The notes under the pieces were generated by a model that saw nothing but the letters and a program-made list of their open reading frames with translations, made no database searches and was not told the origin of the DNA. Below are positions 1 to 64,000 of a stretch of 64,000 bases of DNA, one piece after another (within the stretch, counting starts at the first letter, position 1; every line of letters starts with the position of its first letter). This DNA comes from Methylocystis silviterrae. GTDB taxonomy: Bacteria; Pseudomonadota; Alphaproteobacteria; Rhizobiales; Beijerinckiaceae. The stretch lies in NCBI RefSeq assembly GCF_013350005.1, contig NZ_JABVWW010000001.1:248001-312000 (forward strand), given 5' to 3'. Both the position numbers and the translations under genes were made by a program.

Positions 1-861
1 GTCGCCATGCTCGACGCCGACTTCCGTCCGCCGCCCAATTGGCTCAAACGAACGGTCCCGCTTTTTCTGACCGACGAGCGCATCGGCTTCGTGCAGTCGC
101 GCTGCGAGTTCCAGAATTTCGAGAAAAACTGGCTGACGCGCGCCCAGGGCCTCGTGCAGGACGGCCATTATCTCGTCGAACAGCGCTCACGCGCGCATGC
201 CGGCTGGCTCTTTCAATTCAACGGCACCGGCGGAATCTGGCGACGCGCGACGGTCGAGGACGCCGGCGGCTGGTCCGACTATTCGCTATGCGAGGACCTC
301 GACCTCACCGTGCGCGCGGCGCTCCAGGGATGGCATGGGCTTTTTGTCTCGGAGCCGCCGATTCCCGGTCAGGTGCCGGAGGGAATCCGCGATTTCCGCC
401 GCCAGCAAAGGCGATGGTCGAACGGATTCGTGCAGGTCGCGCAAAAGACCGTCCTGCCGATCTGGCGTTCGCCATGGAGCCTGACGCGCCGCGTGATGGC
501 GATCTCGCTGATCGCTCATCAGATTTTCTTCCCCACAGCCGCCATCGGACTCATCGCCTTCTTCCTTGGCGTGATCCTGCACGGATCGCTCGCGCCCTTC
601 GCCGGGATGTTGGAGATCATCGGACTCATGACGGTCCTGGTGGCGCTCGGCATCACGCTGCCGCCCTATCTGGCGCTCAAGCGCGGGACCCTCGCCGATT
701 ATGTGAAAACGGTCGCGTCGATTCCGCCGCTGATGATCTATCTCGCCTTCGCCAATGGCGCGAAGATCCTCCAAACCCTGCGCGGGCGTAAATCGACGTT
801 CAAGCGCACGCCCAAGCTCGACCATGAAGCGGCGACGCCGATCGACGCTGAGGTGGAGTAG
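1..861 (+). CDS. Family 2 glycosyltransferase, C-terminal part (5' end outside window)
   Basis: The reading frame is open from the first base, so the true start lies upstream. The visible 286 residues are the C-terminal part of a processive GT2 (cellulose-synthase-like) enzyme. A DAD motif (DxD, nucleotide-sugar/metal binding) is near the start. EDLDL follows as the probable catalytic-base region, and QQRRWSNG matches the QxxRW motif that binds the growing glycan. About three hydrophobic segments then follow (residues ~165-255), with a basic cytosolic tail. Family knowledge: such proteins polymerise or transfer sugars at the inner membrane. The substrate cannot be read from this fragment, and no cellulose-specific partner is visible downstream. 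Confidence 0.85.
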   Translation, partial: VAMLDADFRPPPNWLKRTVPLFLTDERIGFVQSRCEFQNFEKNWLTRAQGLVQDGHYLVEQRSRAHAGWLFQFNGTGGIWRRATVEDAGGWSDYSLCEDLDLTVRAALQGWHGLFVSEPPIPGQVPEGIRDFRRQQRRWSNGFVQVAQKTVLPIWRSPWSLTRRVMAISLIAHQIFFPTAAIGLIAFFLGVILHGSLAPFAGMLEIIGLMTVLVALGITLPPYLALKRGTLADYVKTVASIPPLMIYLAFANGAKILQTLRGRKSTFKRTPKLDHEAATPIDAEVE

Positions 862-879
862 GGCGAAGGCCGGTCGCGC

Positions 880-1686
880 TCACTCCAGCCGCGCCGGGGC
901 CTCGAAAGCGCCGGCGTCGGTGACGATCGTTAACGTCGCGTCGGCGGCCTTGGCGGGCGCGCTGCCGGAAAAGAGCTTAAGCTCGAAGCCCTCTCCCGCG
1001 CGCGTGCTTTCAATGAAGAGCGGCTCAGGCGCTTCGGCGAAGACGTCCTCGACCTTGCCGGGTCCAAGGTAGCGCAGCCGCCACGACCCGTCCGCGCTAT
1101 TCCGCGAAACCGTAAAGCGCTTTTTGGCGTCGGCCGCGCTGAGTTTCTTTGGCACCAGGCGTTCGGCTTCGGCGATCGCCGCCGCATGAGGCGATGCGCC
1201 GGCGCGCGGCAGCTCCAGAGAAAGATCGGCGCGGCCCGGCAGGCAGATCTTGCCGCAGGAGGCGTAGTCGAGCACGAGATTGAGCGTCACCGGCGCGTTG
1301 GGATCGCGCGGCGTCACCTTCAACGGCAGGACGACGCGCGCATCATAGCCGGCGACGATGGTTCCGGCCTCGTCGATATGTTTCGGCGCCGGAAAGGACG
1401 GTTCGACCTTGGCGACATTGACCGATCTCGAGAAATCGAACGCGGGCGCCGAGCCCGACTCGCCAGGCTGGCGCCAATAGGTGATGGTTTCCGGCGCGAG
1501 CGCGATCTCGACGGCGGCGCGGTAAGCCCCGCCCTGCGGCGGGCCGGCGGACAAGAGCCGAGCGCTCGACGCCGTCCCCTTTACGATCGGAGACGCGAAG
1601 GCCGTGTTCTCCGCGAGCGACGCCGCCGGAAAGCTCTGCGCCAGCGTGACGGCTAGCGGCGCGAACAGAAAGAATTTTGAGCGCAT
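880..1686 (-). CDS. Periplasmic protein with DsbD-type N-terminal (thiol:disulfide interchange) domain
   Basis: 268 residues starting with a signal peptide (MRSKFFLF, then a hydrophobic stretch ending at ASLA). I chose this start rather than one 11 codons upstream because AAGGA lies a few bases before the ATG. The middle carries the DsbD-alpha/DsbC-like pattern DYASCGKICLP, with a C-x3-C pair, in a beta-rich domain. In the family this domain passes electrons from a membrane reductase to periplasmic proteins. Here it stands alone, without the DsbD membrane or thioredoxin domains, so a redox or metallochaperone-like role is inference. It is convergent with the upstream glycosyltransferase. Confidence 0.7.
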   Translation of the reverse strand: MRSKFFLFAPLAVTLAQSFPAASLAENTAFASPIVKGTASSARLLSAGPPQGGAYRAAVEIALAPETITYWRQPGESGSAPAFDFSRSVNVAKVEPSFPAPKHIDEAGTIVAGYDARVVLPLKVTPRDPNAPVTLNLVLDYASCGKICLPGRADLSLELPRAGASPHAAAIAEAERLVPKKLSAADAKKRFTVSRNSADGSWRLRYLGPGKVEDVFAEAPEPLFIESTRAGEGFELKLFSGSAPAKAADATLTIVTDAGAFEAPARLE

Positions 1687-1781
1687 CGTGATCCTTCGGC
1701 GCCCCCGTCCCCCAGTCAAGGCAGTCAGTTACGTGATCTGCGCCGCTTGTCCTGAGAACGCGGCGGGCGTAGCATGACCCT

Positions 1782-2432
1782 ATGAGGGCGAGCGGAAAGA
1801 AGCAAGATTTCGCGGAGAGGGTGAGCGAGCGCCGCAGCGGGCGTCCCGACGAGCGCCGCTTTCTTGATGGCCAATTGCTGATCGCGATGCCGAGCATGTT
1901 GGATCAGCGCTTCGCACGCTCGGTGATCTATCTGTGCGCCCATTCCGAAGAAGGCGCGATGGGCATCGTCGTCAACCAGGCGGCCCGTGTGCGCAATTTT
2001 CCCGATTTGCTCGTTCAGCTGCAAGTGATTGCGCCTCAGGAGCGCATCAGCCTACCGAGCCGCGCCGAAGACATCCAGGTGCTGTCCGGCGGGCCGGTGC
2101 AGACCGACCGCGGTTTCGTGCTGCATACGCCGGATTTCTTCCTCGACAATTCCACCTTGCCGATTGACGACGGCGTCTCGCTCACGGCGACGATCGACAT
2201 TCTGCGCGCCATCGCCGCAGGGCGCGGCCCGGACCGCGCGCTGCTGGCGCTCGGCTATGCGGGTTGGGACCCGGGTCAGCTCGAAGAAGAGATTCAGCGT
2301 AACGGATGGCTGAATTGTCCGACCGATCCCGCTTTGCTGTTCGATCATGACCTCGAGACGAAATATGCGCGCGCGCTGCGCTCGATCGGCGTCGATCCAC
2401 AGCGGCTGTCGACACATGCGGGACACGCCTGA
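1782..2432 (+). CDS. YqgE/AlgH family protein (DUF179)
   Basis: 216 residues matching the YqgE/AlgH family over nearly the whole length. Visible blocks include [36 protein letters not shown] and [15 protein letters not shown], which are family hallmarks. The first ~25 residues are charged and less conserved, and the start could be slightly later. The biochemical function is not established: AlgH was linked to alginate regulation in Pseudomonas and the fold may bind a ligand. No helpful operon partner: the neighbours on both sides are on the opposite strand. Confidence 0.85.
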
Positions 2433-2440
2433 GCGTCGAT

Positions 2441-2935
2441 TCAGAGTCGTTCGAAGGCCGGCGCATAGTCTACCGGTCCCTCCTTGGCTGGAAGCGCGCC
2501 ATTAAGCGCCAGCGCCATGAAATGCGGCCCCGCATATGGCGTGTCGAAGCCGGCTGCAAGCTCCGGTCGAAATCCGAAACGGCCGTAAAAGGCGCCGTCG
2601 CCCAACACAAAAATCGCGCGCCACTGGTCGTCCTGCGCACGCGCCAAGCTCCAGCGTAAAAGAGCGTTGGCGATTCCTTTTCCGCGATATGCCGCGGCGA
2701 CGGCGACAGGACCGAGCCCGAGCGCCGGAAAGGGAGCGTTCATCCTGGACAGGGCGGCGTAGCCGACGATGACGCCGTTGACAGCCGCGACGCCGCCAAA
2801 GACCAGGTCGCATTCCTTGCGCAGCGCCTCGACGAGTTCGGCCTCGCCGCATCGGTCGAAAGCTGCAACGAGCAGCCCGTGTATGGCGGAGTGATCCTCC
2901 GGCGTCTCCGCGCGAAGAGTTGCGCTTCCGGTCAT
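2441..2935 (-). CDS. GNAT-family N-acetyltransferase
   Basis: 164 residues with the GNAT fold. LGPVAVAAAYRGKGIANALL is the acetyl-CoA pyrophosphate-binding motif (Q/RxxGxG/A version), followed by FVLGDGAFYGRFGF, typical of the YhbS-like subgroup. The start codon overlaps the stop of the upstream aldo/keto reductase (ATGA-type), so the two are very likely cotranscribed and translationally coupled. The substrate is unknown. YhbS-like enzymes are often annotated as acetylating small molecules or proteins, but nothing here narrows it. Confidence 0.8.
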   Translation of the reverse strand: MTGSATLRAETPEDHSAIHGLLVAAFDRCGEAELVEALRKECDLVFGGVAAVNGVIVGYAALSRMNAPFPALGLGPVAVAAAYRGKGIANALLRWSLARAQDDQWRAIFVLGDGAFYGRFGFRPELAAGFDTPYAGPHFMALALNGALPAKEGPVDYAPAFERL

Positions 2936-3981
2936 GGCGCGGGGTTGCTGTGCAGATGGTGGATGGCGTCAATACGCCGCTCGATTTCAGGCGTGATCCT
3001 GAGCTCCATCGACGCGAGGTCGGTTGTGAGCTGCGCCATCGTCGTCGCGCCAATAATATTCGACGTCACGAAGGGCCGGGACGTCACGAAGGCGATGGCG
3101 AGTTGCGCCGGATCGACTCCAATATCCTGCGCGAGCGTCAGATAGGCGGCGACCGCGTGTTCGACTTCCGGCTTTTCATAACGCTGCGCGCGCTCAAATA
3201 GCGTCGTGCGCGCGCCGGGCGGCCGCGCGCCGCCCTGATATTTGCCGGTGAGGTATCCTTGCGCGAGCGGCGAATAGGCGAGCAATCCGACGCGCTCGCG
3301 CTCAGCGAACTCAGCGAGCCCGATCTCGAAGGTGCGATTGACGAGGTTGTAGGCGTTTTGAATCGAGACGACGCGCGGCCCATGGCCGAGTTCCGCAGCG
3401 CGCAGGAAGCGCGCCACGCCCCATGGCGTTTCATTGGACAGGCCGATGTGACGAACTTTGCCGGCTTTGACGAGCCGCGTTAGCGCTTCCAGCGTCTCTT
3501 CAATCGGAATTTCGTCGCGCTTCGTCGGGCGTCGATAGACCGTGCCGCCTGAGCCCCACAGCGGCAGCGAACGATCCGGCCAATGCAATTGGTAGAGATC
3601 GATGTAATCGGTCTGCAGCCGCTTCAGCGATCCCTCGATCGCAGCGTTGATGTTCTTGGCGTCGAGAACCGTTCCGGCGCCTCCGGGACGCAGCCAGTTG
3701 GCGTCGCCGCGGCCGGCGACCTTAGTAGCGATGATCGCCTTGTCGCGATTTTTACGTGCGGCGAGCCAACTTCCGATGATGCGCTCGGAGGAGCCTTGAG
3801 TTTCTCGCTTCGGCGGAATGGAATAGATTTCCGCCGTGTCGATGAAATTCACGCCGCAATCGAACGCATAGTCCAGTTGCGCATGGCCTTCGGCCTCGCT
3901 GTTCTGCTGTCCCCACGTCATTGAGCCGAGACAGATGGCGGAGACGGAGAGATCGCTGTCGCCGAGTTTGCGGTATTCCAC
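2932..3981 (-). CDS. Aldo/keto reductase (Tas-like)
   Basis: 349 residues of an NADP(H)-dependent TIM-barrel aldo/keto reductase. The N-terminus MEYRKLGDSDLSVSAICLGS is typical. The catalytic Asp and Tyr lie in FIDTAEIY, followed by the Lys in IIATKVAGR and the His in YQLHWPD. The long insertion and spacing resemble the E. coli Tas/YajO-type reductases. Role: reduction of aldehydes or ketones in the cytosol, physiological substrate unknown. It is first in a two-gene unit with the downstream acetyltransferase. Confidence 0.88.
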   Translation of the reverse strand: MEYRKLGDSDLSVSAICLGSMTWGQQNSEAEGHAQLDYAFDCGVNFIDTAEIYSIPPKRETQGSSERIIGSWLAARKNRDKAIIATKVAGRGDANWLRPGGAGTVLDAKNINAAIEGSLKRLQTDYIDLYQLHWPDRSLPLWGSGGTVYRRPTKRDEIPIEETLEALTRLVKAGKVRHIGLSNETPWGVARFLRAAELGHGPRVVSIQNAYNLVNRTFEIGLAEFAERERVGLLAYSPLAQGYLTGKYQGGARPPGARTTLFERAQRYEKPEVEHAVAAYLTLAQDIGVDPAQLAIAFVTSRPFVTSNIIGATTMAQLTTDLASMELRITPEIERRIDAIHHLHSNPAP

Positions 3982-3993
3982 GGGGCGCGTCCT

Positions 3994-4707
3994 TTAACGA
4001 AGCCATTCGCTCGACTGCAGCTCGAGCCGCAATTCGAAGCTTTGGAATTGAGTGAAGATTGGCAAGAGCCATGCTTTGAGCGCCGCGCGAACCACGATCG
4101 ACATGCCTGGCGGCGGCTCCCTCATGAAGCGGGACAGCGACAGATCGACGTCGTCGAGCGCGCGCGCGATCGGCGCCTCAAGACGCGGGATCACGAATTT
4201 GCCGCTCGCGGGATAGCGCGCAAGAATCGTCAAGGAGTCACGGCCGAGCGGCGAGGCGCCGCGATTGTGAATGACGCTCATGGTGAGATCCGGCCATGTG
4301 GTCTTGAGGACGAGCGCGCTGTTCGCCGCGCTCTCCGTGACATCCGTCTGAAAGAGCACGATCGGCTCCACGCCGCGCCGCCGCGCTTCTTCGAGGAAAC
4401 CGATTTCGGCGATGGTCGCGAACAGGCGCTCATAGGAGCGATGCCAGACGTCGACGATTTTCGGCGTCTCGTCGGCGACGAGCAGGCGGTCGAAGAGCGA
4501 CATCTGCCCCTTGATCTCGCTGAGGTCGACGATGTGCGTCGCTTCCGGAAAGAACACTGCATAAAGCGGCTCCCGGAAATCCGTGTCGAAGCCTTCGACG
4601 CCGACATTGCGCGACAAATAATAATCGGTCAGCAAACGCGCCGCTGTCGTCACGCCTGTTCGCGAGTGCGGCGAGCAAACGAAGTACGCAAGAGTGCGAC
4701 GCGCCAT
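3994..4707 (-). CDS. ParA/MinD-like protein with degenerate P-loop
   Basis: 237 residues; I set the start at MARRTLAYFV because coding character vanishes upstream. The N-terminus has the shape of a ParA/CpaE deviant Walker A (CSPHSRTGVTT), but the signature Lys and the P-loop Lys of KGGVGKTT are replaced by His and Val. Other blocks (VEGFDTDFREPL, ATHIVDLSEI, MSVIHNRG) align with the adjacent ParA-like protein (FDTETPRG, MIVDLTEP, FMVKNHV). It lies 40 bases downstream of that gene on the same strand, suggesting a two-gene operon and perhaps a heteromeric pair. It is probably ATP-binding-impaired. The cellular target is unknown, and no parB or parS-like repeat was seen nearby. Confidence 0.6.
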   Translation of the reverse strand: MARRTLAYFVCSPHSRTGVTTAARLLTDYYLSRNVGVEGFDTDFREPLYAVFFPEATHIVDLSEIKGQMSLFDRLLVADETPKIVDVWHRSYERLFATIAEIGFLEEARRRGVEPIVLFQTDVTESAANSALVLKTTWPDLTMSVIHNRGASPLGRDSLTILARYPASGKFVIPRLEAPIARALDDVDLSLSRFMREPPPGMSIVVRAALKAWLLPIFTQFQSFELRLELQSSEWLR

Positions 4708-4747
4708 GTGGTTTTCGCGGAGAGATGCGCGCCGCCGCCGCGACCCT

Positions 4748-5584
4748 CTATCGCCTCTTCTCGCCAACAAGATCGAGAAGGCCGACCCGTTCGAACTCGT
4801 CGGCGACGCGCGCCAGCCAGGTGCGAACATAGCCGCGCAACACGAACGAATGCTCCGCCGGTCGGCCCTGCGCGTCCTGATTGCCGATGAATGTCGAGAA
4901 TGGCGTGCCGGATAGCTCGACCTGCTCGTAGGCGAGTTCGCTGAGCTTGGGGATCGTGATCTCGCCCGAGGTGACGACATGCTCGAAATATTTCGCGTGC
5001 GTTTGTGGGTCCCACTCGAAGAAGGTCGTGTCGTTGACGTGATTCTTCACCATGAAATAGTTGGCGTTCGTGACGTAGGGCGCGATTTCGGCGATCTCCT
5101 CCAGCGAAGCGATGGAGGGTCCGATCACATGCAGCAGCACGAAGCGGAATTCGCCGCCTTTCACCGCATCGAAGAAGCCGATTTCGTCGAGCGCCCCGAG
5201 CGCCGGGCTCAACCCGCCGGCGCGCACGTCTATGACGCTGACCTTGGCCTGCGACGTATTCAGCGTGTCGATGATCTTCATCTGGTCCGAGGGTTCGGTC
5301 AGATCGACGATCATCGTCTCGTCGGGGTGGAAGCGATGAAGCGTTCCTCGCGGCGTTTCGGTGTCGAACGCGCGCGTATGGATGTCATTGAGCGAAAGAA
5401 AGTCGAGAATGGCTCTGGCGATCGTGGTTTTGCCGACGCCGCCCTTGTCCGCGCCAACGACGATGACCGCCGGGCGAGCGGCGGCGTTCGCGGCGGCGGC
5501 CGGAGCCTCGGCCTTTCGCGGCCGGCTTTCGGGCTCCCGTTTCGCTGGCGCTTCCCTGGTGATTTTGACCGGCTTCTTAACCAT
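4748..5584 (-). CDS. ParA/MinD-family P-loop ATPase
   Basis: 278 residues. An Ala/Pro/Lys-rich N-terminal ~38 residues (probably disordered) precedes GADKGGVGKTT, an intact deviant Walker A motif with signature Lys. FDTETPRG and VIDVRAGG fit the Walker A'/B region. The start at MVKKPVK is preferred over one 20 codons upstream because the extra residues lack coding character. ParA/MinD ATPases position plasmids, chromosomes, flagella or protein clusters by ATP-dependent dimerisation. The absence of parB-like genes argues against a plasmid partition locus. It is divergent from the sulfate assimilation operon and upstream of the degenerate homolog. Confidence 0.75.
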   Translation of the reverse strand: MVKKPVKITREAPAKREPESRPRKAEAPAAAANAAARPAVIVVGADKGGVGKTTIARAILDFLSLNDIHTRAFDTETPRGTLHRFHPDETMIVDLTEPSDQMKIIDTLNTSQAKVSVIDVRAGGLSPALGALDEIGFFDAVKGGEFRFVLLHVIGPSIASLEEIAEIAPYVTNANYFMVKNHVNDTTFFEWDPQTHAKYFEHVVTSGEITIPKLSELAYEQVELSGTPFSTFIGNQDAQGRPAEHSFVLRGYVRTWLARVADEFERVGLLDLVGEKRR

Positions 5585-5722
5585 GGGTGCTCCTATCGCA
5601 TGTTGCGCTGGCGCCGCTGTGCGTGAATGACAAGCGCTCAACAAACATGGTTTTTAGCGCTTGTCATGTTCTGTTTCAGCTAACGGCGGATGGCGCTCCA
5701 ATTGTGACGCGCTTAAAACAAC

Positions 5723-5738
5723 ATAACAAATATGTTAT
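5723..5738. promoter_or_regulatory. Inverted repeat ATAAC-N6-GTTAT, candidate LysR-type operator
   Basis: A perfect ATAACA/TGTTAT inverted repeat with a 4-base centre sits in an unusually AT-rich stretch of the 275-base gap between the divergent ParA-like gene and the sulfate assimilation operon. The shape (ATAAC-N6-GTTAT, T-N11-A core) is that expected for a LysR-family site such as a CysB-like regulator. Assignment to sulfur control is inference from position only. Confidence 0.4.
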
Positions 5739-5794
5739 TAAACGCAAGCACCACAATAAGATCGTGAATTGACATTCGTGCGGTTTGGAGGTTT

Positions 5795-5863
5795 ATGCGT
5801 TCGAAATACAGAACGTCCGTTGCTGCTCGCTGGCGCGGACCAGGTCGGCGCGTCAAGGCATGA
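5795..5863 (+). CDS. Possible 22-codon leader ORF of the sulfate assimilation operon
   Basis: A short ORF, MRSKYRTSVAARWRGPGRRVKA, follows GGAGG (5787-5791) by three bases. Its TGA stop overlaps the ferredoxin ATG in an ATGA arrangement. That geometry would allow translational coupling of the operon's first gene. It has no Cys codons, so a simple cysteine attenuator is not indicated, but it is Arg-rich. The close Shine-Dalgarno spacing weakens the case. Confidence 0.3.
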   Translation: MRSKYRTSVAARWRGPGRRVKA

Positions 5864-6231
5864 GCAATATCGAGAATATCGTCGCGCGGCGGCCCGCCGA
5901 ATCGTCGCAGCAGAGTCTGCCGACCCTGCATGTCGAGGATCGCGACGGCGTTGTCCATGAACTCGAAGCCGTCGAAGGCTGGCGGCTGATGGAGATTTTG
6001 CGCGACCATGGCGTCGGCATGGACAACACCTGTGGCGGCGCTCTTGCATGTGCGGAATGCCACGTCGTTCTCGACGCGGAATCGGCCCGCCGCGTGCCGC
6101 CGCCGCGCGAAGAGGAAGTCGAAAAGCTCGATGAATTGCCGATGCTTTACGAAAATTCGCGTCTCTCCTGCCAGATCATCTGGTCCGATGAGATGAGCGG
6201 CCTTCGGCTAAAGCTGGCGCAGGAAACGTGA
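5860..6231 (+). CDS. 2Fe-2S ferredoxin, probable electron donor to sulfite reductase
   Basis: 123 residues. Adrenodoxin/ISC-type [2Fe-2S] ferredoxin: DNTCGGALACAECHVVL supplies the C-x5-C-x2-C ligands, and SRLSCQIIW supplies the fourth Cys. I start it at MSNIENI, which overlaps the stop of a short upstream ORF; a TTG start further upstream is possible but poorly supported. It is first in a chain of overlapping genes (TGATG junction with the next gene) leading to cysI. No CysJ flavoprotein is encoded nearby, so this ferredoxin plausibly feeds electrons to CysI. Other ferredoxins of this type serve Fe-S assembly or P450s, so the partner is inference. Confidence 0.8.
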   Translation: MSNIENIVARRPAESSQQSLPTLHVEDRDGVVHELEAVEGWRLMEILRDHGVGMDNTCGGALACAECHVVLDAESARRVPPPREEEVEKLDELPMLYENSRLSCQIIWSDEMSGLRLKLAQET

Positions 6232-6548
6232 TGCCCGTCTTCAAACATCCCCAGATCCTAATCGCGTCGAATTTGACGGACGGCGAAGTGGTGTTTCTCG
6301 GCCCCTCGGGCTGGGAGCGCGACCACCGCCGCGCGCGCATCGCGCGGAAGGCCGACGAGGCGACCGCGCTCGAAGCCTTGGGCAAATGCGACATTTCAGC
6401 CAATCGCGTGGTCGACGTCTATCTCGCCGATGTCGAGATCGGGAGCGACGGCGCGCCGACGCCGTTACATTATCGAGAGAAAATGCGCGTGAAGGGACCG
6501 AGCGTTCGCCTTGATCTCGGCAAACAAGCGGGCGAGGGCGCGTTATGA
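6231..6548 (+). CDS. DUF2849 domain protein (sulfite reductase-associated)
   Basis: 105 residues with ILIASNLTDGEVVFLGPSGW near the N-terminus and VVDVYLADVEIG later, the pattern of the small DUF2849 family. These proteins are found next to cysI in many alphaproteobacteria and are sometimes mislabelled as sulfite reductase subunits. There are no Cys ligands, signal peptide or membrane segments. Start and stop overlap both neighbours, so it is certainly part of the operon. Function unknown; an accessory role in sulfite reductase assembly or activity is inferred from conserved context. Confidence 0.8.
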   Translation: MPVFKHPQILIASNLTDGEVVFLGPSGWERDHRRARIARKADEATALEALGKCDISANRVVDVYLADVEIGSDGAPTPLHYREKMRVKGPSVRLDLGKQAGEGAL

Positions 6549-8269
6549 CGGCGGTCGATCTGCGTGTGGCGCAGCGGCCCAATGCGCCGATGACCACCTA
6601 TCGTTACGATGAATATGACGCGGCTTTTGTAAGCGAACGCGTCGCGGAGTTTCGTGAGCAGGTCAATCGGCGGCTTTCCGGCGCGCTGACCGAAGAGGAG
6701 TTCCGCCCCTTCCGGCTGATGAACGGGCTCTATCTGCAGCTACACGCCTATATGCTGCGCGTCGCTATTCCCTATGGCACGCTGACGGCGCGGCAGATGC
6801 GCCGGCTCGCCGATATCGCGGATAAGTGGGACAAGGGCTACGGCCATTTCACGACGCGCCAGAACCTCCAATACAATTGGCCCAAGCTCGTCGATACGCC
6901 GGACATTCTGGAATCGCTGGCGGACGTCGAGATGCACGCCATCCAGACGTCGGGCAACTGCATTCGCAATGTGACGGCAGATCACTTCGCCGGCGTCGCG
7001 CCGGACGAGATCGAAGATCCCCGGCCGACGGCGGAGTTTCTCCGCCAATGGTCGAGCCTGCATTCGGAGTTCTCGTTCCTGCCGCGGAAGTTCAAGATTG
7101 CGGTGACGGGCGCAGAGCATGATCGCGCCGCGATTCTGGTGCATGACATCGGCCTGCGCATCGTGAAGAACGATGAGGGCGAGATCGGCTATCAGGTCGT
7201 GGTCGGCGGCGGACTCGGCCGTTCGCCCTTTATCGGCAAGGTCGTCGGCGAGTTCGTGCCGCGCGAGGATCTGCTCGCCTTTCTCGAGGCGATCCTGCGC
7301 GTCTATAACCGCTTCGGCAGGCGCGACAACAAGTACAAGGCGCGAGTCAAAATTCTCGTCCACGAGAAGGGAATCGACGAAATCCGCGCCGCGGTCGAAG
7401 CCGAGTTCGCGGCGATGGACCGCACGGTTTTCGCCCACGACGCCGAGGAGTTTGAGCGCATCGCCGCATTCTTCGCGCCGCCGCCCTATGACTCGCTGCC
7501 GGCGACGTCGGCCTTGCTGCGCGCCGCGAAACTGGAGACGCCGGCTTTCGCAAATTTCGTCGACGTCAACGTCGGCGCGCACAAGATCCCCGGCTACGCC
7601 ATCGTCACCGTCTCCTTGAAGCCCATCGGCGCCGTCCCCGGCGACGCCTCGTCCGATCAGATGCGGGTGCTGGCCGACGCCAGCGAGCGCTTCGGCTTCG
7701 GCGAACTGCGCGTCAGCCATGAGCAGAACATCATCCTGCCGCATGTGAAGCAGGACGATCTTTTTGCGCTTTGGCGCATGCTCGACGCCGCCGGGCTCGC
7801 GACGGCGAACGCCGGTCTCGTCTCCGACATCATCTCGTGCCCCGGTCTCGACTATTGCTCGCTCGCCACGGCGCGCTCGATTCCCATCGCGCAGGCGATC
7901 TCGAAGCGCTTCTCCGACATGTCCAGGCAGCGGCGTATCGGCAAGCTCGGCGTCAAGATCTCCGGCTGCATCAACGCCTGCGGCCATCACCACGTCGGCG
8001 CGATCGGCATTCTCGGCCTGGAGAAAAAGGGCCAGGAATCCTATCAGATCACGCTCGGCGGCGATCCGACCTTCTCCGCGTCGATCGGCGAAATTCTGGG
8101 ACCTGGGGTCACCGCCGAGCAGGTGCCCGACGTCGTCGAACATCTCGTCGACTACTATCTCGCCGAACGCGAGGAGGGCGAAGCCTTCATCGACACCTGG
8201 CGCCGCATCGGCCATGCGCGATTCAAAGACGTTCTGCGTCGGGAGGGCGAAGATGGCGCTGATATCTGA
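6545..8269 (+). CDS. cysI: Sulfite reductase hemoprotein (siroheme/4Fe-4S)
   Basis: 574 residues, the usual length for the nitrite/sulfite reductase hemoprotein with two ferredoxin-like half domains (HFTTRQNLQYNW and RVSHEQNIILPHV regions). The four ligands of the coupled siroheme-[4Fe-4S] centre are visible: C432 and C438 in SCPGLDYCS, and C475 and C479 in GCINACGHH. The six-electron reduction of sulfite to sulfide in the cytosol is the expected reaction. Assimilatory nitrite reductase is the main alternative, but the cysH/cysD/cysN context settles it. Translation is coupled to both neighbours by overlaps. Confidence 0.92.
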   Translation: MTAVDLRVAQRPNAPMTTYRYDEYDAAFVSERVAEFREQVNRRLSGALTEEEFRPFRLMNGLYLQLHAYMLRVAIPYGTLTARQMRRLADIADKWDKGYGHFTTRQNLQYNWPKLVDTPDILESLADVEMHAIQTSGNCIRNVTADHFAGVAPDEIEDPRPTAEFLRQWSSLHSEFSFLPRKFKIAVTGAEHDRAAILVHDIGLRIVKNDEGEIGYQVVVGGGLGRSPFIGKVVGEFVPREDLLAFLEAILRVYNRFGRRDNKYKARVKILVHEKGIDEIRAAVEAEFAAMDRTVFAHDAEEFERIAAFFAPPPYDSLPATSALLRAAKLETPAFANFVDVNVGAHKIPGYAIVTVSLKPIGAVPGDASSDQMRVLADASERFGFGELRVSHEQNIILPHVKQDDLFALWRMLDAAGLATANAGLVSDIISCPGLDYCSLATARSIPIAQAISKRFSDMSRQRRIGKLGVKISGCINACGHHHVGAIGILGLEKKGQESYQITLGGDPTFSASIGEILGPGVTAEQVPDVVEHLVDYYLAEREEGEAFIDTWRRIGHARFKDVLRREGEDGADI

Positions 8270-8759
8270 CGGCCGCTTCATCGAGGACGCATGGCGCCGA
8301 CTTGCCGACGAGGAAGCGCTGCCGAAGACGGGCAAGTTCATCGTGTCATTGCCGCGACTCGAACATGCCGTGGAGGTCCTTGGGCCGACGGCTACGTTTG
8401 GCGTGATCGTTCCGAACACGACGGAACCGTCGGCGCTCATCGCAGCCTTGCCGCGGCTCGACCTCATCTCGATCACTTTCCCGGCTTTCGCTGACGGCCG
8501 CGGCTTCTCTTTGGCGCGCCTGTTGCGGCGGGCGGAGTTTAAAGGCGAGTTGCGCGCTAGCGGGCGTCTCGTCGCCGACCAGTATCCTCACGCGATCGGT
8601 TGCGGCTTTGATACGATCGAGATCCCCGACGACCTCGCCGATCGCCAGGACGAAGAACAGTGGCGCGCCGCGCTCAGCGCCTATTCAATGAGCTATCAGC
8701 GCGGCTACGCCGGGCGCGGCTCGATCCTCGAAGCGCGCCGAAAGGCGGTGCGTTCATGA
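8253..8759 (+). CDS. DUF934 family protein (sulfate assimilation accessory)
   Basis: 168 residues, starting at MALISDGRF inside the last 17 bases of cysI. The C-terminal half carries the DUF934 core: ITFPAFADGRGFSLARLLR, then LVADQYPHAIGCGFDTIEI and a YQRGY element. Proteins of this family sit between cysI and cysH throughout alpha- and betaproteobacteria and are called oxidoreductase probably involved in sulfite reduction, without direct proof. No cofactor motif is visible. ATGA overlap with cysH. Confidence 0.82.
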   Translation: MALISDGRFIEDAWRRLADEEALPKTGKFIVSLPRLEHAVEVLGPTATFGVIVPNTTEPSALIAALPRLDLISITFPAFADGRGFSLARLLRRAEFKGELRASGRLVADQYPHAIGCGFDTIEIPDDLADRQDEEQWRAALSAYSMSYQRGYAGRGSILEARRKAVRS

Positions 8760-9505
8760 AGCCTTCGATCCCCGAAACGCTGGCGCCGCGACTGGCGCCG
8801 CTTGATCTCGATCATCGTTTGCTGCTCGTGCGCGAGTTCATTCCCGGCCGGATCGTCTTCACCACGAGTTTCGGCGTCGAGGATCAGCTCATCGCGCATT
8901 CGATCTTCACGCAGGGCCTCGATATCGACGTTGCGACGATCGACACCGGCCGGCTCTTTCCCGAAACCTATGAGCTGTGGGAGCGCACGGAAGCGCGCTA
9001 TGCGCGGCGTATTCGCTCGGTCTACCCGCAGGCCGCGCCGCTCGAAGCGCTCATCGAGGAGCAGGGGATCAACGGCTTTTATAAGTCCGTGGACGCGCGC
9101 AAGGCCTGCTGTCATGTTCGCAAGGTTGAACCGCTGTCGCGGCTGCTCGCGGGCGTTTCCGGCTGGGTGACGGGGCTTCGAGCGGACCAATCGCAGGCGC
9201 GCGCCGAGGCGCCGCTCATCGCCTTCGATGAGACGCACAGGGTGCTCAAGCTGAATCCGCTGGCAGATTACACGCGCGACGCGGTCGTCGCCGCGGTCGA
9301 GGAGTATTCGGTGCCGATCAACGATCTCCACGCCAAGGGGTTTCTATCGATCGGCTGCGCGCCATGCACGCGCGCGGTGCAGCCCGGCGAGGACGAACGC
9401 GCCGGACGCTGGTGGTGGGAAGAAGACAACAAGAAGGAATGCGGCCTTCATGTCGGCGAAGACGGCGTGTTGCGACGCGGCGCGCCGCAAGAGGCGAGCC
9501 TATGA
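8756..9505 (+). CDS. cysH: Adenylylsulfate (APS) reductase, 4Fe-4S type
   Basis: 249 residues of the PAPS/APS reductase family. N-terminal substrate-binding elements include [10 protein letters not shown] and [11 protein letters not shown]. The Fe-S ligands diagnostic of APS (not PAPS) reductases are present: adjacent C118-C119 ([10 protein letters not shown]) and C201-x2-C204 (CAPCTRAV). C229 in KECGLH is the expected catalytic Cys. It therefore should reduce adenylylsulfate to sulfite and AMP using thioredoxin or glutathione. This agrees with the absence of an APS kinase domain on the downstream CysN. The start overlaps the DUF934 stop and the stop overlaps cysD. Confidence 0.92.
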
Positions 9506-10419
9506 CGGCGCTTGCGACACGTCCGCTCGGCCATCTCGATCGCCTCGAGGCCGAGAGCATCCACATCATGCGCGAGACCGTCGCCGAGTGCGAACGGCCG
9601 GTGATGCTCTATTCGATCGGCAAGGATTCGGCGGCGATGCTGCACGTCGCCATGAAGGCGTTTTATCCATCCAAGCCGCCGTTTCCGCTGCTCCATGTCA
9701 ATACGACCTGGAAATTTCGCGAGATGATCGAGTTTCGCGACCGTCGCATGAAAGAGCTTGGCCTCGAACTCATCGAATATATCAATCCCAGAGGGATTGA
9801 GATGAACATCAGCCCCTTCGTTCATGGCTCGAAGCTTCACACCGAGATCATGAAGACAGAGGCGCTGAAGCAGGCGCTGGATAAGTATAAATTCGACGCC
9901 GCTTTTGGCGGGGCGCGTCGCGACGAGGAAAAATCCCGCGCCAAGGAGCGCGTGCTGTCCTTTCGCACGGCGCAGCACCGCTGGGATCCGAAGAATCAGC
10001 GCCCGGAATTCTGGCGTCTCTACAATACGCGAAAGGCGCCGGGCGAGAGCCTGCGCGTTTTCCCGATGTCGAATTGGACCGAGGCGGACATCTGGGATTA
10101 CGTCGCGCGCGAGAACATCCCCGTTGTTCCGCTCTATTTCGCCAAGGAGCGGCCGGTCGTGCGCCGCGGCGGCACGCTCATCATGGTCGACGACGCGCGC
10201 ATGGAGCTCGCGCCCGGCGAATCCATCGAACATAAGATGGTGCGCTTTCGTACGCTCGGCTGCTATCCGTTGACCGGCGGCATCGAAAGCGATGCGGCCA
10301 GTCTCGAAGAGATCATTACGGAGATGCGCGAAAGCCGCTCCTCGGAGCGCCAAGGGCGCCTCATCGACCACGACGGCTCCAGCTCCATGGAGCAAAAAAA
10401 GCAGGAAGGATATTTCTAA
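9502..10419 (+). CDS. cysD: Sulfate adenylyltransferase small subunit
   Basis: 305 residues; the ATP-PPase subunit of heterodimeric ATP sulfurylase. The PP-loop motif [11 protein letters not shown] follows MLY, and [17 protein letters not shown] and [14 protein letters not shown] are near-invariant family blocks. It catalyses ATP + sulfate to APS + pyrophosphate together with CysN, which drives the reaction by GTP hydrolysis. The start overlaps the cysH stop, and cysN begins one base after its own stop, so equimolar synthesis is expected. Confidence 0.96.
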
Positions 10420-10420
10420 C

Positions 10421-12049
10421 ATGCACGGCGCCGTCGCTGCCGCATCGCCGCCGCGCGCGTCAGCGCGGTTGGTCGGCGAAAAGCCGCTCTTGCGATTCAT
10501 CACCTGCGGCTCGGTCGACGACGGCAAATCGACGCTGATCGGTCGTCTGCTGTACGACGCGGATCTTGCGCCCGACGACATTATCGCGGCGCTGGAAAGC
10601 GATTCGAAAAAGCATGGCACTCAGGGCGAAGAGCTGGATTTCGCCTTGCTCGTCGACGGGCTTGCAGCCGAGCGCGAACAGGGCATCACCATCGACGTCG
10701 CCTATCGCTATTTCGCGACCGACAGGCGCAAGTTCATCGTCGCCGACACGCCCGGCCACGAGCAATACACCCGCAACATGGCCGTCGGCGCCTCAACCGC
10801 GGAACTCGCCATTCTGCTTGTCGACGCGCGCAAGGGAATCCTGCCGCAAACGCGACGTCATAGCGTCATCACCTCGATGTTCGGCGTGCGCCATGTCGTC
10901 GTCGCCGTCAACAAGATGGATCTCGTCGGCTACAGCGAAGAGGTGTTCCGCAAGATCGAAGCGGATTTTCACGCCTTCGCCGACCATCTTCGTTTCGCGT
11001 CCATTTACGTCGCGCCGCTTGTCGCCAAGGATGGCGATAATCTTGTCCACCACAGCGCCAATATGCCTTGGCACGATGGGCCGCCGCTGCTTTCCTATCT
11101 TGAGGGCGTCGCGGTGGAGGACGCCACGCGGATCGCGCCCTTCCGCATGCCCGTGCAATGGGTGAGTCGCCCTAACCTCGACTTCCGTGGGTTCTCGGGC
11201 TTCATCAGCGGCGGCAATATTCAGCCGGGCGACATCGTGCGCGTTCTGCCCTCGGGGCGCGACACGCGCGTCGCCAGGATCGTGACCTTCGACGGCGATC
11301 TCGAGAGCGCCGTTTCCGGCCAGTCGGCGACCCTCACGCTCACCGAAGAGATAGATATTTCGCGCGGCGATCTCTTGTGTTCGCCGGTCTCGCCGGCGAA
11401 GACCGGGGATCGTCTCGATGCGAGGCTGTTGTGGCTGGTGCGCGAGCCTCTTGTCGTCGGCAAGAGCTATCTCTTGAAGCTCGGGACGAAGACTGCGCCG
11501 GCCGCCGTGACCGCGGTCGATGCGCGCATCGACATCGAAACCGGCCTGCCGCAGCCGCTCCCTGAAGGGTCGACGCTCGCCTTCAACGAGATCGGCGGCG
11601 CGCGCCTTTCGCTCGAGACCGTGATCGCCTGCGATCCCTATGGCGAGAACCGCGAGACCGGCGGATTCATTCTCATCGATCGCATCACCAATGAAACGGT
11701 CGCGGTCGGCATGGTCAAAGCCGTCGCCGCATCGAATGGCCGTGTCGCGCCGCCGCTGACGGAGCTCAGCTACGCCTCCATGGAAGGACTGCCGCTGGCG
11801 CGGGAGTCGTTTCGACCGACCCCGACGCGCAGCCTGGTGAAGGCGCTCTCCTGGCTCCTGCCGGCGAGCATTTCGACGTTCCTGATCGTTTACGCCTTCG
11901 TCCAGAGCGCCGCACTCGCCGCCGAAATCACCGGCGTTGAAATGATCGCGATCTTCGCGCTCTATTATCTTCACGAGCGGTTTTGGTTGCGATTAAGCTT
12001 CGGGCTGGGGACCGAAGACGCGCCGGACCGAGATGACCCCAGCCTGTAA
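10421..12049 (+). CDS. cysN: Sulfate adenylyltransferase GTPase subunit fused to a DUF2061 membrane domain
   Basis: 542 residues. Residues ~20-460 are the EF-Tu-like GTPase subunit CysN: G1 GSVDDGKST, G3 DTPGHEQYTRNM and G4 NKMDLV, followed by beta-barrel domains. From about residue 470 (RSLVKALSW) to the end the protein matches DUF2061: two hydrophobic helices, a GVEMI segment between them, and a terminal ALYYLHERFW signature. Many alphaproteobacteria carry an APS kinase (CysC) domain here; it is absent. The tail would tether ATP sulfurylase to the inner membrane (inference). Last gene of the operon, followed by a palindromic repeat. Confidence 0.93.
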   Translation: MHGAVAAASPPRASARLVGEKPLLRFITCGSVDDGKSTLIGRLLYDADLAPDDIIAALESDSKKHGTQGEELDFALLVDGLAAEREQGITIDVAYRYFATDRRKFIVADTPGHEQYTRNMAVGASTAELAILLVDARKGILPQTRRHSVITSMFGVRHVVVAVNKMDLVGYSEEVFRKIEADFHAFADHLRFASIYVAPLVAKDGDNLVHHSANMPWHDGPPLLSYLEGVAVEDATRIAPFRMPVQWVSRPNLDFRGFSGFISGGNIQPGDIVRVLPSGRDTRVARIVTFDGDLESAVSGQSATLTLTEEIDISRGDLLCSPVSPAKTGDRLDARLLWLVREPLVVGKSYLLKLGTKTAPAAVTAVDARIDIETGLPQPLPEGSTLAFNEIGGARLSLETVIACDPYGENRETGGFILIDRITNETVAVGMVKAVAASNGRVAPPLTELSYASMEGLPLARESFRPTPTRSLVKALSWLLPASISTFLIVYAFVQSAALAAEITGVEMIAIFALYYLHERFWLRLSFGLGTEDAPDRDDPSL

Positions 12050-12075
12050 TAAGAAATTCGTTCGAACTGCTCGGG

Positions 12076-12185
12076 TGTCATTCCCGACGCGCGCAACGCG
12101 CGCGATCGGGAATCCAGAGCGACACCCAATATCCTTGTTGTGGCTCTAGATTCCCGGTCAGGCCTTCGGCCTGCCGGGAATGACA
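12076..12185. repeat. ~110-bp bipartite palindromic element, copy 1
   Basis: It is bounded by the inverted ends TGTCATTCCCG and CGGGAATGACA. Each half is itself a hairpin: the left half closes with TCGGGAATCCAGA, and the right half runs from AGATTCCCGG through the stem AGGCCTTCGGCCT. The same architecture and most of the sequence recur at 26299-26407. It lies between the convergent cysN and polA stops and could act as a bidirectional terminator. It is a dispersed intergenic repeat, not an IS. Confidence 0.8.
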
Positions 12186-12218
12186 CGGCCCGAGCGAACG
12201 GATCAGCCGGACGCGCCG

Positions 12219-15212
12219 TCAGTGGGCTTCGTCCCAATTGGCGGCGGCGCGCGCATCGACTTTCAGCGGCACGGCGAGATGGACGGCGGGCGTGGGCGCC
12301 TGCTCCATGACGCGGCGCGCGAGTTCGATCGTCGCCTCCGCTTCTTCGTTCGGCGCTTCGAAGACAAGCTCGTCATGCACCTGCAGAAGCATCTTCGCCG
12401 AGAGTCCCTCGCGTGCGAGCGCGTCATCCATCCGTATCATGGCGCGTCTGATGATGTCCGCGGCCGCGCCCTGGATCGGCGCGTTGATCGCCGCGCGCTC
12501 ATAGAAGGCGCGGTCTGACGCATTCGCCGATGAGATGCCGGGGAAGTGGTAGATTCGGCCGAAAATCGTCGAGACTTCGCCCTTCTCGCGCACCGTCTTG
12601 CGCGTTGAATCCATATAGTCCCGAATGCCGGGAAAGCGTTCGAAATAGCGTTTGATGTAGGCGCTCGCCTCTTCGCGCGGAATGCTCAGCTGATTGGCGA
12701 GGCCGAAGGCGGAAATGCCGTAGATGATGCCGAAATTGATCGCCTTGGCGCGGCGGCGCGTTTCGGGCGGCATGTCCTTGATGGGCACATTGAACATCTC
12801 GCTCGCCGTCATCGCGTGAATGTCGAGATTTTCGGCGAAGGCGCGTCTGAGCTGAGGAATGTCGGCGATATGTGCGAGCAGCCGCAACTCGATCTGCGAG
12901 TAATCCGCCGAGATCAGCACATGGCCGGGCGCCGAGACAAAGGCCTTGCGAATTTTGCGGCCGGCCTCATTGCGCACGGGAATGTTCTGCAAATTGGGCT
13001 CGGATGAAGAGAGCCGTCCCGTCGTCGTGGCGGCGAGCGCATAGCTCGTGTGCACGCGACCAGTCTCGGCGTTGATATAGCCGGGCAGGGCGTCGGCGTA
13101 GGTGCTCTTGAGCTTGGAGAGCTGTCGCCAATCGAGAATGCGGCGCGAAAAATCATTGCCGGCGACGGCGAGGTCTTCGAGAACGCTTGCGGACGTCGAC
13201 CAGGCGCCGGTCGCGGTTTTCTTCGCGCCCGGCAGCCCCATCTTGCCGAAAAGTATGTCGCCCAACTGCTTGGGCGAGCCAAGGTTGAAACTCTCGCCGG
13301 CGAGTTCGAAGATCTCGGCTTCCAGCCGCGCCATGTCCTGCGCAAATTCGCCGGAGAGCCGCGACAGGGTCGCGCGCTCGACCATGACGCCCCTTCGCTC
13401 CATGCGCGCGAGCGTCGCGACCATCGGCCGCTCCAAGGTCTCGTAGACCGTGGTCATGCGCTCGGCCAAGAGCCGCGGCTTCAGCACGCGCCAAAGGCGC
13501 AGGGAAATGTCCGCCCGTTCCGCGGCGTATTCCGTCGCCGCCGTGAGCGCAGCGCGGGCAAAGCCGAGAAAATTGCGGCCAGCGCCGGCGACGGAGGCGA
13601 AGGTCAGAGCGTCATGGCCGCAATAATTGCGCGCCAGCTCTTCGAGACGATGATCGCCACGTCCCGAGTCCAGCGCGTAGGACATGAGCATCGCGTCGTC
13701 GATCGGCGCGACGTCGATTCCGTAGCGCGAAAGAACCAGCAGACCATGCTTCATATTATGCGCGATCTTGAGGATCGAGGCGTCCTCAAACAACGGCTCT
13801 AATCGCGCGAGAGCCGCGTCGAGCGGGATCTGTCCTTCGACCAAAGCGGCGCCGGAAAAAAGGTCAGCCGAGTCGCCAGTGCGATGCTGGAGCGGGACAT
13901 AGCAGGCGCGTCCCGGCGCGGTCGCTAAGGAGACGCCGATGAGTTCGCAACGCATCGGGTCCGGCAAGGTCGTTTCGACATTGATCGCGACGAGTCCTGC
14001 GCCAACGGCTTCCGTGATCCAATCATCCAGACGCTCGGCCGAGCTGACCGTCTCATAAGCAGAGCGGTCGATCTTGACCGCTTTTGCTTCAATGAGACGC
14101 GCGGCGACGAGGCTCGCGGGAGTGAGGGCGTCGCTCGTCGCTTTCTCGATGCCTCTCGGCGCTTCAGAAGCGGGCGGCGCGATCTCGGACAATTCGCCGT
14201 TGCGCCCGCGCCAGCCGGCGGCGCCCAGAAATCGGGGATCGGGCTCAACGTCCTGCGCATGGACCCCATACATCTCGGCGACGCGGCGGGTGATCGTCGT
14301 GAACTCCATCGCCTGTAGAAAAGCGATAAGCTTCGTCGCGTCAGGTTGATGAAGACCAAGCTCTTCGAGCGGCGTTTCGAGAGGCGCATCGCGCACGAGT
14401 TCGCACAGCTTCTTCGAAAGAAGGATGCGTGCGACCGCGTCCGGCTCGGTCAGCGCCTCGCGTCGCTTCGGCTGCTTGATGCCCGACGCTTGGGCGAGCA
14501 GCGTTTCGAGATCGCCATATTCGTTGATGAGCTGAGCAGCAGTCTTGACGCCGATGCCTTTTGCGCCCGGCACATTGTCAGTGGAATCGCCCGCGAGCGC
14601 CTGCACGTCGACGACCTTCTCCGGCGGAACGCCGAAATAGTCGACGACCTCGGCTTCGCCGATGAGGCGTTCTTCGCGCGCGCCTTTCGTTCCCGCCGTC
14701 CCCGAGGCGGGGTCGTACATTCTGACGCCGGGACCGACGAGCTGCATCAGATCCTTGTCGGCCGAGACGATCAGCACGTCCGCGCCCTTGGCCTGCGCCT
14801 GCGTCGCATAGGTGGCGATGAGATCGTCGGCCTCGTAGACGTCCTGTTCAATCGGGGTGAGGCCGAAAGCGCGCACGACGGCGCGCATCAGCGGGAACTG
14901 CGGAATGAGATCGTCCGGCGGCTCGGTGCGGTGCGCCTTGTAGTCGGGATAAAGGTCTTTTCGGAAGGAGTGCTCGCTCTTGTCGAAGATGATGGCGAGA
15001 TGCGTGGGCTTTACGCCGGCCGCGCCTTCGCGCACGAACTGCAACAGCTTCGTGCAGAACAGCCGCACGGCGCCGGTCGGCAGCCGGTCGGAGCGATAGT
15101 TATATTTCGCATCCTGTCGGATCGACTGGAAATAGGCGCGAAAGACGAAGGAGGAGCCGTCAACGAGGAAGATGTGGCTCCCGGGGCCGACGGGCTTATG
15201 CGTGAGGGTCAT
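12219..15212 (-). CDS. polA: DNA polymerase I
   Basis: 997 residues. The N-terminal 5' nuclease/flap domain (residues ~12-300) has intact acidic motifs (VDGSSFVFRAYF, EADDLIATYA, SADKDLMQL, GDSTDNVPG). The middle holds the 3'-5' exonuclease fold. The C-terminal polymerase domain has motif A (ADYSQIELRLLAHI), motif B (RRRAKAINFGIIYG) and motif C (QVHDELVFE). In the exonuclease domain the catalytic acids corresponding to E. coli D355, D424 and D501 appear as N411, G490 and R566; only E413 (E357) and Y562 (Y497) remain. Proofreading is therefore probably lost, while strand-displacement repair and Okazaki maturation should be intact. Convergent with cysN. Confidence 0.96.
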   Translation of the reverse strand: MTLTHKPVGPGSHIFLVDGSSFVFRAYFQSIRQDAKYNYRSDRLPTGAVRLFCTKLLQFVREGAAGVKPTHLAIIFDKSEHSFRKDLYPDYKAHRTEPPDDLIPQFPLMRAVVRAFGLTPIEQDVYEADDLIATYATQAQAKGADVLIVSADKDLMQLVGPGVRMYDPASGTAGTKGAREERLIGEAEVVDYFGVPPEKVVDVQALAGDSTDNVPGAKGIGVKTAAQLINEYGDLETLLAQASGIKQPKRREALTEPDAVARILLSKKLCELVRDAPLETPLEELGLHQPDATKLIAFLQAMEFTTITRRVAEMYGVHAQDVEPDPRFLGAAGWRGRNGELSEIAPPASEAPRGIEKATSDALTPASLVAARLIEAKAVKIDRSAYETVSSAERLDDWITEAVGAGLVAINVETTLPDPMRCELIGVSLATAPGRACYVPLQHRTGDSADLFSGAALVEGQIPLDAALARLEPLFEDASILKIAHNMKHGLLVLSRYGIDVAPIDDAMLMSYALDSGRGDHRLEELARNYCGHDALTFASVAGAGRNFLGFARAALTAATEYAAERADISLRLWRVLKPRLLAERMTTVYETLERPMVATLARMERRGVMVERATLSRLSGEFAQDMARLEAEIFELAGESFNLGSPKQLGDILFGKMGLPGAKKTATGAWSTSASVLEDLAVAGNDFSRRILDWRQLSKLKSTYADALPGYINAETGRVHTSYALAATTTGRLSSSEPNLQNIPVRNEAGRKIRKAFVSAPGHVLISADYSQIELRLLAHIADIPQLRRAFAENLDIHAMTASEMFNVPIKDMPPETRRRAKAINFGIIYGISAFGLANQLSIPREEASAYIKRYFERFPGIRDYMDSTRKTVREKGEVSTIFGRIYHFPGISSANASDRAFYERAAINAPIQGAAADIIRRAMIRMDDALAREGLSAKMLLQVHDELVFEAPNEEAEATIELARRVMEQAPTPAVHLAVPLKVDARAAANWDEAH

Positions 15213-15305
15213 GCGCCTATCTTAGCGGCGCGCGCGCGCCGCGTCATGACGCCCGCGCCTGAAACCGCCGTTTGACCCTCGCCGGCGCCAAGCCTAGAAG
15301 GTCGC

Positions 15306-16388
15306 ATGTCCCACAACAGTTTCGGCCATCTTTTCCGCGTCACCACCTTCGGCGAGAGCCACGGGCCGGCGCTCGGCGCGATCGTTGACGGATGTCCGCC
15401 GAACATCCCGCTCGAAGCGCAGGAGATCCAGGGCTTTCTGGACAAGCGCAAGCCCGGACAGTCGCGCTTCACCACGCAGCGGCGGGAGGCCGATGAGGTA
15501 AAGATTCTTTCGGGCGTTTTTGCCGACCGCGATGGCCGACAGGTGACGACCGGAACGCCGATTGCGCTGCTGATCGAAAATACCGACCAGCGCTCCAAGG
15601 ACTATGGAGAGATCGCCGACAAATATCGACCCGGCCACGCCGATTACGTCTATGACGCGAAATATGGCGTCCGGGATTATCGCGGCGGCGGGCGCTCCTC
15701 GGCGCGGGAAACCGCGGCGCGAGTCGCCGCCGGGGCTGTCGCGCGCAAGGTTATCGCCGGCGTGACGATTCGTGGCGCGCTGGTGCAGGTTGGCCCGCAT
15801 AAAATTGATCGCGCGCATTTCGATTGGGCGGAGGTCGAGCGCAATCCGCTTTTCTGTCCGGACGCCCGCGCGGCGGAACTATGGGCTGATTATCTCGATG
15901 GCGTGCGCAAGAATGGATCGTCCGTGGGCGCGGTGATCGAGATCGTCGCCGAGGGCGTTCCGGTCGGCTGGGGCGCGCCGGTTTACGGCAAGCTCGACGC
16001 CGATCTGACCGCGGCGATGATGTCGATCAATGCGGTGAAGGGCGTCGAGATCGGCGCGGGCTTCGCCGCCGCCGAGCTGACCGGCGAAGGCAACGCCGAC
16101 GAGATGCGCGCCGGACAAAACGGACCGGAGTTTTTGTCGAACAACGCTGGCGGCGTGCTCGGCGGCATTTCGACAGGCCAGCCCATCGTCGTGCGCTTTG
16201 CAGTGAAGCCGACGTCGTCCATTCTGACGCCGCGCCGCACGATCGATCGCTTTGGCAAAGAGACTGAGATCGTCACCAAGGGCCGTCACGATCCCTGCGT
16301 CGGCATTCGCGCCGTTCCGGTGGGCGAAGCGATGATGGCTTGCGTGCTCGCCGATCATTTCCTGCGCCATCGCGGGCAGGTGGGGTGA
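15306..16388 (+). CDS. aroC: Chorismate synthase
   Basis: 360 residues, full length. It begins [20 protein letters not shown] and contains [29 protein letters not shown]-like and [19 protein letters not shown] blocks, plus the later [18 protein letters not shown] and [21 protein letters not shown]-dependent conversion of 5-enolpyruvylshikimate-3-phosphate to chorismate is the last common step to the aromatic amino acids. It is divergent from polA with a short intergenic gap and is monocistronic here. Confidence 0.97.
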
Positions 16389-16430
16389 GGGCCGCGTCGC
16401 GGGGCTGATCGCGAGTTGTCGCGACTCGAG

Positions 16431-19301
<2,871 letters not shown>

Positions 19302-19642
19302 AACGCGTCACCCGATAGAACTATGGTCGCGCCTCCGACTCGGCGAGTCTGCTCGGCGGAACATCATGTCAATCCGGAAGGCCGATCGAAGGTCGCGCGC
19401 CCCCGCACAGCGACGGCAAAGCTGGAAGGCTAATTCGAGAAGTATGTTTCACTGTTCCGGAGTCCGACCAAATCGGATCAAGCGCAAGCGATTGGAACCA
19501 AGCGCCAAGCGGCGTCGCGCATTCGCTTTGTCTTGCATCAAAATCGACGCGTCGCTTCGTCGCACAGCGGTTTTTCGTCACCTCGCTTGACCGCACGCAA
19601 GATTGAAACCTAAGGTCGGTGCTTGGAACCCGAGAGGCGGCG
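19302..19642. other. Intergenic region, no supported gene
   Basis: 341 bases between the divergent three-domain ligase and the secreted DUF2946-like protein. Small ORFs on both strands lack coding character and recognisable family features. The region presumably holds promoters for both flanking genes, but I see no convincing element. Confidence 0.5.
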
Positions 19643-20026
19643 GTGGATCCAATCTTCCAGCGGACAAGTCAGCGTGCGCGCATTTTTGCGGCGCTCGTCG
19701 CCTTCCTTATGCTCGTGCAGACCACGAGCGCGGGCGCGGGCGCCGTTGCGCTGGGAGAAGGCGTCGCTTTCGGAACAATCTGCGCGCCGCAGGATGCGGG
19801 GAACGGCGAGCCGCCGCTTTTCCCGAATGAACGCCACCGCCATGGATTCTGTTGCGTTCTTCACAATGGCGCGTTGGACGCGCCTCCTTCCAAGCCAGTT
19901 GTTTCGATCGCTCTAATTTTTCCAGCTGAGGCTCGTTCGTGTCCGCTGGAGAGGTCCAGTCAGGCGCCGCGCATCGAGCCACGGCGCGCGCCACAATCGC
20001 CACGAGCTCCTCCCCGACAGGGCTGA
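19643..20026 (+). CDS. Small secreted Cys-containing protein, DUF2946-like
   Basis: 127 residues. I chose the GTG start because GAGAGG lies five bases upstream. A hydrophobic N-terminal helix (IFAALVAFLMLVQ) ends in small residues, consistent with export. The mature part has the scattered pattern GTICAPQ, HRHGFCCVLHNG and ARSCPLE, resembling DUF2946 proteins that occur beside copper genes in proteobacteria. The C-terminus is Pro/Arg-rich. It lies ~200 bases upstream of the orphan pmoC on the same strand, so a copper-related periplasmic role is a reasonable inference. The family assignment rests on pattern only. Confidence 0.5.
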   Translation: MDPIFQRTSQRARIFAALVAFLMLVQTTSAGAGAVALGEGVAFGTICAPQDAGNGEPPLFPNERHRHGFCCVLHNGALDAPPSKPVVSIALIFPAEARSCPLERSSQAPRIEPRRAPQSPRAPPRQG

Positions 20027-20180
20027 AGTTTTCTCGCGCTGAGATTCAACGCAGCCGCCATCATTACGATGGTGATGCGGCGAGAGCGCGTTCGCGAAAA
20101 ATCTTTCAAACGGATCCTGTCGCCACGGCTGCGAGAGCAGACGCAGCGACTGCCGAGCGCGCGCGCATCAAACCATTCCA

Positions 20181-20198
20181 TGGGGCTTTCATGCCCCA
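20181..20198 (+). promoter_or_regulatory. Stem-loop in the pmoC 5' untranslated region
   Basis: TGGGGC and GCCCCA pair around a six-base loop (TTTCAT), ending about 13 bases before the pmoC Shine-Dalgarno TTGGAG. It could affect message stability or ribosome access. No protein-binding role can be read from sequence. Confidence 0.35.
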
Positions 20199-20224
20199 CA
20201 TAACCAGAATTTTGGAGATGACTT

Positions 20225-20998
20225 ATGAGCATGACAAAAGCAGAGGCCCGTTCCGCCGCGCGAAGCGCTGAACGAATTATCGACACCAGGCCCGTTCTTA
20301 TCGGCGTTGCGGTCTTGATGTTCTTTGTGGCTATCCTGCGCCTCTACGAACAACTTTTCGCCTGGAGATTTGGTCTCGATTCCTTCTCCCCCGAGTTTCA
20401 GCTCTACTGGATGGGCCTGTTGCAATTTGCGATTCTCGCGTCGTGCTTGGGCGCGGTCGGCCTTGTCGGCTTTCTGTGGCGCACGCGAGATCGCGATCTG
20501 GCGAATTTGGGAGCCTCAGCCGAAACGCGACGGCTCGTTTATCTCGTCCAGTGGCTGCTCGTTTTCTCGCTCGCCCTGTTTTGGGGCTTAAGCTTCTTTT
20601 CGGAGCAGACGGCTGTCTGGCACATGACCGCCGTGCGCGACACGGATTTCACGCCGAGCAATATCATCACCTTCTATATTGCATATCCGCTCTTTGCGAT
20701 CATCGGGCTAGGCGCGTTCTTCTATGCGAAAACGCGCCTGCCGACTTTCGCGAAGGGATATTCTCTCGCCTTCGTGGTTCTTGTCGTTGGCGTCTTCATG
20801 ACGATCCCGAATGTGGGATTCAATGAATGGGGTCACACGTTCTGGGCGATGGACGAAGGCTTTGCAGGTCCGCTGCACTGGGGCTTCGTCTTTTTCGGCT
20901 GGATGTCGCTGGCGACTTTCGGCGTCGTGCTGCTGATCCTTGGCCGTCTTCGCGAGCTCCTCGGCGCGGATGCGCTAGAACAGCTCTATCGACGTTAA
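20225..20998 (+). CDS. pmoC: Orphan particulate methane monooxygenase subunit C paralog
   Basis: 257 residues with about six membrane helices, matching PmoC along its whole length (YEQLFAWRFGLDSF, RDTDFTPSNIITFY, FFYAKTRLPTFAKGYSLAF, GFNEWGHTFWAMDE, PLHWGFVFFGWM). There are no pmoA or pmoB genes beside it, as for single pmoC copies in type II methanotrophs. Numbering coincides with Methylocystis PmoC. There the CuC ligands are D129, H133 and H146; here they are T129, H133 and N146. The CuD ligands N200, H204 and H218 (NEWGH, PLHW) are kept. It may join PmoAB as an alternative subunit or act alone. A good ribosome site (TTGGAG, eight bases) supports the start. Confidence 0.93.
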   Translation: MSMTKAEARSAARSAERIIDTRPVLIGVAVLMFFVAILRLYEQLFAWRFGLDSFSPEFQLYWMGLLQFAILASCLGAVGLVGFLWRTRDRDLANLGASAETRRLVYLVQWLLVFSLALFWGLSFFSEQTAVWHMTAVRDTDFTPSNIITFYIAYPLFAIIGLGAFFYAKTRLPTFAKGYSLAFVVLVVGVFMTIPNVGFNEWGHTFWAMDEGFAGPLHWGFVFFGWMSLATFGVVLLILGRLRELLGADALEQLYRR

Positions 20999-21030
20999 GT
21001 TCGCCCGGCGCTTCAGCCGCATAATTGCGA

Positions 21031-21063
21031 AGCCGGCGCCGACTCCTTGGAGCGGCGCCGGTT
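21031..21063 (+). terminator. Probable terminator of pmoC
   Basis: CCGGCGCCG pairs perfectly with CGGCGCCGG around an 11-base loop, extended by two further pairs, 35 bases after the pmoC stop. Only a weak T stretch follows, so termination may be partial or Rho-assisted. Confidence 0.5.
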
Positions 21064-21122
21064 GCATTCTCAGGTTCGGCGTATGTGCAGAGGCCGACGC
21101 GTCCATGTGGCGGACATCTGCC

Positions 21123-21638
21123 TCACGGCAACGCCTGCTGCATCAGCACGGCTGGGAATGACACCTGCGAGGCGAGAGGGATATGCGCCCCCGCTACGGT
21201 TTTGAAGCCTAACGCCTTGTAAAAATTTTCGGCGGCGAACGTTGAGCAACAATGAAGTTCGCTTACGTCTCGAGCCTTTGCGTCCATGCAGCACCGATTC
21301 ATAATCGAACGCGCGATGCCCAAGCGAGTCCAGCCGGGATGGGTAGCGAAATGGCGGATATGCGCCTCCCCTCGGACGATCTTTGCAGTTCCCGGACGCT
21401 CAAGCGACCAGCCTCCGCACCCGATGAGTTCGCCGTGGCTGCTCTGCGCGACGTAGAAGGCGCCAGATGCGAGGAGTGTCGGATTTGCCTTTGTCATGAA
21501 AGGCAAGGCTCGATCGAGCAGCGCCTTTTCGTAATGCGAGGCCAACAGAGTTGAGTAGCTCGCCGCCAAGAGGGCGCTCACCGCGTCTGCGTCAGAAAGA
21601 GCTGAGAGCCTCACGATGTAGGTCACGGTCGCGACCAT
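21123..21638 (-). CDS. GNAT-family N-acetyltransferase
   Basis: 171 residues. IRHFATHPGWTRLGIARSIM is the GNAT acetyl-CoA-binding motif region (R-x-x-G-I-A form), and STFAAENFYKALGF is the typical C-terminal alpha/beta element. No signal peptide or extra domain. It is convergent with pmoC and separated from it by the hairpin terminator, so there is no reason to link the two functionally. Substrate unknown. Confidence 0.78.
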   Translation of the reverse strand: MVATVTYIVRLSALSDADAVSALLAASYSTLLASHYEKALLDRALPFMTKANPTLLASGAFYVAQSSHGELIGCGGWSLERPGTAKIVRGEAHIRHFATHPGWTRLGIARSIMNRCCMDAKARDVSELHCCSTFAAENFYKALGFKTVAGAHIPLASQVSFPAVLMQQALP

Positions 21639-21662
21639 TGCATCAAGAGCGGTGGAACGCCG

Positions 21663-22832
21663 CTAAGCGGCGAGATCGGCGACAACCGCATCGAGCACCG
21701 GGAAGCCTTCCGAGCTGACGCGCAGCCTGTTCTCGCGGGTGAATTCGACCAGCCCGTCGCCGATAAGTTCGCTGATGCGCGACTGCGACAGGCGTTTGCC
21801 GGTCAGCAGGAAATAGCGCTGCGGATCGACGCCTTCGCGCAGCCGCAGCCCCATCAGCAGGAATTCGTCGCCTTCCTGCTCGGACGAGAGCAATTCGTCC
21901 TCGATGATGCCGTGCCCTTCGGTTTCGACGCAGGTCAGCCACATCTCGGGATGCCGCTCGGTGGACTGGGCGCGCCGCCCGCGCGGCGTGACCACCCGCC
22001 CATGCGCGCCGGGGCCGACGCCGACATATTCGCCGTAGCGCCAATAAACCAGATTGTGCCGGCACTCGGCGCCGGGCCGCGCATGATTGGAGACTTCGTA
22101 AGCCGGCAGGCCGGCGCGGGCGGTGACTTCCTGCGTCACGTCCCAGAGCGCGCGCTGCGTATCGGCGTCGGGCAACGCCATCTTGCCGGTGTTGACCATG
22201 CGCTCGAACATCGTGTCCGGCTCGATCGTCAGCTGATAGAGCGAGACATGCTCGGGCGAACGGGCGAGCGCCAGCTCCAGCTCTTTTCGCCAGGCGGCGG
22301 GCGTCTGGCCGGAACGGCCGTAGATCAGATCGAAGGAGGCGCGGTCGAAGACCGAATTGGCGACGTCGAGCGCCATGAGGGCTTCCGCGACGGAATGCTG
22401 CCGGCCGAGCGCGCGAAGGTCAATGTCGTTCAATGCCTGCACGCCGAGCGAGACGCGGTTGACGCCTGCGGCTTTGAAGCCCTTGAAACGCGAGGCCTCG
22501 ACGCTTGTCGGATTGGCTTCGAGCGTGATTTCGCAGTCCTTGGCGAGGGGCCAGTGGCTCGAGATCTGGGAGAGAATGGCTTGAGCGGTCGAAGGCGCCA
22601 TCAATGACGGCGTGCCGCCGCCAAAGAAGATCGAGCGGACTTCGCGCCCGGGCGTCAGAGCGGCGCGATGCGCCAGCTCCGCGCTGAAGGCCTCGACGAA
22701 GCGGTCCTCGTCGACGTCGCCGCGCCGGACGTGGCTGTTGAAATCGCAATAGGGGCATTTCGACAAGCAAAACGGCCAGTGGACATAGACGCCAAAGCCG
22801 GGGTCGAAAGCATTGCGAATCGGTGTCGCCAT
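21663..22832 (-). CDS. hemW: Radical SAM protein HemW (heme chaperone, formerly HemN-like)
   Basis: 389 residues. The radical-SAM motif CLSKCPYC (C-x3-C-x2-C) follows GVYVHWPF, and FGGGTPS and ISLG-type (VSLGVQALND) blocks are present. C-terminal features include the HemN-like region and the HNLVYWRYGEYVGVGPGAHG signature. The form CPYCDF, not the HemN-type CxxCxC, plus the shorter length favour HemW, a heme-binding chaperone, over oxygen-independent coproporphyrinogen oxidase. It is divergent from a small hypothetical gene with 64 bases between. Confidence 0.92.
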   Translation of the reverse strand: MATPIRNAFDPGFGVYVHWPFCLSKCPYCDFNSHVRRGDVDEDRFVEAFSAELAHRAALTPGREVRSIFFGGGTPSLMAPSTAQAILSQISSHWPLAKDCEITLEANPTSVEASRFKGFKAAGVNRVSLGVQALNDIDLRALGRQHSVAEALMALDVANSVFDRASFDLIYGRSGQTPAAWRKELELALARSPEHVSLYQLTIEPDTMFERMVNTGKMALPDADTQRALWDVTQEVTARAGLPAYEVSNHARPGAECRHNLVYWRYGEYVGVGPGAHGRVVTPRGRRAQSTERHPEMWLTCVETEGHGIIEDELLSSEQEGDEFLLMGLRLREGVDPQRYFLLTGKRLSQSRISELIGDGLVEFTRENRLRVSSEGFPVLDAVVADLAA

Positions 22833-22896
22833 GGTTCTTTATCGCACGGAATGGCGGGAAGGGCACGGCGATCTGAACCCCCTTTTAGGAGGCTGC

Positions 22897-23385
22897 ATGG
22901 CGTTTTGGGAGGTCTTGCGGTTCTGGCGGAGGAGGCCGGCGGTTCAACAGCCGGACCCAGCGATGCTGGCGATCGCCGAGGCGATCTCCCGCAATCTGGC
23001 GGCCCTCGGCCTATTCGTCGATTCGCGGCCATACGGGCGCGGGTTCTTTGAAATCAAAGCCTCGACCTCTCCAAAGCTCATCACCACGCCCGACGGGAGA
23101 GAGGCGTCCGGGATCGCGCTCCTGCTCGCCAGCGCGTATGAGCCGCCGTCCCTGGTTTTCGAACAGATCAACTCTTTGCAGCGCGGCTTGGGGCGGGCGA
23201 TGGTGGAGGCGGTCATCGCCGGGGTAAAGGAGCGTCCCGGCGCGTTCCGGCTGCTGCGGGTCAACGACCTTTCGCCGCGCTTGCCGGACGGCCGGCGATG
23301 GTGGGAGCATGTCGCCGCGGCGCATCCCGAATTCGATTGGGTGATCACGCATGAGGAGCCGTTCGGAAGTGCGCCTAGGACGTGA
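22897..23385 (+). CDS. Hypothetical protein
   Basis: 162 residues, not recognised. I start it at MAFWEVLRFW because TTAGGAGG precedes the ATG at good spacing. The protein is mixed alpha/beta with no signal peptide, no clear membrane segment and no catalytic motif I can name. FVDSRPYGRGFFEIKASTS and RRWWEHVAAAHPEFDWVITH are the most distinctive parts. It overlaps the next gene by 35 bases in another frame, so the two are probably cotranscribed. Confidence 0.6.
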   Translation: MAFWEVLRFWRRRPAVQQPDPAMLAIAEAISRNLAALGLFVDSRPYGRGFFEIKASTSPKLITTPDGREASGIALLLASAYEPPSLVFEQINSLQRGLGRAMVEAVIAGVKERPGAFRLLRVNDLSPRLPDGRRWWEHVAAAHPEFDWVITHEEPFGSAPRT

Positions 23386-24052
23386 GCGACGGGGTTTTGA
23401 CGCCCTGTCTTTGCTCTGCTCAAGGCTTGCCGTATGGCGCCTGGCGCACGCCGACCCAGCGCCCGCGCAGACGGTGAGCGAGATCGAAAACGCGCCCGAT
23501 TTCTCAAGGAAGCGGCAAACGCTCGCGGCGCTCGTGGCGGAGTTCGGCTACGACGTCAGCAAAGTGACCCTCAGCCCACAGAAAAAGACGTTCAACTATC
23601 TCGGCCAGAGCTTTACGTCGGAGGGGCAGTCTTTCTCCGACGGCCGCATCGAAATCTATTACGACCCGAACATGAGCGACGCCCGCCTCGGCTGCTGCCT
23701 TGCGCATGAACTGCAGCATGTGCGCTATTTCGCGGTGCGTCACGCCTATCGCGCAGAACCGAGCGACGGACCTTTGCATCGGCGCTTTGCCAAATATGCG
23801 CCGGAACTGCTCGCGGCGCAGCGCGGCGTTTCCAATTATTCGAACGAACATTGGGACGCTTGGAAAGGCAATGCGCCGCCGAAGCTTTTCTCTTTTGAGT
23901 TGGAGGAAGGGGAAAGCGAACCCATCAATGAGACGATCGCAGAAGTCGCCAAGGCGCTCTACAATTGGGGGCCGGACGTGCGCATCAATCTTCTGTGGAA
24001 AGAGCTGCACGACGCGATCAATGAAGAACATGCGGCGCTGCGAAACGCATAG
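23351..24052 (+). CDS. Hypothetical protein with HExxH metallopeptidase-like motif
   Basis: 233 residues. HELQH at residues 119-123 (CCLAHELQHVRYF) has the zincin HExxH form, and an ETIAEV segment ~70 residues later could supply a third, gluzincin-like ligand. The N-terminus is basic with a short hydrophobic run that may be a weak signal or a misplaced start. The start codon lies inside the upstream hypothetical gene. No named peptidase family is recognisable, so protease activity is inference from the motif alone. Confidence 0.6.
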   Translation: MRSRSEVRLGRERRGFDALSLLCSRLAVWRLAHADPAPAQTVSEIENAPDFSRKRQTLAALVAEFGYDVSKVTLSPQKKTFNYLGQSFTSEGQSFSDGRIEIYYDPNMSDARLGCCLAHELQHVRYFAVRHAYRAEPSDGPLHRRFAKYAPELLAAQRGVSNYSNEHWDAWKGNAPPKLFSFELEEGESEPINETIAEVAKALYNWGPDVRINLLWKELHDAINEEHAALRNA

Positions 24053-24064
24053 AGCGCCGCCCGT

Positions 24065-25153
24065 TCACGGCTTGCGTTCACGTTCGAGCAGCTCGCGTTT
24101 GCGCTCGACGCCCCAATAGTAGCCGGAAAGCGCGCCGTCGCTGCGCACGACGCGATGGCAGGGAACCGCGAGCGACACCGGATTGGCTGCGCAGGCGCCC
24201 GCGACGGCGCGCGTCGCTTTCGGCGCGCCGATGCGTCGCGCGACCTCGGCGTAGCTTGCCGTCTCTCCTGCGGGAATTTCGCGCAGCGCGGCCCAGACGC
24301 GCTGCTGAAAGGCCGTGCCGCGCATGTCGAGCGGCAGATCGAAAGATGATTGCGGCCGCTCCACCATGCCCACCGCCGCGGCGACATAGCGTTCGAACGA
24401 CTCATCGCCGCCGATGAGCGTGGCGCGCGGAAATCGATCTTGCAGATCGCGCAGCAGCTCTTCCGGGTCATCTCCCAGTGAAATGGCGCAAACGCCCTTC
24501 GCGCTGGCCGCGACGAGCACCGCGCCCAGAGACGACTGGCCGATGGCGAAGCGGATCATTTCTCGCGGCGCCCCGGCGCGATAGGCGCTTGGCGTCATGC
24601 CCAATGTGTCCTGCGCCGTCGCGTAGAACCGCGCGCTCGAATTATAGCCCGAGCCATAGATTGCATCGGTCACTGTCTGACCTTCCATGAGTTTGCCGCG
24701 CAGGCGCGAGCGCCGATGCGCCTGAGCATAGGCCTTGGGCGTAACCCCGGCGATGCGCGAAAACAGTCGGTGGAAATGGTAGGGGCTCAGTCCGATCGTG
24801 CGCGCCAGCTGCGCAAGCGTCGGCGGCGCTTCCGCCGCCTCTATCATTCTGCAGGCGCGGGCGATCTTCTCCGCGTCCCGCTCCCCCTGCGACGGCGCCT
24901 CGGGCCGACAACGACGGCAGGGACGAAAACCTGCCGCCTCCGCTTCCGCCGCCGTGGCGCAAAAGCGCACATTGGCGCGCTTCGCTGGCCGAGACGGGCA
25001 GGAGGGGCGGCAATAGACGCCAGTCGTTTCGACGCAATAGAAAAAGTCGCCGTCGCGGCGCGCATCGCGCGCGACAACCGCCGCCCAGCGCGTCTCGTCG
25101 AGATCGAGCGCATTTGCCTGCGTCATGTCGTTCGTCTGCATGCCGCGCATCAT
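24065..25153 (-). CDS. ada: Bifunctional adaptive-response methyltransferase/regulator
   Basis: 362 residues with the full Ada architecture. The N-terminal zinc domain has C40-type ligands (FYCVETTGVYCRPSCPSRPAK and FRPCRRCRPE) that repair methylphosphotriesters. An AraC-type helix-turn-helix lies in the middle (LAQLARTIGLSPYHFHRLFSR). The C-terminal O6-alkylguanine-DNA methyltransferase has the acceptor Cys in PVSLAVPCHRVV. It removes alkyl damage and, once methylated, activates repair genes. A methyl donor-rich, methane-oxidising lifestyle may make this useful, but that is speculation. Convergent with the HExxH gene. Confidence 0.95.
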   Translation of the reverse strand: MMRGMQTNDMTQANALDLDETRWAAVVARDARRDGDFFYCVETTGVYCRPSCPSRPAKRANVRFCATAAEAEAAGFRPCRRCRPEAPSQGERDAEKIARACRMIEAAEAPPTLAQLARTIGLSPYHFHRLFSRIAGVTPKAYAQAHRRSRLRGKLMEGQTVTDAIYGSGYNSSARFYATAQDTLGMTPSAYRAGAPREMIRFAIGQSSLGAVLVAASAKGVCAISLGDDPEELLRDLQDRFPRATLIGGDESFERYVAAAVGMVERPQSSFDLPLDMRGTAFQQRVWAALREIPAGETASYAEVARRIGAPKATRAVAGACAANPVSLAVPCHRVVRSDGALSGYYWGVERKRELLERERKP

Positions 25154-25264
25154 CCAACTTTTGCGACGATCGCCGCAATGCGTTTCTTGCTGTCAAATCC
25201 AAATCCGGCTGACACGCCCGTCGGGCGATCCTATGCTGTATGTTTGAAGCCACGGACCGGGGAA

Positions 25265-26284
25265 ATGGCCGGAGAACGTCGCGCCGCCTTTACGCGCCGA
25301 GAAGCAATCGCCGGCGCTGGCGCATGCCTCGCCTTCGGCGCGCGCGCTGAAACTGCCTCGACCCTGCTTGTCACGCACCCTGCGGGGTTAGCGCACGACA
25401 TGGCACCGACTCACGTCGAGCACCCCGAACGCCTTCGCGCCATTCTACGCGCGCTGGATGGCGCGCGCTTCGCAGACCTCATGCGCGCCGAGGCGCCTTT
25501 GGCGGTGCGGGACGCGCTGCTGCGCGCGCATAGCTCCGAACACCTCGCGCATCTCGCGAAATCGGCGCCTCCAGAGGGATATGCGCGCATAGGTCCGGAC
25601 GTCGCCATGAACGGCGCCACGCATGAAGCGGCGTTGCGCGCCGCGGGCGGCGCTCTCGCGGCCGTCGATGCGGTGATGCGCGGCGACGCCAAGAACGCTT
25701 TCGTCGCCATGCGGCCGCCGGGACATCATGCGACGCGCGACTTGCCGATGGGCTTTTGCTTTTTCAATAACGCCGCCGTGGCGGCGCTACATGCGCGCGC
25801 GGCGCATGGCGCGCTGCGCGTCGCCATCGTCGATTTTGACGTGCACCACGGCAATGGCGTGCAGGAGATTTTCTGGAGCGATCGAAACGTGCTTTACGCT
25901 TCGACGCATCAGATGCCGCTCTATCCCGGGACTGGGGCGGTGAGCGAGACCGGCGCGCATAACACGATCGTCAACGCGCCGCTCGCAAAGGGCGACGGCG
26001 GCGCTCAATTCCGCGAGGCGCTGGCGTCGCGCATTCTGCCGCGTGTCGACGCCTTCTCGCCCGATCTCATTATTCTTTGCGCCGGATTCGACGCTCATCT
26101 CCACGATCCGCTCGGCGGATTAAGATTCGTCGCCGAAGATTTCAGGGATGTCACGCTGCGCGTGATGGAGATCGCCGCGCGCCGCTGCAAGGGACGCATC
26201 GTCTCGCTGCTCGAGGGCGGCTATCGGCCGGAAGACCTCGCGCGCAGCGTCGCGGCGCATGTCGGCGCATTGATGGACGCGTGA
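25265..26284 (+). CDS. Histone deacetylase-family deacylase with Tat-like signal
   Basis: 339 residues. The N-terminus has TRREAIAGAGACLAFGARA, a twin-arginine-like signal, which is unusual for this family. The arginase/deacetylase fold follows: HPERLRAIL, then RPPGHHA with the catalytic His pair. Zinc ligands lie in VDFDVHHGNGVQEIF (Asp, His) and GFDAHLHDPLGG (Asp). Class II bacterial HDAC-like enzymes deacetylate acetylpolyamines, lysines or other amides. The substrate is unknown and an export role is inference. Start uncertain: an in-frame ATG lies 29 codons upstream. Confidence 0.85.
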   Translation: MAGERRAAFTRREAIAGAGACLAFGARAETASTLLVTHPAGLAHDMAPTHVEHPERLRAILRALDGARFADLMRAEAPLAVRDALLRAHSSEHLAHLAKSAPPEGYARIGPDVAMNGATHEAALRAAGGALAAVDAVMRGDAKNAFVAMRPPGHHATRDLPMGFCFFNNAAVAALHARAAHGALRVAIVDFDVHHGNGVQEIFWSDRNVLYASTHQMPLYPGTGAVSETGAHNTIVNAPLAKGDGGAQFREALASRILPRVDAFSPDLIILCAGFDAHLHDPLGGLRFVAEDFRDVTLRVMEIAARRCKGRIVSLLEGGYRPEDLARSVAAHVGALMDA

Positions 26285-26298
26285 ATCGGTTTGCGGTT

Positions 26299-26407
26299 TG
26301 TCATTCCCGACACGCGCGATGCGCGTGATCGGGAATCCAGAAAAATCTTGGATTCGGTATAGCGGCTCTGGATTCCCGGTCAGGTCTTCGACCTGCCGGG
26401 AATGACA
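26299..26407. repeat. ~110-bp bipartite palindromic element, copy 2
   Basis: It starts TGTCATTCCCG and ends CGGGAATGACA, with a left hairpin (CACGCGC/GCGCGTG core) and a right hairpin (CAGGTCTTCGACCTG). It matches the element at 12076-12185 in order, length and most bases, with compensatory differences in the stems. It again sits between two convergent gene ends (deacetylase and hisG). Confidence 0.8.
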
Positions 26408-26413
26408 TTCGGA

Positions 26414-27388
26414 TCAGCCAAGCCGCGCCGCCAGCCTGCTCCACAAGTCGTTCTCCGCCTGAAAGATATAATCGAGCCGCGCGCTGGTGACGCTTTTGGC
26501 GCCTCGGGCGATCAGCCAATCGGCGAGCGCCGCCACCTTTTTCGCCGGACAGGAGAACGTCGCTGACTCGTCGTCCATCTCGCGTAATCCGGCGCCGAAG
26601 TTCGCCTCGGCCTCTCTCAGGATATGTTCGCTCGGCGTTGGCAGGCTTGCGCGCACGTCGCGCGTCGTGCGCGCTTCTTCTTCCGCGGCGATGCGGGAGA
26701 GAATGACGCGCGCCGCTTCGCGCGCCGCATTGTCCCACGGCGCCGTCAGCGAGGCGACGAGATTGGCCTGCGAGCGCAGAATCACGCCGTCCTCGATGAT
26801 CTTCAGCGCATTCGCGGCGAGCGTCGCGCCCGTCGTCGTGATGTCGACGATGAGATCGGCTGAACCTGCCGCGGGCGCGCCTTCGGTTGCGCCAGAGCTT
26901 TCCACAATGCGGTAGTCGGACACGCCATGCGCGGCGAAGAAGCGTCGCGTCGTGTTGACGTATTTCGTCGCGACCCGCAGTCCGCGGCCGTGGCGCGCGC
27001 GAAATCCATCGGCGACATCGGCGAGATCGCTGATGTAGCGCACGTCGATCCAGGCTTGCGGAACCGCGACGACGACATTCGCGGCGCCAAAGCCGAGCGG
27101 GGCGAGAAGCTCCACTTTCTTGTCGGCGTCGGCGATCTCCTCGCGCACCAAATCTTCGCCGGTGACGCCGAGATGGGCTTCGCCCAAGGCCAGCCGGCGC
27201 GTAATTTCGGAAGCGGAGAGATAGGCGACTTCCGCGCCTTCGACTCCGGCGACGGCGCCGCGATAGTCCCGCGCGCCGCGCCCCTGCGTCAGCTCCAGGC
27301 CGGCGCGCGCGAAGAAAGCGACGGCGTTCTCCTGCAGCCGGCCTTTTGACGGGGAGGCGATGATGAGTTTTTGCGCGGTCGCCATCAT
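26414..27388 (-). CDS. hisG: ATP phosphoribosyltransferase catalytic subunit
   Basis: 324 residues. [10 protein letters not shown] near the N-terminus and the phosphoribosyl-pyrophosphate-binding segment [19 protein letters not shown] are HisG hallmarks. The length exceeds the minimal short form, as in many Rhizobiales, yet a HisZ regulatory partner lies directly upstream. It catalyses the first step of histidine synthesis, ATP + PRPP to phosphoribosyl-ATP. Its start overlaps the hisZ stop, so the subunits are translated together. The his operon does not extend further here. Confidence 0.94.
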
Positions 27389-28530
27389 GCTTCTCTCGCG
27401 CTCGGGGAAAGACGGTCGATCCAGATGGCGGCGCCGACAGCCGGAATGTCCGACGCTGCGCCGAGCGTCTTGAGCAGTCGGTCGTAGCGTCCGCCGCCGA
27501 TCACCGGCTCGCCCGCGCTGGAGTGGCGGGCCTCGAAAACGAAGCCGGTGTAATAGTCGAGATGACGCGCAAAACTTGCCGAGAAGCGGATCTCGTGAGC
27601 GGCGAGGCCGCGCGCGCTGATGGCCTCAGCGCGCGCGTCAAACGCGTCCAGCGCGGCGGAGAGGTCAAGCTGCGCGTCGGCGGCCAGCCGGCGCATGGAT
27701 GCGGAAGCTGACTCGGGCGCGCCTTCAATGGTGAAAAAAGTCTCCGCCAGCGCGCGCGTCTCGTTGGAAACTCTCGCGCCTTCGGCGAGCGTCGCCTGAT
27801 CGAGAAAGCGTTCGGCGATTTCAGCCGCGCTGCGGCCGCCGACGGCGGTGATGCCGGCGATGGACAGCAAGTCCTCGACGAGACGGCGCGCATCCGACGG
27901 GTCGACTTTCGTCAGCGCCGCCAATACGCCCGACTGTTCCGATCTGCCATTGCGTTCGGGCGACGCAAAAATATCGGCTAGCCTTTGGCCGCGCGCGTGC
28001 CCGGCCGCCAGACGCCGGCGCCAGACCGGCGGCATCTCGAGCCGTTCGAGGAAGGCGGCGACGAGCCCGGCGTCGCCGATCAGAACCTTGAGCGCCGTCG
28101 CGCCGGCCGCCGCCGCGGCGTCGAGGGAAGCGGCCAGAATTTCGACGTCCGCGGCTTCGCGGTCCTGGCGGCCAAAGCTCTCCAGCCCCGCCTGAAGAAA
28201 CTCGCCGTCGCCGGTCGCGCCATGTTCAGGCGCGCGAAAGATCGAGCCGCCATAAGCATATGCGGCCGGATCGCCCGCCCGAACGCAGGCGAGATAATCA
28301 AGGCAGACCGGAATCGTATATTCCGGCCGCAGGCAAAATTCAGCGCCCGAGCCATCGCTCGTCAGGTAAAGCCGGCCGCGGAAATCCTCTCCTGAACGAT
28401 CCAGAAAAACATGCGCAGGCTGCAGGAGACGCGGCTCGCAGCGCGCGAACCCCTCCCGCGCGAAATGCGCAAGAATGGCCGCTAGGCTCGTAGCTTCGCG
28501 TTCTGCTGAAGTGGCGGTGACGGCGTTCAA
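27385..28530 (-). CDS. hisZ: ATP phosphoribosyltransferase regulatory subunit
   Basis: 381 residues from a TTG start that is preceded by AAGGA seven bases away; the longer ORF upstream lacks coding character. The protein is a HisRS-like paralog without tRNA-binding parts. Motif-2-like [12 protein letters not shown] and the C-terminal [14 protein letters not shown] and [10 protein letters not shown] are characteristic. HisZ forms a hetero-octamer with HisG and is required for activity and histidine feedback. Four-base overlap with hisG. Confidence 0.92.
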
Positions 28531-28640
28531 GCGCAAATCCTTCGAAATTTGCGCTCTCTTTAGCAAGTGCGTCGCGCCAGCGACACCCCTGCTCCGGGCG
28601 AAAGGTGAACGCCTCAAAGCAAAGGCCGCGGTCCAGAGCC

Positions 28641-28669
28641 TTGCATCCCTCGCTCTCGTCTGCCAAATA
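28641..28669 (+). promoter_or_regulatory. Promoter of the SRP RNA gene
   Basis: TTGCAT (28641-28646) and CAAATA (28664-28669) are separated by exactly 17 bases and lie about six bases before the inferred 5' end of the SRP RNA. It is a reasonable housekeeping-sigma promoter. Confidence 0.5.
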
Positions 28670-28673
28670 AGGG

Positions 28674-28772
28674 CCGGGAGGTTGGCGGTGGACGCTTCAC
28701 TCGCCAACCGGGTCAGGTCCGGAAGGAAGCAGCCCTAACGAGCTTGGGCGGGTCTTCGTTCAGCCTCCCACC
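28674..28772 (+). ncRNA. ffs: Signal recognition particle RNA (small bacterial type)
   Basis: The invariant SRP RNA apical sequence GTCAGGTCCGGAAGGAAGCA is present at about 28712-28731, flanked by the paired strands of the hairpin (GGCGAGT-type arms). The 5' GGGAGGTT and 3' AGCCTCCC segments close the long stem. The ~99-base length fits the 4.5S class. It binds Ffh and guides membrane-protein ribosomes to FtsY. The exact ends are estimated to within a few bases. A plausible promoter lies just upstream and dnaX follows. Confidence 0.93.
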
Positions 28773-28842
28773 TTCTTCGGCGAGCAGCGAATGGCGTAGC
28801 GCAATATACTGCGCTGTTCGTCGCTCGTCTGCCGCCGGATGG

Positions 28843-30690
28843 ATGCAGATGGACCACGAGCACGATCCGCCGAGACCGTTGCTGGCGTCCGATGACGGAC
28901 CTTCGCTGTTTGGCGCCGATCAGGCGCCGCCGTCGGCCTATCGCGTGCTGGCGCGCAAATATCGACCGACCACCTTCGCAGACCTGATCGGCCAAGATCC
29001 GATGGTGCGCACGCTCGAAAACGCATTCGATCTCAACCGAATTCATCAGGCCTATCTGCTGACGGGCGTGCGCGGCGTCGGCAAGACGACGACCGCGCGC
29101 ATTCTTGCGCGCGCGTTCAACTATGAACTGCCGGCAGGAGACGGACGGCCCGCGATCAATCAGCCGACGATTCATATGGAGGAGCTCGGCGTCCACTGTC
29201 AGGCCATCATCGACTCGCGCCATGTCGACGTGCTCGAAATGGACGCCGCTTCGCACACGGGCATCGACGACATCCGCGAAATCATCGACAACGCCCGTTA
29301 CCGCCCGGTCATGGCGCGGACCAAAGTCTACATCATCGACGAAGTGCATATGCTCTCGAAGGCCGCGTTCAACGGTCTCTTAAAGACGCTTGAAGAGCCG
29401 CCTGAGCATGTGAAGTTCATCTTCGCGACGACCGAAATCGACAAGGTGCCGGTGACGGTGCGTTCGCGCTGCCAGCGCTTTGATCTGCGCCGCATCGACG
29501 CCGGCCTGCTCGCTGAACATCTGCTCGGCGTCTGCAGGGCCGAGGGCGTCGCCATCGAGCCGGAGGCGCTCGCGATGATCGCCCGCGCGGCGGAAGGGTC
29601 GGCGCGCGACGCGCTGTCGCTGCTCGATCAGGCGATCGCTTATGGGGCGGCGCATTCCGCCGGCGGCGCGATCGCCGCCGAGGATCTGCGTCTGATGCTC
29701 GGCGTCGCCGACAAGGCGCGGGTCATCGACCTCTTCGAAGCGGCGATGTCGGGCGACGTCGCTGCAGCGATCGGCATTCTCGAAGACCAGTACAATGGCG
29801 GCGCCGATCCGGCGCAGGTGCTGCTCGAACTCGCCGAATTCACCCATCTTGCGACGCGTTTGAAGCTTGCGCCGGAGACGGCCCATTCGGCGGCGTTGAC
29901 GCCCGAGGAGAAGCGCCGCGGCGAAGACGCCGCCTCGCGTCTTTCAGTTCCGGCGCTGACCCGCGCCTGGCAAATTTTGATGAAGGGCGTCGAGGAATTG
30001 CGCGGCTCGCAGCGGCCGCTGGCGGCGGCCGACATGGTGCTGGTGCGGCTCACTTACGCCGCAGACATGCCGACGCCGGGCGAGGCGTTGCGCCGCCTCG
30101 GCTTTGGCGAGGGCGCATCGGGCGCCGGACCTGAGTCGCCCCCGGCGCGAAGCGCGGCGCCTGCCGGGGCCGGCGCAGGGCCGATGCGTGGCCCGCGGCT
30201 GGCTGCGGCGGCGCGTCCCGCAGTCGCTCAGCCCTCCGCCGCGCCGGCCGCAAAAACCGTGATCGAGAGCTTCGACGCGCTTGTGGCGCTCGCCGCGCAG
30301 AAGCGGGACATGAGGCTCAAGATCGCGCTCGAATCCGAGGTCCGGCTGGTTCGCTTTGAAGCCGGGTTGATCGAATTTGAACTCGCGCCCGGCGGCGCGC
30401 GCGATTTGGCGGCGGCCATGATGCAAAAGCTTCAGGCTTGGACCGGCGAGCGATGGATGGTTTCGATCGTCGCCTCCGGCGGCGCGCCGTCTCTCAAGGA
30501 ACAGCGCGAAGCGGAGGAGCGCAGGCGCCGCTCGTCTCTGGAAAGCGATCCGCTCGTGGCGAGCGTTCTCGCGCGTTTTCCGGGCGCGCAGATCATCGCC
30601 GTGCGGGGCAGGGACGAGGGCGCATCGTCCGCCGAAACACTTTATGATGATGCGTCGCCAATCGAAGAAGACGACGGAGAAGCGCAATGA
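28843..30690 (+). CDS. dnaX: DNA polymerase III subunits gamma and tau
   Basis: 615 residues from MQMDHEHDP. The longer ORF would start inside the SRP RNA, so this start is chosen. AAA+ clamp-loader motifs are clear: LARKYRPTTFADLIGQ, Walker A GVRGVGKTT, IIDEVHMLS, KTLEEPPEH and the SRC sensor in VRSRCQRFDLRR. The four zinc Cys of typical DnaX are replaced (only HCQAII remains), as in other alphaproteobacteria. An Ala/Pro-rich linker precedes the tau C-terminal domain. It loads the beta clamp at the replication fork. ATGA overlap with ybaB. Confidence 0.95.
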   Translation: MQMDHEHDPPRPLLASDDGPSLFGADQAPPSAYRVLARKYRPTTFADLIGQDPMVRTLENAFDLNRIHQAYLLTGVRGVGKTTTARILARAFNYELPAGDGRPAINQPTIHMEELGVHCQAIIDSRHVDVLEMDAASHTGIDDIREIIDNARYRPVMARTKVYIIDEVHMLSKAAFNGLLKTLEEPPEHVKFIFATTEIDKVPVTVRSRCQRFDLRRIDAGLLAEHLLGVCRAEGVAIEPEALAMIARAAEGSARDALSLLDQAIAYGAAHSAGGAIAAEDLRLMLGVADKARVIDLFEAAMSGDVAAAIGILEDQYNGGADPAQVLLELAEFTHLATRLKLAPETAHSAALTPEEKRRGEDAASRLSVPALTRAWQILMKGVEELRGSQRPLAAADMVLVRLTYAADMPTPGEALRRLGFGEGASGAGPESPPARSAAPAGAGAGPMRGPRLAAAARPAVAQPSAAPAAKTVIESFDALVALAAQKRDMRLKIALESEVRLVRFEAGLIEFELAPGGARDLAAAMMQKLQAWTGERWMVSIVASGGAPSLKEQREAEERRRRSSLESDPLVASVLARFPGAQIIAVRGRDEGASSAETLYDDASPIEEDDGEAQ

Positions 30691-31010
30691 TGGACTTCAT
30701 GGGCCTGATGAAGCAGGCGCAGCAGATGCAGGCCAAGATGGCCGAAGCGCAGCTGGAACTCGAACAGACCGTCGTCGAAGGCGAGGCGGGCGGCGGCATG
30801 GTGAGGGTCGCGCTTACCGCGAAAGGCGGGATGAAAAGCATCTCCATCGACCCCAGTCTGTTGACGCCCGAGGAGAAGGAAATTCTTCAAGACCTGATTC
30901 TCACGGCCCACATGCAGGCGCGCGCCAAGGCCGAGGAGGCCATGGCCGAAAAAATGAAAGCGCTCACCGGCGGGCTACCGTTGCCGCCAGGCTTCAAATT
31001 GCCGTTTTGA
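30687..31010 (+). CDS. YbaB/EbfC nucleoid-associated protein
   Basis: 107 residues. MGLMKQAQQMQAKMAEAQ is the helical N-terminus, followed by GMVRVALTAKGGMKSISIDP in the central sheet, a standard YbaB/EbfC protein. The family forms tweezer-shaped dimers that bind DNA, with roles proposed in gene regulation and recombinational repair with RecR. It overlaps dnaX and precedes recR, the conserved dnaX-ybaB-recR order. Confidence 0.95.
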   Translation: MMDFMGLMKQAQQMQAKMAEAQLELEQTVVEGEAGGGMVRVALTAKGGMKSISIDPSLLTPEEKEILQDLILTAHMQARAKAEEAMAEKMKALTGGLPLPPGFKLPF

Positions 31011-31030
31011 TGCGTATTGCTGCAATTCTC

Positions 31031-31139
31031 GCGTCATGGCCGGCCTTGAGCCGGCCATCCACGCGATGACGCCGCCCAAAACTTCCAATGATACGTAGCA
31101 TTCTGACGTGGATGCCCGCGACAAGCGCGGGCATGACGC
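31031..31139. repeat. 109-bp bipartite palindromic element between ybaB and recR
   Basis: The ends GCGTCATG and CATGACGC are inverted. The left half contains GGCCGGC/GCCGGCC arms around TTGA, and the right half contains GCCCGCG/CGCGGGC arms around ACAAG. The architecture and length match the elements at 12076 and 26299, but the sequence family differs. It interrupts the dnaX-ybaB-recR operon and may modulate readthrough to recR. Confidence 0.7.
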
Positions 31140-31166
31140 GAAACCACATGAGGCGTTGATCCGGCT

Positions 31167-31772
31167 ATGGCTGAAAAGGTGGCCGGTCCCGAGATCGAAA
31201 AACTGGTGCAGCTCCTGGCCAAATTGCCGGGGCTCGGTCCGCGCTCGGCGCGGCGCGCGGCGCTGCATCTCATCCGCAAGCGCGAGGAACTGCTCGCGCC
31301 GCTCGCCGAGGCGATGCGCGTCGCGCAGGAGCGTATCGTCGTCTGTTCGGTCTGCGGCAATATCGATACGAGCGATCCCTGCACCATCTGCCGCGACGCG
31401 CGCCGCGACGCTTCGATTCTCGTTGTCGTCGAGACGGTCGCCGATCTCTGGGCTCTGGAGCGGGCAGGGCTGCTCAATGCGCGCTATCACGTGCTCGGCG
31501 GCGTGCTGTCGCCGCTTGACGGCGTCGGCCCCGACGATCTCGCCGTCGCGAGCCTCGTCACGCGCGTGCGCGCCGGAGAGACTCGCGAAGTCGTGCTTGC
31601 GGTCAACGCAACGGTCGACGGCCAGACGACCGCGCATTACATCGCCGATGTGCTGGCGCCGTCAGGCGTGAAGGTGACGCGGCTCGCCCATGGCGTGCCG
31701 GTCGGCGGCGAACTCGACTATCTCGATGAGGGAACGCTTGCGGCGGCGCTGGAGCGGCGCACGGCGTTTTAG
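31167..31772 (+). CDS. recR: Recombination mediator RecR
   Basis: 201 residues. The helix-hairpin-helix region [16 protein letters not shown], the zinc finger [16 protein letters not shown] and the Toprim domain ([26 protein letters not shown]) are all intact. The C-terminal Walker-B-like segment (THRLAHG-type, [18 protein letters not shown]) is also intact. With RecF/RecO it loads RecA onto SSB-coated gaps. It is third in the dnaX-ybaB-recR unit, separated from ybaB by a palindromic repeat. Confidence 0.96.
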
Positions 31773-31831
31773 AGTGCGTTTTTGAGAGCCGTCATGGCTG
31801 GCTTGACACCGCCGTTCAGCGCAGGAAGCGA

Positions 31832-32482
31832 TTACTTCGCTGCGGTTTTCGATGTGATGATCTTGTCCCAGTCCTCGACGCCGATCTCGCCGGTGTATTT
31901 GTCGCCATTGACGAAGAAGGTCGGCGTAGAGTTGACGCCAAATTTCTCAGCGGCGCGATTGCGCACCTTATTGACGTTCTCGTAAAGCGCCTGATCCTTT
32001 AAGATGGCCTCGAACTTCTCCTGGCCGAGACCAGCCTGCTTCAGGACATTGGCCAGACCGTCGAGCGGCTTATCGGAGAAGGCCCAATTCTTCTGTTGCG
32101 AGAACAGAAGATCGACCGTCGCGTCGCGCTTGTCGCCGAGTTCGCGCGCCAGCATGAAGGCGGCCGTCGCGAGCGGATCGAGCGGGAACTCCCGCAAAAT
32201 GAATTTCGCCTTGCCCGTGTCGATATAGTTCTTCTTCAGCTCCGGATACACATCGTGATGGAACGCCGCGCAGTGGCTGCACGTCATCGAAGCATATTCG
32301 ACGATCGTCACGGGAGCGTTCGCCGCGCCTTCCACCACGTCCGGCAGAGCATTCGGCGCCATCAGCTCGTCGACCGCAACCTTGCCCGAAGGCGACTTGT
32401 CGGCAAGGGCGGGAGCAGCGGCGAGGAGCGCGCAGGCGGCGCCGACAAGGAAACCACGACGGGGCATAAAAGCGAAGGGCAT
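31832..32482 (-). CDS. Periplasmic DsbA/DsbG-like thioredoxin-fold protein
   Basis: 216 residues. The start at MPFAFMPRRG gives a signal peptide (FLVGAACALLAAAPALA); an upstream ORF extension lacks this logic. The thioredoxin-like domain has VEYASMTCSHCAAFH with active-site CSHC, and the cis-Pro loop in GVNSTPTFFVNG. The DSBA-like fold with the IDTGKAKFILREFPLD segment is common in Rhizobiales. It probably oxidises or isomerises periplasmic disulfides; the partner DsbB or reductase is not in the window. It ends near recR, convergent. Confidence 0.88.
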   Translation of the reverse strand: MPFAFMPRRGFLVGAACALLAAAPALADKSPSGKVAVDELMAPNALPDVVEGAANAPVTIVEYASMTCSHCAAFHHDVYPELKKNYIDTGKAKFILREFPLDPLATAAFMLARELGDKRDATVDLLFSQQKNWAFSDKPLDGLANVLKQAGLGQEKFEAILKDQALYENVNKVRNRAAEKFGVNSTPTFFVNGDKYTGEIGVEDWDKIITSKTAAK

Positions 32483-32578
32483 GTGCGGTCCGTAACTGTT
32501 GCGACGCCAAAGACCATACCGTCTTCGACAATTGTGGCAAATCAAATCTGGCGAGGATGTGGAGCCGCTAAGCGGGCG

Positions 32579-32782
32579 CTACAGCCCGTGTTTCGGCCGA
32601 ATGAACCAGTAAAGCACGCCGATAAAAGCGAGCACGACGCCGAACCAGAATACGACGTCGCCGAGCATCAGGTCCCTCATGGTGTAGCTTAGAACGCTGA
32701 CCAGCAAGCCGCCGATCGCTATCCAGAGGGGACGCTGACTGCGTTCCTTCTCCGCCGGCCGCTTCTTCGGTAGCCCGGACAC
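32579..32782 (-). CDS. Small two-helix membrane protein
   Basis: 67 residues. A basic cytosolic N-terminus (SGLPKKRPAEKERSQR) is followed by two hydrophobic segments (about residues 19-34 and 41-62) separated by the charged turn RDLMLGD. It ends FIRPKHGL. No family is recognised, but composition and codon usage are convincing. It is upstream of the DsbA-like gene on the same strand. Confidence 0.6.
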   Translation of the reverse strand: MSGLPKKRPAEKERSQRPLWIAIGGLLVSVLSYTMRDLMLGDVVFWFGVVLAFIGVLYWFIRPKHGL

Positions 32783-32860
32783 GCGCCTCTCCTTCTGCGT
32801 TCCCTTGACGCTGCGGCCGTCTTTCAGCTTGCTTGCAAGCGATGACGGCGCTTTTGCGCT

Positions 32861-32961
32861 AGAGCAGGTTCCGAAAAAGTTGACAGACTTTTTCGATGAG
32901 AACCTGCTCCAACATTTTGATTTTGAGCGATTCCTTATCGATCACATGAATCCATGTGATC
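32861..32961. repeat. Rhizobiales-type palindromic intergenic element
   Basis: AGAGCAGGTTC pairs with GAACCTGCTC across an AAAAAGT/ACTTTTT core, the familiar alphaproteobacterial dispersed palindrome. It is followed by a second palindrome, GATCACATG-AATC-CATGTGATC (32940-32961). It lies in the ~280-base gap downstream of rpsD. No gene is supported in this gap. Confidence 0.65.
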
Positions 32962-33010
32962 GGGAAGCGCTCCAGAGTTTCCGATTGCGGTCCCACAGTC
33001 AAGAACGGGC

Positions 33011-33037
33011 AAAAAAACAGCCGCTCCACGCGGCTGT
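33011..33037 (-). terminator. Rho-independent terminator of rpsD
   Basis: Read on the minus strand, ACAGCCGC and GCGGCTGT form an eight-base-pair stem around five bases, followed by seven T residues. It lies 27 bases after the rpsD stop. A textbook intrinsic terminator. Confidence 0.9.
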
Positions 33038-33063
33038 CTTCTTCACATTGCTGCGCCTCGAGG

Positions 33064-33681
33064 TTAGCGCGAATAGAACTCGATGACGAGGTTCGGCTCC
33101 ATCTGCACGGGGTAGGGCACCTCCGTCGCATGCGGCACCCGGATGAGCTTCGCAACCATCTTGGTGTGGTCGACGTCGTAATATTCCGGCGTGTCGCGCT
33201 CCGCGAGCTGAACCGCCTCGAGCACGGTCACAGCCTGTTTCGAGGCTTCCTTCACCTCGATCACGTCTCCGACCTTCACCTGATAAGACGGAATGTTGAC
33301 GCGCCTGCCGTTGACGCGGATGTGGCCGTGATTGACGAACTGGCGTGCGGCGAAGACCGTCGGAACGAATTTCGCGCGATAGACGATCGCGTCAAGGCGC
33401 CGCTCCAAAAGGCCGATCAGATTGTCGCCGGAGTCGCCCTTCAACCGGATCGCTTCCGCATAATATTTGCGAAACTGCTTTTCGGAGATATTGCCGTAGT
33501 AGCCCTTGAGCTTCTGCTTGGCTTTGAGCTGCGTGCCATAGTCGGAGAGCTTGCCCTTGCGCCGCTGTCCGTGCTGTCCGGGGCCATATTCGCGGCGATT
33601 GACGGGGCTCTTCGGCCGGCCCCAGATGTTCTGGCCCAGGCGGCGGTCAAGCTTATATTTTGATTCTGCGCGCTTCGTCAC
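33064..33681 (-). CDS. rpsD: 30S ribosomal protein S4
   Basis: 205 residues, standard length. The N-terminus is [21 protein letters not shown], lacking the zinc Cys of some S4 proteins. It is followed by [17 protein letters not shown] and the S4 RNA-binding domain ([41 protein letters not shown]). It is a primary 16S rRNA binder that nucleates 30S assembly and is stand-alone here, as usual in alphaproteobacteria. The upstream 280-base gap (33682-33961) contains no supported gene. Confidence 0.97.
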
Positions 33682-33961
33682 TTTGACTCTCGTCCTCTCA
33701 TGGTCGCGTTTGAGGCGTGCGAGAGGCGAAAGACGAAATGCGTCCGGAGCATTGCACTCGGACGTCGTCCAGATTCGCGTCTCTCGCCGCCCCCGGCCAG
33801 CGCCGGGGCTTCAAGAACGCGCCCTCCTCTGCCGTCAACCGGCCGACAGGCGTTTGCAGCAAACGCCACGGGTGCTGGCCTGGCGCGAACGGGCCGCGTC
33901 AGGCTCGTGGGGAGCTAAAGGAAAGCGCTCCCTAAGTCAAGATTTCTTGAGAGAGGCTGAC

Positions 33962-34300
33962 TTACGGCCACCAGAACGGAAAACCCTCATCGTAAGGCAC
34001 GATCATGCTCGCGTTGTAGGGCGGCCGCTGCGGAAGCGTCTCCTGCATATACCAGCTGCGCTGGTTGCGCTCGATCGGATCGTGATTGAGGTAGGTCTGC
34101 TGCACCATGTAGCGGTTGGTGCTGCCGACCGGCACCTGGGTGCCGGGATCGAGCCAGCTGCGGCGCTGGATGTCGATCGGACCGCGGGCGCAACAAGCAT
34201 CGCTCGAGGACACGCGATAGCGGGACTTGGCGAGCGCATCGCCCGCCGCGAACAACACCAGACAGGCGAGCCCCGCCGACAGCACTTTATTCCTGCGCAT
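33962..34300 (-). CDS. Small secreted hypothetical protein
   Basis: 112 residues from MRRNKVLSAG, chosen because GGGGA precedes the ATG and the protein then begins with a signal peptide (cleavage likely after ALA). The mature part has an adjacent Cys pair (SDACCARGPIDIQ), is rich in Arg, Tyr, Pro and Trp, and ends EGFPFWWP. No family recognised. Aromatic/Arg composition suggests an envelope protein, but function is unknown. Confidence 0.65.
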   Translation of the reverse strand: MRRNKVLSAGLACLVLFAAGDALAKSRYRVSSSDACCARGPIDIQRRSWLDPGTQVPVGSTNRYMVQQTYLNHDPIERNQRSWYMQETLPQRPPYNASMIVPYDEGFPFWWP

Positions 34301-34415
34301 CACGATCCCCTTTTGGACTGAACGCCGTAGATCATAATAGCGGATCGTTTCGCAAAAGCGAATTAAAGCGGGCTTTTCCCGCCAGCAATACGCCGTCAGG
34401 GTGAATGCGGAACGC

Positions 34416-35351
34416 TTAGCGCGTGATCTGTGCGCCTTGGCGCGATGTCCGCGCATGCGAACGGCGCGCGCCCTGCGCTGGACGCGCGGCGTTCTTTTGC
34501 GCTGGGATGGTCGCGGTCAGGTCGTCGCGCGAGATGTCGCCGCAGCCAATGGCGCGCGTCGACGCCGCTTGCGCGAAGAAGTCGTTCAGCGCCGGATTAT
34601 CCGGACTCGCCGTGTAGTTGATGCGGTCGAGCAGGCAGCCGAGCGCGACCCGGTCGATCGGTTTCGCCGATTCGCCGCAAGCCAGTCCGGCGATTTCGAG
34701 AGCGAGCTTCCCCTCGATGAAACGCGCCGCAATGCAGCTGCGTTCGCTCGCCGCGACGCCCTCGGACGCGGTTTGCGAGAGCCGTATTTCGGCCGTCTCA
34801 AACGCCCCGAATTTGGTGATGAGCGCGCTCGGCTGGCCGATCTTCGCGACGTTAAGGCCGGCCTGGGCGGCGTGTCGGGCCATGTCGAGGAAGAAATCGG
34901 ACGTCTTTTCCTTGTCGACGATATCCTGATGAATATCGACGCGCATGAATGGCGCGCCCATTGCGAATTGCCCGACGGCGATCGTGTCGATACGGCCGGA
35001 GCCGTTCTCGCTGTCGCGCACGGCGATGGTTTTTTTCTCCCGGTCGAACTCCGGCGCGGCGATGTCGAATGCGCTGAAGGGCTTCGCCATCAGCGCCGAG
35101 GCCTCGATGGCTTCGACGGAAACCTTGGTGGAAATCTTGCGCGATGGCGCGACAGGGACGCGCGGTTGCTCGACGTTCGCCGCGACTTTCGGTTCAGCGG
35201 TCCCGGGTCCGCGCGGAAGAAGGACGAGTGCGGCGAAGAGAATGATCGTCGGCCCGACGCCCATTCCGATCGCTGCGCGAACGCCCGCCGGGCGGGCGCG
35301 CAGCGGCTGCGCATAACGCCTGTAGTTGGGGTCCAATTCGGCAACGCTCAT
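34416..35351 (-). CDS. Conserved-looking hypothetical protein with one membrane anchor
   Basis: 311 residues from MSVAELDPNYRRYAQPL; an ATG 23 codons upstream is the alternative. A single hydrophobic helix (GVGPTIILFAALVLLPRG, residues ~30-48) anchors a larger, probably periplasmic domain. SGRIDTIAVGQFAMG, DIHQDIVDKEKTSDFFLDMARHAAQAG and the Cys-containing segments (SCIAARF, GLACGES, GCLLDR, GCGDI) are its distinctive parts. A Lys/Arg-rich tail follows. No known domain recognised. Confidence 0.65.
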   Translation of the reverse strand: MSVAELDPNYRRYAQPLRARPAGVRAAIGMGVGPTIILFAALVLLPRGPGTAEPKVAANVEQPRVPVAPSRKISTKVSVEAIEASALMAKPFSAFDIAAPEFDREKKTIAVRDSENGSGRIDTIAVGQFAMGAPFMRVDIHQDIVDKEKTSDFFLDMARHAAQAGLNVAKIGQPSALITKFGAFETAEIRLSQTASEGVAASERSCIAARFIEGKLALEIAGLACGESAKPIDRVALGCLLDRINYTASPDNPALNDFFAQAASTRAIGCGDISRDDLTATIPAQKNAARPAQGARRSHARTSRQGAQITR

Positions 35352-35483
35352 GAGACGCGACTCCGGCGGCCCGCGGCGGCCGCGGGCGGAAAACGCGCCG
35401 AGTTTGCGCAGTTGTTTCAAAAGTTAGCGTTAACGGCCCCGCGCGAATTGGGGCATGGTGAATGAAAGGTTTACGCGACGCGC

Positions 35484-35515
35484 AAAGAAAAGGCCCGCGC
35501 CTTGCAGCGCGGACC
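35484..35515 (-). terminator. Rho-independent terminator of rpsA
   Basis: On the minus strand, GGTCCGCGC pairs with GCGCGGGCC (one G-U pair) around six bases and is followed by TTTTCTTT. It begins 25 bases after the rpsA stop. Confidence 0.8.
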
Positions 35516-35539
35516 CTGAAACCAGCGGTCGAGGAGAGC

Positions 35540-37285
35540 TTACTCTTCCTCGTCCTTCTTGGCTTTCTTGGGAGTCTCTTCGCGGGCTTTGAGCGCCGCG
35601 CCGAGAATGTCGCCGAGCGAAGCGCCAGAGTCGGCCGAGCCATATTGCGCGATGGCCTCCTTCTCTTCAGCGACTTCGAGCGCCTTGATCGAGACGGAGA
35701 CCTTGCGGGCCTTGCGGTCGAACAGCGTCACGCGGGCGTCGACCTTCTCGCCGACGGCGAACCGTTCAGGGCGCTGGTCGGCGCGGTCGCGAGCGAGTTC
35801 GCTGCGCTTGATGAAGGTGGAGAGATCGGTGCCGGCGATCTTCACATCGATGCCGGACTCCTTCACCTCGATCACCTCGCAGGTGACGACGAGGCCCTTT
35901 CTGAGCTCGCCGCCTTCTTCGGCGCTGACAGAAGCGAACGGATCGCCCGCAAGCTGCTTGACGCCCAACGAAATGCGCTCCTTCTCGACGTCGACGTCGA
36001 GGACCTGGGCGTTGATGGTATCGCCCTTCTTATACTCCTCGATGACCTGCTCGCCGGGACGGTTCCAGTCGAGATCCGACAGATGGACCATGCCGTCCAC
36101 GTCGCCGTCGAGGCCGATGAAGAGCCCGAACTCGGTCTTGTTCTTCACTTCGCCGGAGACGGTCGAGCCGACCGGATGCTTCTCGGCGAAGGCCTCCCAC
36201 GGATTCTGCAAGCATTGCTTGAGGCCCAGCGAGATTCGGCGTTTGACCGGATCGACCTCGAGCACCTGAACGTCGACTTCCTGGCTCGTCGAGACGATTT
36301 TGCCGGGATGGACGTTCTTTTTCGTCCAGCTCATTTCCGAGACGTGGACGAGGCCTTCGATGCCAGGCTCCAGTTCGACGAAAGCGCCGTAGTCGGTGAT
36401 GTTGGTCACGCGGCCGTGGAATCTGGCGCTGATCGGATATTTCGCCTCGATGCCCTGCCAGGGATCCTCGAGCAGCTGCTTCATGCCGAGCGAGATGCGG
36501 TGCGTCTCGTGATTGATCTTGATGATCTTCACCTTGACGGTCTGACCGATGGTCAGCACCTCGGACGGGTGATTGACGCGCCGCCAGGCGATGTCGGTGA
36601 CATGCAGCAGGCCGTCGATGCCGCCGAGATCCACGAAGGCGCCGTAGTCGGTGATATTCTTCACGACGCCGTCGATCACCTGACCCTCTTCGAGGTTGGC
36701 GACGATCTCGTGGCGCTGCTCGGCGCGGCTCTCTTCAAGCACGGTGCGACGCGAGACGACGATATTGCCGCGCCGGCGGTCCATCTTCAGGATGTGGAAC
36801 GGCTGCGGCACGTTCATCAGCGGGCCGACGTCGCGGATCGGTCGGATGTCGACCTGGCTGCGCGGTAGAAAGGCCACGGCGCCGTCGAGGTCGACGGTGA
36901 AGCCGCCCTTGACCTGATTGAAGATGACGCCCTCGACCTTTTCATTGGTCTCGAAGGCTTTTTCGAGCTTGACCCAGCTCTCTTCGCGCCGCGCCTTGTC
37001 GCGCGAAATGACGGCTTCGCCGAGCGCGTTCTCGACGCGCTCCAGGTAGACTTCGACCTCTTCGCCCACTTGGGGAGCGGGGTCGCGGCCATAGCCGGTG
37101 AATTCCTTGATGGCGACGCGGCCCTCGGTCTTAAGGCCGATGTCGATGACGGCGACATCCTTTTCGATGGCGACGACGCGGCCCTTGATGACGGAGCCTT
37201 CGAAGGCCTCGTTCTGGCCATAGCTCTCATCAAGCAGAGCGGCGAAATCTTCGCGCGTAGGCGCGCGATCGGTCGTAGCGGACAT
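35540..37285 (-). CDS. rpsA: 30S ribosomal protein S1
   Basis: 581 residues with six S1/OB repeats. Repeats 3-6 are clear at the recurring pattern ITDYGAFVDLG/ITDYGAFVELEPG/KTEFGLFIGLDGD, each followed by GLVHVSEMSW-type ends. The acidic Lys-rich C-terminus (KKAKKDEEE) is typical of alphaproteobacteria. S1 binds mRNA upstream of the start codon to recruit it to the 30S subunit. Usually cmk-rpsA; cmk would be on the upstream side but is absent here. Confidence 0.97.
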   Translation of the reverse strand: MSATTDRAPTREDFAALLDESYGQNEAFEGSVIKGRVVAIEKDVAVIDIGLKTEGRVAIKEFTGYGRDPAPQVGEEVEVYLERVENALGEAVISRDKARREESWVKLEKAFETNEKVEGVIFNQVKGGFTVDLDGAVAFLPRSQVDIRPIRDVGPLMNVPQPFHILKMDRRRGNIVVSRRTVLEESRAEQRHEIVANLEEGQVIDGVVKNITDYGAFVDLGGIDGLLHVTDIAWRRVNHPSEVLTIGQTVKVKIIKINHETHRISLGMKQLLEDPWQGIEAKYPISARFHGRVTNITDYGAFVELEPGIEGLVHVSEMSWTKKNVHPGKIVSTSQEVDVQVLEVDPVKRRISLGLKQCLQNPWEAFAEKHPVGSTVSGEVKNKTEFGLFIGLDGDVDGMVHLSDLDWNRPGEQVIEEYKKGDTINAQVLDVDVEKERISLGVKQLAGDPFASVSAEEGGELRKGLVVTCEVIEVKESGIDVKIAGTDLSTFIKRSELARDRADQRPERFAVGEKVDARVTLFDRKARKVSVSIKALEVAEEKEAIAQYGSADSGASLGDILGAALKAREETPKKAKKDEEE

Positions 37286-37548
37286 TTGTTCTCCCGAGAG
37301 CCCAGAGAGGGCGGCGCCGGCAAGGGTTAGCGTTGCAGATCGGCTTTCGGCGATCGGACGTCCCCCGCGGCTAAAACGCGAGGCTGGACGAAAAGTTCGC
37401 TAAGCGAACTGCCGGCGCGGCCCGATGTCGAAAACCAAAGCGAATGCCCCAGCTTGGTTACCGAGGCGGGGCCTATCTACCAGCGGCGCGCCGCCGTCGC
37501 AAGCGCGCCGAAAAGAAAAGAGTCGACGCGGCCTGCGCAAAGCCATGA

Positions 37549-37563
37549 TATTGCACTGCAATA
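37549..37563. promoter_or_regulatory. 15-bp perfect palindrome, candidate operator
   Basis: TATTGCACTGCAATA is symmetric around its central C and sits at the edge of the AT-rich stretch, about 280 bases before the Cys-rich gene. It could be a repressor or metalloregulator site. The TTGCA/TGCAA half-sites loosely recall alphaproteobacterial Fur-family boxes, but no assignment is possible from sequence alone. Confidence 0.4.
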
Positions 37564-37771
37564 AGTTAACAATATACTGTTTTAATATAATAATCATAAT
37601 GCAAAAGGGCTCGTTTGTTGGCGAATTTCTCGCTAGCGGAATCGCAGCCGCACGCATAGTCTGCGTCCTACTGCCACGCTTCGGCGCGCCGCCAAGCGTC
37701 AGCGCCGGCGCGCCCGCCGCCCGGAGCAACATTGGCGCGCCGGGCCGCTTGGCCGAAGCCCAGTAGAACTT

Positions 37772-37822
37772 CGCTCTCGCCGTCCAGACGGCGAGAGCGT
37801 CGACTTCCCGTCGTTGCGACGG
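37772..37822 (+). promoter_or_regulatory. Two consecutive stem-loops in the bufA leader
   Basis: A 13-base-pair stem (CGCTCTCGCCGTC with its complement) closes around only two bases at 37772-37799. A shorter one, CCGTCG-TTG-CGACGG, follows at 37808-37822, ending about ten bases before the Shine-Dalgarno AGGAG. No T-run follows, so these look like leader or mRNA-stability structures more than terminators. Confidence 0.5.
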
Positions 37823-37842
37823 GGATATAAAGAGGAGAAGAG

Positions 37843-38073
37843 ATGAAGACGAATATTATTTCAGGTTCGGCTCTTGCCGCCGCCGCCGTCGCCCTTGCTC
37901 TGAGCGGCGCATCGGTTGCGCCCGCCCACGCGCATTCCGCGAAGTCGACCCACGCGAAGACCCATTGCGGCGCCAAGGGAACATGCCGCGGCATGGCCAA
38001 GTGCCACCACAAGGCGCAGTGTCACCATCACAAGGGTCGCTGCAACATGAAGAGCCGCTGCCACAGCAAGTAA
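37843..38073 (+). CDS. bufA: Bufferin-like Cys/His-rich RiPP precursor (secreted)
   Basis: 76 residues. A signal peptide (MKTNIISGSALAAAAVALAL, cleavage probably after AHA at residue 30) precedes a ~46-residue mature part. Six Cys lie at 42, 48, 54, 60, 67 and 73, nearly all five residues apart, interspersed with His and Lys (KCHHKAQCHHHKGRC). AGGAG precedes the ATG. The next genes encode a DUF692 (MNIO) enzyme and a DUF2063 partner, the defining bufferin cassette. In that family Cys become thiooxazoles that bind copper. The core lacks the familiar DUF2282/EGKCG look, so it is either a divergent precursor or a metallothionein-like peptide. bufA is used by analogy. Confidence 0.75.
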   Translation: MKTNIISGSALAAAAVALALSGASVAPAHAHSAKSTHAKTHCGAKGTCRGMAKCHHKAQCHHHKGRCNMKSRCHSK

Positions 38074-38082
38074 TCGGCTTGC

Positions 38083-38111
38083 GCGGGGGCGGCGCCTACG
38101 GCCGTCCCCGC
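38083..38111 (+). promoter_or_regulatory. Intercistronic stem-loop between precursor and MNIO genes
   Basis: GCGGGGGCGGC pairs with GCCGTCCCCGC (11 pairs, one G-U) around a seven-base loop, ten bases after the precursor stop, without a T-run. It would favour partial termination or 3'-end protection, giving more precursor mRNA than enzyme mRNA. Confidence 0.55.
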
Positions 38112-38163
38112 CACGCTGATGCGGCTCCGGCATGAGCGGCGATGCCTGAGAGGGGAACACGTC

Positions 38164-39009
38164 ATGGAAAAACCCGCGCCGCTTGGCTACGGCTTGGGTC
38201 TGCGGCCAATCTATTATGAAGAGATCCTGTCGTCGCGCCCGCCGATCGACTGGTTCGAAATCATTTCTGAAAACTACATGCTCGCCGGCGGCAGGCCTTT
38301 GGCGATGTTGGAGCGGATACGCGCCGATTATCCCGTCGTCATGCACGGCGTCTCGATGTCGCTTGCGTCAACCGATCCGCTCAACTTCGACTATTTGCGG
38401 CAGTTGAAGGCGCTCGCCGAACGCGTCCAGCCGGCATGGGTTTCAGATCACATCGCCTGGACAGGCGTTCATGGCGTGACGCTCCACGATTTGCTGCCGA
38501 TTCCCTATACGCGCGAGTCGCTTGCGCATGTTGTCGAGCGCATCCAGCGGGTGCAGGATTTTCTCAAGCGTCGTCTGGTCGTTGAGAACGCCTCGACCTA
38601 CGTGTCCTTTGTCGATTCCGAGATGAGCGAACACGAGTTCGTTCGCGAAATGGCCGAGCGCGCCGACTGCCTGTTGCTGCTCGACGTCAACAATGTTTTC
38701 GTCTCGAGCTTCAACCACGGCTTCGATCCGGTCGCGTTCATCGATGGCGTTCCGGCCGATCGCGTCGTGCAATTTCACATGGCGGGTCACACCAATAATG
38801 AGACGCATCGCGTGGACACACACGACCAGCCGGTCTGTGATGAGGTCTGGGCGCTCTACGAGCACGCGCGTCGGCGCTGCGGCGACGTCTCCGCCATGAT
38901 CGAGCGCGATGACAATTATCCGCCGCTCGCGGAGCTTTTGGACGAACTCCAGAATATGCGTGATATCGACGCCCGTATCTCAAAAGAGCAAGCGCTCAGC
39001 GCGGCATGA
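38164..39009 (+). CDS. bufB: DUF692 multinuclear non-heme iron oxidase (MNIO, BufB-type)
   Basis: 281 residues from MEKPAPLGYG; a start 15 codons upstream is less likely because GGGGAA precedes this one. It is a TIM-barrel DUF692 protein with the iron-ligand positions in place: H61 (MHGVSMSL), D95/H96 (WVSDHIAW), E141/N142 (VENAS), D174-N177 (LDVNNVF), H185, H205/H209 (QFHMAGH), D218/H220 (VDTHDQPV) and E247. MNIO enzymes such as MbnB and BufB oxidise Cys of a precursor to oxazolone- or thiooxazole-type groups. The small Cys-rich protein just upstream is the evident substrate, and the DUF2063 protein overlaps its stop by four bases. Confidence 0.92.
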   Translation: MEKPAPLGYGLGLRPIYYEEILSSRPPIDWFEIISENYMLAGGRPLAMLERIRADYPVVMHGVSMSLASTDPLNFDYLRQLKALAERVQPAWVSDHIAWTGVHGVTLHDLLPIPYTRESLAHVVERIQRVQDFLKRRLVVENASTYVSFVDSEMSEHEFVREMAERADCLLLLDVNNVFVSSFNHGFDPVAFIDGVPADRVVQFHMAGHTNNETHRVDTHDQPVCDEVWALYEHARRRCGDVSAMIERDDNYPPLAELLDELQNMRDIDARISKEQALSAA

Positions 39010-39845
39010 AACTCGCCGATTTTCAGTCTCTGTTTCAGCAGCGTGTGCTGGCCGGCTCTGGAGAGGCGGACAAGCCCCTCCTGAAAAAATTGAGGCCGTC
39101 GCCGCGCGGCGCCACGCCAGAGACGCTGCTGGACGTCTATCAGACGGGCTACCGCATACGACTGGCGGACTTTGTCTCGCAGGATCACCCGGGGCTGCGC
39201 GCGATTCTCGGAGACGAGACGTTTGACGGGCTGGTCGACGACTACATCGACCAATGTCCGTCGCGCGATCCGAACGCCCGCTGGTTTACGACCGGACTGC
39301 CGGACTTCATGCGCGAAAATGCGCGCTGGCGCGACGATGGCGCGGCCGTGTCCATGGCGCTGTTTGAGCGCGCCATGGTCGACGCCTTCGACTCCGCTGA
39401 CGAAACGCCGGTGACGGTGCAGGCGCTGGCGGGTTTTGCGCCCGACGATTGGGCGCGGCTCGCCTTCGAATTCGACCCGAGCCTAACGCTGCTCGAACTC
39501 GTCGCTGGCACTATCGAGGCCTATAGCGCGGCGATCAGCGAGGAGGCGCCGGCGAAAGTCGATAAGCCCGCGGCGGGCGATCACATCGAATATGCCGCCG
39601 TATGGCGCGTCGATCATGAATCCGCCTATCGCCAGCTCGAGCCCGACGAATATGTCGCGCTTTCCGAAGCGCGCGCCGGCCACGCCTTCGGCGACATTTG
39701 TCAGATGACCGCCTTTCAGCAGGCGGGCGAGATTGCGCCGGAGCGGCTGGCGCAATCGCTGTCGAGCTGGTTCGAGGACGGCATGATTATCGGCGTGCGC
39801 GTCCGCGGGGACGATCAGTCTTCGAATACGCCTTCAAGCGCGTAG
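39006..39845 (+). CDS. bufC: DUF2063 protein (BufC-type partner of MNIO)
   Basis: 279 residues. The N-terminal DUF2063 domain starts MKLADFQSLFQQRVLAG and includes LLDVYQTGYRIRLADFVSQDHPG and TFDGLVDDYIDQCPSRDPNARWF. A C-terminal domain (VWRVDHESAYRQLEPDEY, GHAFGDICQ, AQSLSSWFEDGMI) resembles peptide-binding partner domains. In bufferin and related systems this protein binds the precursor and forms a complex with the MNIO. ATGA overlap with bufB shows tight coupling. Its last 31 bases overlap the convergent Fae-like gene, an unusually compact junction. Confidence 0.88.
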   Translation: MKLADFQSLFQQRVLAGSGEADKPLLKKLRPSPRGATPETLLDVYQTGYRIRLADFVSQDHPGLRAILGDETFDGLVDDYIDQCPSRDPNARWFTTGLPDFMRENARWRDDGAAVSMALFERAMVDAFDSADETPVTVQALAGFAPDDWARLAFEFDPSLTLLELVAGTIEAYSAAISEEAPAKVDKPAAGDHIEYAAVWRVDHESAYRQLEPDEYVALSEARAGHAFGDICQMTAFQQAGEIAPERLAQSLSSWFEDGMIIGVRVRGDDQSSNTPSSA

Positions 39846-40357
39846 TGCTGGACGCTCTTGCGGTTGGCGATGAGTTCGTCGGCCGTGGGCTCGCCCTTCA
39901 TGGCGCGAGAGATCGCGAGCTTCGTCGCTTCGTAATTGGTGCGATAGAGATCCTTCTTGTCGAGCTCCGCATGGGTGGCGCAACGCGGATCGAGCCAGAC
40001 CATGATGATCATGCAGAGCTCGTTGAGCTGATCCTTGGGGAGTATCCCTTCGGCGATGCAGTCGACGATGGCGTCGCCGGTCGCCGCCTGCACGACGCCG
40101 CCGAGAAGCTCGACGTAATCTTCCGATTTAACCGTCATCTTCGTGGTCATCATGGTCGACGGCCGCACCTGCTGGTTGAGGTCGCGGATGACGAACATGC
40201 GCGGATGGCCGGCGACCTGGCCGGCCATGCTGGCGAAGGCGTGCCCGACCGGGCCCTTGACGTTGCCGATCATCACCTCCGGCATGGCGTCGGTATATTG
40301 TCCGTCCGCGGCCAGAACCGTCGCTTCGCCCGTCGCCAGCCAGATATGCTCGGTCAT
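39815..40357 (-). CDS. Formaldehyde-activating enzyme (Fae) family paralog
   Basis: 180 residues matching Fae throughout: VMIGNVKGPVGHAFASM, RPSTMMTTKMTVKSEDY, DAIVDCIAEGILPKDQLNEL and the TNYEATKLAISRAM ending region. Fae condenses formaldehyde with tetrahydromethanopterin in methylotrophs. Aligned on IG..xGPVG, the catalytic-His position (H17 of Methylorubrum extorquens Fae, AHIDL) is Met here (AMPEV). This, and the longer C-terminus, suggest a Fae2/Fae3-type paralog with altered or no catalysis, perhaps a formaldehyde sensor or binder (inference). It strongly marks the organism as a methylotroph. Its 3' end overlaps the bufC stop. Confidence 0.88.
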   Translation of the reverse strand: MTEHIWLATGEATVLAADGQYTDAMPEVMIGNVKGPVGHAFASMAGQVAGHPRMFVIRDLNQQVRPSTMMTTKMTVKSEDYVELLGGVVQAATGDAIVDCIAEGILPKDQLNELCMIIMVWLDPRCATHAELDKKDLYRTNYEATKLAISRAMKGEPTADELIANRKSVQHYALEGVFED

Positions 40358-40515
40358 CGTCGTTCCTCTTGCGTTGATCGAGGGCTCGATAGCATCGCGC
40401 GCCGTTACATGGAAGCCGGCGATCCTCCGGCTGAGCGGCGTTGCCGGCGCATTGGCCGCACGTCATGATAGGCGGCGCGCGCCCTCAACATGCACGCATC
40501 GTGAAGGGGAACCCT

Positions 40516-40899
40516 GTGACAGACAATCCAACTCGGTCGTCGTTGCGGCTGTGCGTCGCGATTGTTGCGGTTGCCTCCCTAGGAGCCGCAACCTCGGCGC
40601 ATGCTGGTTGTCCGCGCGCGCGTTCGCAAAACAGCGACGTCGCGACGACGATCACCTTCGTCAATCAGTCGGGCGAATATCGCGGCATCTATTGGAAGGA
40701 CTTCTCCGGAAGCGACAAGAGTTATGGCGGTCTTAATCCTGGAGAGCGCAAAACGATCAGCACCTATTTGACCCATCCGTGGGAAATCACCAACGGACCG
40801 GGAGATTGTTTGCAGCTCGTATTTCCGCGTCCGGGCGGTTCAATCGTGCGCCTGACGGCGCGCAGTCAGCGTGCGCAGCATCCCCCACAGGGCGAGTAG
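40516..40899 (+). CDS. Secreted VHL-beta-domain protein
   Basis: 127 residues from a GTG preceded by AAGGGGA five bases away; an in-frame GTG five codons upstream is possible. A signal peptide (LCVAIVAVASLGAATSAHA) is followed by one domain: TITFVNQSGEYRGIYWKDFSG, then SYGGLNPGERKTISTYLTHPWEIT and GDCLQLVFP. This matches the von Hippel-Lindau beta domain known from eukaryotic VHL and many secreted bacterial proteins, where it is thought to bind ligands. Two Cys (GCPRA, GDCLQ) may form a disulfide. Function unknown. Confidence 0.75.
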   Translation: MTDNPTRSSLRLCVAIVAVASLGAATSAHAGCPRARSQNSDVATTITFVNQSGEYRGIYWKDFSGSDKSYGGLNPGERKTISTYLTHPWEITNGPGDCLQLVFPRPGGSIVRLTARSQRAQHPPQGE

Positions 40900-40946
40900 C
40901 GATGAAGAATCGCAGGGGAAACCCTCCTCGAGCGTTTGATCCGGCG

Positions 40947-41999
40947 CTAAAATGATTTCGCCCTTTTGCCGATCCTTGCGGCCAGCGCCTCTTTGTCGCG
41001 CGAGAGAGTTTCGATCAACCCGCGCTTGATGCGCGTGACCAGCCCTGGCCCTTCATAAACCAGCGCGGAATAAAGCTGCACCAGCGTCGCGCCCGCTTCG
41101 ATCTTGGCGAGCGCCGCATCGGCGCTGTCGACGCCGCCGACGCCGATCAGCGGAAACTGCCCTTCCACGCGTAAAAATGTTTGCGCGAGCATGCGCGTCG
41201 AGAGGTCGAACAGCGGCGCGCCGGAGAGGCCGCCGCTCTCCTTCGCCAAAGGCGAACGCAGCGTCGCGGGGCGCGACACCGTCGTGTTCGACACGATCAT
41301 GCCGTCGATGCGCCGATCGCGTGCGACGCGCACGATGGCGTCGAGCTGTTCGAGCGTGAGATCGGGCGCGATTTTGAGGAGCAGGGGCCGCCGAACCGGC
41401 GCCGCGTCGCGCGCCTCAATGACGCGCGCGAGGAGATCGGACAGCGCTTCCGGCTCCTGAAGATCACGAAGGCCCGGCGTATTCGGCGAACTGACGTTGA
41501 TCGTGAAATAGCTGGCGACGTCGGCGAAGGCGCTGACGCCCGCGACATAGTCCGCCACGCGGTCGGCGGCGTCTTTGTTTGCGCCGATATTGACGCCGAC
41601 GATTCCTCGCCGCGCGCGCTTCGACAGGCGCGCCAGCGCCGGCGCATGGCCCTCATTGTTGAAGCCGTAGCGATTGATGACGGCGCGGTCCTCGATGAGG
41701 CGAAAGGCGCGGGGACGCGGATTGCCAGGCTGCGCGCGCGGCGTCAGCGTTCCGACTTCGACGAAGCCGAACCCGAAACCGAGCATGGCGTCGGCGACTT
41801 CGGCATTTTTGTCGAAGCCTGCCGCGAGGCCGATCGGATTGGGAACGTCGAGACCGAAGGCGTGGACCGCGAGACGCGAATCATTCGCCGGCGGCGCCCG
41901 ACAGGGCAGCAGTTTCAGCGCGGCGATCGTCGCATGATGCGCCGTTTCAGCGTCGAGCAGACGCAAAAGCGGCGATGCGATCGCGAAGGCGCCCGTCAT
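40947..41999 (-). CDS. pyrD: Dihydroorotate dehydrogenase (quinone), class 2
   Basis: 350 residues, class 2 (membrane-associated, quinone-linked) length. An N-terminal helix ([21 protein letters not shown]) is followed by the FMN barrel: [61 protein letters not shown] with the catalytic Ser, and IVSNTT and GVGG. It oxidises dihydroorotate to orotate in pyrimidine synthesis. ATGA overlap with the DUF952 gene upstream, a pairing common in Rhizobiales. Confidence 0.96.
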
Positions 42000-42340
42000 T
42001 TCAGGACGGCCGAAAAGTCATGCCGGCCGTCCGCGCCTAAGGGCAGCGGATCAACGCGCGCAACCGACTCGAGAGGAAGCGGCGCATAAAGATGCGGGAA
42101 AGGCGCGCCGCCGCGCGAAACCTCCCATCTGAGCGCCTCGCCGAGCGCGGCGGCGTTCACCGCGACGAGCAGCAGATCGGTTTGGCCGGCGAAATATCTC
42201 GCCGCTGTTTCCTCGACCTGATCCGCGGCCGAAAAGTGAATGAAGCCGTCGGCGAGATCGACCGCCGCGCCGCTAAAGACGCCCGCCGCTTCCACTGCAC
42301 GCCACTCGGATTGCGAAACGATTTTGTAGATATGAGTCAC
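41996..42340 (-). CDS. DUF952 family protein
   Basis: 114 residues. [41 protein letters not shown] and [17 protein letters not shown] are the standard DUF952 blocks. The family is structurally related to ADP-ribosyltransferase-like folds, but no activity is established. Start upstream of, and stop overlapping, pyrD by four bases, so the two are cotranscribed. Confidence 0.9.
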
Positions 42341-42372
42341 GAGCCAATCAGCCTTGTCTCAAGCCCGCCGAG

Positions 42373-44601
42373 TCACTCCGCGGCGCGCGGAGTTCTCTGC
42401 GCAGCGGCCGCCAGCGCGGCGCGGCGCGGCAGACGCGCGATCATGCCGATGAGCGCACGGTCGGAGAGCGCCACCAGCCGCTCGCCGCGGTTCAGCCAAT
42501 TGACTGCGTCCTCGATTGTCTCGGCGTCGGCGATTTTAGTTTCGGCCAAGGCGCGGTCCGCGGTGATCTGCCCGCGCTGCCTCGGGCGTCGCGTCGGCAG
42601 CCAGCTTTCGTGCAGCGCGCGCAACTCCGGATCGGCGTGGAGCGCCAGCAGACCATTGACGTCATCTTCGCCGGCCCGCGCCAGCGCCTTGGAAAGCGCC
42701 TTGCCGCGCTTGGCGATCGGCGGCGTCGCTGTTTCTTCGGGAGTCGTCAGCACGCCGGCGCGACGAAACATCAGGCCCAGCCAACGTTGACTCGTCGCCC
42801 AGGAAATCAGGATCGCGAGCACGAGGCCGGCGATCGTCGGCGACATCCAGGCGACGAGCGAGGGCGAAATCATGAAGCCTGCGACGAGGCTTAAGAGGCC
42901 CAGCGCCACGTGCCATATGTGGCGGCGAACGATATCGCCAAACGGCACCGATCCGTCGTCGCGTCGCTGCGGATCCCAACCGGTATCGAAGCCGAAAACG
43001 ATGTGCAGCACATGGCCGGTCTGAATCAGCATCATGATCGGCGCCAGCAGGGCGGACAGCACGACTTCGAAAAGAGTCGAGATCAGCAGCATGATCACGC
43101 CGCCCGAGCCTTTGCGCGTTTCCGGCTCAAAGATGGCGACGATCAGGCCCAACATCTTGGGGGCGAGCAGAATGCCCATCGTCAGTCCGAAGAGTTCGAG
43201 CGACCGTTCGGCGTCGAACCGCGGGAAGGTCGGAAAGAGCGCAAATTCGCCGGTAAAATATTCCGGTCGGAAATAGCTCGCCTGGAAGACGATGACGATG
43301 CCGATGAGAAGTTGCAGCAGCCAGAGCGGCGACGTCAGATAGCCGAAGATGCCGGTGAGAAAATGCTGCCGCGACGCCCAGTGGAAGCCTTTGCCGAGCA
43401 GCACGCGCGCATGCTGCAGATTGCCCTGACACCAGCGGCGGTCGCGAATCGACAGGTCGATCAGGGAAGGCGGGCTTTCTTCATAGGAGCCGCCGAGCGT
43501 CGGCGTCATGTAGACCGCGTATCCGGCGCGGCGGATAAGCGCGGCTTCGACGAAGTCATGGCTCAGGATATGGCCGCCCCAAGGCGGCCGGCCGCGCAGG
43601 TCGGGCAGGCCGCAGTGTCGGGCGAAGGCCTCCGTGCGGATGATCGCGTTATGTCCCCAATAATTGCCGTCGCGGCCCATCCAGGCGGTGAGGCCCATCG
43701 CGATGACGGGGCCGTAGATGCGCGCGGCGAATTGCTGGACGCGGGCGAAGAGCGTGTTGCGGTTGATGATCAGCGGAAGCGTCTGGATGATGCCGCTGTC
43801 GGGGTCGGCCTCCATCGCGGCGGCGAGCTGCACGATGGTCGGTCCGCTCATCAGGCTGTCGGCGTCGAGCACCACCATGTGCTTATAGGCGCCGCCCCAG
43901 CGCGAGACGAAATCTTCAATATTGCCCGCCTTGCGTCCGGTATTCTTTTCACGCCGGCGGTAGAAGATTCGCGCCTGTGGGCCCAGCCGGCGGCGAATGC
44001 CGATGAAGGCGCGCTCTTCGGCGACCCAGATGTCGGGATTGGTGGTGTCGGAGAGGAAGAACCAATCGAAATGCGCGCCAAGGCCGGTCGCTTGCACGTC
44101 TTCGTAGATCGTCTGCAGGGCGGCGAACACCCGGCTCGGCGCCTCATTGTAGATCGGCATCACGACGGCGGTGGTCTCGGCGAGCGCCGTCGGAAGAGCT
44201 GGGCGCCGGCGCCGGCGCATCAGCAGGGCGAAGCCAACGATGCAGCTCGTGAAGGACAGCGCGATCCAGGAGAAGTTCAGCACGAACAACCCCAGCAGCG
44301 CCCACTTCAATGTCGTCACCCCGCCGACGTCGACGACCTTATACATCTCGTGAGCGCCATAGGCGGTCAGCGCCAAGCCGCCGCCAAAAGTCAAAATCCT
44401 CGCAAGCCATGGCGTGCGCCACAGCCAAGGCGCTTCGGCTTTACGCCGCTGGCGCTTGTCGAATTTGAAGAGATTTTGCGCCGGCATCGACAGCCGGCTC
44501 TCGATCGGGGTTGGCGGGGCGGCGGCGGGATCGGCGCTGGCGGTCCGCCATTCCATTGCCCGCGGCGGATCGTCTGAAGGAGCGAGGGTCACGACGTCCA
44601 T
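42373..44601 (-). CDS. opgH: Periplasmic glucan glucosyltransferase OpgH/MdoH
   Basis: 742 residues. A cytosolic N-terminus and two helices lead to the GT2 domain (VVMPIYNEAPSRVFAALQTI, VVLDADSLMSGP, and RDRRWCQGNLQH as the QxxRW motif), followed by several more helices. The YEDVQATG region and SDTTNPDIWVAEE are OpgH-specific. The enzyme polymerises glucose from UDP-glucose and exports the osmoregulated periplasmic glucan backbone. It partially overlaps the upstream opgG gene (13 bases). Together they form an opgGH operon. Confidence 0.95.
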   Translation of the reverse strand: MDVVTLAPSDDPPRAMEWRTASADPAAAPPTPIESRLSMPAQNLFKFDKRQRRKAEAPWLWRTPWLARILTFGGGLALTAYGAHEMYKVVDVGGVTTLKWALLGLFVLNFSWIALSFTSCIVGFALLMRRRRRPALPTALAETTAVVMPIYNEAPSRVFAALQTIYEDVQATGLGAHFDWFFLSDTTNPDIWVAEERAFIGIRRRLGPQARIFYRRREKNTGRKAGNIEDFVSRWGGAYKHMVVLDADSLMSGPTIVQLAAAMEADPDSGIIQTLPLIINRNTLFARVQQFAARIYGPVIAMGLTAWMGRDGNYWGHNAIIRTEAFARHCGLPDLRGRPPWGGHILSHDFVEAALIRRAGYAVYMTPTLGGSYEESPPSLIDLSIRDRRWCQGNLQHARVLLGKGFHWASRQHFLTGIFGYLTSPLWLLQLLIGIVIVFQASYFRPEYFTGEFALFPTFPRFDAERSLELFGLTMGILLAPKMLGLIVAIFEPETRKGSGGVIMLLISTLFEVVLSALLAPIMMLIQTGHVLHIVFGFDTGWDPQRRDDGSVPFGDIVRRHIWHVALGLLSLVAGFMISPSLVAWMSPTIAGLVLAILISWATSQRWLGLMFRRAGVLTTPEETATPPIAKRGKALSKALARAGEDDVNGLLALHADPELRALHESWLPTRRPRQRGQITADRALAETKIADAETIEDAVNWLNRGERLVALSDRALIGMIARLPRRAALAAAAQRTPRAAE

Positions 44602-46133
44602 CGATAAAGCCAGGTCTCGCTGATCGGTCGCTCGTCAGACTGCAAAACGAGCCGAAGCTCACAGTAGTTCTCGCCGGCAGGGTCTACGTCGAAAGCGACG
44701 CGGCAGGACTTTGCCGACGGATTTAAATAGGTGCGAATATTCGTCGCCAATCCCGGAGAGGTCGTCAACGCCGCTTTCAGCTGCGTTGTGCGTTGAGGGT
44801 CCGCCAACACGTCGCCGGAAAAGGCGACAATAAAACGGCGGAGCTTGCCGCCCGGCGCGCGGCCCGAGCGCGCGCTCATCGCGATCGCCAGCGGCGGCCG
44901 CGTCGGCGGCTCCCAGCACCAGAACTGCCGATAGGCGAAGGACGTCTCCTTGCCGGCGACGAGAGCGGTCTTGGGCCGCCAATAGGCGACGATATTGGCG
45001 TTGATTTCGGATTCGGAGGGAATTTCGACGAGCTGCAGGCCGCCTTCGCCCCATTCGCCGAGCGGTTCGACCCATAGCGAGGGACGGCGCTCCCAGTGCT
45101 GCTGGTCGTCCTCATAGTCGTTGATGTCGCGCTGCCGGATCAGAGAGCCAAAGCCCTGCGGACTGTCGTCGACAAAGGAGGAGAATTGCAGGCTCTCGCG
45201 GTTCGACACGGGTCGCCAGAGCCATTCGCCCTGGCCGCTGAGCATCTGAATGCCGTTGATGTCGGCGACCATCGGCCGCCAATCGTCGAGCCTGGGGCGG
45301 TCAAGCGGCGTAAACAGCGAAGCCCCGGCAAAGCCGGCGATTCCCAAATGATCGACCGCCGTCCGCGGATAGAGCGTCAACTCCGTGTCGATGAGCGTCG
45401 CTTCGCCGGGCCGCAGCGTGAAGCGATAGACGCCGGCGACGCTGGGCGAATCGAGCAGAGCATGGATGACGAGCGCGTTGTCGCTGAGCGCGGGCTTCTC
45501 GATCCAGAAACTGCGGAAGGCGGGGAATTCCTCGCCGCGCGGATCGGCTGTTCGAATGGAGAGGCCCCGCGCCGTGACGCCCAGATTCTGCCCGCGCGCG
45601 ACGGCCCGATAGAAACTCGCCCCCTGGAAGATAGCGAGTTCCGCTTCGCCGCCGCCATTTTGGGCGTGAAGCACCCGAAAGCCCGAAAAGCTGAGGTCGG
45701 GAAGCGTCTCCGGGACATTGAGTGCGCCATAGTCGAAGCGGCTCGCCTCATAAGCCAGTCGCGCGGTGGCGGCGTTCTCCACGACGTAGATATCCACAGC
45801 CGCCGCAAAAATATGGCCGCGGTGAAGCGGCTCGATGCTGAAACCCGTGTTCTCGTGACGCCAAATCGCCGCGTCGGGCTTCGTCTTGATCCCGACGAAT
45901 TGTTCGTAGGAGAGATTAGCGAAAGGTTCGGGCAGGTCGGTTCGCGGCGGCGTATACGGCTTTGCGGCCAGCGCGCGGGCAAGTTCGACCACCATGTCGC
46001 GCGAGAATGGCGCAGACTTTTGAACAGTCGGGGGGGCGACTTGACTGGCGGTCCCCGCGCTTGACGGCGGCGGAACTAATCCCGCCGCGATTGCGCCCAA
46101 GCCCGCTTTCAAAACATCTCGACGTTCAAACAT
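44589..46133 (-). CDS. opgG: Periplasmic glucan biosynthesis protein OpgG/OpgD
   Basis: 514 residues. The N-terminus MFERRDVLKAGLGAIAAGL is a twin-arginine signal, more typical of the Tat-exported OpgD branch than of Sec-exported OpgG. The conserved core includes LSYEQFVGIKTKPDAAIW, ARGLSIRTADPRGEEFPAFR, GYRF-like segments and RRPSLWVEPLGEWGEG. OpgG/OpgD process or branch osmoregulated periplasmic glucans. Upstream of and overlapping opgH. Confidence 0.94.
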   Translation of the reverse strand: MFERRDVLKAGLGAIAAGLVPPPSSAGTASQVAPPTVQKSAPFSRDMVVELARALAAKPYTPPRTDLPEPFANLSYEQFVGIKTKPDAAIWRHENTGFSIEPLHRGHIFAAAVDIYVVENAATARLAYEASRFDYGALNVPETLPDLSFSGFRVLHAQNGGGEAELAIFQGASFYRAVARGQNLGVTARGLSIRTADPRGEEFPAFRSFWIEKPALSDNALVIHALLDSPSVAGVYRFTLRPGEATLIDTELTLYPRTAVDHLGIAGFAGASLFTPLDRPRLDDWRPMVADINGIQMLSGQGEWLWRPVSNRESLQFSSFVDDSPQGFGSLIRQRDINDYEDDQQHWERRPSLWVEPLGEWGEGGLQLVEIPSESEINANIVAYWRPKTALVAGKETSFAYRQFWCWEPPTRPPLAIAMSARSGRAPGGKLRRFIVAFSGDVLADPQRTTQLKAALTTSPGLATNIRTYLNPSAKSCRVAFDVDPAGENYCELRLVLQSDERPISETWLYRWTS

Positions 46134-46382
46134 GAGCTACCGAAGGAGGCCGATCCGCGCGGTCCATGAACGGGTGATTGAGCCTTTTTGCGGCGCTGGG
46201 CTGGCGATAGCCCCTCTATACAAGAAAGCTAAGGAGACAAAATGGTTTTCTTGGCGGTTTTTGAAGGCTGCGCGCGAAAGCCGCGGCGGCTTGCGCTCCG
46301 CCGCTCGAATCTGCCAGAACCGCGGCCTGAGCGGCGTCGGTGCGCCGGCTCCTTACGCCAACGTCTAGCCTTTGGGCGCCAG

Positions 46383-47744
46383 ATGCCGAAATCCAGAAGC
46401 GCGCTCGCGATCGTCCTTGCCGCCGGCGAAGGCACGCGGATGAAATCCGACCGGCCGAAGGCGCTGCACGAGGTCGCCGGCCGCTCCATGCTCGCCAATG
46501 TGCTGTCGAGCGCCGCGACGGCGGGCGTCGGCCGCGTCGCCGTGATCGTCGGCCCGGGACGCGACGACGTCGGCGCTGAAGCGCGCCGCACTATCGCTGA
46601 CGTAGACATCTTCGTGCAGAGCGAACGGCTCGGCACGGCGCACGCCGTTCTCGCCGCGCGCGCCGCCATCGCCGAAGGATGCGACGACCTGCTGGTGCTC
46701 TTTGCCGATACGCCGCTGGTGACGGCGCCGACGATCGGCGCCTTGCGCGCCGCCCTCCGCGAAGGCGCGGCAGTCGCCGTTCTTGGATTTTGGGCTGCGA
46801 ACCCCTTCGGCTACGGACGGCTCTTGCGCGACGACTCGGGGCGTCTCGTCGCCATCCGCGAGGAAAAAGACGCCACCGATGAAGAACGCGCGGTCACGCT
46901 CTGCAACGGCGGTCTGATGGCGCTCGACGGGGCGGAGGCGCTGCGCCTTTTGGAAAAGATCGACAACAAAAACGCCAAGGGCGAGTTCTATCTTACCGAC
47001 GTGGTCGAGTTCGCGCGCGCCGACGGACGCGAAGCGAGAGTCGTTATCGCCGACGAAACCGAAGTTCTCGGCGTCAACGACCGTATCCAGCTTGCGCAGG
47101 CAGAGGCCCTCGCGCAGACGCGTCTTCGCCGCGCCGCCATGGCGGGAGGCGCGACGATGATCGCGCCGGAGACGGTTTTTCTCTCCGCCGACACCGTAAT
47201 CGGCCGCGACGTGACGATCGAGCCGCATGTCGTCATCGGACCGGGCGTTGAAATCGCCGACGGCGCGGTGATCCACGCCTTCTCGCATCTTGAAGGCGCG
47301 CGCGTCGGAAAACGCGCGAGCGTTGGTCCCTTCGCGCGACTGCGTCCGGGCGCGGCGCTTGCCGAGAAAGCCAAGGTGGGGAATTTCGTCGAGATCAAGA
47401 ACGCCAATGTCGCGCCAGGCGCCAAGGTCAATCACCTGTCCTATATCGGCGACGCCGACATCGGCGCCAACGCCAATATCGGCGCAGGAACCATCACCTG
47501 CAATTACGACGGCTTCCTCAAATATCGCACGACGATCGGCGAAAACGCCTTCATCGGCTCAAACTCGTCGCTTGTCGCGCCGGTGACGATCGGGCAGGGC
47601 GCCTATGTCGGGTCCGGCTCCGTCATCACCAAGGATGTTGCGCCCGAGTCGCTCGCGGTGGCGCGCGGCCGGCAGATGGAAAAGGCGGGCTGGGCGGTCT
47701 CGTTTCGTATGGCGCAGGCGGCGAAAAAGGCGGAGAAGGGATAA
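46383..47744 (+). CDS. glmU: Bifunctional GlcNAc-1-P uridyltransferase / GlcN-1-P acetyltransferase
   Basis: 453 residues, normal length, from [20 protein letters not shown]. The N-terminal nucleotidyltransferase has [11 protein letters not shown] and [13 protein letters not shown]. The C-terminal left-handed beta-helix acetyltransferase runs through [26 protein letters not shown]-type repeats and [20 protein letters not shown]. It makes UDP-GlcNAc for peptidoglycan and LPS. An in-frame ATG at 46242 with a very strong AAGGAG site would add 47 residues of non-conserved, Arg-rich sequence; I regard the shorter form as the enzyme. It precedes glmS, as in many alphaproteobacteria. Confidence 0.95.
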
Positions 47745-47839
47745 TGTGACGCCGTTAAGCCCGCGCATCATCATTTGACGACATTTTTCGCCCATCCGCC
47801 TTTGGCGGCGCTCTTGCTATTATGCTTTTGGAGGTCGTC

Positions 47840-49669
47840 ATGTGCGGCATTGTGGGAATCATCGGAACGGCTCCGGTCGCCGGGAAAATCGTCGAGGCGC
47901 TCAAGCGTCTCGAATATCGGGGCTATGATTCCGCCGGGATCGCCACTCTGGAGAATGGGCGGCTTACCCGTGTGCGGGCGAGCGGCAAGCTCAAGAATCT
48001 CGAAGAAAAGCTCGCGACCGCGCCGCTCTCCGGCGCCATCGGCATCGGCCATACGCGCTGGGCCACCCATGGCCGTCCCACCGAGAACAACGCCCATCCG
48101 CACGTCAACGACCGCGTCGCGGTGGTTCATAATGGCATCATCGAAAATTTCCGCGAGCTGCGCGCCGAGCTGACGGCGAAAGGCCATGTCTTTTCGAGCG
48201 AGACCGACTCCGAGGCCGTCGCCCATCTTGTCGCCGACGCGCTGCGCACTGGCGCGACGCCGGAAAAAGCTGTCGCGGCGGCGTTGAAGCGCTTGAAGGG
48301 CGCCTTCGCGCTCGTCTTTCTTTTTGAGGGCGAAAACGATCTTCTGATCGGCGCGCGGCGCGGTTCGCCGCTCGCCGTCGGCTGGAGCGACGAAGGCGCC
48401 TATCTCGGCTCCGACGCTCTCGCGCTCGCGCCATTCGCGACGTCCATCGCCTATCTCGACGAGGGCGACTGGGTGACGCTGACGCGCGACGGCGCGCGCT
48501 TCCATGACGCCAGCGACGCTTTGGTCGAGCGGCGCTTTCAGCCGCTGACGGCCGGATCCTTCCTGGTCGACAAGGGCAACTATCGCCATTTCATGGCCAA
48601 GGAGATCCACGAGCAGCCGGAGGTCGTCGGCCGCACGCTCGCGCATTATCTTGATCTCGCCGAGGGCGTCGTGCGCCTGCCATTTGAATTCAAATTCGAT
48701 CCGCGGACGCTCTCGCGCGTCACCATTTCGGCCTGCGGCACGGCCTATTACGCCGGTCTCGTGGCGCGCTACTGGCTTGAGCGCTTTGCCCGCCTTTCGG
48801 TCGAAATCGACATCGCGTCGGAATTTCGCTACCGCGAAGCGCCGCTGCCCGAGAATGGATTGACGATTCTGGTCTCGCAGTCCGGCGAAACCGCCGATAC
48901 GCTCGCCGCGCTGCGCTACGCCCGCGAACAGGGCCAGCACATTCTCTCGATCGTCAACGTCGAAACCTCGACGATCGCGCGCGAGAGCGACACGGTGGCG
49001 CAGACATTGGCGGGACCCGAGATCGGGGTCGCCTCGACCAAGGCCTTCACCTGTCAGCTCGCGGTTTTCGCCTGTCTTGCATTGGCGCTGGGTCGCGCGC
49101 GCGGCGTTTTGAGCAAGGAGCGCGAACGCGAACTGGTCGCCGAGCTTGTCGCGGCGCCGGGGCAGATGGCGCAGGCGCTCGCGCACGAGGCGCAGATCGA
49201 ACCCGTGGCGCGCGACGTGGCGCGGGCCTCGAGCGTGCTCTATCTCGGTCGTGGACCGGCCTTTCCTCTGGCGCTGGAAGGCGCGCTGAAGCTCAAGGAA
49301 CTCTCCTATATCCACGCGGAGGGCTATGCGGCGGGAGAACTGAAACATGGGCCGATCGCGCTCATCGACTTCGCCATGCCGGTGATCGTGCTAGCGCCCC
49401 CGGACGCGAGCCTAGAAAAAACTGTCTCGAATCTCCAGGAAGTCGCGGCGCGCGGCGGCCACCTGATTCTGATCGGTTCGCCGCACGCCCGGGACGCCGC
49501 GGCCGCCGAACTCGCCGGTTTCATCGAAATGCCGGAAAGCGTCGCGGGCCCGTTCGCGGTCATCGTCTACGCCGTTCCGGCGCAGCTCCTCGCCTATCAC
49601 GTCGCGACCTTCATGGGCAAAGACGTGGATCAGCCGCGCAATCTCGCCAAGAGCGTGACGGTGGAATAG
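47840..49669 (+). CDS. glmS: Glutamine-fructose-6-phosphate aminotransferase (isomerising)
   Basis: 609 residues. The start at MCGIVGIIG, with the nucleophile Cys2 exposed after Met removal, is fixed by the mechanism and by GGAGG five bases upstream. The glutaminase domain has RGYDSAGI, GHTRWATHG and VHNGIIENFRELR. The two SIS domains carry ACGTAYYAGL, SQSGETADTLAAL and the terminal KSVTVE motif. It makes glucosamine-6-phosphate, feeding GlmU. No glmS ribozyme is seen, as expected outside Firmicutes. It follows glmU by ~95 bases. Confidence 0.97.
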   Translation: MCGIVGIIGTAPVAGKIVEALKRLEYRGYDSAGIATLENGRLTRVRASGKLKNLEEKLATAPLSGAIGIGHTRWATHGRPTENNAHPHVNDRVAVVHNGIIENFRELRAELTAKGHVFSSETDSEAVAHLVADALRTGATPEKAVAAALKRLKGAFALVFLFEGENDLLIGARRGSPLAVGWSDEGAYLGSDALALAPFATSIAYLDEGDWVTLTRDGARFHDASDALVERRFQPLTAGSFLVDKGNYRHFMAKEIHEQPEVVGRTLAHYLDLAEGVVRLPFEFKFDPRTLSRVTISACGTAYYAGLVARYWLERFARLSVEIDIASEFRYREAPLPENGLTILVSQSGETADTLAALRYAREQGQHILSIVNVETSTIARESDTVAQTLAGPEIGVASTKAFTCQLAVFACLALALGRARGVLSKERERELVAELVAAPGQMAQALAHEAQIEPVARDVARASSVLYLGRGPAFPLALEGALKLKELSYIHAEGYAAGELKHGPIALIDFAMPVIVLAPPDASLEKTVSNLQEVAARGGHLILIGSPHARDAAAAELAGFIEMPESVAGPFAVIVYAVPAQLLAYHVATFMGKDVDQPRNLAKSVTVE

Positions 49670-49674
49670 GGCGC

Positions 49675-51174
49675 TCAGCCCCTCGTGATGATCTCGACGG
49701 CGTTCTGCGCCTCGACAAGGGCGCTCTCGACCGCTGGCATGCCCTGACCGTCCGAATGGGCGAGTAGGACGTTGCCGAAGCGTTTTGGCAAGGCGCGCAT
49801 CGTGGCGACGATCCCCGGCGCGGCGATGAGGTGATGATGGCCCCAGCGCGTCAGCCGCACCTCGGCGAGCCGCGCCTTGCCGAACGCCTCCGGCATGAAA
49901 CGTCGCAGCTCCTCGACGATCGGCGCGGCGAAGGCGGCGCGGTCCCCAGCGAGCAGGCGCGCCCGCCCCACGCCAGGGTCGCGGAACGGCGCGTAGACGG
50001 TCAGGACGCTGTGATCCTTGGGCTGCTCGGCGGCAGGTAGCACTGCGGTCGCGCTGATTGCGTCGCTGAAGCTCTGGGCGCCCAGGGCCCAGCTGTCATA
50101 GGGCAGCTCCGCCGGCGGTCCCTCGAAACAGCAGTTGGCGACGAGATAGCTACCCTGCCGCAACTGGGTCATTTGCGCCGTCGCGGCGGGATCGACGCCG
50201 CGCAGAATGCGGCCGGCGAAAAAGTAGGGCGCGGCGACGACCGCCCAGCGCGCCTCGAGACAGCGGGGCTCCCCAGGGTGTCGCGCGTCGAACCAGCCCA
50301 CGCGGGCGTAGCCGTCTTCCGCCGGTTCGATCGCGTAAACCGCGGCGCCCGTGACGATGCGTCCCTCGCCGGCGCGTGATAGGCGCGCCGCCAAGGCGCG
50401 GGCGATCGCCGCGTTGCCTCCTGGGAAGGCGTAGATCGGCGCGTTGATCTCCGAAAGAAAATTGACGCCCGCATAAGCGGATATTTCGGCCGTGGGCGCG
50501 CCGAGCGCCGAGAGGCTGTAGGCGTCAAGCAGGCCGAAGAGTTCGGCGTCGATATGCTCGCGCCGCAAGAATTCCTGCAGGGAGATCTGGTCCAGCGCAA
50601 GCGCAGGCGTCGACGCCTCCCCGATCGGAATCTTGGGAAAGTCCGGGCTCTCGCCGAGGCGGCGCAAAAGCGCCTTTAGCCGCTCATAGCCGCCGCGCCA
50701 TTCCCGCTCCCGGGGATCCCCCGCGCCGGCCGCCCCGGACCGCGCTCTGTCGACCGGTTCGCTGACAGGGCGCGGCGCGAGGCCCAGCGTCTCGTAAAGC
50801 GCCATAAAAGGATGGGATATGTCAACGATATAGGCTGATCCGAGCGCATAATCGACATCGCGCCAACGCTCGGATTTGGCGACGCCGCCAGGATCCGACT
50901 CGCGCTCAAGGACGAGCACGTCGCGATCCCGTAGCAGCGCCGCGACGGCGAGGCCGGCCAGGCCGCCGCCAATGACGACGACGTCGATGCGCCGCTCGGG
51001 GACCGAAAGCGGAGCGCGCCAAAGCCCGTCGCGGATCGCGTGCATGGGCGCGAAACTGTCGCCCGTCCATTCGCCCAGCTGATAGGGCGGCTCTTGCGCC
51101 GCTTCGGCGCTCGGCAGGATCAACTGAGTCGCCAGCGCGCCCAGTCCTGCGATCGTCGCGCGACGCGTCACCAT
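49675..51174 (-). CDS. FAD-dependent oxidoreductase (amine oxidase / phytoene desaturase-like)
   Basis: 499 residues from MVTRRATIAGLGALATQ, a start with a twin-arginine-like signal; the longer ORF upstream lacks coding logic. The dinucleotide-binding motif VVVIGGGLAGLAVAALL is followed by VLERESDPGG (the adenosine-ribose Glu). It ends with the C-terminal FAD-contact region LLAHSDGQGMPAVESALVEA. Family members oxidise amines or desaturate hydrocarbons. The substrate is unknown. Probably periplasmic or membrane-associated if the signal works. Convergent with glmS at five bases. Confidence 0.82.
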   Translation of the reverse strand: MVTRRATIAGLGALATQLILPSAEAAQEPPYQLGEWTGDSFAPMHAIRDGLWRAPLSVPERRIDVVVIGGGLAGLAVAALLRDRDVLVLERESDPGGVAKSERWRDVDYALGSAYIVDISHPFMALYETLGLAPRPVSEPVDRARSGAAGAGDPREREWRGGYERLKALLRRLGESPDFPKIPIGEASTPALALDQISLQEFLRREHIDAELFGLLDAYSLSALGAPTAEISAYAGVNFLSEINAPIYAFPGGNAAIARALAARLSRAGEGRIVTGAAVYAIEPAEDGYARVGWFDARHPGEPRCLEARWAVVAAPYFFAGRILRGVDPAATAQMTQLRQGSYLVANCCFEGPPAELPYDSWALGAQSFSDAISATAVLPAAEQPKDHSVLTVYAPFRDPGVGRARLLAGDRAAFAAPIVEELRRFMPEAFGKARLAEVRLTRWGHHHLIAAPGIVATMRALPKRFGNVLLAHSDGQGMPAVESALVEAQNAVEIITRG

Positions 51175-51224
51175 GGCCGCTTCCAAAGACAACAAGCTCG
51201 ATACTGCATGCCGTTCCACTGAGG

Positions 51225-52202
51225 GTGAGCGTCGCCATTGACAGGGGGCGGGCTGAACTGGTCTATGCGGGCGACGCCGCGCCAGGCGCGATAGCTTCGA
51301 TCGGCGCACGATCCCGTCCGAGGGACGCCTCGCGCTTTTCGAAACCAAGTTCTGAACCTGAAAGGACGCGCCGACACTTGCTCGCCTCGATCCCTCCTGT
51401 CTATGTCGCGCCCTTCGAACGGGCCTGGCGCAACCGGGAGCTTATCCGCGCCGTCGTGCGGCGCGAGTTCATTTCCCGATTTCGCGGCTCGGCGCTTGGA
51501 CCGCTCTGGGCGGTGCTCTCGCCGCTCTTCATGCTGCTCACCTATACCGCGCTGTTCTCGATCACGGTTCCTCAGCTTTCCGCCGGCGTGAGCGTCACTG
51601 ACTATGCAAGCTCGATTTTCATCGGGCTTATTGTCTTCAATCTGTTTAGCGAACTCGCCTATCGGGCCCCAATGCTCTTGCACGAGCATGTCAACTTCGT
51701 GAAGAAGTCGATTTTCCCCAGCGAAACCATCGCCTGGACTGCGACGATCCGGGCGTTCACCTACGGTGGAGTGGGCTTCGCCGTCTACATCGTCTTTCGG
51801 TTGCTGACGGCAGGAACGATTCCCTTAACGATCGTGCTGACGCCATTCCTGATCGCGCCCTTTTTTCTCTTTACCATTGGCGTCGTGTGGTTTCTGATGG
51901 CGCTCGGGGCGTTCACGCGCGACGTCGCCCATATCATGGCCTCCGTCGTGCCGGTGCTCATGTTCGCGACGCCGATCTTCTATCGCCTGGACCAGATCGC
52001 CGCCATGTCCGGATCGGTCGCATTGTGGCTGCGTCTCAACATCGTCGGCGATTACATCGAGATGCTGCGCGGCCTTGCGCTTGATGGAACAATTCCAAAC
52101 GTCTTCGGCTATTTCGCGCTTGTCGCGATCTCCTACGCCGTGTTCCTTGGCGGCTATCAGTTTTTCATGCGCTACAAATCGGTCATCGTCGATGTCATCT
52201 GA
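51225..52202 (+). CDS. ABC-2 type polysaccharide export permease (Wzm/TagG-like)
   Basis: 325 residues as drawn from a GTG; the first ~50 residues are poorly conserved, so the start is uncertain. The core begins VVRREFISRFRGSALGPLWAVLSPLFMLLTYTALF, the typical Wzm entry, and contains six hydrophobic segments. The export of O-antigen, capsule or teichoic-like polymers is the usual role. It overlaps the ATPase gene by 11 bases, forming a complete two-gene transporter. Confidence 0.88.
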   Translation: MSVAIDRGRAELVYAGDAAPGAIASIGARSRPRDASRFSKPSSEPERTRRHLLASIPPVYVAPFERAWRNRELIRAVVRREFISRFRGSALGPLWAVLSPLFMLLTYTALFSITVPQLSAGVSVTDYASSIFIGLIVFNLFSELAYRAPMLLHEHVNFVKKSIFPSETIAWTATIRAFTYGGVGFAVYIVFRLLTAGTIPLTIVLTPFLIAPFFLFTIGVVWFLMALGAFTRDVAHIMASVVPVLMFATPIFYRLDQIAAMSGSVALWLRLNIVGDYIEMLRGLALDGTIPNVFGYFALVAISYAVFLGGYQFFMRYKSVIVDVI

Positions 52203-52953
52203 GCCCACAATCCGCTGCGCGGGCGTCGGCAAGGCTTTCCAGCTCTATGCGCATCAGAACGATCAGCTCAAGCAGATCCTGTTTGGCCTATGGAAGAAGT
52301 TCTATAAGGACAAATGGGTTCTGCATGACGTCAATTTCACGGTCGAGCGAGGCGAGCGCGTCGGCATCGTGGGACGCAACGGCGCCGGCAAGACAACGCT
52401 GCTGCAGATTCTGTGCGGCATTACCCAGCCAACGAAGGGCGATTTCAGGGTCGGCGGCCGTATCGCGCCAATTTTGGCGCTCGGCTCGGGCTTCGACGGC
52501 CTGCTGACGGGGCGCGAAAACGCCCGCATCGGCGCGGCGATCCTGGGGCTGTCGCGCAAGGAGGTCGACGCGTGCATCGAAGACATCGCCGCCTTCGCGG
52601 ACATCGGGCCATTTTTTGAGCAGCCGATGCGCACCTATTCGATGGGCATGATCGCGCGAGTGGCTTTCGCGATCTGCGCCTACGCCAAGGCCGACGTGCT
52701 CATCGTCGATGAAGCGCTTTCGGTCGGCGACGAAATATTCCAGCGCAAGTGCGAGAAATACATCGCCGAATTCGCCAAAACCGGCACCATTCTGATGGTG
52801 TCGCACGATCTCAGCTTTCTCGCCTCTCTGTGCAACCGCGTGCTCTGGCTGGAGGACGGCGTCGTGCGCGAGATCGGCGACCCGGCGAAGGTGGTCGCCA
52901 ACTATCGTAAGGCGATGCGCGCCGAAGAAGGTCAGGCGAGCGGCGTCGCGTAG
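52192..52953 (+). CDS. ABC transporter ATPase for polysaccharide export (Wzt/TagH-like)
   Basis: 253 residues. Walker A GRNGAGKTTLL, ABC signature TYSMGMIARVAFA (the variant typical of polysaccharide exporters), Walker B ADVLIVDEALSVGDE and the His switch VSHDLSF. It lacks the C-terminal carbohydrate-binding domain of Wzt proteins that read a terminal cap. It therefore resembles the KpsT/TagH-type short form. Its stop overlaps the convergent LptF/G-like gene by 22 bases. The permease start is just upstream. Confidence 0.93.
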   Translation: MSSEPTIRCAGVGKAFQLYAHQNDQLKQILFGLWKKFYKDKWVLHDVNFTVERGERVGIVGRNGAGKTTLLQILCGITQPTKGDFRVGGRIAPILALGSGFDGLLTGRENARIGAAILGLSRKEVDACIEDIAAFADIGPFFEQPMRTYSMGMIARVAFAICAYAKADVLIVDEALSVGDEIFQRKCEKYIAEFAKTGTILMVSHDLSFLASLCNRVLWLEDGVVREIGDPAKVVANYRKAMRAEEGQASGVA

Positions 52954-54098
52954 GCGTCCCGCGCGGATGAAGCGCGTTGGCCGAGAAGGCGCTTGGGCTT
53001 TGGACTGCGGTTGAGCCGGGCAAGGAGCCAAACTGAAACGCCGACTTCGGCGAGGGCGAGCGCGGCAAGCAGCAAGACGAACAGCCCATTGATGCGCAGG
53101 AGCGATTCGAGCGCGACGAGAAAGCCGATGTGCACGGCTGGAACCGCAATCGTGGCGAGGCCTCCCGCCGCGCCGCGCCGGCCGGTGATGTTCCCGAATG
53201 TCAGGACGAGCGCCAGCGCGAGGAGCGTATGGGCAAAGGCGAGCGCCGGCACGCCGAAGCGCTTCGCCGCCTCGGCCGTCCACTCTCCGAGCTGGCGCGG
53301 ATCGCCCCGCGCCGCAGCATAATTGGCGAGAAAGGTGCCGGCCGACAATTCATAGACGCCGCGCCAGCCCCGGTCGGGCAGCGAAGCGCTGCCCTGCATC
53401 GGCAACGCCATGGCGTATTCATCGAAATTGGCGATGCGCACGTCGCCTGTCGTCAATGAGCGCGTCTGGATGCTGCCGTTGGAGAGCGCGACGATGACGC
53501 CTGATTCGTTGCGGCGAAATTCGGCGCGCGCCGCCGTCACCGTCTCTTCCTGCATCTTTTCGATCGAAAGCTGACGCACGAACAGATTGACCGCAAGGTC
53601 AGGCGTCTCCCAACGCTCGATGTAGAGCGTCTTCACGCCATTGTCGAAAGTGTAGAAACGCGCCGCGTCGAGCATGCGATGGTTAAGCGAATTGCGCACG
53701 ACATTGAGCACATCCTGCATGCCGCTCGAATAGTAGGGCGCCGCGAAATTGGCGAGCAGATAGCCGAGGACGACGACGCCGGCCGCCAAGACCAGCGCTG
53801 GGCGGCAGATGGCCCAGACAGAAAGGCGCAGCGCATAGAGAACGGCGATCATGCCTTCGCTCGACATGCGGCCGAACTCGAGCGCGGTGGCGACGCCAAC
53901 CGCCATCGGCAAAGTCACGTAAGCCACCGTCGGAGTCACCCCGATCAAAGCGGGAATGACAAGGCCGCCGCGCACGGCGGCCGGCGGCAGTTGGTAAAGC
54001 AGATATGACAAGACGACCGGAATGGAGAGCGCGAACTGCACGATGAGCACGCCGAACCCAATGCGCTTGAACAGATAGCGGAACAACAGGCGCGGCAT
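52932..54098 (-). CDS. LptF/LptG (YjgP/YjgQ) family permease
   Basis: 388 residues. An N-terminal helix begins MPRLLFRYLFKRIGFG, with further helices near residues 55-75 and 95-120. A large periplasmic region follows (YTFDNGVKTLYIERWETPDL, FDEYAMALPMQGS), and three C-terminal helices complete the LptF/G topology. LptFG pull LPS out of the inner membrane with LptB. Only one copy is visible, without the usual lptF-lptG pair or lptD, so it may be a divergent paralog serving the neighbouring polysaccharide genes (inference). Confidence 0.8.
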   Translation of the reverse strand: MPRLLFRYLFKRIGFGVLIVQFALSIPVVLSYLLYQLPPAAVRGGLVIPALIGVTPTVAYVTLPMAVGVATALEFGRMSSEGMIAVLYALRLSVWAICRPALVLAAGVVVLGYLLANFAAPYYSSGMQDVLNVVRNSLNHRMLDAARFYTFDNGVKTLYIERWETPDLAVNLFVRQLSIEKMQEETVTAARAEFRRNESGVIVALSNGSIQTRSLTTGDVRIANFDEYAMALPMQGSASLPDRGWRGVYELSAGTFLANYAAARGDPRQLGEWTAEAAKRFGVPALAFAHTLLALALVLTFGNITGRRGAAGGLATIAVPAVHIGFLVALESLLRINGLFVLLLAALALAEVGVSVWLLARLNRSPKPKRLLGQRASSARDAYATPLA

Positions 54099-54220
54099 GG
54101 CGGGGGCTCCGCGCTATCGTTCGGCGTCGCGCCGAGCGGCAAAGAAAGTTCGCGTCGCGCCGCCCAAGCGGAAGAGCGGCGCGCCGGCGCAAAGCGGGCC
54201 ATGAGGCGAGACGCCGCGCG

Positions 54221-55174
54221 TCACTGCTTGAACCTCGCCCAGGCGGCCTGCGAATAGTGCGTCCACGCCTCATCGAACACGCCATTCTTCGGCAGCGTTG
54301 TCGCGCCGGCCCAATGCGCGAAATAGATCTCCTTGCCTTCGTAGTCGACGGGCTTGCCGTTCTTAAATTCGACGCCTGGCGCCTTGTAGAAGCTTTCGTG
54401 GGAGGCGCCCGCGATGACGTTCGGCAAAAGCTCGATTTTCAGGCCCCGGCGGTGCGTGACGAAATTGACGAGCGGCTGGGCGAAGAGCTGACCGCGCTTG
54501 CGCACGTCATGGAAAATGACGGCGTCGTCGCGGATCGTCTCGATGAAATCGGACAGCTTCAGATATTGATTCGATGTGATCCAGAATCCGTCATTGAAGA
54601 GAAGCGCGTCCTTGAGAAACGGATAGTGGTCGCGTCTGTCGTTGTAGACATATTCGAAGCTCGGCGAGGCGACGATGAACTCCGTCTTGCCTTTGTCCAG
54701 ACGGCCGAACAGCGGCGTGAAGTCGCGAAACAGAATGACGTCCACGTCGACATAGGCGACTTCATCAAGCGGCAGCGCGAGCGCTTGCAGCTTTCGCAGC
54801 CGACGGCGATTGGTGTTGAAGATGCCGGGATAAAGCTCGTGCGAGAGCTTGTCGATTTCGGTCGGCTCTTCGCCGACGTAATGCGCCCCGTAGATTTCCG
54901 CGGCGCGGCGCGTCATGCCGACATTGTCGTCATAGGGAATGAGATAAAGCGGCAGCGTGGAATTTGTGTCTCGGTAGCTTTCGAGAAAAGGGAGCAGCCA
55001 GTCGATGATTTTGTCATTGCCGACGATGGCTACGCCGTACCGCTTGGCGGGCGCGGCGGGGGCGGGGCTGGGCGCCGCGGCGCCCTCGGGCGATAAGACT
55101 GGATTTGGGACGCGAAGCCTCATATACGGGATGTATTTGAAAATGGCGGGCAAAAGCAAGGGGCGGCTCGGCAT
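54221..55174 (-). CDS. GT-A-like glycosyltransferase or nucleotide-sugar transferase
   Basis: 317 residues from MPSRPLLLPAIF; a start at MRLRVPNP (55123) is equally possible because neither has a good Shine-Dalgarno. An Ala/Pro linker precedes a Rossmann-like region (YGVAIVGNDKIIDWLLPFLESYR, LYLIPYDDN). YVDVDVILFRDF has the DxD signature of GT-A enzymes, and LFNDGFWITS and YFAHWAG are glycosyltransferase-8/putative methyltransferase-like elements. Exact family unclear. Divergent from the tandem glycosyltransferases. Confidence 0.6.
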   Translation of the reverse strand: MPSRPLLLPAIFKYIPYMRLRVPNPVLSPEGAAAPSPAPAAPAKRYGVAIVGNDKIIDWLLPFLESYRDTNSTLPLYLIPYDDNVGMTRRAAEIYGAHYVGEEPTEIDKLSHELYPGIFNTNRRRLRKLQALALPLDEVAYVDVDVILFRDFTPLFGRLDKGKTEFIVASPSFEYVYNDRRDHYPFLKDALLFNDGFWITSNQYLKLSDFIETIRDDAVIFHDVRKRGQLFAQPLVNFVTHRRGLKIELLPNVIAGASHESFYKAPGVEFKNGKPVDYEGKEIYFAHWAGATTLPKNGVFDEAWTHYSQAAWARFKQ

Positions 55175-55292
55175 TGAGGGAAGATGCGGGTCGGACGCCT
55201 CAATCTGAAACAGCAGCGAGTCGGCGCGCCTGAGAGGCCGAGTGCGCGATTTTCGTATGGTATTTGAGAACGATCGACCATGTTGCAGCACG

Positions 55293-56570
55293 ATGTCTGA
55301 TACGATGGGCCACGTTTCGTCATCCGCGGCGCGGGGGTCGGAGACCGCAGGCCCGCAGGCGCGGCCTTTCGCCGGCAAAACCGTCGCCGTTGTTCATGCC
55401 GCTTGGCACAGTTGCGGCAGTTATCAGGTGAACGTCAGTCAGATCGCCGCCTATAAGGCGCTTGGCGCGCGCGTCGTGTCTGTCGCGATGATGGACGATC
55501 TCGCGCGCCGTCCACCGCGCGGCGGGCGCTGGACAAATTATTTTGAGGCGTCGCGCGACATCGGCGCCGACCGCCGCTTTTATTCGGGCGCGCCGTTCTC
55601 CGCCTTGGCGTCCCGGTTGCTCGTCGATGGCTGGTGGCGACTGATCCACGGCGATCAGGCGTCGTGGCTCATCGAACTCGCAAAGCGCGCGCCCCTGCCC
55701 GAAGGGTTCGAGAGCGAGTCGATCGACTTCATTCACGCCAATCATTACTTCACGCTGCCCTTCGCGGAAATGCTGATGCGCGGCCGTAAAGTTCCCGTCG
55801 TTCTGGAGACGCAGGACATTCAGGCGCGCCAATATGTGTTGCGCAACAAGGGCGGGTTCTTCATCAGGCCCCAAGCGACTTACGACGACATGCTCGAGGT
55901 CGAACTCTCATGGATGCGCCGCGCTGATCTTTGCGCGCATCTCAATGAGGAAGAGCATCGCGATTTTCAAAAGCTCCTTCCGGAGTTGCGACATGCTCTG
56001 ATCTATCCGGCGGTGCCGTCGGCGCCCTTGGCGCGCGGACACGACATTATCATCGTGGCGAGCGACAATTACGCCAATTACATCAGCCTTCGCTGGTTCT
56101 TGCAGGAGGTCATGCCCTTTGCGGCAGGCGCCCGCGTCGCGATCTACGGCAATATCGACGGCGGCGTGAAGAGACGCGACGCGGCGCTCTATGAGTCGCA
56201 TCGCGCCTTGTTCAAAGGCCGCGTCGACGACATCGGCGCGGTTTACGCCAACGCCGGTTGCGTGCTGCTCCCGACCGTCGAGGGCCACGGCCTGTCGATC
56301 AAGGCGGTCGAGGCGCTCTCCTGTGGCGCGCCCCTGATCGCGGCCCCGCTGGCGTTCCGCGGCATGCGGGTCAATCCCGCCAAATTGGGAAATGTCGCTC
56401 TCGCCGAAAACGCCAGGCAATTTGCGGCGTTATGGCGCGACGCTCAGGCGCGGGCCGTAAGCGGAGAACCTGCAGAGCCGGAGCGAAGCGACACGCGCCG
56501 CCTGTACGAAGACGCGTTCAGCCCCGAAGCTTATGCGCGCGCGCTGGCGATGGCCGCCGCCACGCTCTGA
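55293..56570 (+). CDS. Glycosyltransferase (GT4-like), first of a tandem pair
   Basis: 425 residues from MSDTMGHVSS; earlier in-frame starts exist and none has a strong ribosome site. GT-B architecture: VAVVHAAWHSCGSYQVNVSQIAAYKALGARVV at the N-terminus, DIIIVASDNYANYISLRWFLQEV opening the C-terminal half, and GVLLPTVEGHGLSIKAVEALSCGAPLIA-type sugar-nucleotide site (E-x7-E-like). It is clearly paralogous to the next gene (HPAWHSCGTYRVVLGQIAAYRALGA). Acceptor unknown; probably surface polysaccharide assembly with the ABC exporter. Confidence 0.72.
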   Translation: MSDTMGHVSSSAARGSETAGPQARPFAGKTVAVVHAAWHSCGSYQVNVSQIAAYKALGARVVSVAMMDDLARRPPRGGRWTNYFEASRDIGADRRFYSGAPFSALASRLLVDGWWRLIHGDQASWLIELAKRAPLPEGFESESIDFIHANHYFTLPFAEMLMRGRKVPVVLETQDIQARQYVLRNKGGFFIRPQATYDDMLEVELSWMRRADLCAHLNEEEHRDFQKLLPELRHALIYPAVPSAPLARGHDIIIVASDNYANYISLRWFLQEVMPFAAGARVAIYGNIDGGVKRRDAALYESHRALFKGRVDDIGAVYANAGCVLLPTVEGHGLSIKAVEALSCGAPLIAAPLAFRGMRVNPAKLGNVALAENARQFAALWRDAQARAVSGEPAEPERSDTRRLYEDAFSPEAYARALAMAAATL

Positions 56571-56655
56571 ATTAGGCCCCGCAAAACTACGCGGCAATTG
56601 TCGGAACAGCGAGCTCTGCATAGGCTGCGCGGCTCGCGCCAGCTGGAGGAACGGG

Positions 56656-57924
56656 TTGAGCGTTGCATCGAGGGATTGCTTGGCCTGCGCGCAGCGTCCG
56701 CTTCTTGGCCGGCGCGTCGCGCTGATCCACCCGGCTTGGCACTCCTGCGGCACCTACCGCGTGGTCCTTGGCCAGATCGCCGCCTATCGCGCGCTGGGAG
56801 CTGAAGTTTTTCCGATCGCGGTCAGTTCCGATCCAGGCTTCGTTCCGGGCCGGAACTGGATTTGGAAATCTTTCAACCAGGCGACTCCGGAACTTGATGG
56901 CGGCGCGCGCTATTACGGCGGCGCGCCGTTCCACGCGATGCTCTCGCCCCGCTTTTTGCGTGACGTGCTGTGGCCCTATCTCCATGGCGATCAGGCGGTG
57001 GTGCGTCTCGCCATGGCGGAGCGCGCGCGGCTGTCGCGCGCCATCGAGGGCGTGACGTTCGACCTCGTGCATTGCAATCACTTTTTTCTGATGCCGATTG
57101 CGCGCCGTCTCGCGCGTGGCGCCGCGCCGATCCTGCTCGACACGCATGATCTGCAGGCGCGGCAATTCGCGCTGATCAACGAAACAATGCCGTGGCTGTC
57201 CCCGCGCGCCTCCTACGAATCGATGCTGGCGCAAGAACTTGAGGCGATGCGCGGCGCGGATCTGCTGCTGCATCTCAATGCGCAGGAGGCCGAAGACTTT
57301 CGCGCTCTGGTTCCCGAGAACGCGCATGCGCTGCTCTATCCCGCAACGCCTGAGGCGCCGACCGGCCCTGGCGGTCCGGACATCATTCTTGTCGCGAGCA
57401 ACAACACCGCCAACGTCGAAAGCGTCGTCTGGTTTTTGCGCGAAGTCGCGCCGAAAGCGCCGGGCGTCACGGTGAAGATCGTCGGCAACGTCGACGCCGG
57501 GGTGCGTTCAAAGGCGCCGGAGCAATACGCCGCCTACAAGGACTGGTTTCTGGGCCGGGTCGAAGATCCCGGCGTCGTCTACGCGAACGCCCGCCTCGCG
57601 CTGCTTCCGACGATCAGCGGCACTGGCCTTTCGATCAAAACGGTCGAAGCGCTGTCGAGCGGCCTGCCGCTGATCGCCACCAGGCAGGCGATGCGCGGGT
57701 TGGATGAGGCAGCGTCGCGCCTTTCCGGCGTCGTCATTGTCGATTCAGCCCAAGAATTCGCCGACGCGCTGAGCCGGACGGCCGCCAGCGCGCCTTTGGA
57801 CGAAGCGGGGCGGCGCGGCAGCCCGGCGCGCCGCTATTACGAGTCGCGGCTTTCGCTCGCGGCCTATAAGGCGAGCCTCGGCGTCCTCGCGGCCGCGCTG
57901 ATCAGCGCCGGATCAGGCAAGTAG
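56656..57924 (+). CDS. Glycosyltransferase (GT4-like), second of a tandem pair
   Basis: 422 residues. I chose a TTG start because GGAGG lies six bases before it; upstream in-frame codons overlap the preceding gene and look non-coding. It shares the HPAWHSCGTYR entry, DTHDLQARQ, IILVASNNTANVESVVWFLREV and TISGTGLSIKTVEALSSGLPLIA with its upstream paralog, so the pair arose by duplication. GT-B retaining transferase expected, donor and acceptor unknown. Context is a polysaccharide export region. Confidence 0.75.
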   Translation: MSVASRDCLACAQRPLLGRRVALIHPAWHSCGTYRVVLGQIAAYRALGAEVFPIAVSSDPGFVPGRNWIWKSFNQATPELDGGARYYGGAPFHAMLSPRFLRDVLWPYLHGDQAVVRLAMAERARLSRAIEGVTFDLVHCNHFFLMPIARRLARGAAPILLDTHDLQARQFALINETMPWLSPRASYESMLAQELEAMRGADLLLHLNAQEAEDFRALVPENAHALLYPATPEAPTGPGGPDIILVASNNTANVESVVWFLREVAPKAPGVTVKIVGNVDAGVRSKAPEQYAAYKDWFLGRVEDPGVVYANARLALLPTISGTGLSIKTVEALSSGLPLIATRQAMRGLDEAASRLSGVVIVDSAQEFADALSRTAASAPLDEAGRRGSPARRYYESRLSLAAYKASLGVLAAALISAGSGK

Positions 57925-58092
57925 ACTCCGAGAAAATCAGCACGTTGCGCGCAAGTGTGTCCCATCGGCAACGGCGCCGGAAAAACGCCGTTGCATAGCT
58001 CTGCGGTAATTACGTCTTAGGTTTGATAGTGATACTTTGCATTCGAAACTGCCGTTCGTCCCAAGAGGACGAGCTTATTGGAGGCGCCTCGG

Positions 58093-58863
58093 ATGACTTT
58101 CAAAACCTATATTGTTGGCGCCTTTGCGTCGGTGCTGGCGGTGAGCGCCGTTTCGGCGGCTGACCTCCCGATTTACAAGGCTCCGCCGCCGCCGCCGCCG
58201 CCGGCTTTCAGCTGGGAAGGCTTCCACATCGGCATCAGCGGCTCTTACGCCGGGGGCGTTTCCAACCAATATTCGCAAACCTACCTGCTGACGCCCGGCG
58301 CCTTCCTGGCGATTCCGACATCGACTTCGTTCGGCACGAGCGGATATTTGGTCGGTTACCAGAACGGCTATAACTGGGTGTTCGCAAACGGTCTCGTCGC
58401 TGGTTACGAAAGCGAATTCAACTACGCCGACGTTCGCCCGACGAATGCGGGCTCCTATATCGGAGTCGGCGCCGGCAGCCGCCTGCAATGGTTTGGCATG
58501 GAGCGCCTGCGCTTCGGCTACGCCTTCGGCCGGTTTCTGCCTTACATCACTGGCGGCCTGGCCTATGGCAAGGTGCTTCCCTATGGCCAGCAGTGGGGAG
58601 GGTTGTACCCGACCAACCAGTCCGTGTGGCAGGGAGGTTTCGCCATCGGCGCCGGCATCGAATACGCCATCCTCGACAACTGGACCGTCAAGGCGGAATA
58701 TATCTTCACCCGCATGAAGGGGGCCAGCAGCGCGAACCTCAGCCCGTTCACTTACCGCACCGGCACCGGCAACTACCTGGATACGAACATCGCCCGCATC
58801 GGCGTGAATTATCAGGTCAAGAGCATCGGCGCGCTGATCGGCATGCCTGAACTCGGCCTCTGA
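58093..58863 (+). CDS. Outer-membrane beta-barrel protein (Omp25/Omp31-like)
   Basis: 256 residues. The start at MTFKTYIVG follows GGAGG by eight bases. A signal peptide (cleavage after VSA or SAA, before [11 protein letters not shown]) and a Pro run precede the typical [15 protein letters not shown] entry. Alternating aromatic strands follow ([31 protein letters not shown]), ending in LGL. It is an abundant-type porin-like barrel of Rhizobiales. It is monocistronic, with its own strong terminator. Confidence 0.88.
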
Positions 58864-58890
58864 TCGACCGTCCTCCCCCGACTTCGACGA

Positions 58891-58918
58891 AGCCCGGCCT
58901 CGCGGCCGGGCTTTTTTT
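58891..58918 (+). terminator. Rho-independent terminator of the outer-membrane protein gene
   Basis: AGCCCGGCC pairs with GGCCGGGCT around TCGC, followed by seven T. It is 27 bases after the stop and is the clearest intrinsic terminator in the window. Confidence 0.93.
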
Positions 58919-58930
58919 GTTGGCGCTCCG

Positions 58931-60034
58931 ATGCGATATTCTCGTGGAATGATCCGCAACGCCCCGCTTGCCCACCCTTCGGCTCTGAGTCTCGCGCAGC
59001 TCAGCGAGCGCTCCCGCGAAATCTTCAGGCATATCGTCGACAGCTATCTCGCCTCAGGCGATCCAGTCGGCTCGCGCAATCTCGCCCGGCTTCTACCGAT
59101 GACGCTGTCGCCCGCCTCGGTGCGCAATGTCATGCAGGATCTGGAGGAGCTCGGCCTCATCTATGCGCCGCATACGAGCGCCGGACGTCTTCCAACCGAG
59201 CTTGGGCTGCGCTTTTTCGTCGATTCCATGCTGCAGATTGGCGACGTTGAAGAGAATGAGCGCGCGCGTATCGCCGCCGAAGTTGAAGCGGCTTCCAAAG
59301 ATCATGATTTTCCCGGCGTCCTTGCGGAAGCGACGAGTCTGCTGTCGGGACTGACGCGCGTCGCCGGCGTCGTCGTCGCATCCAAGGGCAATGTGCGCTT
59401 GAAGCAGATCGATTTCGTGCGGCTCGAGCCCGAGCGGGCTCTGGTCATTCTGGTCGCCGACGACGGATCGGTCGAAAACCGCGTGATTCCCGTCGCGCGC
59501 GATCTCCCGGCCTCAGCGCTTACGGAAGCCGCGAACTATCTGAATGCGCGCGTCTGCGGACGGACCATCGCTGAAGCGCGCGCAAGCATCGAAAGCTCGC
59601 GTCAGGCCGCGCAAATGGAACTCGACGAACTCGCCGCGCGGATCGTCGAAGCCGGGCTGGCGACCTGGGCGGGCGCCATGGGCGAATCGCGGCAGCTGAT
59701 CGTGCGCGGGCAGGCGCATCTTCTTGAGGACCTGACCGCCGCCGTCGACCTCGAACGCGTTCGGCTTCTGTTTGCCGATCTCGAAACAAAGACCGAGGTC
59801 ATCGACCTTTTGGAGCGCGCCGAGCAAGGCGAAGGGGTCCGCATCTTCATCGGCTCGGAGAACAAGCTGTTCTCGCTGTCAGGCTCATCGATGATTGCTG
59901 CGCCGCTGCGCGACAGCGAGCGCCGGATCATCGGCGCGCTCGGCGTCATTGGCCCGACCCGGATCAACTACGCTCGGATCGTGCCCATGGTCGACTATAC
60001 GGCCAGGGTCGTGGCGCGAGTCATCGGAGGGTAA
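58931..60034 (+). CDS. hrcA: Heat-inducible transcription repressor HrcA
   Basis: 367 residues from MRYSRGM; a start at M7 is also possible. The winged-helix N-terminus carries [24 protein letters not shown] and [18 protein letters not shown], followed by the GAF-like and dimerisation domains ([44 protein letters not shown]). HrcA represses groE and dnaK-type heat-shock genes through the CIRCE element. No CIRCE and no grpE/dnaJ is seen here, so regulation is in trans. Confidence 0.95.
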
Positions 60035-60053
60035 GGCGCCGCGCCGTCCCGTA

Positions 60054-60093
60054 GCCTATTCGCAGCGCTGCTCCGACGGAGCGGAGAATAGGC
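60054..60093. terminator. Probable bidirectional terminator hairpin between hrcA and priA
   Basis: GCCTATTC pairs with GAATAGGC, enclosing an inner GCTCC-GAC-GGAGC hairpin, in the gap between the convergent hrcA and priA stops. A short TTTT follows downstream on the plus strand. Confidence 0.55.
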
Positions 60094-60102
60094 GAAGGGC
60101 TT

Positions 60103-62346
60103 TTACGAAAAATTCTGCGGGTCGACGTCCACCTGCACGCGCACGCCGCCGCGCTCCTTCGGTCCGCCCGCGAGCATGTCGCGCAGAAACGCCTGCATGT
60201 CGGCGCTGCGCGGTCCTTTGGCCAGCAAGCGGAATCGATAGCGGCCGCGGATGAGCGCGATGGGCGCCTCCGCTGGACCAAGCAGCGCGATTTCATTCTG
60301 CTCTGGCCAGGCGCCGGGGGCGGCGACTCTGTAGCGCGGCGATGGCGGCAGTTCATGCGCCGCGCGCGCGAGCGCGCGCGCATGCGCTTCCGCCGTGGCG
60401 GCGTCCTTGGCGGAAACGATCAGCGCGGCGAGACGGCCGAAGGGCGGAAGTCCCGCGCGCTCGCGTATGGCGATCTCCTGTTCGTAGAACTTTTCCGCGT
60501 CTCCCGAGAGAAGCGCCGCGATCACCGGATGCGACGGGTGAAACGTCTGGATCAGCGCGTGGCCGGGCTTGTCGCCGCGACCGGCGCGCCCTGTGACCTG
60601 ATTGAGCAGTTGAAACGTGCGCTCGGCGGCGCGCGGATCGCCGCTGCCCAAGCCCAGATCCGCGTCGACCACGCCGACAAGCGTCAGATGCGGAAAATTG
60701 TGGCCTTTGGCGACGAGTTGCGTCCCGATGACGATGTCGAAGGTCCCCTTTGCAATCTCCTCCAATTCGCGCCGCAGCCGGTCGGCGCCGCCGGGAAAAT
60801 CCGACGAGAGGACGAGTGTGCGCGCATCTGGAAAGAGCGTCGCCGCTTCCTCGGCGAGTCGCTCGACCCCCGGTCCGCAAGCGGCGAGCGAGTCCTCGCT
60901 GCCGCACTCCGGGCACAGGTTCGGACGGCGCTCGATATGGCCGCAATGATGGCACATGAGCGCACGCCGAAAACGATGCTCGACGAGCCACGCGTCGCAA
61001 TGTTCGCAGCGGAAGCGATGGCCGCATGTGCGGCAAACCGTTAGCGGCGCATAGCCACGCCGATTGAGGAAGAGTAGCGCTTGCTCGCCGCGCGCGATCG
61101 TTTCGCCGACCGCCAACGCCAGCCGCGGCGCGATCCATCGGCCGCGCGGCGGGCCTTCCTTGCGCATGTCGATCGCTTCGAGCGTCGGCATCAGCCGCGC
61201 CCGCGCCCGCGATTCGAGTCGTAGATAACCGTAGCGGCCGCGCATGGCGTTGACGCGGGTTTCGATGGACGGCGTCGCCGAGGCGAGAACGATCGTGGCC
61301 TCCTCCATCCGCGCGCGCACGACCGCCATGTCGCGCGCGTGATAGCTCACGCCGTCGTCTTGCTTGTAGGCGCCTTCATGCTCCTCATCGACGACGATCA
61401 GCCGCAAGTCCGAAAAGGGCAGGAAAAGCGCCGAGCGCGCGCCGACGACGACGCGAACGTCGCCCGTCGCGCAGCCGCGCCAGATGCGCGCGCGTTTGCG
61501 CGCCCCGACGCCGGAATGCCACTCGGCCGGCTTTTCGCCGAAACGGGCCGCGAAACGCTCAAGAAATTGAGTCGTCAGCGCGATTTCCGGCATCATGACG
61601 AGCGCCTGTCCGCCTGCCTCCAACGCCTGGGCGATCGCCTCGAAATAGACCTCGGTTTTGCCCGAGCCGGTGACGCCTTCGAGCAGAAAAGGCTTGAACG
61701 CCCGCGGTGAAAGCGACGCCTTCAGCGCGTCGGCGGCGTTCTGCTGCGCGGGCTCCAGCGCCGGCGCGGCGAACAGAGGGTCGAGCAGCGGCGAAATCGG
61801 CGCCGGCGGCGCGGCGATCGCCTCCAGCGCGCCCTCATCGACAAGCGCGTCGATGACGCCCGTCGAGCAGGCGGCGGCTTCGGCAAGCGCTTTCTTGGCG
61901 AAAGCAACGCCGCCTTCCGCGGCTTTGAGGACGCGGGCGCGCGTCGGCGTCAATCGTTCCGGGACATCGCCCGTCGCGCGATAGAGCATGCGCGGCGCCT
62001 CGGGCCCGGCGTCTTCCGCCGCGCGCGTGGCGAGCCGCAGCGCCATGCCGCGGGGGCTAAGTGTGTAGCGTGCGAGCCAGTCTATGAAGCTGCGCAGCTT
62101 TTGCGAAAGAGGCGGCCGATCGAGACGGGCGCTGACCGTCTTGAGATTCCCGCCCGGGCCGGAGTCGCCGTCGATCGACCAGACGACGCCATAAGCCTCC
62201 CGGCGTCCAAGCGGGGCCGTGACGCTGTCGCCGGGGGAAAGCCGCATCGCCGCGGGGGCGAGGTAGGAATAGGTCGTATCGACTGCGACGGGCGCCAAAA
62301 TCTCGACGACTCGCGCTCTTTCTTGCTCGTCCTGCGCCGCGCTCAT
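60103..62346 (-). CDS. priA: Primosomal replication protein N' (PriA helicase)
   Basis: 747 residues. The N-terminal 3'-DNA-binding domain is followed by the DEAH-box helicase: Walker A GVTGSGKTEVYF, VVDEEHEGAYKQDDGVSYHARD, and the ATP-coupling motif in GTQLVAKGHNFP. The eight zinc-binding Cys are clear in CRTCGHRFRCEHCD and CHHCGHIERRPNLCPECG. It restarts stalled replication forks by loading DnaB. Convergent with hrcA. GTLV-type C-terminal regions are intact. Confidence 0.96.
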   Translation of the reverse strand: MSAAQDEQERARVVEILAPVAVDTTYSYLAPAAMRLSPGDSVTAPLGRREAYGVVWSIDGDSGPGGNLKTVSARLDRPPLSQKLRSFIDWLARYTLSPRGMALRLATRAAEDAGPEAPRMLYRATGDVPERLTPTRARVLKAAEGGVAFAKKALAEAAACSTGVIDALVDEGALEAIAAPPAPISPLLDPLFAAPALEPAQQNAADALKASLSPRAFKPFLLEGVTGSGKTEVYFEAIAQALEAGGQALVMMPEIALTTQFLERFAARFGEKPAEWHSGVGARKRARIWRGCATGDVRVVVGARSALFLPFSDLRLIVVDEEHEGAYKQDDGVSYHARDMAVVRARMEEATIVLASATPSIETRVNAMRGRYGYLRLESRARARLMPTLEAIDMRKEGPPRGRWIAPRLALAVGETIARGEQALLFLNRRGYAPLTVCRTCGHRFRCEHCDAWLVEHRFRRALMCHHCGHIERRPNLCPECGSEDSLAACGPGVERLAEEAATLFPDARTLVLSSDFPGGADRLRRELEEIAKGTFDIVIGTQLVAKGHNFPHLTLVGVVDADLGLGSGDPRAAERTFQLLNQVTGRAGRGDKPGHALIQTFHPSHPVIAALLSGDAEKFYEQEIAIRERAGLPPFGRLAALIVSAKDAATAEAHARALARAAHELPPSPRYRVAAPGAWPEQNEIALLGPAEAPIALIRGRYRFRLLAKGPRSADMQAFLRDMLAGGPKERGGVRVQVDVDPQNFS

Positions 62347-62446
62347 GCCGAGGGCTTAATCCATTTCCCACCCTCAGCGAAAATTTTCTGGAACGAAGCG
62401 GCGTGCGACCGGGTTCGAGTATCTCAACCTCTCCACGGAGCCTTCG

Positions 62447-62938
62447 ATGGAAAAATTGTCGCGCATCGGTCTGTCAGCGCTTGTGACGGGAAGCGTCGCA
62501 AGCGTCATCTCGACCGCCGCGCTGGCGGCGCTGGCGAAGCTTGAAGGCAGGGGCGCGCTCGAGCCCACCAACGCCACCAGCCATTGGCTTTGGGGGCGCA
62601 AATCGCGCGGCCGGCGCGACGTCGACGCCGCACACACAGCGGTGGGCTACGCGACGCATCACGCATCGGCGGTCTTCTGGGCCTTACCCTTCGAGGCCTG
62701 GCTCGCGATGCATCCGCCCCGCTCAGCGCTCGAATTGATCGGCGATGCGGCGATGATGTCGGGAATCGCCGCCACCGTCGATTATGGCGTCGCGCCCAAG
62801 CGGATCACGCCGGGCTGGGAACTCGCCTTGTCGGACCGCTCGATGGTTGCGGCCTTCGCCGCCTTGGCGGTCGGTCTGGCGTGCGGCGCGGCGGCGTCTC
62901 GCGCGCTTCTGGGGGAAGCGGAGATGGAGCAGAGTTAG
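62447..62938 (+). CDS. Hypothetical membrane protein
   Basis: 163 residues. Hydrophobic N-terminal segment (LVTGSVASVISTAALAALA), a middle part with HWLWGRKSRGRRDVDAAHTAVGYATHH and a C-terminal helix (FAALAVGLACGAAASRAL) give perhaps three to four membrane segments. The GVAPKRITPGWELALSDRSM loop resembles small uncharacterised membrane proteins of alphaproteobacteria. No function assignable. It is divergent from priA by about 100 bases. Confidence 0.65.
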   Translation: MEKLSRIGLSALVTGSVASVISTAALAALAKLEGRGALEPTNATSHWLWGRKSRGRRDVDAAHTAVGYATHHASAVFWALPFEAWLAMHPPRSALELIGDAAMMSGIAATVDYGVAPKRITPGWELALSDRSMVAAFAALAVGLACGAAASRALLGEAEMEQS

Positions 62939-62962
62939 CTCCGGCCTCCCGTCGGCGCTGAC

Positions 62963-64000
62963 TTAGCGCGTAATCAATCGCGAGCCTCGATTGCCTGTCA
63001 GATAGGTCGCGATCCAGCTGATCGCGACGAAGATGCGGCTGCGCAAATTCACTAGAAAATAGATGTGCACGACGCTCCAGAAGAGCCAACCCGGAAAGCC
63101 GGTCAATTCCAGTCGGCCGAGTTTGACGATCGCGGAGTTGCGTCCGATCGTCGCCAAATTGCCGTAGTCCCGATAGCGGAAGGGTTTGCGTGGAGAGCGC
63201 CCCTTCAGACGGAGTCGGATGGCGCGTCCGGCGTATTTCCCCATCTGCTTGGCGGAAGCGGCGAGAGCCGGAACGGGCGCGCCATCAGGACCGGTCAGGA
63301 GAGCGAGATCTCCAATGACGTAGACATCGGGAAGGCCGGGAACCGTCAGATCCCCGCTCACCGGAATGCGTCCGGCGCTGTCGCTTTCAACGCCCAGCCA
63401 GTTCGCGGCGGGCGAAGCCCTTACGCCAGCGGCCCAGAGAATCACGCCGGCGGGAATCTCCTTTTCTCCAGCGACGAGTCGGTCCTCGAAGATCTGGTCG
63501 ACGGGCGTATCCGTCCGCACTTCCACGCCCTTTGCTTCGAGCGAATCGCGCGCATACTCCGAAAGCCGTTCGGGAAAGCTTGCAAGAATGCGCGGCCCCG
63601 CCTCGAGCAAAATGATGCGCGCGTTCCTTGGATCGGCGCGGCGAAACTCCGGTGGGAGCGTTCGCCGGGCGAGTTCGGAAATCGCGCCGGCGAGTTCGAC
63701 TCCCGTCGGTCCGCCCCCGACAATGATGATGGTGAGCAGTCTCTCGCGCTCGACGGGGTCGACGCTAACCTCAGCGCGTTCGAACGCAAGAAGCAGCCGG
63801 CGGCGGATGAGCGTCGCGTCTGAGATGGATTTCAGCCCCGGAGCCAAACTCGCCCAGTTGTGACCGAAGTAGGAGTGGGTGGCCCCTGTCGCGACGACGA
63901 GGACATCATAGCCGATCTCGCATTTGTCGGTCTTTACGACTTTGCGGGCGGCGTCGACGCTCTCAACCGTGAGCATCAGGACGGTCACATCCTTCTGGCG
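62963..64000 (-). CDS. ndh: Type II NADH dehydrogenase (NDH-2), C-terminal part (5' end outside window)
   Basis: The frame stays open to the window edge (four more codons beyond the GTG at 63988), so the N-terminal FAD-binding part is missing. The visible 346 residues include YDVLVVATGATHSYFGHNWA and the NADH-binding IIIVGGGPTGVELAGA. VILWAAGVRASP and VYVIGDLALLTGPDG, the FAD contact region, follow, and a C-terminal amphipathic/membrane segment (GFPGWLFWSVVHIYFLV) completes it. It oxidises NADH and reduces quinone without pumping protons. Confidence 0.9.
   Translation of the reverse strand, partial: RQKDVTVLMLTVESVDAARKVVKTDKCEIGYDVLVVATGATHSYFGHNWASLAPGLKSISDATLIRRRLLLAFERAEVSVDPVERERLLTIIIVGGGPTGVELAGAISELARRTLPPEFRRADPRNARIILLEAGPRILASFPERLSEYARDSLEAKGVEVRTDTPVDQIFEDRLVAGEKEIPAGVILWAAGVRASPAANWLGVESDSAGRIPVSGDLTVPGLPDVYVIGDLALLTGPDGAPVPALAASAKQMGKYAGRAIRLRLKGRSPRKPFRYRDYGNLATIGRNSAIVKLGRLELTGFPGWLFWSVVHIYFLVNLRSRIFVAISWIATYLTGNRGSRLITR

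Follow-up and report, generated by a model that had tools for sequence, protein, structure and literature searches.

This locus raises the question of what a PmoC outside a pmoCAB operon does when two of the three ligands of its CuC copper site have been replaced. Stand-alone pmoC genes are already known; this one lies in the window (the whole 64-kb stretch of Methylocystis DNA that was analysed) and has the following features, the residues having been read from the sequence:

20225–20998, plus strand: orphan pmoC paralogue of the T/H/N type, 257 codons with an ATG start; matches Pfam AmoC with E 6.5e-90
20609–20611, plus strand: codon for T129, where canonical PmoC has the CuC ligand D
20621–20623, plus strand: codon for H133, a retained CuC ligand
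20660–20662, plus strand: codon for N146, where canonical PmoC has the CuC ligand H
20822–20878, plus strand: CuD ligand region with N200, H204 and H218, all retained

The protein aligns without gaps to two Methylocystis PmoC chains, 3rfr_C (residues 1–251, E 2e-100) and 4phz_K (residues 1–252), which bears out the claim of an earlier note on this DNA that it is collinear with Methylocystis PmoC, together with that note's reading of T129, H133 and N146 at CuC and N200, H204 and H218 at CuD. The first CuC stretch reads EQDGAWH/EQDGTWH in these chains and EQTAVWH in the window protein, and the second TPSHII and TPSNII respectively, such that D129 is replaced by T and H146 by N while H133 and the neighbouring residues are conserved; we refer to this arrangement as T/H/N and to the canonical one as D/H/H. 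Adding 27 converts these positions to Methylococcus numbering, in which CuC is given as D156/H160/H173 (PMC7674155, PMC12576850) and CuD as N227/H231/H245 (PMC11194816). A local alignment shift that would restore the CuC ligands is ruled out by the gap-free alignment and its conserved flanks, and a sequencing error is excluded because the same triplet recurs in all 26 distinct genes of the clade described below. The protein passes the curated cut-off of PF04896 (AmoC; 301.2 bits against 26.7) and falls under both NCBIfam equivalog cut-offs (NF041641, 301.3 bits against 319; TIGR03078, 277.4 against 280.6), which fits a diverged paralogue and not an equivalog. An AlphaFold2 model (mean pLDDT 72) has 7s4m_C as its best fold match in the PDB, with TM scores of 0.78/0.82; residues 129–142 and 195–209 score below 50, so we use the model for the fold match only and claim no copper-site geometry.

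The genome contains five AmoC matches, comprising the window copy, a contig-end fragment and three full-length proteins that are all D/H/H. It is also a stand-alone gene, as the earlier note had it: searches that used the PmoA and PmoB of this genome as queries find neither gene in the window or in the 24 T/H/N loci of relatives that were searched, which represent 21 distinct genes. The genome's pmoA and pmoB are on contigs C44 and C63, and the window is on C11.

Relatives were drawn from 39 Methylocystis genomes (among the matches listed), 199 genomes of the family, 84,980 species genomes (the best 80 of 378 matches) and the IMG/VR viral contigs (the best 80 of 106), and residues were read for matches with a returned locus, with several weaker or partial matches in the genus outside the count. 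T/H/N pmoC is present in at least 25 of the 39 Methylocystis genomes as 26 distinct genes, the window's included, with identities down to 59% (42 sequences before duplicate removal; one genome, G027, has two). All 42 sequences are T/H/N at CuC, all other PmoC sequences are D/H/H (79/79 cellular, 80/80 viral and 2/2 plasmid), and no intermediate occurs among those read; three partial sequences do not reach the ligand positions. The CuD ligands are present in all 42 sequences and thus in 26/26 distinct genes. Matches to other genera in the family search are all at or below 58% identity, with ligands read in part of them. A viral counterpart was sought and rejected, the best 80 of the 106 viral relatives being uniformly D/H/H and the 'phages' collection giving no match; a plasmid counterpart fared no better, since 10 plasmid records matched, all at less than 60% identity, and the two that were read are D/H/H and leaderless.

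In a tree of 74 sequences, with the two ligand columns left out, the 25 T/H/N members form one clade with 100/100 support, marked by a single change on a stem of length 0.75 on the Methylocystaceae pmoC1 side. The tree omits the one frameshifted gene, duplicate loci and many D/H/H sequences, using 49 D/H/H members of the 79 cellular and 80 viral ones. The median dN/dS of T/H/N pmoC is 0.16 in both main subclades, reflecting purifying selection, and with the single clade this indicates that the ligand change arose once and has since been held by selection. The description in the earlier note of a stand-alone PmoC that is CuD-only by its ligands stands, and the gene is maintained; either of the readings offered there, an alternative subunit or a CuD-only copper or oxygen protein, would fit these features. 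The single origin of an old clade was not foreseen there, nor was the leader that we describe next.

Upstream of pmoC is a second, smaller reading frame with the following features:

19607–20026, plus strand: open frame of the leader ORF (uORF), DUF2946-like, with a listed GTG start at 19619 and 135 codons
19850–19864, plus strand: putative metal motif C78-C79-V-L-H82, with C-x-x-H for the C-x-x-C of the family; CC..H in 24/24 leaders
20003–20014, plus strand: RAPP arrest-type motif, followed by three residues and the stop codon (20024–20026)
20027–20224, plus strand: leader–pmoC gap of 198 nt (148–257 nt in 24 loci), with a Shine-Dalgarno-like GGAG at 20214–20217

The gene upstream of the leader is on the opposite strand, making the leader the first ORF of the unit, and a hydrophobic N-terminal stretch is visible in its translation. 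Its match to the DUF2946 profile (PF11162; E 5.3e-4) scores 21.2 bits, below the cut-off of 23.7. Among the matches listed for a DUF2946 search of the 39 genomes there are nine leaders beside T/H/N pmoC genes, five over the cut-off (24.7–33.0 bits) and four under it (21.3–22.4), the highest being that of G006 (33.0 bits; 32.2 for the translated leader). The C-terminal motif of the 24 leaders is RAPP in 21, RGPP in one and RPPP in two, and all of them have CC-x-x-H; the distance from the first cysteine to the arginine of RAPP or RGPP is 50–52 residues in 22 distinct loci. Leader dN/dS is 0.42–0.43, with conservation concentrated in the motifs, a value that omits two leaders with CCVVH (L008 and L009) that are outside the stricter pattern. 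The sequence GGAGA is invariant upstream of pmoC in a 14-row alignment (one duplicate gene among the rows). A promoter scan of 19250–21150 gave no plus-strand sigma-70-like site, and there is a slight C-over-G (rut-like) bias near the leader 3′ end and in the gap, which does not rise above +0.13 in any 70-nt window.

These features recall CruR of Bordetella pertussis, a DUF2946 (PF11162) protein described as a copper-responsive uORF (Roy et al. 2022, PMC9426467). According to that account, the RAPP near the CruR C terminus arrests translation when copper is absent and downstream expression is allowed, and sensing of copper through CXXC, 45 residues before RAPP, leads to Rho-dependent termination. 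Arrest through RAPP in CruR, and through RGPP in other peptides, has been reported in vitro (PMC12992588); for RPPP, present in two of the 24 leaders, we found no arrest data in the literature. The match to CruR in motif spacing and in the position of RAPP counts for a copper-sensing leader, and the CC-x-x-H in place of CXXC and the score of 21.2 bits against 23.7 count against the CruR reading. From its motifs we take the window leader to be CruR-like, and not CruR itself.

The leader is tied to the ligand change. It precedes pmoC in 24/24 testable distinct T/H/N genes, a count that omits one gene in which the contig starts (L090) and one with 324 nt of upstream sequence (L021/L046), in which no leader is present. 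When one pattern is applied to all classes (an ORF on the pmoC strand, no more than 800 nt away and with R(A/G/P)PP at its C terminus, for genes with 400 nt or more of upstream sequence), a leader is found in 51/51 T/H/N sequences, duplicate loci included, and in none of the D/H/H sequences (0/74 cellular, 0/77 viral and 0/2 plasmid). A narrower pattern with RAPP or RGPP gives 36/39 and, for cellular D/H/H, 0/74, the misses being the two RPPP genes. Because leader and ligand change mark the same single clade, their association represents one evolutionary event, retained many times over, and a Fisher p-value overstates it. The 12 inner-subclade loci largely share the window neighbours (aroC, an acyl-AMP ligase fusion, a GNAT gene and hemW), with not every gene present everywhere, whereas a search for nine window genes in nine outer-subclade loci finds just two of them, the leader and pmoC. 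The two have thus remained side by side in different gene contexts, the nine loci not being all independent, in that L234 and L237 have another neighbour in common. We note that the gene adjoining the leader (16431–19301, minus strand) encodes a protein of 956 residues in which carrier-protein, acyl-AMP ligase and acyltransferase domains are fused, and that this fusion is found in part of the inner-subclade loci. We also note that G027 has one T/H/N pmoC from each main subclade (L020, and L047 on contig C132), with their own leaders ending in RPPP and RAPP respectively.

The leader is the strongest clue to the function of T/H/N PmoC. We propose that leader and orphan pmoC form one copper-responsive unit of two ORFs, with pmoC as its product gene and with the leader sensing copper as a nascent chain, much as CruR does. 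At low copper the C-terminal RAPP would stall the ribosome on the leader, and the stalled ribosome would block Rho, following the CruR model, so that pmoC is transcribed; copper bound at the Cys/His motif of the nascent chain would relieve the stall and pmoC expression would fall. The resulting PmoC, without CuC and three further acidic residues and with CuD, would join PmoA and PmoB in copper-poor cells. T/H/N PmoC would thus probably be an alternative pMMO subunit that cells make when copper runs short, and to the whole of this reading, a copper-regulated, CuC-less paralogue behind a CruR-like leader serving as the copper-sparing PmoC, we give roughly an even chance. Its parts differ in strength. 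By homology with CruR, the leader would respond to copper and stall, and its control of pmoC seems to us highly probable; that low copper is the on state is likely, with less support than the copper response itself. The swap of T/H/N PmoC into PmoAB we put at slightly under even, and assembly with PmoAB together with residual catalysis at CuD would be the least supported step. Recent work favours CuD as the active site of pMMO. A fuller version, in which the sensor turns on production of a PmoC without CuC, this protein takes the place of PmoC1 and the resulting low-copper pMMO isoform oxidizes methane at CuD, is tentative and on balance doubtful. Sensing appears to lie with the upstream ORF and not with PmoC, which would be the product under control, and the regulatory role suggested for the protein in the earlier note fits less well. 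The distribution of T/H/N pmoC is also left unexplained by the presence of sMMO, which counts against our explanation: a PmoC for strains without sMMO is unsupported, as T/H/N genes occur in 6/7 genomes of the genus with an sMMO match and in 19/32 without, and the window genome itself has both.

The main rival concerns what the protein does. The PmoC fold may serve in copper-poor cells as a non-catalytic copper-handling membrane protein, whether a CuD-type carrier, a reservoir or an assembly placeholder. This would suit an orphan gene with neither pmoA nor pmoB found nearby, and it gains from the loss of CuC and from the extent of change. Among the 100 near-invariant positions (one residue in 95% or more of the 49 D/H/H tree sequences), 26 are altered in most T/H/N sequences, including D129 and H146, and E69, E73 and E149 (Methylococcus E96, E100 and E176), so that four acidic residues are lost in all (D129, E69, E73 and E149) and binding to PmoAB is not assured. 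However, E127, the CuD ligands, F150, F213 and F221 are retained in 25/25 T/H/N tree sequences, the three phenylalanines corresponding to Phe177, Phe240 and Phe248, which are described as surrounding CuD (PMC11194816). The pattern, as read from the aligned residues, is one of CuC ligands erased and CuD pocket retained, as if an active pocket were in use, and dN/dS is low over the entire protein; we regard the copper-handling role as unlikely, at perhaps half the weight of the copper-sparing PmoC.

Also on the side of copper handling is the occurrence of the same leader type before genes resembling those for copper acquisition. The window genome has six other intact DUF2946 leaders, followed by genes for MbnP, ExbB-ExbD, two TonB-receptor-like proteins, a DUF1097 protein and a small ORF ending in RAPP. 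The CruR-like leaders L243, L245, L246 and L248 precede MbnP, TonB-receptor-like, ExbB-ExbD and second TonB-receptor-like genes, respectively, and the genes behind these four are likely a copper-acquisition set. Across the genus, 36 DUF2946 loci were surveyed, with CXXC in 30, CC-x-x-H in five and neither in one; three of the five CC-x-x-H leaders precede pmoC and two, L141 (G004) and L144 (G035), have no detectable pmoC. The latter are CC-x-x-H leaders with RAPP in genomes with no T/H/N gene among the loci read, and may have been left behind when pmoC was lost, or may serve other genes; such leaders without pmoC behind them count against our explanation. Three further observations concern these leaders. 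In G000, the genes behind a CruR-like leader with RAPP and CXXC (L254, contig C64, 85500–97500) encode a DUF1097 protein and a sigma-54 activator, and sMMO genes (matches to MmoC and the hydroxylase gamma chain) follow a few kb further on. The activator occupies what we take to be the position of mmoR, and this leader may be relevant to how copper switches cells between sMMO and pMMO, a problem studied for many years. The spacing of DUF2946 and sMMO matches in G005 is nearly equal to that at L254. Lastly, another pmoC lies about 11–14 kb from DUF2946 leaders in G000 (contig C1, 55815–70364), where two leaders diverge, heading ExbB-ExbD and a TonB-receptor-like gene, and also in G011, G015 and G024.

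A second alternative reverses the sign, with copper inducing pmoC and the protein buffering or detoxifying excess copper. The precedent is CutF of Rhodobacter capsulatus, also a DUF2946 protein, which is reported to raise its downstream gene on copper through a stem-loop at that gene's ribosome-binding site (PMC9973294), and this opposite response in a related leader counts against low copper as the on state. A CutF-like mechanism would need a hairpin close to the ribosome-binding site of pmoC; a GC-rich stem occurs there in many loci, but it goes beyond what shuffled sequence gives in no more than 4/24, and we claim no conserved hairpin. RAPP lies at the CruR position, the gap is long (148–257 nt, against 162 nt in CruR), and loss of a copper site would be odd in a copper buffer. 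We consider this reading improbable.

General stress forms of such subunits exist, AmoC3 of Nitrosomonas europaea being a general stress AmoC, and T/H/N PmoC might likewise respond to ionic or membrane stress, with the lost site incidental. The expression evidence comes from strain SC2, whose published chromosome (PMC3794950) has two pmoCAB1 operons, one pmoCAB2 and two stand-alone genes, pmoC2Gs and pmoC1Gs, the latter with the same sequence as the operon copies. In our search SC2 has three pmoC matches equal in score, one pmoC2-like and one T/H/N, so the T/H/N gene is probably pmoC2Gs itself, an assignment by elimination and not by locus tag. Table 2 of PMC9600857 gives PmoC2Gs at 4.5e5 LFQ against 1.83e8 for PmoC1 at 1 mM NH4+ (about 1/400), and at 2.23e6 at 75 mM NH4+, a rise of about 5-fold (log2 2.3). 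Its detection means that the protein is translated, at a low level in the medium used, and carries no direct information on copper, and we found no copper-response data for a T/H/N pmoC gene in the literature. The rise with NH4+ load also fits a general stress response and as such counts against our explanation, but a leader of copper-sensing type is tied to pmoC in every testable case and the ligand change holds without exception across the clade, where other positions vary, making a stress protein quite improbable. A monocistronic pmoC of M. bryophila (B1812_06380) is reported to be raised at ambient O2 (PMC12319191); we do not use it as evidence on the T/H/N gene.

A frameshift is present in one gene of the 26 (L021/L046 in G031), near residue 51 and close to a contig end, and is either decay or an assembly error; the remaining 25 have none in the available part, L090 beginning within the gene at a contig start. 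The notion that T/H/N pmoC as a whole is a decaying duplicate or an assembly artefact draws on this one gene, which has no leader in its 324 nt of upstream DNA, and is already contradicted by the conservation of the clade, with its dN/dS of 0.16, its uniform triplet and a protein detected in SC2 (T/H/N by elimination), so that we hold it to be extremely improbable.

Our search of the open-access literature, with most subscription papers outside its scope, turned up neither a PmoC described as lacking CuC ligands nor a pmoC described as preceded by a DUF2946/CruR leader. A clade of PmoC proteins without CuC and with CuD, maintained by selection, represents a natural ligand variant, available in strains that can be cultured (SC2, M. 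rosea and others), and hence a natural test of which PmoC copper site matters. Together with a leader of copper-sensing type, it suggests a part of the enzyme made when copper is scarce, and the leader offers a concrete and testable reason for the loss of CuC, namely copper availability. If true, a core subunit of methane oxidation would join the genes behind CruR-type leaders. It would follow further, though we hold this only tentatively, that CuC is dispensable for catalysis in nature and that a metal-sparing swap occurs within a copper monooxygenase.

Comparison with known systems places both halves of the unit. The window protein is like the PmoC of Methylocystis pMMO1 (PF04896; 3RFR, 4PHZ, 7S4M) in length, fold, CuD ligands and pocket phenylalanines, and unlike it in the change of the CuC D and H to T and N, the loss of three more acidic residues and its location outside a pmoCAB operon; it is roughly 50–60% identical to canonical Methylocystaceae copies of the pmoC1 side. 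With the stand-alone genes of SC2 (pmoC1Gs), plasmids and phages it shares the lack of pmoAB. However, the plasmid genes of M. iwaonis and M. rosea are D/H/H and leaderless (2/2), as are the viral-contig genes (D/H/H in the best 80 of 106, leaderless in 77/77 with enough upstream DNA), the residues given for phage PmoC being Asp156, His160 and His173 (PMC7674155). As in CruR, the leader is a small first ORF with RAPP three residues before its stop and a long gap downstream, and its metal motif is 46 residues (H82 to the RAPP arginine) before RAPP, where CruR has 45; unlike CruR, it carries CC-x-x-H in place of CXXC and is followed by a pmoC gene, an arrangement unmentioned in the synteny section of the CruR paper (PMC9426467). 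With CutF it would share export, putative for the window leader, as well as copper sensing and a proline-rich C terminus, but the response of CutF is opposite in sign to the one proposed here. Bacteria also make zinc-free paralogues of ribosomal proteins in zinc starvation. Although the proteins and the regulator are unrelated, the likeness in working would be that in both a metal-sparing paralogue without the metal site is placed under metal-responsive control.
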